Part shown: positions 1-38,188 of the stretch, in pieces
How positions within the stretch are numbered: the first letter of the stretch is position 1
Layout of the letters: each line of letters begins with the position of its first letter
DNA from: Flavobacterium sp.
Lineage (GTDB): Bacteria > Bacteroidota > Bacteroidia > Flavobacteriales > Flavobacteriaceae
Reading direction: 5' to 3'
DNA: 38,188 nt
Assembly (NCBI RefSeq): GCF_029242675.1
Contig: NZ_JAQWTM010000035.1
Span: forward strand, 1-38,188
Notes under the pieces: model-generated
What the model was told of the DNA's origin: nothing
Database searches by the model: none
Seen by the model: only the letters and a program-made list of their open reading frames with translations
Translations under genes and position numbers: made by a program

Positions 1-816
1 GATCGTTCCTATCGCTACATTCAACGCTCTCTTGAGGATGCGTTGTTTTGTAATGCTAGACTACGAACCTACGAAATTTCGAAAATGCTTCCCATTATTA
101 GTGGTGCATATCAACATCAAAACAAAGCCAATCAAAAACAGTTACTGCTTTTTTTAGGTAGTATTAGTGTTCTGACTCTTGGCCTACTCTTTGTTTTTTT
201 CCAGCTTTTCAAGCAAATGAAAAAATTAAAAACAGCTCAAAAAGAATTGAACGACGCCAATGTTCAGTTGATCAATTTAAATACGGCTTTGCAATCAGCT
301 AACGCCGCATTAAATGAAACCAATAGCAGCCTCGCCGAAACCAATTTGGTAAAAGAAATATACATTGGTCGCTATATGGATCAATGCTCGGATTATATTG
401 GAAAACTGGAAGGCTATCGCAAAAAATTGAACGTGATGGCAACAGCAGGAAAAATGAATCAACTACTAGATGCTATTAAATCCAAGCAGTTCATTGAAGC
501 AGAATTAAAGGAATTTTACCAGAATTTTGATCAAACCTTTTTACAATTATTTCCGGATTTCATTCCGCAATTTGAAGCACTTCTCACCGATACCGAATTA
601 ACACAACCGAAAGATGAGGAATTGCTAAATACCGAATTGAGGATTTTTGCTTTAATTCGATTAGGAATAAAAGACAGTGCTAAAATTGCTGTTTTTTTGA
701 GGTATTCCGTTTCTACAATTTATAATTATCGCTCTCAACTTAAAAATAAAGCAGTTGGTCCCCGAGAGGAATTTGAGACTAAAGTAATGCGCATTGGCAC
801 AAATTTTAAATCTTAG
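1..816 (+). CDS. C-terminal part of a DUF6377-like/TPR transmembrane regulator with C-terminal HTH (truncated by window edge)
   Basis: Frame is open from base 1 ([15 protein letters not shown]...). It has a TM segment ([20 protein letters not shown]), a coiled coil, and an HTH-like C-terminus ([39 protein letters not shown]). Confidence 0.7.
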
Positions 817-1121
817 ATTGGAGTAAAAATGATTATTTCGCAATAAATTTGATAAAAACCAGGTTTTTTACTTTTTAAAGTTACCACTTTTTTCTATTTG
901 CTATTTTTTATAACTATTTGATTGTTTGGTATTTACTTTTATAAATCTGGATGATTATCTACTTTTTTAAATTGGAGAAAATCTTACTGCCGTAAAGCGC
1001 CTATTTTTAATGTTCGAAAACTCGATGATCAAATTCATTGCTTTGTACTTAATTGCGATAAAGTCTAGAGTCTACCGTTTTGAGTTTTTCATGATTATCT
1101 TACCAATAAAATAACTAGTAA

Positions 1122-3317
<2,196 letters not shown>

Positions 3318-3320
3318 AAA

Positions 3321-3357
3321 AATAGGCTGTCACCAATGTGACAGCCTATTTTTTTAA
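3321..3357. terminator. Bidirectional Rho-independent terminator between GH97 and the FKBP gene
   Basis: Perfect stem aataggctgtcac-caat-gtgacagcctatt flanked by A-tract and T-tract. Confidence 0.85.
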
Positions 3358-3373
3358 TATAGATGAGAAAATA

Positions 3374-3832
3374 TTAATTAACCTTAATTAATTTAATATC
3401 AAAGATAAGTACGGATCCACCTGGAATTGGTCCTCTAGTACTGCTTCCATAACCTAAAGACGAGGGGATTAATAAAACACCGCTTCCGCCTTCTTTAAAA
3501 TAAGGAATACCTTCAGTCCATCCTTGAATTACTTGTTGTAAGCCAAAAGAAATTCCAGCCTCGGTACTTTGATCAAATACTTTATCATTTGTAAAATAAC
3601 CTTTGTAAGCAACCGTAACATTAGAGCTAGCCGTTGGTTGTTTTCCAGTCCCTGGCTCGTTGATGATGTAGTATAAACCGGTATCGCTTTTTACAGCAAT
3701 TAACTTTTTGGCGGTAAGGTAGTCTTTAATCTCTTTTTCGTTTTGAACTGTATAATCAACTGGATCAGTTGTAGGATCAGAAAAACAAGAAACAAATAAT
3801 AAAGAAACGAGCGCTAATAATGTAGATTTCAT
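3374..3832 (-). CDS. FKBP-type peptidyl-prolyl cis-trans isomerase lipoprotein
   Basis: Lipoprotein signal (LVSLLFVSC); FKBP motifs VTVAYKGYFTND, VIQGWTEGIPYFKEGGSGVLLIPSSLGYG, LIFDIKLIKV. Confidence 0.9.
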   Translation of the reverse strand: MKSTLLALVSLLFVSCFSDPTTDPVDYTVQNEKEIKDYLTAKKLIAVKSDTGLYYIINEPGTGKQPTASSNVTVAYKGYFTNDKVFDQSTEAGISFGLQQVIQGWTEGIPYFKEGGSGVLLIPSSLGYGSSTRGPIPGGSVLIFDIKLIKVN

Positions 3833-3911
3833 AAGATGGTATTTTGTATGCCTACAAATATATAAATTAGGCGCAACATACCATTAGTTTTTATAGTGCA
3901 TTTTTAGCTTT

Positions 3912-5264
3912 TTAATCTCCAAACAGCTGAACGTCATCAACCTGAAAAGCACCGTCTAGAGCGGTATTTTTCCCTGAACCCGTATATTTAAATGCAATAT
4001 TAATTTGACCACCATACTTTGACAAATCAATTCCTCCTGAACCCACGAACTGGTACCAGGGTGTTGCTTGTGTAGGCAGGATCGCTTTAAGGGTTACCCA
4101 AGTTGCTTTAGTCACATTTAAACCGTCAAAATTAGTTGAAACCAAAACTTCCAATGCGTTTAGTGGCGAATCAATATCGAGGTGGTGTTGTGCTGCACGA
4201 AAAGTTAGAATTTCGTTTTTATGTGCATCCATATCGATCTTTGGTGAAATTAACCAAGCAATATTAGAATTTACCTTGGTGCCGCTAATCACAAATTCGG
4301 CATAACCATTACCCGAGTACACTCCCCCTTTCCAAACTGGTGTGCCACTTACGGCAATATTCGTCCAACCGGGTAAACTCAAATTAGACTTGTCGACTAC
4401 CGTTTGAAAATTTTGAATAAAAAAAGGAGTTGCTTTGGTACCTGTCATCACCACATCTTTTTCGGAACGAGCCACTAATTGGTAATCAGTACCAAATTTA
4501 GTTAGTACGCCTCTCACTTTTCCGCTGCCGCTTGGAACTACACTTTTGGAGAAATCAGCATAGCTACTGGTCCTAAAAATAAGTTGATTTCCGTTTTTAT
4601 CAATTAAACTCCAGTTGGTTGCACCCCCAATATTATTCGCTTCTTCAAAATAGTGTCTGCCTACTGCCGCCTCTGTAAATTGCACTCCACTTACTTCAAC
4701 TAAAGTATTTAAATTGCTGTCCTTAACCAAATCAACTATAGACAGCGACCGAACTAGAACTTCTTCTTTTACATTGGTACACGAAGCATTCAGTACTTTT
4801 TTGTAATCGTTTTGAGTTAGCCTTCCTACGGCGCCTTCATTATAGGAGTTAACATAAATACTGCCTATGCGCAAACTACCATAATTAATGTCAGTATATT
4901 GATTGAGCATTTTAACGTACACTTTGTTCCCTACTCTAAAATCCACATACAAATTAGTAGCATCTACAGGAACGCTAAAACCCATTGCTGGTTTACTGGC
5001 TGTGGCCAAAGTTTGAAGGGAAATCGTCTTGAAAAAATTGCCATTTTCATCACTAGAAACAACATAGGCTTCGATAATATCATCATAGGCATATTTAGTA
5101 ACAATCGCTCCAGCGGTAGCTTGTATTGCTTCTACTGATTTATTGACAACAAAATCAGGTTGGGAACAGACTAATTTAGGAATCGCGGTTTCGTCACTTG
5201 CACAATTAGTAAAAAAACTCGCAACAACTACCAACACATAAAAGGCACACTTTGTATTTTTCAT
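3912..5264 (-). CDS. DUF5689-like lipoprotein with C-terminal choice-of-anchor/MAM-like domain
   Basis: Lipoprotein signal (VASFFTNC); OB-like DUF5689 region; C-terminal jelly-roll-like segment (FFIQNFQTV...LPGWTNIAVSG...AFQVDDVQLFGD); adjacent to a TonB receptor. Confidence 0.65.
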   Translation of the reverse strand: MKNTKCAFYVLVVVASFFTNCASDETAIPKLVCSQPDFVVNKSVEAIQATAGAIVTKYAYDDIIEAYVVSSDENGNFFKTISLQTLATASKPAMGFSVPVDATNLYVDFRVGNKVYVKMLNQYTDINYGSLRIGSIYVNSYNEGAVGRLTQNDYKKVLNASCTNVKEEVLVRSLSIVDLVKDSNLNTLVEVSGVQFTEAAVGRHYFEEANNIGGATNWSLIDKNGNQLIFRTSSYADFSKSVVPSGSGKVRGVLTKFGTDYQLVARSEKDVVMTGTKATPFFIQNFQTVVDKSNLSLPGWTNIAVSGTPVWKGGVYSGNGYAEFVISGTKVNSNIAWLISPKIDMDAHKNEILTFRAAQHHLDIDSPLNALEVLVSTNFDGLNVTKATWVTLKAILPTQATPWYQFVGSGGIDLSKYGGQINIAFKYTGSGKNTALDGAFQVDDVQLFGD

Positions 5265-5281
5265 AACACTTGCTTTTAAAT

Positions 5282-8119
5282 TTAAAAACTGAAATAGAGA
5301 TTAACAAAATAAGTTCGTCCATACCCATAAAAATATTTGTTACCAAAAGAGGGTGTTCCGCTAGAAACATCCTGATTTAATTGTCTGAAATTTGCATTTC
5401 GAGCTTGCTCATAACCACCTGTTTTGTATTTGGTATCAAGTACGTTATTCACACTTGCAAAAAGTCCCAACGTCTTGGTTTTAATGCGCCACGACTTACC
5501 ACCAATAAGATTGACTAATAGTATAGGGTCAAATTTTTCTTGTTTCAACAACGTGGCTGCGCGTTCCTCGGTGGCTTCCGGAAAAGTAAAACCGCTCGCT
5601 GGATTGGTATAAAAACTATTTGTTCTCGTTATAGGAGAAACATCAATATAGGTGTCCGCTAAATAATTAGCATTAGTCCCAATCCACCAATAAGTAGGAT
5701 CGCGATACTCTAAACCAAGGCTATACCCTTGCTGTGGCGTACCGGCTTGTTTGTAGTTTTTTAATAATGCCGTACCAAAATCAAAGTAGGGTTTGGTGTT
5801 ATCAACTGTGGCTAACGCATCATTGCTAATAGTCACATTCGGATTATTATCATAAGTGAATTTACCATAAGCAGCAGAGAAGGTGCTTTTTAAAGTAATT
5901 GTCAATTGGTACTCAAAACTCAACTCAGCACCTATATTTTTTCGATCTAAATGCGTCAAAGTCTGACTTACAAATCCGTTGGTATTCGTGTAGCCTGCAC
6001 CGTTGTCAAATATCCCTTCGGCATAATAAAAGGCTGTTCGAGTGGCATTTTTTATGGTCGAATAGTAGCCCGTTATTCTTGATTTTAGCTTTGGTGAACG
6101 ATATACATAAGTTGCATCAAGGCTATTAATTGCTTCACTTTGTAACCCATCGACAATAGCATTGTTTAACCGGGCATTGGGAAATGTGTTGCGAATTGTA
6201 GGGGCTCGAGTACTGTGAGCGGCATTGAAATTCAAAGATTTTTTACCCGAAATTTTAAAGGTAATACCCGTTTTAAATCCAAAGTTTTCAAAATTAATCG
6301 GCTCACTTTTACCAAATGAAATCGTTTCGTAAATTCCGTTTTTATACAAGCCGTCACGTTGGTAGGTCGCATTGCTGTACGACTGCGCCACATAAAAATC
6401 GACTTTATTGTAGCTGAACTTAAATTGCATAAAAGCGTCCAAAGTTTGGGCTGCATATTTATAATTGTAACCATAAGCATCGCCCACTACCACTTGCCTG
6501 TTAGGATTATTTAAATCCGATTGGGACTGATTTCCCGTATAAAAACCATCGATATCCTCAAAGAAAGTTCCACCTAGTAAGTCTACTACTTTTTGATAAT
6601 TATGCGATTTAAAATCCCTAAAGGAAGCACCTGCATTGATGATAAGATTGTCGCTAAATTGCGTATTGAAATTTGAATTTGCTACTAGTGTTTGGTCATC
6701 GGTTCGGTCTTCATACAAAACATAGCGACTTTGAGCCGGCTCGTAACCGGTTATTTGACCATTGTTTCCCAGGACAGGATTTTGATTGGCACGGTACATT
6801 GCTTCCCAATCTATTTGCGGATTGGCTAAAAATGCTAATCGGCTTTTCTCGGCATTTTCAAAATCAGGTACAAAAGCTCCTGAGAATTCTCCCTTATCGC
6901 GTTCAAAAAGCGAACTGTAATAGCTAGGCAATTTCCTAAAATAAGTTGGATCCGGACTATTGGCGTTTTGATAATCGAGATTGGTGTTTCCTACTTTACC
7001 AAACTGATACATAACACTTGAGTTCAGGTTAGTACGATCATTAATTTTATAATAATGATTGAGCATTATAATAGGCTCCGCGATTGTTTTTTCTCTTGCA
7101 TTTCGTTTTTTACCATTTTGAAATCCCCAATAGGAGTTATAGGTTTCCGATGTTAATTGCGTAACCTCATCCGTGTTTGGTGAATTTTTGCCTCGGGTAT
7201 TGGGCGTATAAAATCCGCTGATATTGATGGCGTGTTTGTCATTTAGCGTCTTCTCGATACTCGCAAAAACCGAATTCCCGTCGTAATTTGTTCCTTCAAA
7301 ATAGCCTTCTTGCGCATAGCGCTTTCCTGCTGATACTACGTAGGACCAGCCACTGTTACTCGTACCTGAGGCATAGGTCGCCATCATGCGAAAGGTATAA
7401 TTAGTATTGGTTCCCGAAAAGGTAATGCGCGCTCCTGGTCTATAAATTGAAGCTCTAGTGTTGATTTCTTGGGTTCCTAAGATACCACCAAAAGCATAAT
7501 CAGATGGTGCCGTACCCACAGAAAATTCCTGGTTGCGAGTCGCATCATTGAGTCCGCCCCAATTGCCCCATTGTGGCCTACCATCAAAAAGTTTGTTCAT
7601 GGTAACGCCATTAATCATTGTGGTAGCGTTTTCACTATCTAATCCCCGAATTCGAAAACGGGCTTGGCCCCAATTAAATGCAGCGGCTTGCTGAAAAGCA
7701 TCTCGGGAGGATTGCAGTAAGCCCGAAGTACTTTCGGATCCGCTATTGTCATCGGTTAGGTCATTTTCAAATAGGCGCACTACAGTATTTTGTTGGTCGT
7801 TAAACTGATCTTCTTCTAGCAAAATTATACCTAAGTCTATCGTTTCATTTAATGCAATCGTTACGGGATATAAAGCTTCCTTGTAGCTTTGATTTCTAAA
7901 AAGTAGTAGTTGTTCCCCTATTGGAATAGCTGTAAAATTAAAACTTCCATCTGTTTCGGTAATTTGGGTAAAAGTTGTGTTTTGGATACTCACCACCACA
8001 AAAGCAAGGGGTTGCATTGTTTTGGAATCCAATACCTTTCCCGAAATGGCTGCAGTAGATTGCGCCAAGAATGGACTACAATGTAAAACAAAAAAGAGTG
8101 CAAAAATACCTTTTTTCAT
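5282..8119 (-). CDS. TonB-dependent receptor with N-terminal carboxypeptidase-like regulatory domain
   Basis: ISGKVLDSKTMQPLAFVVVSIQNT domain, plug region (RFRIRGLDSENATTMINGVTMNKLFDGRPQWGNWGGLND), C-terminal barrel ending FVNLYFSF. Start taken at internal MKKGIFALFF. Confidence 0.9.
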   Translation of the reverse strand: MKKGIFALFFVLHCSPFLAQSTAAISGKVLDSKTMQPLAFVVVSIQNTTFTQITETDGSFNFTAIPIGEQLLLFRNQSYKEALYPVTIALNETIDLGIILLEEDQFNDQQNTVVRLFENDLTDDNSGSESTSGLLQSSRDAFQQAAAFNWGQARFRIRGLDSENATTMINGVTMNKLFDGRPQWGNWGGLNDATRNQEFSVGTAPSDYAFGGILGTQEINTRASIYRPGARITFSGTNTNYTFRMMATYASGTSNSGWSYVVSAGKRYAQEGYFEGTNYDGNSVFASIEKTLNDKHAINISGFYTPNTRGKNSPNTDEVTQLTSETYNSYWGFQNGKKRNAREKTIAEPIIMLNHYYKINDRTNLNSSVMYQFGKVGNTNLDYQNANSPDPTYFRKLPSYYSSLFERDKGEFSGAFVPDFENAEKSRLAFLANPQIDWEAMYRANQNPVLGNNGQITGYEPAQSRYVLYEDRTDDQTLVANSNFNTQFSDNLIINAGASFRDFKSHNYQKVVDLLGGTFFEDIDGFYTGNQSQSDLNNPNRQVVVGDAYGYNYKYAAQTLDAFMQFKFSYNKVDFYVAQSYSNATYQRDGLYKNGIYETISFGKSEPINFENFGFKTGITFKISGKKSLNFNAAHSTRAPTIRNTFPNARLNNAIVDGLQSEAINSLDATYVYRSPKLKSRITGYYSTIKNATRTAFYYAEGIFDNGAGYTNTNGFVSQTLTHLDRKNIGAELSFEYQLTITLKSTFSAAYGKFTYDNNPNVTISNDALATVDNTKPYFDFGTALLKNYKQAGTPQQGYSLGLEYRDPTYWWIGTNANYLADTYIDVSPITRTNSFYTNPASGFTFPEATEERAATLLKQEKFDPILLVNLIGGKSWRIKTKTLGLFASVNNVLDTKYKTGGYEQARNANFRQLNQDVSSGTPSFGNKYFYGYGRTYFVNLYFSF

Positions 8120-8427
8120 AAAAACCATTTATAAACTGTTTTTAGGTTTCAAACTTCGCGTACTTTTTTTGTAGGGCAACAAAAGAGTAAAGCGTCTCAA
8201 TACTATTACTGAGATTACAAGCTGTTCTTTAGGAAAAGGTGTTTTTAGGAAATGTATTCGAAGGCGGAAGCGGCTTTACATACAATTAATTATACAGTGG
8301 TATTTATAGTATAACTAGTTTTTAATCTTGTACTTAGCAATGCTAAAGTAAGAAAAAAACTATTTGAAAAACATTTTGGTAAAAAAAATATTTCAAAAAC
8401 GTCGGGAGGATTGAAAAACGGGAGTAA

Positions 8428-8526
8428 TAGCCCTGATAGGAGCGTGTATCCTTTTTATTTTGAGCTGTTTTTTAGCTCAAAATAAAAAGATACTGCGTAT
8501 AGCGGGTGTAAATGTGTCCTGAAAAA
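8428..8526 (-). repeat. Dispersed intergenic element, copy 1 (16-bp perfect AT-rich stem, 7-nt loop, conserved flanks)
   Basis: tagccctgatag..agcg..atcctttttatt...aataaaaagatac.gcg.atagcggg...tcctgaaaaa shared with the copy at 36035-36118. Stem arms 8451-8466 and 8474-8489. Confidence 0.8.
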
Positions 8527-8548
8527 GGAAACGATCTGCTCCTAAAAA

Positions 8549-9763
8549 TTATCGAAAGGCCTTGATTCTAGAAACTAAAATTGCAATTACAAGTCCGAAT
8601 ATTCCAATAAAAGCAAACGAAAAACGCAGTCCAAAAAGTTCGGCTATGTATCCAATTACCGGTGGCCCCATTAAAAAACCAAGGAAACTAACGCTCGAAA
8701 CGGCTGTAAGTGCCTCGCCTGGCGGGATTGTTGGGTGCTTACCTGCAAGACTATATAAAGTTGGGACGATAGTCGATACGCCCAATCCTACGATCATAAA
8801 TCCTATGGTTGACGGAACCAAATACGGGAAAAATACGGCGGTAAAAAGTCCGGTTGAAATAAGGATACCTCCTCCTTGTATTACTGCTTTTCGACCAAAT
8901 TTATTTATCATGCCATCACCGAAGAAACGTCCGGTTGCCATCATTATCATGAATGAGATATACCCTAAAACAATGAGTTCACCGGGCGCTTTGACAACAT
9001 CCTTGAAATAAACACCGCTCCAGTCAAACATGATTCCTTCGCTGGCCATACAACCAAATCCTATGACTCCAAGCCACAACAAGGCAGCATCAGGTTTAGA
9101 AAATAATTTTGTTTTTTGGGTTGCTTTGGGAAGTTCTTTGGCTTTGATTAAATAATGGTAATTAAGAACTACCAAAAGGATTACAACGGTCCCTACGATT
9201 AAAAAGTGCTCGTGAGGTGTTAACTCTAAATACAACATTCCCAAACCTATTAGTGCTCCCGTAAAACCGGCAAAACTCCATACCCCATGAAAGGAGGCCA
9301 TGATCGTTTTATTAAAAAGTTTCTCAGTATAAACGCCTTGGGTATTGACTGCGATGTTGTTCATATTGCCAAAGATTCCAAAGAGAAAAAGGCTAAAGGC
9401 CAGTTGCCAAGCCGAAGTTGCAAGTCCTAAATTAGACAAGCAAATGGCATACATTATAACCGAGAAAACCACTAAACGATGACTGCCATAGCGAGTAACT
9501 AATTTTCCGGAGAATGGCATCATAACCAATTGTCCAACCGGAAGTGCAAATAAAATACTCCCTAGATCCGCATCGCTAAGCGCTAATGTCATTTTGATAT
9601 CTGGAATTCTGCTGGCCCAAGTGGCAAAACACAATCCCATACCAAAGTAGAAAGCTGAGACCGCAAGACGTATCCGATTGAGATACGACTGCTTCGCTTT
9701 TCTAAAATTTTTTTTGATTTTTCCTTGAGCTGTAAAGCTTCCTATAAAATTTAAACGTAACAA
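8549..9763 (-). CDS. MFS transporter
   Basis: 12-TM-like hydrophobic profile; MFS-type loop (GKLVTRYGSHRLV); FGRKAVIQGGGILISTGLF in the second half. Confidence 0.85.
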   Translation of the reverse strand: MLRLNFIGSFTAQGKIKKNFRKAKQSYLNRIRLAVSAFYFGMGLCFATWASRIPDIKMTLALSDADLGSILFALPVGQLVMMPFSGKLVTRYGSHRLVVFSVIMYAICLSNLGLATSAWQLAFSLFLFGIFGNMNNIAVNTQGVYTEKLFNKTIMASFHGVWSFAGFTGALIGLGMLYLELTPHEHFLIVGTVVILLVVLNYHYLIKAKELPKATQKTKLFSKPDAALLWLGVIGFGCMASEGIMFDWSGVYFKDVVKAPGELIVLGYISFMIMMATGRFFGDGMINKFGRKAVIQGGGILISTGLFTAVFFPYLVPSTIGFMIVGLGVSTIVPTLYSLAGKHPTIPPGEALTAVSSVSFLGFLMGPPVIGYIAELFGLRFSFAFIGIFGLVIAILVSRIKAFR

Positions 9764-9874
9764 AGGCTGTAATTATATATTGTGAAGGGCAAAAGTACAA
9801 AAACCATTAGGGAAGTATGTTATACCTTGTTTAACTCCATGTACATACATCGTTATCGTTCTTGGTTTTGTACG

Positions 9875-9911
9875 AAAAAAGCCTATTGTCTAATCCGAAA
9901 ACAGGCTTTGC
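9875..9911 (-). terminator. Rho-independent terminator for the Gfo/Idh gene
   Basis: Minus strand reads aaagcctgttttcggattagacaataggctttttt, directly downstream of the stop at 9934. Confidence 0.6.
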
Positions 9912-9933
9912 AGTTGTGAGCTAATTGCATGTA

Positions 9934-10974
9934 TTACAAATCGATACCTTTTTTATGCAAGCTACTTTGAATAGCGGCTTCGATTACGCGCATGACTTGT
10001 ACGCCTTCTAGCGCGGTCACTGGTTCTATACTATCGTTCACGATTGCCTGATGCATGCCTTCAAAAAAGTCGTAATAATTCCCTTGAAGCGTCCGTATGT
10101 TGTTGCGTACAACTTCGCCATCTGTGACTGTATGCAATAGTCCCTCTTTGGCTATTGGCTCCGTTCCCCAATCGTCTAAATTTGGTTTTTTACCTGCTTT
10201 TAATTCATCCTCCTGTACATCGCCACGGTGCTTTAAAAAAGAACCTTTTCTTCCGTGTACAACATACGCTGGATTAGCTTCGCGTACAAAAAAACCTGCT
10301 TTGAGGCGCACTCTAAAGTCAGGATAGTACAAAACAATATCGATCCAATCATCTACTAACGAACCCGTTCTTGTAGTCCGAATATCAGCATAAACCGTTG
10401 TGGGGAATCCAAATAAGTAGAGCGCTTGATCGATGAGATGCGGACCCAAATCTTTTAGAATTCCGGCTCCATCATTGGCGGATTCTTTGTGTAGCTTAGG
10501 ACTCAAGCTAGGATTGTAACGGTCAAAATGAAACTCGGCTTCTACCATTTCTCCTAGAAGACCGTCTGCTACTACTTGTTTGACCGTTTTAAGATCGCTG
10601 TCCCACCTGCGATTTTGAAACACGGCGAGCTTCACCCCTTTGGCCTTTGCAATAGCGGCTAGTTCCTGAGCTTCTGCAACAGTGGTCGTAAATGCTTTCT
10701 CGACAATGGCATGTTTGCCTGCTTGCAGCACCTGCTTAGCATATTCGTAATGAGTAGCGACAGGCGTATTGATTATCACTAATTCAGCCTCTGAATCTAG
10801 TATTGCCTCTAGTGTAGGATAGCTTGTGACAGTTGGATAATCCAGTTGAATTAGTTTTTTAGACCGCTCCCACGAACCCATAAGTTCAAAACCAGGATGT
10901 AGTTCTAAAAAAGGCGCGTGAAAAACCTTGCCTGACATTCCGTAGGACAAAAGTGCTGTTTTTATTTTTTGCAT
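9934..10974 (-). CDS. Gfo/Idh/MocA family NAD(P)-dependent oxidoreductase
   Basis: Rossmann N-terminus (KIKTALLSYGMSGKVFHAPFLELHPGF), VIINTPVATHYEYAKQVLQAGKHAIVEKAF, GAGILKDLGPHLIDQALYLFG. Start taken at the internal Met (MQKIK). Confidence 0.9.
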   Translation of the reverse strand: MQKIKTALLSYGMSGKVFHAPFLELHPGFELMGSWERSKKLIQLDYPTVTSYPTLEAILDSEAELVIINTPVATHYEYAKQVLQAGKHAIVEKAFTTTVAEAQELAAIAKAKGVKLAVFQNRRWDSDLKTVKQVVADGLLGEMVEAEFHFDRYNPSLSPKLHKESANDGAGILKDLGPHLIDQALYLFGFPTTVYADIRTTRTGSLVDDWIDIVLYYPDFRVRLKAGFFVREANPAYVVHGRKGSFLKHRGDVQEDELKAGKKPNLDDWGTEPIAKEGLLHTVTDGEVVRNNIRTLQGNYYDFFEGMHQAIVNDSIEPVTALEGVQVMRVIEAAIQSSLHKKGIDL

Positions 10975-11000
10975 ATGAGGTTGTTTAGTGCGTGCGAAGT

Positions 11001-11133
11001 TGTTGCTGTACATGAAATTTCAACATATAGGTTATATAAGTTTTCTTGCCAGTGTTTCTGTACTTAAAATTTAAACATATAAGTCATATAAGTGTTGCTG
11101 TATTTAAATCTTAAAACACATAAGTCATATAAG
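11001..11133 (-). repeat. Three ~40-bp units inverted relative to the array at 11192-11457
   Basis: Units 11001-11040, 11053-11092 and 11093-11133, consensus tgttgctgtacttaaaatttaaacatataagtcatataag. 20-bp exact inverted match: aacatataagtcatataagt (11074-11093) vs acttatatgacttatatgtt (11438-11457). Confidence 0.8.
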
Positions 11134-11191
11134 CTATTTGTGATAAATTTCTTGGGTGTATTAAAAACCGTCATGAATTGAAACCTAAAAA

Positions 11192-11457
11192 ACTTAAATG
11201 ACTTATATGGTTCAAAAACAACTACACCATAAAACTTAAGTGATATATATGGTTCAAAACAGCTTACACCATAAGACTTACATGGTTCAAAAACAACTTA
11301 AACCATAAGACTTAAATGATTTATATCGTTCAAAAACAACTTACTCCATAAAACTTAAATGACTTATATGGTTTAATAACAGCTTACACCATAAAACTTA
11401 AGTAATATATATGGTTCAAAAACAACTACACCATAAAACTTATATGACTTATATGTT
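11192..11457 (+). repeat. Tandem array of six ~42-bp units plus a partial seventh
   Basis: Units at 11192, 11234, 11276 (34 bp, shortened), 11310, 11353, 11396 and 11438 (partial). Consensus acttaaatgacttatatggttcaaaaacaacttacaccataaa. Confidence 0.9.
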
Positions 11458-11477
11458 AAAAAAAATTCTTTTAGAAA

Positions 11478-12545
11478 CTACTTTTTAGCGCGTTCGTATT
11501 GCTTTGGCCAAGTAATTTCAGCTTCTAAATCATGTGCAAAAGTCAGGGCTAAATTAGGATCACGCAATGACTCTCTGGCAAACAAAACCATATCGGCTTT
11601 GCCTGACGCCACTATTTCTTCGGCTTGTTTGGCTTCGGTGATTAAACCAACAGCTCCCGTTAAAATTCCGGCTTGTGATTTTATTTGATCTGCAAAAGGA
11701 ACTTGGTAGTTAGGTCCAACAGGTATTTTTTGGTGTGAAACCAACGCACCTGAAGAAACATCAATTAAATCAACCCCTTTCTCTTTTAGAATTTTAGAAA
11801 GTGCTACCGATTCTTCGGCGTTCCAGCCACCTTCAGCCCAATCCGTTGCCGATATTCGTACGAATAAAGGTAAGTTAGACGGCCATTCCGTTTGTACCGC
11901 TTCTACTACTTCTAGGGTAAGGCGAATGCGGTTTTCAAAACTCCCTCCGTAATTGTCTGTTCGCACATTCGATAAAGGCGACAAAAATTGGTGCAGTAAA
12001 TAACCGTGTGCTGCATGAATTTCAATCACTTTATAACCGGCTTGCACTGCTCTTTTGGTCGCGGTTGTAAAATCGGTAATCACTTTTTGAATCGCTTCGC
12101 TATCCATGGCAACTGGCATTGCTTCGTTATCATGGTACCCAATCGCTGATGGGGCCACCGTTTGCCATCCACCTTGAGGGGCATCTAATTTTTTATTGCC
12201 ATTCCACGGAGCCGAAACACTCGCCTTACGACCAGCATGCGCTAGTTGTATTCCGGGAACCGAGTTTTGACCACTAATAAACTGATTGATTTGTTGCAGC
12301 TTTTCAATATGTTCGTCTTTCCATATCCCCAAATCTTCTGGCGAAATACGACCTTCTGGCGAAACCGCTGTTGCTTCTTGAATAATTAAACTTACACCTC
12401 CAATTGCGCGACTTCCAAGGTGAACAAGGTGCCAATCATTAGCAAAACCATCTATGGCCGAATATTGGCACATGGGTGCAATGGCGATGCGGTTTTTAAA
12501 ATTAATGTCTTTTATTTGAAGGGAAGTAAATAATGTAGTACTCAT
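11478..12545 (-). CDS. NADH:flavin oxidoreductase / old yellow enzyme family (YqjM/NamA-like)
   Basis: FKNRIAIAPMCQYSAIDGFANDWHLVHLGSRAIGGVSLIIQEATAVSPEGRISPEDLGIW, QLAHAGRKAS, HAAHGYLLHQFLSPLSNVRTDNYGGSFENR. Confidence 0.93.
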   Translation of the reverse strand: MSTTLFTSLQIKDINFKNRIAIAPMCQYSAIDGFANDWHLVHLGSRAIGGVSLIIQEATAVSPEGRISPEDLGIWKDEHIEKLQQINQFISGQNSVPGIQLAHAGRKASVSAPWNGNKKLDAPQGGWQTVAPSAIGYHDNEAMPVAMDSEAIQKVITDFTTATKRAVQAGYKVIEIHAAHGYLLHQFLSPLSNVRTDNYGGSFENRIRLTLEVVEAVQTEWPSNLPLFVRISATDWAEGGWNAEESVALSKILKEKGVDLIDVSSGALVSHQKIPVGPNYQVPFADQIKSQAGILTGAVGLITEAKQAEEIVASGKADMVLFARESLRDPNLALTFAHDLEAEITWPKQYERAKK

Positions 12546-12721
12546 ATTCTATTGTAATTTATGGTGTGAGGCACGACCTGGGTTAAACAAAAAGCTTTTT
12601 ACCGTTTTAAACAAACGCGTTCGTGCTTTAAAAATTTAAAAAGTAAAGTTAGTAGACAATCCGCAAAGGATCATTCAAAAATCATTAATTAACAAACATT
12701 TAAACTCTTGTGGAATAATTA

Positions 12722-12755
12722 TTGCAAAATAAACAAATAGAAAACCTTACTTTTG
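12722..12755 (+). promoter_or_regulatory. Candidate Bacteroidota sigma-A promoter for rseP
   Basis: ttg at 12722-12724, then TACTTTTG (TAnnTTTG) at 12748-12755. Confidence 0.5.
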
Positions 12756-12783
12756 TGAGTTGTATAAGAATTAAAATTAAAAA

Positions 12784-14127
12784 ATGGATCTATTTATCAA
12801 GCTTTCTCAATTTTTATTGAGCTTATCATTACTTATTATCTTGCACGAATTAGGACATTTTATTCCTGCTAAATTGTTTAAAACTAGAGTCGAAAAATTT
12901 TACTTGTTTTTTGACGTTAAATATTCCCTACTAAAAAAGAAAATTGGCGAAACTGAATACGGTATTGGATGGTTACCACTGGGTGGTTACGTAAAAATAT
13001 CAGGTATGATCGACGAGAGTATGGACAAAGAGCAAATGGCTTTGCCCCCACAACCCTGGGAGTTCCGCTCTAAACCAGCGTACCAGCGTTTGATTATCAT
13101 GCTTGGTGGTGTTACGGTTAACTTTATCTTGGCTTTTATTATTTATATCGGAATGGCATTTGCTTACGGCGACACTTATGTGGCTAGTACCGATTTTAAA
13201 GACGGGATGTTAATCGAGAATCCAGTAATGCTTAAAGCAGGTTTTAAAACCGGTGACAAATTTCTTGCTGCTGATGGCAAACCAATCGAACGATTTGATA
13301 ATGACATCAACATGACCATTATCATGGCTAAAAAAGTGTTGGTGGAACGCAACGGAATCCAACAAGAAATTACGATGCCTATTGATTTAGTAGATCAATT
13401 GTCTAAATACGAAAAAGGATCCTTGATCGCTACTCGTACTCCTTTTGTAGTTGGTGCTGTTGCTGAAAACTCTCCCAACACTAATTTACTACCTAAAGAC
13501 ATCATTACTTCTTTAAACGGTAAATCTACTCGCTACTTTGATCAAGCTGCTGCCATTTTAGAGAGTAACAAAGGTAAAACCATTCCGGCAACAATTGTAC
13601 GCGATTTAAAACCCCAAAATATCACCCTAATTGTTTCTAAAGAAGGTAAATTAGAGGTTCAACCAGGAGGGGTAAGTCTAGAATCACTTGAGAAATTAGG
13701 CTATTATAAAGTAAGCAAAAAAGAATACAGCTTTGCCGAAGCGATTCCAGTAGGACTTATTAAAGGTAAAGACCAGTTGATCGGATATGGAAAACAATTA
13801 AAAATGATTTTTAGTCCAAGCACCGGTGCGTACAAACAAGTGGGTGGATTCAAAGCAATTTTCGACATCTTTCCGGAGACTTGGAGTTGGGAAACTTTCT
13901 GGAGAATCACGGCTTTGCTATCGATTATGCTAGGAGTTATGAACTTATTACCTATTCCGGCACTTGATGGTGGTCACGTAATGTTTTTATTATACGAAAT
14001 ATTTTCAGGTAAAAAACCATCTGACAAATTCCTAGAGAACGCACAAATGGTTGGTTTTGTTTTACTTATCACACTGTTACTATTTGCTAACGGAAACGAT
14101 ATTTACAAATCGATTATAGGGAAGTAA
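12784..14127 (+). CDS. rseP: Site-2 intramembrane zinc metalloprotease RseP
   Basis: HELGH zinc motif (LHELGHFIPAKLFKTRVEKFYLFFD), PDZ regions, C-terminal NLLPIPALDGGHVMF. Confidence 0.93.
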   Translation: MDLFIKLSQFLLSLSLLIILHELGHFIPAKLFKTRVEKFYLFFDVKYSLLKKKIGETEYGIGWLPLGGYVKISGMIDESMDKEQMALPPQPWEFRSKPAYQRLIIMLGGVTVNFILAFIIYIGMAFAYGDTYVASTDFKDGMLIENPVMLKAGFKTGDKFLAADGKPIERFDNDINMTIIMAKKVLVERNGIQQEITMPIDLVDQLSKYEKGSLIATRTPFVVGAVAENSPNTNLLPKDIITSLNGKSTRYFDQAAAILESNKGKTIPATIVRDLKPQNITLIVSKEGKLEVQPGGVSLESLEKLGYYKVSKKEYSFAEAIPVGLIKGKDQLIGYGKQLKMIFSPSTGAYKQVGGFKAIFDIFPETWSWETFWRITALLSIMLGVMNLLPIPALDGGHVMFLLYEIFSGKKPSDKFLENAQMVGFVLLITLLLFANGNDIYKSIIGK

Positions 14128-14155
14128 AAAAAATAAAAAAAAGTTGAATTTTTAT

Positions 14156-14185
14156 TTGCACAAATCAAATGATAGCCTATCTTTG
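14156..14185 (+). promoter_or_regulatory. Candidate promoter for tRNA-Asn
   Basis: ttg (14156-14158), 19-nt spacer, TATCTTTG (14178-14185). Confidence 0.6.
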
Positions 14186-14266
14186 CACCGCTTTACAACT
14201 GAAACGAATATCAGAATAAAGCAACAACAAAGATTTAAAAGTTCATACAAATAACAATATACATTT

Positions 14267-14340
14267 TCCTTCTTAGCTCAGTTGGTTAGAGCATCTGACT
14301 GTTAATCAGAGGGTCCTTGGTTCGAGCCCAAGAGAGGGAG
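14267..14340 (+). tRNA. tRNA-Asn (anticodon GTT)
   Basis: Acceptor tccttct/agaggga, D-arm agctcagttggttagagc, anticodon stem-loop tctga-ctGTTaa-tcaga, T-arm ggttcgagccc. CCA not encoded. Confidence 0.95.
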
Positions 14341-14350
14341 CTTTTTAAAA

Positions 14351-14377
14351 CCTGATACGAAAGTATCAGGTTTTTTT
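14351..14377 (+). terminator. Terminator after tRNA-Asn
   Basis: cctgatac-gaaa-gtatcagg followed by ttttttt. Confidence 0.85.
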
Positions 14378-14420
14378 GTGGCCTATTGTGGCGAGAAGTT
14401 TATCCTGAATTTATTTCGGG

Positions 14421-14447
14421 AAGCCCAAGAGAGGGAGCTTTTTAAAA
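14421..14447 (+). repeat. Duplicated 3' end of tRNA-Asn plus trailing sequence
   Basis: agcccaagagagggagctttttaaaa repeats the tRNA 3' end and its downstream sequence. Confidence 0.8.
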
Positions 14448-14475
14448 AGACTTTACAGCAATGTAAGGTCTTTTT
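14446..14475 (+). terminator. Second Rho-independent terminator after the tRNA-end remnant
   Basis: agactttaca-gcaa-tgtaaggtct followed by tttttt. Confidence 0.7.
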
Positions 14476-14518
14476 TGTTTTATATACCGTTCTCTATTTT
14501 AATCTTCTGTTGTTTTTG

Positions 14519-14663
14519 GGAGCTACTTCCTGCCTTTCATTACATTCTTATTTATAGACCTTGCTTTTCTAAGGCATACAAGGAGCTTTTTACAGTCGCT
14601 CTTGTATACCGCGAAAAACAGCGGCCTATTGCATAAGGAATTCCATTGCAGTCAGGGCTAGGA
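14519..14663 (+). repeat. Dispersed intergenic element, copy 2 (long form)
   Basis: gggagctacttcctgcc...caaggagctttttacagtcgctcttg...gtcagggctagg aligns with the copy at 17953-18099. Confidence 0.7.
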
Positions 14664-14979
14664 AATCTCAATTTTAAAAGAAGTTTTGTTTACTGTTGGC
14701 TATTTAATTTTCAAAATACTACTTCTGCTTTTACAGTCACTCTGCTACAATGGTACAATACAAGTTTATCTTTAGGTTACTATGAATCCTCTAAAGATTT
14801 CATTATTTTTAACAACAACTAAAGACTAGTGCTTTTGCTCGTACTAAATGAATTTAATTTCTTTTCTATAAAAAAAGCTAACCGCTTTGATTCAATTAGC
14901 TTCTTTGTAGTACTTAGTGTAAAAACAAACCCAAACTAAACCAAAAACAACCAAACTATAATCCTAATATTTAAATCAT

Positions 14980-16623
14980 ATGAAGAAAATTCTTTTCCTC
15001 TCTCTATTTTTTATATTGGCTTGTAAGCCAACTCAAAAAACGGTTATTCCAGCTTGGACTCCGTATGACGAAACCGAAGAGCTCGCTAAAAACGCCACCC
15101 ACGCATCCACGAGAATGCAATACAAGTTGATCCAATCTAAAATTTTGGATAAAAATGCAATTTGGAAAAACATAGCGCAACAATTAGGTTCTTTTTCGGA
15201 AGCCGATTATCAAAGGCTAAAACCACTTATTTTAGAACAAAACATTCCTACCATTCAATCCCATATTCAATCAGGCAGTTTGAGCTACGAACAATTAACA
15301 CAATGGTATTTATACCGAATCGTGAAATTTGAGAATGACAAAGACAAAATGCTCAACGCCATCATTGCCATTAACCCAAATGCCGTTCAGGAAGCAAGAA
15401 AAAGAGATAAAAGCAAATCCAATACAAACCATCCCATTTACGGTATTCCCATACTCGTAAAAGACAATGTAAACGTCGCAGGCATGCCTACCACCGCTGG
15501 CACACACTTGCTGCGCAACAATATCGCTGCTGATGCTTTCATCATTACGCAACTAAAAAGTCAAGGCGCTATTATTTTAGGAAAAACAAACCTGAACGAA
15601 TGGGCCAATTTCCTTCACCTTTCGGGTCCTAATGGTTATAGCGCCGTAGGAGGACAAACACTCAATCCCTATGGACGTAAACTATTCGATACCGGTGGTT
15701 CAAGCGCAGGAAGTGGTGTAGCTGTAGCTGCTAATTATGCCGCAGCCGCTGTGGGAACTGAGACTTCGGGCTCTATTCTTTCTCCTTCTTGGCAAAATTC
15801 AGTTATTGGTCTAAAACCAACTACGGGTTTACTAAGTCGAACCGGTATTATTCCCATATCGAGCACACTGGATACGCCAGGACCAATGACAAAAAACACA
15901 ACGGATAGCGCCATCCTTCTTTCGGCCATGAGTGGCCAAGACCTGAATGATTCTGCTAGCAAGAACAATCCAAAAAACACAAACTACCTCGAGAGTTTAA
16001 AGAAGGGTTCACTCGAAGGATTGCGATTTGGCGCCATTAAAAACTTTTTAGGAGATTCTATCTACAAGCAAAGCATTAATACCATAATCAAGTTGGGCGG
16101 TATTGTGGTTGAGTATGAACCTGAACCTATGAATTTTGACGGATTTGGTACGATACTTACTGCCGACATGAAAGTAGATCTCCCTGCTTACCTCAATAAA
16201 TATGCAGCTGCAGACCTAACTAGCAAATCGATTGCTGCAATCATCGCCTACAATAACAGCGATCCAGCACTGAAAATTCCTTATGGTCAAGGTCGTTTTG
16301 ATGGCATGTTAACAGACACCACTTCTGCCGAAGAATTAGTACTTATCAAAGCCAAAGTCAGAAAAGAAGGCGTTACATTTTTTGAAACGCCCATGGTAAA
16401 ATACCAGCTCGATGCCATCTTATCCATAAACAATAACAACGCAGGTCAAGCCGCAGCGGCCAATTACCCTTGCTTAACTATTCCTATGGGATACAAAACT
16501 ACAGGTGAACCTTGGGGACTTACCTTTATAACCAGACCCTATCAAGAAGAGCGCCTTTTACAAATGGGAATTGCCTTTGAAAAAGCAACCAAAATCCGAA
16601 AGGCACCTCAAGCATACAATTAG
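14980..16623 (+). CDS. Amidase-signature family protein (lipoprotein)
   Basis: Lipoprotein signal (FFILACKP); amidase signature GIPILVKDNVNVAGMPTTAGT, DTGGSSAGSGVAVAANYAAAAVGTETSGSILSPS. Confidence 0.92.
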   Translation: MKKILFLSLFFILACKPTQKTVIPAWTPYDETEELAKNATHASTRMQYKLIQSKILDKNAIWKNIAQQLGSFSEADYQRLKPLILEQNIPTIQSHIQSGSLSYEQLTQWYLYRIVKFENDKDKMLNAIIAINPNAVQEARKRDKSKSNTNHPIYGIPILVKDNVNVAGMPTTAGTHLLRNNIAADAFIITQLKSQGAIILGKTNLNEWANFLHLSGPNGYSAVGGQTLNPYGRKLFDTGGSSAGSGVAVAANYAAAAVGTETSGSILSPSWQNSVIGLKPTTGLLSRTGIIPISSTLDTPGPMTKNTTDSAILLSAMSGQDLNDSASKNNPKNTNYLESLKKGSLEGLRFGAIKNFLGDSIYKQSINTIIKLGGIVVEYEPEPMNFDGFGTILTADMKVDLPAYLNKYAAADLTSKSIAAIIAYNNSDPALKIPYGQGRFDGMLTDTTSAEELVLIKAKVRKEGVTFFETPMVKYQLDAILSINNNNAGQAAAANYPCLTIPMGYKTTGEPWGLTFITRPYQEERLLQMGIAFEKATKIRKAPQAYN

Positions 16624-16829
16624 GTTTACATTTGTCCCAACTATAAAACTATTAGCTAATAGATCCTACTTATATTGGTTACAGCTCCGCTCGAAAGCAG
16701 GAAAAAGCAAGTTACATTGCCGCCTAAAAACTACTGCATCATCCGGGATCGACCTAAAGTGACTAAAAAAACAGAAAGTGGAGCATCGCACCACAACTAC
16801 CAATAATCAGGATTCGCTTAAATTAAAAA

Positions 16830-16857
16830 AGACTTTACACTGCTGTAAAGTCTTATT
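16830..16857 (+). terminator. Rho-independent terminator downstream of the amidase
   Basis: agactttaca-ctgc-tgtaaagtct followed by a T-rich tract, preceded by an A-tract. Confidence 0.6.
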
Positions 16858-17133
16858 TGTTTTTAAATACTTCAGGTAAAAAATTAGCCATAATGAGAAT
16901 CATTGCTGCTTTGGATTCTAAAAAACCACTAAACCAATAGCATAGTTGCACTACTATATAATCCGACTCTCATAAACTACCTAGCCATAAAACCGGCAAA
17001 GCGGGCCTTAGACAATCCGTTTGCGATTATAGGTCAAACAAAAAACGGCTCCGCCCTAAAGCACAACCGTTTTACAAACAAATCAATAAACTAAAACTAT
17101 GCAGTGCCCAAAGCACAATCTAATTTTATATTT

Positions 17134-17550
17134 TTAAAAAACAGAACGCTCCTCAGCTTTCAAATGAATCCATTTTTTATCACTATTCAGTTTAAAAGTA
17201 CCTATGTGTTCGCGGTTCCATTCTTGGGGCGAAATCAAGGATAAAAAGTTCACACCCGCCGCATCGCGGTACAAATGATAAATCTCGCCTATGACCGGCT
17301 CAAACGAAAACTTAGCGCTGTACACCAACTCATTCCATTCGTATTCCTCCATCAGCTGCTGGTATTGCAACTTCAGCTCGTTAAATTTCAACTCCAGTTC
17401 CTTATTCACCGTAGTAATCCCTCTACTCTTCCACGACACTAAATCATCCACCCTAATCACAGGCGCACCCACCGTTGTAGCATAAGGCAATACATTAGCA
17501 TTGTATCCCTCCTCTGCAGAGTACACAATGTTATCTGGTTTTTTATTTTC
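17134..17550 (-). CDS. Small conserved protein, probably DUF2452-like
   Basis: MENKKPDNIVYSAEEGYNANVLPYATTVGAPVIRVDDLVSWKSRG...SLISPQEWNREHIGTFKLNSDKKW. Start taken at MENKK; family assigned from memory. Confidence 0.6.
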   Translation of the reverse strand, partial: ENKKPDNIVYSAEEGYNANVLPYATTVGAPVIRVDDLVSWKSRGITTVNKELELKFNELKLQYQQLMEEYEWNELVYSAKFSFEPVIGEIYHLYRDAAGVNFLSLISPQEWNREHIGTFKLNSDKKWIHLKAEERSVF

Positions 17551-17749
17551 CATTTTGTTTATCATTTACATTGCAAAGTTAAACAAAAAATTAAAACCGA
17601 AACCCAATCTTACCATTTTCAGTACCTAAAATATAATTTTGATGTTACTCTCTAAAACCAAAAACAGTTAAAAGCCATGATATTCAACAAAGTCGCATTT
17701 TTTAGTATCAAAAAATAGCATATTATCATTTATTTAGCCTAAATTTTAC

Positions 17750-17757
17750 TACTTTTG
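17750..17757 (+). promoter_or_regulatory. Candidate -7 element (TACTTTTG) for the 6S-like RNA
   Basis: Perfect TAnnTTTG match upstream of a noncoding stretch that ends in a terminator. Confidence 0.55.
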
Positions 17758-17762
17758 TACCA

Positions 17763-17932
17763 ATCTTAAAAATTTTAATAGCCGTAAAAAACCTTTTGGT
17801 GTTTACAAATAATCCTATAATAAGGCAAATCGGCTCACTGCAGCAGTAGTTGAAATAAAATACAATACCAAAACCGCAATTTAGTTAATGCATTTGCAGT
17901 TAAGACCATCCTTCACCGGGTGGTCTTTTTTT
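17763..17932 (+). ncRNA. Candidate small RNA, resembling 6S-Flavo
   Basis: No ORF. Own promoter motif. Helix ttttggtgtt (17794-17803) with aataccaaaa (17864-17873) closes a large internal bubble and apical hairpin. Terminator agaccatcc-ttcacc-gggtggtcttttttt at the end. Confidence 0.55.
17903..17932 (+). terminator. Terminator of the 6S-like RNA
   Basis: agaccatcc/gggtggtct stem followed by ttttttt. Confidence 0.8.
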
Positions 17933-17952
17933 ATGCTCAACAGTTTAGTTTT

Positions 17953-18099
17953 TAGGAGCAATTCCCGCCCTCCGCTTCACTCTGTTTTGTACCGCTTTGT
18001 TTTTTAAGGACCGCAAGGAGCTTCTTGCAGTCGCTCTTGCAGCCCAAAAAAACTACAGCCGCCCTGCAACAGGAGTTTCGCTAGGGTCGGGGCTAGGGG
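17953..18099 (+). repeat. Dispersed intergenic element, copy 3 (long form)
   Basis: aggagcaattcccgccctccgctt...gcaaggagcttcttgcagtcgctcttg...cgctagggtcggggctagg; termini match copies 1 and 4 read on the minus strand. Confidence 0.7.
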
Positions 18100-18139
18100 A
18101 ATCGATTTTTAAAACAATGTATATTATTACAAATTAATA

Positions 18140-18147
18140 TATATTTG
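18140..18147 (+). promoter_or_regulatory. Candidate -7 element (TATATTTG) for the methyltransferase operon
   Basis: TAnnTTTG match about 100 nt upstream of the methyltransferase ATG. No clear upstream TTG box. Confidence 0.4.
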
Positions 18148-18247
18148 CATAGAGGCGAACGTCCATTAGATAATAATTGTACATTTTAAAAGTATACGGA
18201 ACAATCTAAAAAAACGAACAATATAACAATGCAAGGAAAATTAAATT

Positions 18248-19321
18248 ATGGAGGATGAAGCAATCCCTTTAAAGGCAGTTGACTTTTTCTGCGGCGGAGG
18301 CGGCATGAGTTATGGAATGTTAGAAGCAGGGATAAATGTTCTAGCAGGGATTGACTATGAGCCAAATTGCAAAAAAACATATGAAGATAATATAACTGGA
18401 GCCCAGTTTATACAAGCTGATGTTTTTGAATTGGAAGAACAAGAATTGGAAGACAAATTAAACTTAACCAAAAATGATGACGATTTAATCTTAATTGGTT
18501 GTAGTCCTTGCCAGTTTTGGAGTATTATCAATACCGATAAGACCAAATCAACAAAATCAGCTAATTTATTAATAGAGTTTACTCGTTTTGTAAAATACTT
18601 TAACCCAGGTTATGTAGTAGTAGAAAACGTTCCAGGAGTTTTAAGAAAGAAAAATGAAAGCGGACTAGAAGATTTTATAATTTGGCTCGAAAAAAATAAT
18701 TATAAAGTACACTTTGAAGTTCATAATGTAGCAGAATATGGTGTACCCCAAAGTCGAAAAAGATTTACGTTAATAGCAAATCGTGTAACAAACGAGTTAA
18801 TCGATTTGATAAAAAAAGAAGGCAAAAAAGTTACTGTTAAAGATGTTTTAGGTGAAACTAATGGTTTCTCTAAAATTAAGGATGGTCATAAAGACGAAAC
18901 AGCATTTTTACACACTGTAGCGTCTATATCTGCTATTAATAAAAGAAGATTGAAAAAAGTAGCTAAAGACGGCGGAAATAGATTAGGCTTTGCAAATGAT
19001 CCTGAATTACAATTAGCTTGTTTTGAAGGTAAAGACAGTTCCTTTAAAGATACTTTTGGACGTTTATGGTGGGACAAACCATCACCTACAATTACAACAA
19101 AGTTTTTTAGCATCTCAAATGGTCGTTTTGTTCATCCCGATGAAGATCGTGCTTTATCATTACGTGAAGGAGCAACATTACAATCATTCCCTAGAGACTA
19201 TAAATTTCATGGAACAAGTACTTCAGCCATAGCTCGATTAATTGGTAATGCAGTACCTCCTCAATATGCAAAATGTATAGGCGAGGCAATAATTAATAAT
19301 CACATAAATGGCGCAATTTAA
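18248..19321 (+). CDS. DNA (cytosine-5-)-methyltransferase
   Basis: Motif I AVDFFCGGGGMSYGMLEAG; IV GCSPCQFWS; VI VVENVPGVL; VIII QSRKRFTLIANR; IX RALSLREGATLQSFP; X IGNAVPPQYA. All catalytic motifs intact. Confidence 0.96.
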   Translation: MEDEAIPLKAVDFFCGGGGMSYGMLEAGINVLAGIDYEPNCKKTYEDNITGAQFIQADVFELEEQELEDKLNLTKNDDDLILIGCSPCQFWSIINTDKTKSTKSANLLIEFTRFVKYFNPGYVVVENVPGVLRKKNESGLEDFIIWLEKNNYKVHFEVHNVAEYGVPQSRKRFTLIANRVTNELIDLIKKEGKKVTVKDVLGETNGFSKIKDGHKDETAFLHTVASISAINKRRLKKVAKDGGNRLGFANDPELQLACFEGKDSSFKDTFGRLWWDKPSPTITTKFFSISNGRFVHPDEDRALSLREGATLQSFPRDYKFHGTSTSAIARLIGNAVPPQYAKCIGEAIINNHINGAI

Positions 19322-22298
19322 AACAAGAGCGAGAGCATTAGATTTATTAGGTCGTCAACAAATTGCTGGAATTCCAACAGCTATCAATGAACTTATTAAA
19401 AATGCTCATGATGCTTATGCAGATAAATTTGATATTGATTTCTTGAGAAAAGATAATTTACTTATCTTAAGGGATGATGGTTTAGGAATGACTAAAGAAG
19501 AGTTTGAAACAAGATGGTTAACTATTGGCACAGAAAGTAAATTTGTAAATAGAAAAACTCTATTACCTCCAAAAGATTCATCTAAACCATTAAGACCTGT
19601 AATGGGGGAAAAAGGAATAGGACGATTAGCTATAGCATCTATTGGTAAACAAGTTTTGATTATATCTAAAGCTAAACAAAGAGAAAAAGTATATAAAATT
19701 GTTGTAGCCTTCATCAATTGGGAATTATTTGAATTACCCGGAATTAACCTCGAAGACATTGTTATACCAATAAGTGAGTTTGATGAACTTCCTGATTTAA
19801 TTCAATTTCACGATTTAAAACAAGATGTTCTAAATTCTCTAAAAGAACTTAAAGATAAAGATATAATATCATTAGACGATTATGAAAGAATAACTCTTTC
19901 GGTAATTAATTTCGATATTGATCCAAAAAAGATTAATAATAATCTAGTTGGAGATTTTAAATTTAATGAGGAGAGAGGTGGTACTTTTTTCTATATAAAT
20001 CCTGTTAGTGAAAATTTAATTTTTGACATTGAAGGTAATAAAGAAACTAAAGAAGCAACAAAGATTGAAAAAATGCTTATTGGCTTTCACAATACTATGA
20101 CTCCAAATCATCCTAAACCAGTAATTGATATTTCATTTAGAGATTATAGAGGAGATGATGGGGCATATAATAACATAATTGATAAAGAGCAATTTTTCAC
20201 ACCACAAGAATTTGAAATTGCTGACCATCACTTTGAAGGTACCTTTGATGAGTATGGTCAATTTAAAGGCAATATAAATATTTATGGAGAAAAAGAATAT
20301 GAAAATCATATTGTAAATTGGAATGGTAATAATTTTAAAGAAACTGATTGTGGACCATTTAAAATTAATTTTGTTTATATCCATGGTGACTTAAAAAGTT
20401 CAAAGATTGATCAACAAAACTGGGCAATATTAAGTAATAAAACAAACAAATTTGGAGCTCTATACATATATAAAGACAATATAAGGGTATTACCATATGG
20501 AGATATTGATTTTGATTTTCTCAGTATTGAAAAAAACAGAACCAAAAGAGCAAGTACTTATTTTTTCTCACATAGGAGAATGTTTGGTGTAATTGAAATA
20601 AATAGTAATAACAACTATAAACTTGTTGAAAAAGCTGGAAGAGAAGGTTTCATAGAAAACAAGGCATTTAGGCATTTTCAAGAAATACTCAAAAATTTTG
20701 TTTTACAATTAGCTTCTGATTTTTTTGATCCAAGTGGAAAAACAGTTCAGTCGGAATTTTATCAAAAAAAGAAAGAAGAAATATATACTTTGCATAATGC
20801 TTTAGAAAGAAGAGACAAGCTTGCTAAAAGTAAAAAAGAAAAATTTATTCAAAATTTAGATGCTTTTTTTAAAGATTTAACTTCAAGTCTATTCGAAAAG
20901 AATGTAAATAGAATTATAGATGAAACAAAGAAAAATCTAAATTCAATAATTTATATAAAGGATATTGATGAAGCTAGTCAAAAAATTATTGATTATGAAT
21001 TTGAAGCCCGACAAAAGATAAATGATTACAAAAAAAATATTACACTTTATGGACCTAAAGGATTCACAATATCTAAAGAAAATCGAATAGATTTCGAAAC
21101 CTATTTAAAAGAATTTAAAGTTTTAGAACAAAATATATTTAATAAAGCTAATAGTGAAATTGATAATTTAGTTGAAGAATATATTACCAAATTAGACATC
21201 GAAATAAGTAAAAGGAAGAGGCTGGAACAAGCAGTAGAATTTATTTCTTTTGAAGCTAAAAAAACGAACACTAAAAAACGAAAAGAAACAAACGAATTAG
21301 TTACTGATGTTTCAAAGAAAATAAAAGAATTAACTTCTGATTTGATGTTAGATTTAGATAATCAAATTAGGTCTGTAAAAGACAAATTCAAACATCTTAG
21401 CACAAATAATATTGAAGATTTTAATCTCGTCGCAGAGAGAAAATCTATGGAGGATGAGATTGAATTAATAAGTAACCGTAACACATTTGTTATGGATAGA
21501 ATAATAAGACAGTTTGAAAGCTTTTATATTGAAAAAGATAATGATGGTCAAATTATCACAAACGATCAAATATCAGATGCAATGTCTGAAGAACTGGAAG
21601 AATTAAGAGAAAGAGTTCAAGCTGATATTGAATTAAGCCAACTTGGTTTAGCTGTTGGTATTTTACACCATGAATTTAGCAGTACAGTTCGCTCAATCAG
21701 AGGAAGTATAAAAGATTTAAAAGCGTGGTCTGATGTTAATCAACAGCTTGATAGTGTTTATAAAAATATTAAGGTAAACTTTGAACACCTTGACGGTTAT
21801 CTAAATTTGTTTACTCCACTAAATAGAAGACTAAATAGGAGACGAGAAGATATTTCTCTAATGGAAATAAAATTATTTCTTATTGATTTATTTAAATCTA
21901 GATTAGAGAGGCATAACATAGATTTTAAACACACAAAAGGCTTTTCTTCTCAAAAAATAAATGGATTTCGCTCAACATTCTATCCTGTTTTTGTTAATCT
22001 GATTGACAATGCAATATACTGGTTAAATAAAAGTAATGTAGAAAGTAAAATAATTAGAATGCACGCTGATGATACTGGCGTTTATATTAGTAATAATGGT
22101 ATTGAAATTCCAATTCAAGATAAAGACAGAATCTTTGATTTAGGTTTTTCGAGAAAACAAAATGGTAGAGGTATGGGATTAAGTATTAGTAAAGAAGTTT
22201 TAAATGCGGAAAATTATAACATATCTGTGGTCACTCCTCGAGAGGGAAGCACTGTTACCTTTAGAATTGTACAAAATAAATCAAACGACAATGATTAA
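19308..22298 (+). CDS. Dual-GHKL ATPase: N-terminal MORC/Hsp90-like ATPase, coiled-coil middle, C-terminal histidine-kinase-like H-box and HATPase
   Basis: N-terminal N-box ELIKNAHDAYAD, G1 RDDGLGM, G2 GEKGIGRLAIAS. C-terminal H-box-like GILHHEFSSTVRSIRG, N-box NLIDNAIYWL, G1-like ISNNGIEI, GRGMGLSISKEVL. Confidence 0.92.
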   Translation: MAQFKTRARALDLLGRQQIAGIPTAINELIKNAHDAYADKFDIDFLRKDNLLILRDDGLGMTKEEFETRWLTIGTESKFVNRKTLLPPKDSSKPLRPVMGEKGIGRLAIASIGKQVLIISKAKQREKVYKIVVAFINWELFELPGINLEDIVIPISEFDELPDLIQFHDLKQDVLNSLKELKDKDIISLDDYERITLSVINFDIDPKKINNNLVGDFKFNEERGGTFFYINPVSENLIFDIEGNKETKEATKIEKMLIGFHNTMTPNHPKPVIDISFRDYRGDDGAYNNIIDKEQFFTPQEFEIADHHFEGTFDEYGQFKGNINIYGEKEYENHIVNWNGNNFKETDCGPFKINFVYIHGDLKSSKIDQQNWAILSNKTNKFGALYIYKDNIRVLPYGDIDFDFLSIEKNRTKRASTYFFSHRRMFGVIEINSNNNYKLVEKAGREGFIENKAFRHFQEILKNFVLQLASDFFDPSGKTVQSEFYQKKKEEIYTLHNALERRDKLAKSKKEKFIQNLDAFFKDLTSSLFEKNVNRIIDETKKNLNSIIYIKDIDEASQKIIDYEFEARQKINDYKKNITLYGPKGFTISKENRIDFETYLKEFKVLEQNIFNKANSEIDNLVEEYITKLDIEISKRKRLEQAVEFISFEAKKTNTKKRKETNELVTDVSKKIKELTSDLMLDLDNQIRSVKDKFKHLSTNNIEDFNLVAERKSMEDEIELISNRNTFVMDRIIRQFESFYIEKDNDGQIITNDQISDAMSEELEELRERVQADIELSQLGLAVGILHHEFSSTVRSIRGSIKDLKAWSDVNQQLDSVYKNIKVNFEHLDGYLNLFTPLNRRLNRRREDISLMEIKLFLIDLFKSRLERHNIDFKHTKGFSSQKINGFRSTFYPVFVNLIDNAIYWLNKSNVESKIIRMHADDTGVYISNNGIEIPIQDKDRIFDLGFSRKQNGRGMGLSISKEVLNAENYNISVVTPREGSTVTFRIVQNKSNDND

Positions 22299-23940
22299 TC
22301 CATTTTTCGAAAAATCAAAAGAGATAGCAAACTCTTTTTTACAAAGTATCGTCTTTATTGATGATAAAGCTTATGCAGGAGTAACTCTAGAAGATCCTAA
22401 TCATGATTTTAATGCGCAAAAAGTTTCACTGGCTTTTGCCAAGGAAAAAAAAATATGTGGGGTTTATCAACCAAAAACAAAGCAAGATATTGAAGATTTT
22501 AAATGTATTACAAAAAAGGCAGATGTAATCATTTTAGATTGGAAGATAATCCTTTTAGAAGCTGATATTGAAGACCCAAATGCTGACGACGATGATGATC
22601 CTAGAGGCATTTACACTTTAGATATTATAAAAAACATTTTTTTAGATATTTCTAAAAGTAAAGAAAGTTTAAAACTAATAATAGTTTATACAGGGGAAAC
22701 AGATTTAAATGAAATTACAACACAAATATTTACTGAACTAAATGAAATTAAACCAGGGTTGAAAAAAGAATCATGCAAAGTGTCTTCCAACAATACTAAA
22801 ATATTAATTAGGGCAAAATCGTCTGTTGAGGATGACGAAGTTGACAATAAATTCAACCACATTGTTGGATTAAATGATAAAATTGTCAAATATAAAGATT
22901 TACCGAATTTTATCTTAGATGAATTCACAATGATGACGAGTGGTTTACTTTCTAATTTTGCTTTACTTTCATTAGCAACTTTACGACAGAATTCATCTAA
23001 AATACTAGGTTTATTTTCTAAAAATCTTGATAGTGCATATTTAAGCCATAAAGCACTGTTGCCTAGTCAAGAAGATGCTGAAGATTTGTTAATCGAATTA
23101 TTTGGAGATAGTATTTCAGATTTACTATTCTACAATAAAACAAATGATGTGATAAGAGATATAATTCCTGATTGGGTTGAAGTCAATATAAATGAAGAAG
23201 TACACGAACTGTTGAATAAGATAGGAAAGGGATATGTTCCAATTGAAAATTTCAAACGTTCGCAAAGCTTAATAAATGAACTTCTTCAATCACCAATAAA
23301 AGATATATCAAAGCGATACGCAGAAACTTTTAATAAGGAGGCTGGTGTTTCAAAGTCTAAAATGAAGGATAGTTATGAACATATTTCTTTAAGTAATACA
23401 GTTTTGTTTCTGAACAAAGAAGAACAAATAAATAGAGAAGAAATTGATAAGAAATTTTCAAAATTGGCTCATCATAAAAGTCTATTTATACCAAATGATA
23501 TAATTCCTAAATTAACTCTCGGCACTGTGATAAAAAGCACAACTATTAATGATAAATATTATATATGTATTCAACAGAAATGCGATAGTGTAAGAATACC
23601 TTATGGCAGTGAAAGGAAGTTTCTATTTATTCCATTAGTTTTGTCAGAAGCAAAGTTTGATATTTTAACCCCTGAAGGTTTAAAATTAAAGAAAGTAAAA
23701 GATTCTTTTTCTATAAGAACTATTAAATTTGTTTGTCAAAATGATCAAGGTGTTATTAAAGCAGAACTGAACGAAGATGTTGGTACATTTATATTTAAAC
23801 AAAAATACGAAGATGAATACTTCGAATGGGTTCTTGATTTAAAAGATTTACATTCTCAAAGGATAATTACTGAATATACGTCCCAATTATCTAGAGTAGG
23901 GCTAGATGAATCTGAATGGCATAGAAGGTTTCTAAGTTAA
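22291..23940 (+). CDS. Receiver (response-regulator)-like domain protein with uncharacterised C-terminal region
   Basis: N-terminal receiver-like order: SIVFIDDKA (acidic pair), ADVIILDWKI (candidate phospho-Asp, about D83), LKLIIVYTGE (Thr), TKILIRAKSS (candidate Lys). Start at ATG 22291 overlaps the upstream stop (ATGATTAA). Confidence 0.75.
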   Translation: MINPFFEKSKEIANSFLQSIVFIDDKAYAGVTLEDPNHDFNAQKVSLAFAKEKKICGVYQPKTKQDIEDFKCITKKADVIILDWKIILLEADIEDPNADDDDDPRGIYTLDIIKNIFLDISKSKESLKLIIVYTGETDLNEITTQIFTELNEIKPGLKKESCKVSSNNTKILIRAKSSVEDDEVDNKFNHIVGLNDKIVKYKDLPNFILDEFTMMTSGLLSNFALLSLATLRQNSSKILGLFSKNLDSAYLSHKALLPSQEDAEDLLIELFGDSISDLLFYNKTNDVIRDIIPDWVEVNINEEVHELLNKIGKGYVPIENFKRSQSLINELLQSPIKDISKRYAETFNKEAGVSKSKMKDSYEHISLSNTVLFLNKEEQINREEIDKKFSKLAHHKSLFIPNDIIPKLTLGTVIKSTTINDKYYICIQQKCDSVRIPYGSERKFLFIPLVLSEAKFDILTPEGLKLKKVKDSFSIRTIKFVCQNDQGVIKAELNEDVGTFIFKQKYEDEYFEWVLDLKDLHSQRIITEYTSQLSRVGLDESEWHRRFLS

Positions 23941-23948
23941 TAATCATA

Positions 23949-24725
23949 ATGGCAACCCGTAACCTCTGGACAAAAGAAGAACTAATCCTTGCCTTTAATT
24001 TGTACTTAAAAATTCCTTTTGGAAAGATGCATAGTACAAATAAAGACATCATTCATCTTGCTAATTTAATTGGTAGGAGCTCTAGTTCAATTGCTTTGCG
24101 CCTCGTGAATTTTGCAAGTGTAGATCCTGCGCTACAAGCAAGAGGAATTAAAGGAATGAGTGGCGGGACAAAAATAGTACAACCCATTTGGGACGAGTAT
24201 TTTCATAACCAAGAAGAATTAATCTTTCAAAGTGAAATTTTATTGGCTCAAAAAGAGAATATCACTATTGAAGATAAATATGTAGACCTATATCCTGAAT
24301 TAAAGGATATCAAAGGAGAAACAAAAATAAGAGAAGTTAAAACAAGAGTCAATCAGTCTGTTTTTAGACAAATGATTTTGGCAAATTATAGTACAAAATG
24401 TGCTATTACAGGAATTGATATTCCTGAACTTTTGTTGGCGAGTCATATTGTTCCTTGGTCAATGAACGAAAATGAAAGACTTAATCCTGAAAATGGAATC
24501 TGCCTTTCGGCTTTATACGACAAAGCATTTGACAAAGGAATAATTGGTGTAGATCAAAATTATAAAGTTGTTCTTTCAACCTCTCTAAAAAAGAAAAAGA
24601 ATACTGAGTTCTATCAAAACCACTTTGCGCCTATCGCTAATTTAAAAATTACTAGTCCAATCAAATATTTACCTCGAAAAGAGTTTTTAGAATTCCACAT
24701 GGATACAATATTTGATAGACACTAG
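23949..24725 (+). CDS. HNH endonuclease (HNH_2-like), predicted restriction nuclease
   Basis: NYSTKCAITGIDIPELLLASHIVPWSMNENERLNPENGICLSALYDKAFDKGIIGVD matches the HNH layout of R-M-associated nucleases. N-terminal helical region WTKEELILAFNLYLKIPFGK. Confidence 0.92.
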   Translation: MATRNLWTKEELILAFNLYLKIPFGKMHSTNKDIIHLANLIGRSSSSIALRLVNFASVDPALQARGIKGMSGGTKIVQPIWDEYFHNQEELIFQSEILLAQKENITIEDKYVDLYPELKDIKGETKIREVKTRVNQSVFRQMILANYSTKCAITGIDIPELLLASHIVPWSMNENERLNPENGICLSALYDKAFDKGIIGVDQNYKVVLSTSLKKKKNTEFYQNHFAPIANLKITSPIKYLPRKEFLEFHMDTIFDRH

Positions 24726-24731
24726 AACAAC

Positions 24732-26777
24732 CTAAACCACTCCCCCATCATAAGGCAAAGTAAAGCTAAAGACGCTTCCCTTATTGAGCTCACTGCTAAC
24801 GGTGATGGTACCGCCTAGTTTTTGCACAAAATCCTTGCAAAGTACTAAGCCTAGGCCTGTGCCCTCTTCGTTGCTGGTGCCAAGTCTTGATTTCTTGTAG
24901 TCAACGATAAAAAGGTTGTGCATTTCCTCAGTTGTCATTCCAATTCCTTGGTCACTAACACTGATTTTAATAAATTTCTTTTCTACAGCGGCACTTATGG
25001 TTATCGCGCCTTTGGTGTACGAGAACTTAATGGCATTCGAAATTAAATTTCGCAGTACCGTCGCGACTTTGTTTTTATCGGTTACAACATTTAGGTCGGC
25101 ATCAATCGTATTGTGTATGCTGATCTCTTTTTGCGAAGCTTGAATCTCTAGTAGTTTCAGCTCCTCATTGATTAAGGTCTTGATGGATAATTTTTTGTTT
25201 TCAACCGGTTTCTCTTGGTCCAAAGCCCAAATAAGCACATCATTCAAGATTTCAGAGGCCTTAGTCGCCGATTCTTTGATAAGGTTTAAAAAGAGTACTT
25301 TCTCTTCCTCATCAGCTCCTCCTTGATCTTGTAACATCAAATCAGATAAGGCTTCAATCGAACTCAACGGATTCTTTAAATCATGAGCAATGATCTTGAA
25401 TAGTTTGTTTTTAGTGTTATTGATGTCGTTTAGGCGGTCATTTTGCACCTGAACATTGTCTTTCAAATTACTAATTTGCTGCGTTTGAAATTGGAGCTCG
25501 GCATTGATTTTGTTTTTGGCTTTTTTCTGCAAGAACAAGATTACCACTACAGCTACAAGCACCAGTGTCAAAAAAATAAAAAAATAGGTTTGGTTGTTTT
25601 TAGACTGTAATTTCAAGTCCGCATTTTCGTTTTCAATCTTCAACTTCTGTAGCTCATATTGCGACCGGTCTAACTCATTCAAACTTTGGTATAGCTGTAC
25701 TTTTTTCTGGTCTTTGTATTTTAAGGCGCGGTCTCGTGCAGCGATATATTCATTCTTATATTCTAACGCTTTCTTAATATCTGATCTGCTTTCGTATATA
25801 GACGAAAGTGCTAAAATATTAGCGGCCTGAATCTCAACATCCCCTTTTTTAGTAGCAAAGTCTAAACTCAGATTCGAATAATAAATGGCGTCATCATACA
25901 ACTTCTGCTTTAACTTTACTTCTGCAATATTTAGGTAAAGCATCGCATGCAATGGTTTTGCATCCATTTTTTCAGAAATAGCTAACCCCTTTTGAAAATA
26001 GGCAATCGCTCTGTCAAACTCTTCTAAATGTATATAGCTATCCCCTAAGTTATTATAATTTACGGCAAGGGTATAATTGTCATTTTGTAATTTTAAAACA
26101 GCAATGGATTTATTGTATAGGACAACGCTCTCCTCTGTTTTTTCTGTTGCGTTTGCAATGTTAATGTAACAGGTCGCAATTCCTTTGTAATAATTATTTT
26201 TTTTAAATAATGCTAATGATTTATTTAAATAGTTCAAAGCCACTTTGTGATTCGTATTGCTATAAATAGTTCCAATACCATTGTAGCAGTAAGCCACTCC
26301 AATTTCGTTTTGGTTCTTCTTGTATAAATTCAAAGCCTTGAGATAATACTTAAAAGAAATATCTTCGGAATACACAAAAAAATAGGATTGCCCTAAGAAA
26401 AAATACAACTTGCTTAAAAGCTTGGATTCTTTTGTGTTTTCAAAATAAGGAAGCGCTTTATTAAAACTTTTAATCGATTCAAAATAATTGAAATTTTCTC
26501 TGTAGTAAAGTCCTTTTTCTAAAAACACTTTGGCAATTTGTTCTTGCGAACGCAGGTTATACGCTAGATCAAGCGCTTTCTGATAATAAAATTTCGCCTC
26601 TTTTTCTTCACTAAACGGAAGTTGAATTGCTTTTTTAATGTAGGCATCTATTTTTAAAGTGTCTTTAATAAACGCTTTGGTAATTTTAATTTGATCATAA
26701 GGTAAAGCCTTTATCTGCTGACTAAAAGTTACATAAGGAAAAATAAGAAGTAAGAGAATACTGAGTATTTTTTTCAT
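24732..26777 (-). CDS. TPR-repeat membrane sensor histidine kinase
   Basis: Signal peptide, multiple TPRs, TM (YFFIFLTLVLVAVVVILFL), H-box KIIAHDLKNPLSSIEALS, NLISNAIKFS, DQGIGM, GTGLGLVLCKDF. Confidence 0.93.
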   Translation of the reverse strand: MKKILSILLLLIFPYVTFSQQIKALPYDQIKITKAFIKDTLKIDAYIKKAIQLPFSEEKEAKFYYQKALDLAYNLRSQEQIAKVFLEKGLYYRENFNYFESIKSFNKALPYFENTKESKLLSKLYFFLGQSYFFVYSEDISFKYYLKALNLYKKNQNEIGVAYCYNGIGTIYSNTNHKVALNYLNKSLALFKKNNYYKGIATCYINIANATEKTEESVVLYNKSIAVLKLQNDNYTLAVNYNNLGDSYIHLEEFDRAIAYFQKGLAISEKMDAKPLHAMLYLNIAEVKLKQKLYDDAIYYSNLSLDFATKKGDVEIQAANILALSSIYESRSDIKKALEYKNEYIAARDRALKYKDQKKVQLYQSLNELDRSQYELQKLKIENENADLKLQSKNNQTYFFIFLTLVLVAVVVILFLQKKAKNKINAELQFQTQQISNLKDNVQVQNDRLNDINNTKNKLFKIIAHDLKNPLSSIEALSDLMLQDQGGADEEEKVLFLNLIKESATKASEILNDVLIWALDQEKPVENKKLSIKTLINEELKLLEIQASQKEISIHNTIDADLNVVTDKNKVATVLRNLISNAIKFSYTKGAITISAAVEKKFIKISVSDQGIGMTTEEMHNLFIVDYKKSRLGTSNEEGTGLGLVLCKDFVQKLGGTITVSSELNKGSVFSFTLPYDGGVV

Positions 26778-27046
26778 TAAATCGTATTAATATCTTGAAA
26801 ATCAGAGTGCGAATATAAAACTAATAATCATAAATTTAAAATGAATTGGCTAGAGATTTTAAAAATAATTGTAAGAATTTAAATAAGCTTCTCAAACGCC
26901 ACAAAAGGGCAACAACAGCAATTAGATTATAATTAGACTGCATCATTATTTTTAAATCCTCACTCTTCGCAATAAAAGGCCTGTACGGCTTTCTACCCTA
27001 ATTTGATCCTTTTTACTATCTTTAAACCTCGTTAAAAATTAAAAAC

Positions 27047-28162
27047 ATGAAAAATATAATTCTTAGCTTCTTTACCTGCTGCGTCCTTGGTTGTACTGCT
27101 CAAGTAAAACTAAATGATATTCCGCTTACTACGGCGCCTTTAAATTATACACTGGAAACGGTAGTCGATGGGATTCCGATTCCGTGGGGAATGGCTTTTT
27201 TACCCGATGGCTCTTTTTTAGTAACTGAAAAAAGCGGTGTTTTGTACCATGTAACTAATGGCAAAAAAACCGAGGTTAAAAATGTACCGGAAGTCTACAA
27301 TCGTGGACAAGGTGGTTTATTGGATATTGTTTTACATCCTGATTACTCTAAAAACGGATGGATTTACATTAGCTACGCTTCTACCGAAGGAGAAGGCACG
27401 GGTGGAAACACCAAAATTATTCGCGCGAAACTAGAGAATGAAAGTTTAACATCAATCGAGTCTATTTACAAATGTGGTCCTAACACCACCAAAGGGCAAC
27501 ATTTTGGATCCCGAATTGTTTTTGACAATGCCGGTTATTTATTTTTCTCAGCAGGAGAGCGTGGTGCTCACTTTGTGAACCCGCAGGACCTTACCCGCGA
27601 CAACGGAAAAATTTACCGCCTCAACGCTGATGGCAGCATCCCAAAAGACAATCCCTTTGTAGGTATGGCTAATGCCAAAGAAGCAATTTACACCTATGGA
27701 AATCGAAATCCACAAGGAATGACGAAGCATCCTATAACAGGAGCGATCTGGGAACACGAACACGGACCGCAAGGGGGTGACGAAATCAATATTGTTAAAA
27801 AAGGAGCCAATTACGGCTGGCCTGTGGTTACTTACGGCATCGATTACGACAATACCATCATTAGTAGTATCCAACAAAAAGAGGGAATTCAAGATCCTGA
27901 ATACTACTGGGCGCCTTCTATCGCTCCAAGCGGAATGGCTTTTATAAGCAGTGACATTTACCCTAACTGGAAAGGGAATTTACTCGTAGGTTCTTTAAAA
28001 TTTCAATATGTAGAAATGCTGACTTTTACCGGTGATAAAATTACTGGACGCCAAAAAATCGCTACTGATGTAGGACGCTTGCGTAACATTATGCAAGGAC
28101 CGGACGGCTACATATATTTGGGTGTGGAAGGAAAAGGAATTCTAAAAATAATACCAAACTAA
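27047..28162 (+). CDS. PQQ-dependent sugar dehydrogenase (soluble aldose dehydrogenase-like), lipoprotein
   Basis: IPWGMAFLPDGSFLVTEKSGVLY, GGLLDIVLHPDYSKNGWIYISYA, YGNRNPQGMTKHPITGAIWEHEHGPQGGDEINIV, YWAPSIAPSGMAFI. Confidence 0.93.
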   Translation: MKNIILSFFTCCVLGCTAQVKLNDIPLTTAPLNYTLETVVDGIPIPWGMAFLPDGSFLVTEKSGVLYHVTNGKKTEVKNVPEVYNRGQGGLLDIVLHPDYSKNGWIYISYASTEGEGTGGNTKIIRAKLENESLTSIESIYKCGPNTTKGQHFGSRIVFDNAGYLFFSAGERGAHFVNPQDLTRDNGKIYRLNADGSIPKDNPFVGMANAKEAIYTYGNRNPQGMTKHPITGAIWEHEHGPQGGDEINIVKKGANYGWPVVTYGIDYDNTIISSIQQKEGIQDPEYYWAPSIAPSGMAFISSDIYPNWKGNLLVGSLKFQYVEMLTFTGDKITGRQKIATDVGRLRNIMQGPDGYIYLGVEGKGILKIIPN

Positions 28163-28163
28163 A

Positions 28164-28628
28164 ATGATACTATCAAAAACAACACTGGCGCTATTGGTTA
28201 TGGCTTCAACTGCTTTTACTTTTCTTAGCCGTCACACTACTACTACCGTTACTACCGATTATATCCCTTTTTTGGTAAAAACCGACCAACAAACCGACTT
28301 GCAAAAAAGCATCGCTGCCGGTAAGGAGGTCTATGCCGATTTTTGCATGCAGTGCCACCAAGCAACTGGAAAAGGCAGTGGCACTAGTTTTCCGCCTCTT
28401 GACGGATCCGATTGGCTCAAAAACAAACGAACGGAAAGCATTCATGCTGTCAAATACGGTCAAAAAGGAGCGATTACAGTTAACGGAAAAAAATTCAACA
28501 GCATGATGCCCTCCATGGGATTAAGTGACGAAGAAGTCGCTGATGTGATGAATTACATTATGAATAGCTGGACCAACAAACAGTCTAAAATGGTTACTGC
28601 AAAAGAGGTAGCTCTAGTCAAAAAATAA
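28164..28628 (+). CDS. Class I cytochrome c
   Basis: CMQCHQATGKGSG (CxxCH) and distal MMPSMGLSDEEVADVMNYI. Starts 2 nt after the dehydrogenase stop. Confidence 0.9.
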   Translation: MILSKTTLALLVMASTAFTFLSRHTTTTVTTDYIPFLVKTDQQTDLQKSIAAGKEVYADFCMQCHQATGKGSGTSFPPLDGSDWLKNKRTESIHAVKYGQKGAITVNGKKFNSMMPSMGLSDEEVADVMNYIMNSWTNKQSKMVTAKEVALVKK

Positions 28629-28641
28629 AGTAATACACCTA

Positions 28642-30720
28642 TCAAAAAAGATAATTAACAGCGAAACCTCCGTAGTAATTGCGGGGGTTTCCTGGATAAT
28701 AGGCTCGCGGTTGCGCGGTTCCAAAACCTACCGCATTAGGTACAATACTCGCAGCATAACGGGCATCCGTCAGGTTGTTTACTCCTGCGCTTAGCGTCGC
28801 TTTTATGCTTTTTAAAATAGTAAAAGCGTAGCTTGTTTTACAATCAACTAGCCTGTAAGCCGAAGTAAATTTTGAGTTTTGATCGTTGATGGGGATTTTA
28901 CCGATACCTAAATAGGATGTACTAAAACTAAAACCTGAGTTTGAAACGGCATCTAGTGCAAAATTCCATTGTGTATTAGGCACTCCCGTTAATTTATTTC
29001 CAGAATAATCCTTTGCATCATCTACAAAATCCTTGAATCTAAAATGGTTTATTGCTGCCGAAAAATTCGTGCTTAGCTCCCAATTATTGCTTTTTATCCA
29101 CTTGTAATTGAGTTGTGCTTCGAGTCCTACATGGGAACTTGAGCCGGCGTTAATACCAATATATTGATCCTCGGCCGTTCGTCTAGCGACTAATAAATTT
29201 GTGATTTGCGTACTAAAAAAACTAATCTCGGTATGCAGCTTGTTGCCTAAAGTAGTTCCTTTCCAGCCCAATTCATAATTCCACCCAATCTCTGGTTGCA
29301 AGTTCGTATTAATTTGTCCCGTTGGCGTTAGCGTTTCAGCTACTGTTGGCGTCGAAAACCCTTTACTTACCGCTGCAAAAAGAGTTTGATTTTTGGTAAA
29401 ACTATAGGAAAGCCCTGCACGCGGTGACAAAATGGTTCCAAAACTATATTGTAACGCAGGTGCTGTACCACTACTAAAAAGGTCCTCCAAGGCATAATGC
29501 GTCGTGTTCAAAGCCAATCCGGCTTCCAAATGCCAGTTGGTCGAAAGCGAAAAATCCATTTGAGCAAAGTAATTCTGGTAGTTGCTATTTTGTTTTTTAG
29601 TGCTAAACTCGGCTCCTTGCACGCTGCCTTGATTGGGTTGCGTGAGGTATAGGTTTCTAAATAGCAAAAAGCGATAGGTGTCAAATGCCATTTCAGTCCC
29701 GACACTCATCTCAAACGGAACCGCCAAAAAAGTATTTTTATAATTCAAACTAGAACGTATCCCCATCGAAGCGGATTGATCGTCAAGAATATCGAAAGGT
29801 CGTGGTTCAAATGCTTTTTTATAATTACCAAAGACCGCAGCTTTCAACGTCCAATGATTTCCTAATTCCTGATCGTAACCAACTCCTACCAATACTTTGT
29901 CATAGGATTCAAACCCTTGGGCCGCCAACCAATTAGCTGCTGCTTTTTGTGGATTGGTTGTAAAATCCGTTTCGTTGATTGAACTTGGAATAAACGCTTT
30001 GAGTTGAGTGTAAACCGCTAAAAAACTAAGCGTCGCGCTTGTTGTAATTTGCTTTTTGGCCTGCAAATGCAGTGATTTTCGGTCATAGGAGGAATTTTGG
30101 CGAAAGCCGTCACTTTGCAAATGGCTGTAATTAACATATCCATTGGCGCTTTCTTGAGCGTACCCACCCGAGAAACTCTGCTTCAAAAGTCCGAAGCTTC
30201 CATACGTACTGTTGGATTTTACAAACGATTTTTGATTACCTCCCAGATTGGTTAAAAGGTGGATAATTCCGCCTAATCCCGCACCAAAGCTAGTCGCATT
30301 AGGACCTTTTATAATTTGGATGGAACCAATGGTCTCTAGATCGATATCTTCGATGGTTGATTCCCCTTCGGCAGTAGTCAGCGGAATGTTATCTAAATAA
30401 GTTTTGATTCGGGTGGTCCCAAAAGGTGTTCGCGCACCCATACCGCGAATGGTTATTCGGTTGGTGTTTAGCGCACCCTGTTGCATGTACACGCCGGGAA
30501 TTTTATTTAAAACTGGTGTAAGAATGGCGCCGTCATTAGTATTGATGGCGACTTTATCAATAACCGCTATGGATGCTGCAGCCACCTGCAATCGCGTAGC
30601 AATAGGTGCTGCACTAATTTTTATTTCTGATAAGGCCGTGGTGTCTTTTTGGGCTTGACCCATGCTAGAACAAGCGCAAAGGAGCAAGGTGAAAAGGGTC
30701 GCGTATTTAAGTGAAAACAC
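28642..30720 (-). CDS. TonB-dependent receptor
   Basis: Plug TRITIRGMGARTPFGTTRIKTYLDNIPLTTAEGEST, GSIQIIKGPNATSFGAGLGGIIHL; C-terminal NYYGGFAVNYLF. Confidence 0.92.
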   Translation of the reverse strand: MFSLKYATLFTLLLCACSSMGQAQKDTTALSEIKISAAPIATRLQVAAASIAVIDKVAINTNDGAILTPVLNKIPGVYMQQGALNTNRITIRGMGARTPFGTTRIKTYLDNIPLTTAEGESTIEDIDLETIGSIQIIKGPNATSFGAGLGGIIHLLTNLGGNQKSFVKSNSTYGSFGLLKQSFSGGYAQESANGYVNYSHLQSDGFRQNSSYDRKSLHLQAKKQITTSATLSFLAVYTQLKAFIPSSINETDFTTNPQKAAANWLAAQGFESYDKVLVGVGYDQELGNHWTLKAAVFGNYKKAFEPRPFDILDDQSASMGIRSSLNYKNTFLAVPFEMSVGTEMAFDTYRFLLFRNLYLTQPNQGSVQGAEFSTKKQNSNYQNYFAQMDFSLSTNWHLEAGLALNTTHYALEDLFSSGTAPALQYSFGTILSPRAGLSYSFTKNQTLFAAVSKGFSTPTVAETLTPTGQINTNLQPEIGWNYELGWKGTTLGNKLHTEISFFSTQITNLLVARRTAEDQYIGINAGSSSHVGLEAQLNYKWIKSNNWELSTNFSAAINHFRFKDFVDDAKDYSGNKLTGVPNTQWNFALDAVSNSGFSFSTSYLGIGKIPINDQNSKFTSAYRLVDCKTSYAFTILKSIKATLSAGVNNLTDARYAASIVPNAVGFGTAQPRAYYPGNPRNYYGGFAVNYLF

Positions 30721-30851
30721 AGTCTTGTTTTTATCGGGATTAACGGATTAAAAATAGGCTTTTAATCTGTATTTATCAACTCGCAAACAGACTTCCTTCG
30801 GACTCCTTTTTAGGTACTAGAAAACCATTTGTCTTAAAAAAAAATAGCAAA

Positions 30852-30884
30852 AAAAAAGCGAATCAACTAAAGGATTCGCTTTCT
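30852..30884 (-). terminator. Terminator downstream of the M23 peptidase gene
   Basis: aaagcgaatc/gattcgcttt stem; A-tract on + strand gives T-tract on - strand. Confidence 0.75.
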
Positions 30885-30903
30885 ATATACTCTTTCTACT
30901 GTT

Positions 30904-32190
30904 TTATTTTGGTGACAACCAAGGTTGCGGATTGGTGTACACTGTGTTTTGAGACAATAAGAATTTGATCACTGTTTTACCAGTATCTCCATTGGTTCGC
31001 ACTCTACCTATCGTTTGCTTACCACTCACTTTTTCTCCTTGACTAACCGATACCGAACTAAGGTTTTGGTAGACCGTAAAGAAATCTCCGTGTTGTATGA
31101 CTACCGCTTTGTTTATTGGTGACAACACGATTACACTCGCTACTTCACCGCTAAAAACGGCTCTAGCGCTTGCACCTTCATTAGTTGTGATTTCGACTCC
31201 ACTGTTGTGAATAACTAAAGTGCTGTAAATAGGATGTGCTTGATCTCCATACCCTAGGGAAATAAATCCTTTTTCAACGGGCCATGGCAAGCTTCCTCTA
31301 TTGGCTCTAAAATTATCAGCTACAATTTTTGACTCCGGTGTTAACTCGATTCTAGAAGACGAAACGGGTGCTTTGGCGGCTTTGGCAGCGACTTCCTTAG
31401 GTGTGTCATTGGATTTAGAAGCCAGGGCTTGTGCTTTGGCTCTTTCTAGCGCCGCTTTTCTGTTCGCTTCGGCGATTGCCTCTCTAATTAAACGGTCAAT
31501 TTGTTTGTCGATCGATTTGGATTCTCTTTGCTTTTTGCGAATGTCAGATACGATTCGGTTTTTATCTTTCTTAATTGAATTTACCAATTGTTCTTGAATT
31601 TGCTTCTCTTTGACAAGAGCAACACGTTCTTTCTCATTCTCAACCAATAGTTTTTTCTTTGCTACTTTTTGAACGTTTAATTTGGCATTGAAGTCAACAA
31701 GTTCTACTGATTTCGCATTAATTTCAATACCTTGGTTTTTTCTAAAACTGGTATATTGTTTTAAATATTGCGCGCGCTTGTATGCCTGCAAGAAATTTTC
31801 AGACGATAAAATAAACATGGCCCTACTTTGTTCTGATCGGCTTTTATACGATTTCACAATCATCTTAGCGTAATCTTCTTTCAGGATTTTTAGTTCCTTG
31901 TTGAGTTTATTAATCTTCATTTGATTAATATACATATCATTGGCCAAAAGCTTCATTTGCTTTTCGGTTGTATTGATCAAGGTTTCTTTAAGGCGAATTT
32001 TATTTTTTTGGATCAAGAAAACGTTCATTGCTGATTTCTCCTTCGACTTTACGTTAAGCAGCATCTTTTCGTTTTCTCTAATCTCTTTTTGTATTTCAGC
32101 TTTACGTTGTTCTAACTTTTCTTGTTGCGACTGGCTCCATGACAGGGAAGTCAGACAGATAAATAGTAGGCTTAGGAGAAATTTTTGCAT
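30904..32190 (-). CDS. EnvC-like murein hydrolase activator, coiled coil plus M23 peptidase-like domain
   Basis: Signal peptide, long coiled coil, LPWPVEKGFISLGYGDQAHPIYSTLVIHNSGVEITTNEGASARAVFSGEVASVIV. Confidence 0.9.
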   Translation of the reverse strand: MQKFLLSLLFICLTSLSWSQSQQEKLEQRKAEIQKEIRENEKMLLNVKSKEKSAMNVFLIQKNKIRLKETLINTTEKQMKLLANDMYINQMKINKLNKELKILKEDYAKMIVKSYKSRSEQSRAMFILSSENFLQAYKRAQYLKQYTSFRKNQGIEINAKSVELVDFNAKLNVQKVAKKKLLVENEKERVALVKEKQIQEQLVNSIKKDKNRIVSDIRKKQRESKSIDKQIDRLIREAIAEANRKAALERAKAQALASKSNDTPKEVAAKAAKAPVSSSRIELTPESKIVADNFRANRGSLPWPVEKGFISLGYGDQAHPIYSTLVIHNSGVEITTNEGASARAVFSGEVASVIVLSPINKAVVIQHGDFFTVYQNLSSVSVSQGEKVSGKQTIGRVRTNGDTGKTVIKFLLSQNTVYTNPQPWLSPK

Positions 32191-32213
32191 CTTAAAAAAA
32201 TATTTTCGCGAAT

Positions 32214-33017
32214 TTACTTAATTATAATTCGATTATAACCATTTGGAACACTATAAGGAAAAGAAAGTTCTTCATTAAAGGTAATGGTTGTGTACTCTAA
32301 ATTAATTTCAGACTTTCCTTTGGGCTGAAATGTTTTGATATTCACATTAGCAGGCATTGTAGCTTCTGGAAACACTTTGGTGTCAGCGTATGCGACTTGA
32401 ATCATGCGAGACTCCGCAGTTTGCTTGATTTCTTGCTTGTTTACCGTAAAATCAGCTCCATTAAGGTAAAATGTTTTCTTGGTATTTCCTGTTTTTGCAT
32501 CGTCTAAGCGGTACAATTGATCAACCAATGCTTCTGTGTATTTTCCTTTTTTTAAATCGTCAAGTGCTTCCCCTACTAAAAGATTTTGGATCTTATTGTA
32601 ATCCAAGTCGGTTCCTAACCACTTACTTAAAGCACTAAAATCGCCTTCGAAATAGGTTCCTTTTATTTTTTCGTAATAGCTTACTGATGTTGGAGTAATC
32701 GAAGCTTTTGCCATGGTAATCCCTAGAAAACGGATACTCACTAAAATTTGCTCGTCTTTTTTGATCTTAATTTCAGCCGTTACGTTTTGTGTTTGCTTAT
32801 CATCTGCATACTTGGCATTTGCTCTAATATATACCGATGAATAATTGCTTTTGATATTGTAGTGGTTGGCTATGATTTTAGAAGCTTTCATTTCGTCTAC
32901 TGGCTCGGTAGCGATGGCTGTGGGAATTGCTTTGTCCTTAGCTTTACAAGACACCAGCGAAACGGAGCTAATACCCGCAATGCAAAGCATCACTATAGTT
33001 CTTGAAAATAGATTCAT
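32214..33017 (-). CDS. DUF4292-like lipoprotein
   Basis: Lipoprotein signal (GISSVSLVSCKA). Position between EnvC-like and TPR genes is the usual Flavobacteriia arrangement. Confidence 0.75.
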   Translation of the reverse strand: MNLFSRTIVMLCIAGISSVSLVSCKAKDKAIPTAIATEPVDEMKASKIIANHYNIKSNYSSVYIRANAKYADDKQTQNVTAEIKIKKDEQILVSIRFLGITMAKASITPTSVSYYEKIKGTYFEGDFSALSKWLGTDLDYNKIQNLLVGEALDDLKKGKYTEALVDQLYRLDDAKTGNTKKTFYLNGADFTVNKQEIKQTAESRMIQVAYADTKVFPEATMPANVNIKTFQPKGKSEINLEYTTITFNEELSFPYSVPNGYNRIIIK

Positions 33018-33018
33018 T

Positions 33019-34368
33019 TTAATTTTTTTGTTTTAATAATTGATTGGCTTTGCCGAAATAAAATTCTTTTTTCTTGACATCACCGAGTCCATTATAGGCT
33101 TCTCCTAACTGAATATAAAAATTGGCCTCTAATGGTATATCCTCTACTACATAATCCATGCCCATTTCTAAAACGTCTTTTCCTTTTTTAAATTGCTTTA
33201 GCTGATTAAATCCTAAACCTGCATAAAAATAAAACTGTGGTTGCGCAGGAAACAACTCTAAAAGTTCATTCGATTTTTTGACTACAGCGTCAAATTGACC
33301 AAGCTCTGTATGCGCTTGAAGCAAAAGCAAATTGGTTTCGATATCAACTGTTTTGCTTTTTTCATTGGCCAAGTCGTAAAACCGAATCGCTTCTTTGTAG
33401 TTCTTTTTATTTTGGTGGTACTTCCCTATTTCCTTAGCCACATTTACATTGGGATCAGAGTCAAAATAACGCACGGCCTTTTCGACATCAGGCATGTATT
33501 GCTGATTGGCATACGCATAAATCAAGAATTCATTTAAAATCCTATGCTTGATTTTATTGTCGATTTTGGGACTTGCCAAAACTGTGTTCATTGCCGTTAC
33601 TGCCTTTGCACCGTCATTTTTGTCTAAATAAAACTTGAACAAACTCACCTGCGCCCAGACCGAAGTGGGAATGGCTTTTTCTAGTTTTTGTGCTGTTTCC
33701 AACACTTTATCAATCGCGTCATTTTTTGAGTAATAATAAATCAGCGAAATATAGTTCGACTCCTCTTGCGGGAATTTACTAATTTGCTGCAGCAAATTGG
33801 CGATTTCAGCATTTTGATATTTTCCTTGAGAGAGGATTTGTAGCTTGTAGGATTCCCTACGATCTGATTTCCCTACGGTTTCATTGAGCTCATTAATTAA
33901 ATCTAGCGCCGCATCAAATTGTCCCGTGTTCATGTAGAGTGATGTTAAATCCTCTTTGAATTTAGGGTCAAATGTAATGAGCTTATCGATGGTTTTTATA
34001 GCACCTTGGTAGTCCTTAGTAGCATAATTAACATCATACATCCCAATCCAAAACCATTTGTTAGTAGGGTCAATTTCGCTTGCTTTTTGAAAAGAAGTAA
34101 ATGCATTGCGGTAGTCCTTTTGAGCCAGATAGTTTTTACCTAATTCAAAATAAAGCACAGCGTTTTGCGGTTCTAATTTTAAGCATTGCTGCAATGAAAC
34201 GATCGCTTTGTCGTAGTTTTCAATTCCTTTTTGCTTGAGTGCTTCATAAAAATAATCTTGAAATTTGTCGGCATTGGTTTTCGTTTCTACTGCCTCTGGT
34301 TGTGCCCATAGCGCAGCAGCATTGCATAGCAAAACAAAAAGTAAAACAACAAGCGATCTTTTTTTCAT
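33019..34368 (-). CDS. Tetratricopeptide-repeat protein
   Basis: Signal peptide and repeated TPR units (AVLYFELGKNYLAQKDYRNAFTSFQKASEIDPTNKW etc.). Confidence 0.9.
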   Translation of the reverse strand: MKKRSLVVLLFVLLCNAAALWAQPEAVETKTNADKFQDYFYEALKQKGIENYDKAIVSLQQCLKLEPQNAVLYFELGKNYLAQKDYRNAFTSFQKASEIDPTNKWFWIGMYDVNYATKDYQGAIKTIDKLITFDPKFKEDLTSLYMNTGQFDAALDLINELNETVGKSDRRESYKLQILSQGKYQNAEIANLLQQISKFPQEESNYISLIYYYSKNDAIDKVLETAQKLEKAIPTSVWAQVSLFKFYLDKNDGAKAVTAMNTVLASPKIDNKIKHRILNEFLIYAYANQQYMPDVEKAVRYFDSDPNVNVAKEIGKYHQNKKNYKEAIRFYDLANEKSKTVDIETNLLLLQAHTELGQFDAVVKKSNELLELFPAQPQFYFYAGLGFNQLKQFKKGKDVLEMGMDYVVEDIPLEANFYIQLGEAYNGLGDVKKKEFYFGKANQLLKQKN

Positions 34369-34414
34369 CCTATTTTTATAAATTTCTTGGCAACCAATTT
34401 GTGGAAGAGTAACG

Positions 34415-35431
34415 CTACTCTAAAACCGAATAATCACCAATATTAACGCTAGTAAACGCGCCATCAAAACGAGCATGATTCCCGATCATGGCGTTGTCTA
34501 AAGTCGCATTTTTTATAACTGAATTCGTCTGAATCAAACTGTTTTTTACTGTAGCATTTTCGACACGACATCCTTTTCCTAACGATACGTTAGGTCCCAC
34601 TGTTGCATTTACTAAAACTACATTTTCACCAATATAACAGGGTGGAATAATCGTTGCGTTTTCTAGTTGAACCGAATCAGCAACTAGTGGCGCTCCATCT
34701 TGATGTAAAAACCCAAGCATTCTGCTATTGGTCTCCACGGTTACCTCTTTGTTACCGCAATCCATCCATTCATCTACGCTACCGGTTTTAAAAACTTTAC
34801 CGTTAGCCATCATCGCTTTGATACCATCATTAATTTGGTATTCGCCACCATTTTGAATGTTGTTATCCAATACTTTTTGCAACTCCGTTTTTAAATCTCC
34901 TACTTCCTTGAAATAATAAATCCCGATAACGGCTAGGTCACTAACGAAAGTCGTTGGTTTTTCGACTAATTCAATAATGTCATTAGTAGCGTTCAATTTT
35001 ACCACACCAAAAGCTTCTGGTTGGTCTACTTGTTTTACCCAAATCACAGCATCGGCTTGTGAATCTAATTCAAAATCCGCTCTAATCAAAGTATCTGCGT
35101 AAGCGATAACTGCTGGACCCGATAAAGAATCTTGTGCACACATGATAGCGTGACCCGTTCCAAGAGGTTGGTCTTGTCTATAAATAGATGCTTTTGCACC
35201 CAAGCTTTTAGCCAAAGTCTCTAAATCAGCGACAACTTGCTCTCCAAAAAAAGCTTCGTCACCAAGAATAAAAGCTACTTCGGTTACGGGCTCTTTTAAG
35301 ATTTTAGCAATATCCTCTACCAAACGGTGTACGATTGATTTACCGGCTATAGGAATTAAAGGTTTTGGTATTGTTAAGGTATGTGGGCGAAGGCGAGATC
35401 CACGTCCTGCCATAGGTACTATTATTTTCAT
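34415..35431 (-). CDS. Sugar-phosphate nucleotidyltransferase with left-handed beta-helix C-terminus
   Basis: MKIIVPMAGRGSRLRPHTLTIPKPLIPIAGKSIVHRLVEDI; hexapeptide-like C-terminus. Confidence 0.93.
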   Translation of the reverse strand: MKIIVPMAGRGSRLRPHTLTIPKPLIPIAGKSIVHRLVEDIAKILKEPVTEVAFILGDEAFFGEQVVADLETLAKSLGAKASIYRQDQPLGTGHAIMCAQDSLSGPAVIAYADTLIRADFELDSQADAVIWVKQVDQPEAFGVVKLNATNDIIELVEKPTTFVSDLAVIGIYYFKEVGDLKTELQKVLDNNIQNGGEYQINDGIKAMMANGKVFKTGSVDEWMDCGNKEVTVETNSRMLGFLHQDGAPLVADSVQLENATIIPPCYIGENVVLVNATVGPNVSLGKGCRVENATVKNSLIQTNSVIKNATLDNAMIGNHARFDGAFTSVNIGDYSVLE

Positions 35432-35433
35432 AT

Positions 35434-35549
35434 AAGCCCCCTAACCCCGCCACGGCGGGGAACTACTACTAGGGGTGAGTAGGATTTAAATTTATATTAG
35501 CTTCTATTTGTAATTATCGGTTCCCCGCCGCGGCGGGGTAAGGGGGCTT
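35434..35549. repeat. GC-rich nested inverted repeat
   Basis: 30-bp arms 35434-35463 and 35520-35549 pair at 28/30 positions around a 56-nt spacer. Each arm holds its own near-palindrome ccccgccNcggcgggg. Confidence 0.9.
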
Positions 35550-35983
35550 TATTTTACCCCCGTGCTACCAAATCCGCCCTCTCCTCTAGCGGTTTCGGAT
35601 AGTTCTTGTACTTCAATCCACTCAGCGCGATCGTGTTTAGCAATGATGAGTTGCGCTATTCGTTCACCGTTTTGGATCTCAAAAGCTTGATTGGATAAAT
35701 TTACTAAAATCACACCAATTTCCCCACGATAATCAGCATCAATAGTTCCCGGTGAATTAAGCACTGTGATTCCGTTTTTGAAAGCCAGGCCACTACGTGG
35801 TCGTACTTGCGCTTCGTATCCAATAGGTAATTCGATAAAAAGACCGGTTTTAATTATGGTTCTTTCTAGGGGTTGTAAGCTGATGCTTTCGGTAAGGTTA
35901 GCTCTTAAATCCATTCCTGCTGATGCTATGGTTTCATAGTGTGGCAAGGCATGTTGCGATTTATTGATGATGTTTACTTTCAT
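35549..35983 (-). CDS. dut: dUTP diphosphatase
   Basis: [61 protein letters not shown] motifs. Confidence 0.97.
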
Positions 35984-36034
35984 AATAATGTGTTTGTTTT
36001 AAAGTACAATTTGTGAATGGTACTTCTGGTTTTT

Positions 36035-36118
36035 TAGCCCTGATAGTAGCGGCATCCTTTTTATTCGCCGCGGCGAATAAAAAGATACAGCGGATAGCAG
36101 GAAATAGCTCCTGAAAAA
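36035..36118 (-). repeat. Dispersed intergenic element, copy 4 (28-bp perfect palindrome core)
   Basis: ctttttattcgccgcggcgaataaaaag at 36057-36084, flanked by tagccctgatagtagcggcatc and atacagcggatagcaggaaatagctcctgaaaaa. Confidence 0.85.
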
Positions 36119-37576
36119 CTATTTTTTTATAATTTTCAATAAGGTTTCTTTTTCGTTGTGATAAATAAAATAGAGGAAAACGATCAAAAGTCCGATGCCT
36201 ACAAAATAATTTTCGCGAAATCCATAAAAAGATATTACTGAGAAAAACACTGATAAAGAGAGGTAGCCTCCAATTTTTTTCATGTCATACGGAATAGGAT
36301 AGTATTTATTTCCTAGGTAATACGAAATGAACATCATGCTACCATAAGCTGCTAAAGTGGCTATCGCTGAACCATAATAACTCATACTTGGGATTAATAA
36401 AAAATTTAAAACCAAGGTAATTACTGCTCCCGCGATTGAAATATAAGCGCCAATATAGGTTTTGTCGATTAGCTTGTACCAAACCGATAAATTGGTATAA
36501 ATTCCAAGGAAGAAGTTAGCCAGAATAATTAAAGGAACTACTTTCATGGCGACCCAATAAGAATCGTTAGGAATCATGAGCATTTTAAATAAATCAGCAA
36601 AAACGACTACTGATAGTAATATAAACGAACCAAAAATGACAAAATATTTGGTGATCATGGCATAGGTTTGCGGTGCATTTTTATCAGAAGCATGGCTAAA
36701 GAAAAAAGGCTCGATCCCCAAGGTGTAGGCGGTGCGGTACAAAACCATGAACAGTCCTAGTTTGTAACAAGCGGAATAAACTCCCACTTCGGCCTCCGCA
36801 ATGTTAGCGGGTAGCAAGCGTCCTAAAAGGATTTTGTCAAACTGCTCGTTAATAGCAAAAGCGATACCAGCAATCATAATGGGCAAACCGTAGCGCATCA
36901 TGCTTTTCCATAAAGCAAAATTAAATTTCCATTTAAGAAACAAATAGTTGTTGGATAAAGCCACAAAAGTCAAGAAACTAGCGATGATATTTCCCATGAA
37001 TATATAGCCGATTTGATAATCAGGCACATAGTTTGTCCCTAAAAAACTATCCGGATAATACCTGGCAATTTTGGGTAAATACAATAGAAAAAAGACATTG
37101 AGCAGTAGAAATACAAGTACATTTCCGATTTTGATAATAGCGTATTTAATGGGTCTTTGGGTTGCTCGTAATTTAGAAAACGGAATAATAACCAAGGCAT
37201 CAAATACTAAAATCCATATCGCATAAGTAACGTGTTGCACATCTATTTGGAGGAACAGCGCTAACTGGTCTCGAAATAATAGTGCAATGAATAAAAAACT
37301 TATGGAGGTCCAAAATAGCGATACTGTCGTAGTCTCGATGACACTATTTTTATCGGTTTCCTTGTTATAGAATCTAAAAAAGGAGGTTTCCATTCCGTAG
37401 GCCAGCACTACATTGAAAAAAATCATCCATGCAAAAATGATGGATACTTTTCCGTACTCGACTTCTGGAAGCAAATCTGTATAAAGTGGCACCAGTATAA
37501 AACCAAACATTCGCGGTAAAACCGTAGCTAGTCCGTAAATGGCTGTTTGTTTAAAAAGGCTTTTGTATAATCCCAA
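36119..37576 (-). CDS. Oligosaccharide flippase / polysaccharide biosynthesis (MOP superfamily) membrane protein
   Basis: Multi-TM; FKQTAIYGLATVLPRMFGFILVPLYTDLLPEVEYGKVSIIFAW N-terminus. Confidence 0.92.
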   Translation of the reverse strand: MGLYKSLFKQTAIYGLATVLPRMFGFILVPLYTDLLPEVEYGKVSIIFAWMIFFNVVLAYGMETSFFRFYNKETDKNSVIETTTVSLFWTSISFLFIALLFRDQLALFLQIDVQHVTYAIWILVFDALVIIPFSKLRATQRPIKYAIIKIGNVLVFLLLNVFFLLYLPKIARYYPDSFLGTNYVPDYQIGYIFMGNIIASFLTFVALSNNYLFLKWKFNFALWKSMMRYGLPIMIAGIAFAINEQFDKILLGRLLPANIAEAEVGVYSACYKLGLFMVLYRTAYTLGIEPFFFSHASDKNAPQTYAMITKYFVIFGSFILLSVVVFADLFKMLMIPNDSYWVAMKVVPLIILANFFLGIYTNLSVWYKLIDKTYIGAYISIAGAVITLVLNFLLIPSMSYYGSAIATLAAYGSMMFISYYLGNKYYPIPYDMKKIGGYLSLSVFFSVISFYGFRENYFVGIGLLIVFLYFIYHNEKETLLKIIKK

Positions 37577-37686
37577 AATAAGAGGTGTGATTTATATTAA
37601 AAACAAAAATAACTAATTCTTTGGTTTAATAGATGGATAGATCGATCGTTTACTAATAGTGTTGGTTTAAAATGCAAAAAAGTGTG

Positions 37687-38124
37687 TTAAGACAATCCTT
37701 CTTCGTTTAAGATTTTCAAAAAGTGAAACCCTTTAGGCACAAAACCTTGGTTATAATAAAAGCGATGTGCCGTGTAATTTCCTGTAAAAGCGTCTAAAAC
37801 GGTCATGGTGCAACCTAGCTCTATCGCTTTAGCATCTACATAATCAGTCATTATTTTGCCTATTCCTTTTTGGCGGTGCTCTGGATGCACAATAAAATTA
37901 TCAATCTCCAAATATTTGCCACACCACAGCTTAATTCCAAACCATAATCCCGACAAACCAACACAAACATCACCCTCAAAAACGGCGATTTGCGTATAAT
38001 TATGCGGAACTATTGCATCAAGGTAGGATTCGTATTTCTCTAAGGTGAAATTGGAATATAAATGTTGCATTATTTCAAATTGAGCAAGCATTTCTTGTTT
38101 GGTAGTGAGTTCTTTTAGTAACAA
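37687..38124 (-). CDS. GNAT family N-acetyltransferase
   Basis: LEIDNFIVHPEHRQKGIGKIMTDYVDAKAIELGCTMTVLDAFTGNYTAHRFYYNQGFVPKGFHF. Confidence 0.93.
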   Translation of the reverse strand: MLLKELTTKQEMLAQFEIMQHLYSNFTLEKYESYLDAIVPHNYTQIAVFEGDVCVGLSGLWFGIKLWCGKYLEIDNFIVHPEHRQKGIGKIMTDYVDAKAIELGCTMTVLDAFTGNYTAHRFYYNQGFVPKGFHFLKILNEEGLS

Positions 38125-38188
38125 GATGTATATTTTTAAATTATTTTAGAAGCATAAAATTAATCAAAAAAAAGAGTCTCGCATTGCG

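Follow-up and report, generated by a model that had tools for sequence, protein, structure and literature searches.

The window, the 38,188-nt stretch of Flavobacterium sp. DNA analysed here, is contig 34 of a fragmented assembly (446 contigs, 3.5 Mb), and it carries four dispersed segments that share the ends GNAGC...TCC-N-GC and N'-GGGCTA around a variable hairpin, as a sequence-only reading of this DNA had described. All four are type A copies of the element delineated below; the orientation assigned to them in that reading is referred to as the reader strand. The first (8428-8542; reader strand minus, folded strand plus) has a spacer hairpin of ~28 nt between GGAGC and the core, the second (14519-14660; reader strand plus, folded strand minus) has a long tip containing AAGGAGCTT...CAGTCGCTCTTG, the third (17955-18095; reader strand plus, folded strand minus) also has a long tip, and the fourth (36035-36111; reader strand minus, folded strand plus) is short and sits in the gap separating the flippase stop from dut. 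The copies had been correctly located, although their ends have been corrected: the span 8428-8526, for example, cuts off the GGAGC end of the first copy together with a portion of its spacer. The covariance model of the Flavo-1 RNA motif (Rfam RF01705; cut-off 42 bits) matches the first, second and fourth copies at 8425-8513 (plus strand), 14522-14663 (minus strand) and 36032-36108 (plus strand) with scores of 53.4, 50.2 and 74.4 bits, respectively, and the third at 17957-18098 (minus strand) with 41.5 bits, half a bit under the cut-off (E = 7 × 10−8 in the short stretch searched). Every match in the window falls on the strand opposite to the reader strand. The four segments are thus copies of Flavo-1, a catalogued repeat family.

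Three of the four copies follow a unit on the same strand, and not all four as had been proposed earlier. The exception is the third: the nearest upstream ORF (17134-17565, DUF2452) is on the minus strand, and the 6S-like RNA that had been proposed to precede the copy has no Rfam support, although a terminator-like hairpin is present there. Two other features were noted in these regions. Between 14370 and 14480, the 3' tail of tRNA-Asn (agcccaagagagggagctttttaaa) recurs ~100 nt further on, where a terminator-like hairpin of its own accompanies it; two tRNA-Asn genes occupy the corresponding place in some relatives, and the repeated tail may be what is left of another tRNA-Asn gene. Just downstream of the third copy, a four-gene cluster (18248-24725) encodes a C5 cytosine methylase, a large double-HATPase protein with a HEF_HK domain, a receiver-domain protein (Response_reg_2) and an HNH endonuclease, and looks like a restriction-type defence system.

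Flavo-1 was described by Weinberg et al. (2010; PMC2864571), is typed in Rfam as an sRNA without function, and has been counted with the sRNA families that are most abundant in bacteria (PMC9029176). With 150 of 861 candidates scored, our genome gave at least 113 matches to RF01705, ~108 of them above the cut-off; the copy at 14519 exceeds the cut-off yet is absent from the 113 listed, and the true number must, therefore, be higher. A two-block finder, trained on copies of the same genome, recovered 79 distinct copies in the fetched loci and none in shuffled sequence. Taken with the genome matches, this demonstrates that the repeat is not a product of chance.

On the reader strand, a type A element reads T-rich-A-GNAGC, followed after 3-4 nt by TCC-N-GCTATCCGCT-NTATC or -NCAATC; beyond the variable stem-loop come GGATGCCGCT or GGATTTCCACT, then NCTATC-N'-GGGCTA and an A-rich stretch. 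The tag ahead of the core is mostly GGAGC or GAAGC and rarely GTAGC, and in a subset of type A, to which the copy at 8428 belongs, it is separated from the core by ~28 nt rather than 3-4 nt. The borders of the element, as judged by profile, are short and AT-rich (T-rich-AG ... CT-A-rich). The outer module of type A is TTTTTAGGAGC...GGGCTAAAAA, and the internal AAGGAGCTT...CAGTCGCTCTTG module is found within the longer tips of two window copies. Type B combines the same core with a different outer module, GGGCGTGA...TCACGC, and a second variable hairpin: GGGCGTGACC...GGTCGG lies ahead of the core and CCTCACGC after it, and the basal stem varies in a matched way. About two dozen type B copies are present in the fetched loci (L076, L085, L090, L093, L094, L103-L113 and others), many of them still reaching the RF01705 cut-off.

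The paired core positions show strong covariation. Across the 79 copies, which were collected by a position-weight scan that does not score pairing, the L7-R15 pair is AT in 51, GC in 14, TA in 9 and CG in 5, such that all are paired, and the mutual information is 1.46 bits against a shuffle maximum of 0.27; these copies are related, so the pair changes are not independent events. The L3-R19 pair occurs as four pair types and is 95% paired, whereas L12-R10 and L11-R11 each occur as two types and are 96 and 100% paired, respectively.

The mismatches within the helix reveal which strand folds. These were sorted into A.C on the reader strand, equivalent to a G.T or G.U wobble on the Flavo-1 strand, and G.T on the reader strand, with one count per tip cluster and with core pairs counted per copy; a simple outside-in stem register fails at the conserved bulge, and another register was used for the counts. 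Wobbles favour the Flavo-1 strand by 30:6 (p = 7 × 10−5), a result against which the finder itself leans, as it awards a bonus to G.T on the reader strand, and the folding energies agree. Moreover, the bias is the same whether a same-strand gene lies upstream (19:4) or not (11:1), indicating that the folded strand is set by the element and not by the neighbouring gene or an upstream transcript. For the copies that had been described as sharing the orientation of the preceding gene, the favoured strand is antisense to that gene. The wobble test responds alike to single-stranded DNA and RNA.

Gene context was assigned with a simple, and hence crude, ORF caller for the 88 copies in our genome that have both neighbours. 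The upstream and downstream genes are, respectively, same/same in 41, opposite/opposite in 24, same/opposite in 10 and opposite/same in 13, so that a same-strand gene precedes the element in 51 copies and is lacking in 37. The rule that the element always stands immediately 3' of a same-strand unit fails in the window, at the third copy, and also genome-wide, where the orientation is mixed, which comes close to the random arrangement that the sequence-only reading had named as counting against it. The excess of same over opposite tandem contexts (41:24; p = 0.046) is reversed in another species, G036 (3:13; p = 0.02), albeit with rRNA-linked copies among the loci examined there. Same/same copies lie nearer to the preceding stop (median 36 nt) than to the next start (90 nt), and divergent gaps show no significant avoidance (13 seen against 17.1 expected; p = 0.17). 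Neither strand carries a T-run after the hairpin, the sequence being A-rich past both ends, and the T-rich stretch before GNAGC persists (0.75 T) when the upstream gene has the opposite direction. We considered whether the elements target terminators and rejected this: left-end terminators number 16 against 11.8 expected from shuffles, and few are strong, although a handful of copies do adjoin strong terminators at this end. A rough hand count on a noisy skew map of G036 gave no lagging-strand bias (17 plus/14 minus and 17 plus/16 minus on the two presumed replichores).

The behaviour of individual sites was followed in G243, the relative that came out closest at the flippase locus (86% DNA identity there), of which 800 kb was read and which served as the only relative in the orthologue test. 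At 24 of our sites, both flanks could be aligned; the element is kept at 22, comprising 20 seen by the finder and two of the long type that it missed but that are visible in the sequence, and a relic remains at the other two (L105 and L013). For a few of the 20 finder-seen pairs, the flanks are poorly conserved and orthology is less certain. None of the 24 sites offers a clean empty counterpart or a target duplication in this comparison. The cores are mostly 0.88-1.0 identical, in many cases more so than the intergenic flank, and changes on both sides of core pairs are seen between orthologues of the 8428 copy (A-T to G-C), L082 and L089, and within the stem of L087. The second window copy likewise has its orthologue at the same site. 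The tip, by contrast, can be replaced as a whole between conserved flanks: this has happened at the fourth window copy (36041 in the window), where site and orientation are unchanged in G243, and at L114, L023 and L093.

Tip replacement is most apparent at the L022 site, where our genome and seven relatives all have an element in the same place and orientation, and the eight species between them show at least six tips. Several of these tips are 0.94-0.98 similar to tips at other loci: our own resembles those of L007 and L086 (0.97), two copies that have flank sequence in common with the 16S-linked L009; that of G070 resembles our L020 (0.98); and those of G294 and G254 resemble our L025 (0.98). 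In G246, both arms carry the other core variant. The simplest reading of these sequence comparisons would be that core and tip are exchanged between copies at fixed sites, although repeated insertion into one place may be an alternative. Near-identical copies were also considered as proof of transposition and rejected as such, because the cluster in question (L004, L007, L009 and L086) shares right-flank sequence, and L009 adjoins 16S rRNA.

Occupancy varies among species at other sites. Of 30 flippase-dut loci, our own included, 12 have an element or relic of the short or long type just after the flippase stop and the others have a gap without one. At L012, some species have an intact element, some a decayed one and some none. 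Within the genus, 35 of 37 genomes (again including ours) have matches, ranging from one in some to ~65 or more in many, and two have none; phylum-wide, 45 of 297 genomes match, spread over 23 of 140 genera, most strongly within the same family. Additionally, a 42 kb IMG/VR phage contig (L188) bears an intact type A copy at 9085-9200, directly after the stop of a 347-aa gene without a PHROG match. Pattern scans of viral sequences returned ten contigs for one pattern, two only with full elements, and no contigs for a second pattern. The phylum distribution and the phage copy fit past horizontal movement.

A further recurrent position is beside rRNA operons. At all six 16S loci examined in G036 (L247-L250, L261 and L262), Flavo-1 lies ~660-900 nt upstream of the 16S gene, as it does in our L009 (contig C16); several of those in G036 are matched by another copy ~6 kb off on the opposite strand, an arrangement that looks as if the pair flanked the operon.

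We consider it probable, on balance, that Flavo-1 elements are old, non-autonomous, intergenic DNA repeats of REP/ERIC-like character whose tips are exchanged among copies, and that they are not 3'-end signals of upstream genes. Each copy can fold into a hairpin built of a conserved core, a type A or type B outer module and a variable tip. The functional form would be the Flavo-1 strand as single-stranded DNA, and copies would have been spread by a hypothetical enzyme acting on this folded DNA; they may now be mainly inherited, with core and tip swapped between copies by recombination or template switching, as the recurrence of tips suggests. The mobile REP/MITE-like character proposed in the sequence-only reading is partly borne out, in that the family is dispersed, intergenic, patchy and phage-borne and its presence varies at one syntenic site; the stability of 22 of 24 sites and the lack of a clean empty site or an associated RAYT run counter to it. 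Its other suggestion, a constant-orientation signal in the upstream transcript for 3'-end formation or RNA processing, is largely refuted by the mixed orientation and the strand bias, and we regard it as very improbable: the three window copies behind same-strand units, the shorter distance to the stop and the few copies abutting strong terminators favour it, but more than a third of copies lack a same-strand gene upstream, the tandem ratio is inverted in G036, no T-run follows the hairpin, and even where a same-strand gene is present the wobbles mark the opposite strand. An sRNA, or another RNA element, transcribed off the Flavo-1 strand in keeping with the Rfam typing would accommodate that bias, the covariation and the conserved unpaired bases, and is less likely than the DNA repeat rather than untenable, although we still judge it improbable. 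Ahead of the Flavo-1 strand, the promoter-like TAnnTTTG shows no enrichment (7 against 8.0), there is no terminator T-run, about half of the copies have this strand antisense to the nearest transcript, and more than 100 copies reside in one genome. Moreover, the transcriptome of Flavobacterium psychrophilum shows no consistent transcription, Flavo-1 being indistinctly sense or antisense to transcribed regions with many copies outside them (PMC9723704).

Core identity above that of the flanks in G243 stands against the DNA repeat reading to the extent that it also fits a selected host function. A non-selfish DNA site that selection maintains in place for the host (for example a nucleoid, topoisomerase or insulator site, along the lines suggested for BIMEs) would account for this conservation, for the retention of sites and for the placement upstream of 16S genes, sometimes with a partner on the other strand, as copies close to rRNA operons, which are heavily transcribed, would assist in containing supercoiling. 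It is less easily reconciled with genomes of the genus that have no copies or one, with decay or absence at L012 and flippase-dut in several species, or with a tip sequence that is free to change, and we think it unlikely, although deserving of some weight. Mobilization by a host RAYT (Y1) transposase, which would make Flavo-1 a true REP family, appears highly improbable. In its favour are the REP-like GGAG/GAAG/GTAG tag, bulged hairpin and intergenic habit, the two RAYT genes in our genome (NF047646; 96-102 bits) and the atypical flanking structures, with copies elsewhere in the genome, reported for subclass 2.6 RAYTs of Bacteroidetes (PMC6006769). However, no Flavo-1 lies near our own Y1 genes, 30 RAYT loci (104 kb) contain two copies against 4.3 expected, five genomes with ~30 to 65 or more copies (G003, G009, G010, G027 and G032) have no RAYT match, and RAYT and Flavo-1 numbers do not correlate across genomes (rho 0.24; p 0.18). 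The cognate RAYT/TnpA suggested earlier is, therefore, not supported; a link in some relative is possible, and genomes now without a match may have had a RAYT in the past. The RAYT test thus yielded no mobilizing enzyme, and no separated pair of strong ends, as expected of a parent element, was seen in the fetched loci of our genome (~1/5 of the total). It is also conceivable, but doubtful, that Flavo-1 sites are fixed docking points at which a putative dedicated, non-RAYT enzyme swaps tips on folded single-stranded DNA in an attC-like or homing-like manner.

Comparison with known systems places Flavo-1 close to, but apart from, several of them. Family assignment by covariance model, folded strand and Bacteroidetes range all agree with RF01705, although our observations go beyond the Rfam entry: the family behaves like dispersed repeat DNA, comes in two outer architectures, faces either way relative to genes and has its tips replaced while the sites stay fixed. 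With REPs and BIMEs, it shares short, intergenic, bulged hairpins in many copies, often 3' of genes and with a G-rich tag near the foot; it differs in that, as a rule, no GTAG tag stands directly at the foot, copies measure 77-145 nt, the tips are very diverse and no RAYT is linked. The CGTC-tagged REPs are likewise palindromic, have been recorded in Bacteroidetes and lack a dedicated transposase, but they are short, with stems of 8-9 bp and a CGTC tag (PMC3733652), whereas the core of Flavo-1 is long and structured and its ends are GNAGC/GGGCTA. ERIC/intergenic repeat units and other MITEs (PMC10969869) resemble it as imperfect intergenic palindromes of ~70-145 bp that are vertically stable and of species-variable copy number; Flavo-1 has far more tip diversity, with tips replaced in place, and neither a MITE-type target duplication (24 orthologous sites) nor a parent element (fetched loci of our genome) was seen. 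Integron attC sites have conserved arms, unpaired conserved bases and a variable terminal structure, and fold on one strand. By analogy, Flavo-1 may be likened to them in all of these respects, but its ends are GNAGC/GGGCTA rather than RYYYAAC/GTTRRRY, and its copies are mostly single and dispersed, whereas attC sites occur in cassette arrays.

The gene-independent strand bias, site retention, tip replacement, two architectures and RAYT test had no match in the literature searched and are, therefore, probably new. If Flavo-1 is a DNA repeat with tip turnover at fixed sites, the numbers of sRNA genes given for Bacteroidota would be too high. It would also represent an unusual evolution of dispersed repeats, in which the site is stable and the hairpin exchanged, that could be tested in culturable flavobacteria.

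Other repeats were encountered alongside Flavo-1. The neighbouring copies L023 and L024, on one contig, contain a CTTCGACAAGCTCAGTATGAC segment in the hairpin tip, possibly another repeat nested there. Additionally, the flippase-dut gap of L129, L135, L140 and L154 holds a different palindromic repeat (GGACAAGTCG.GACTTGTCCCTAC), which fills the gap in some relatives without Flavo-1 and stands beside Flavo-1 in others.
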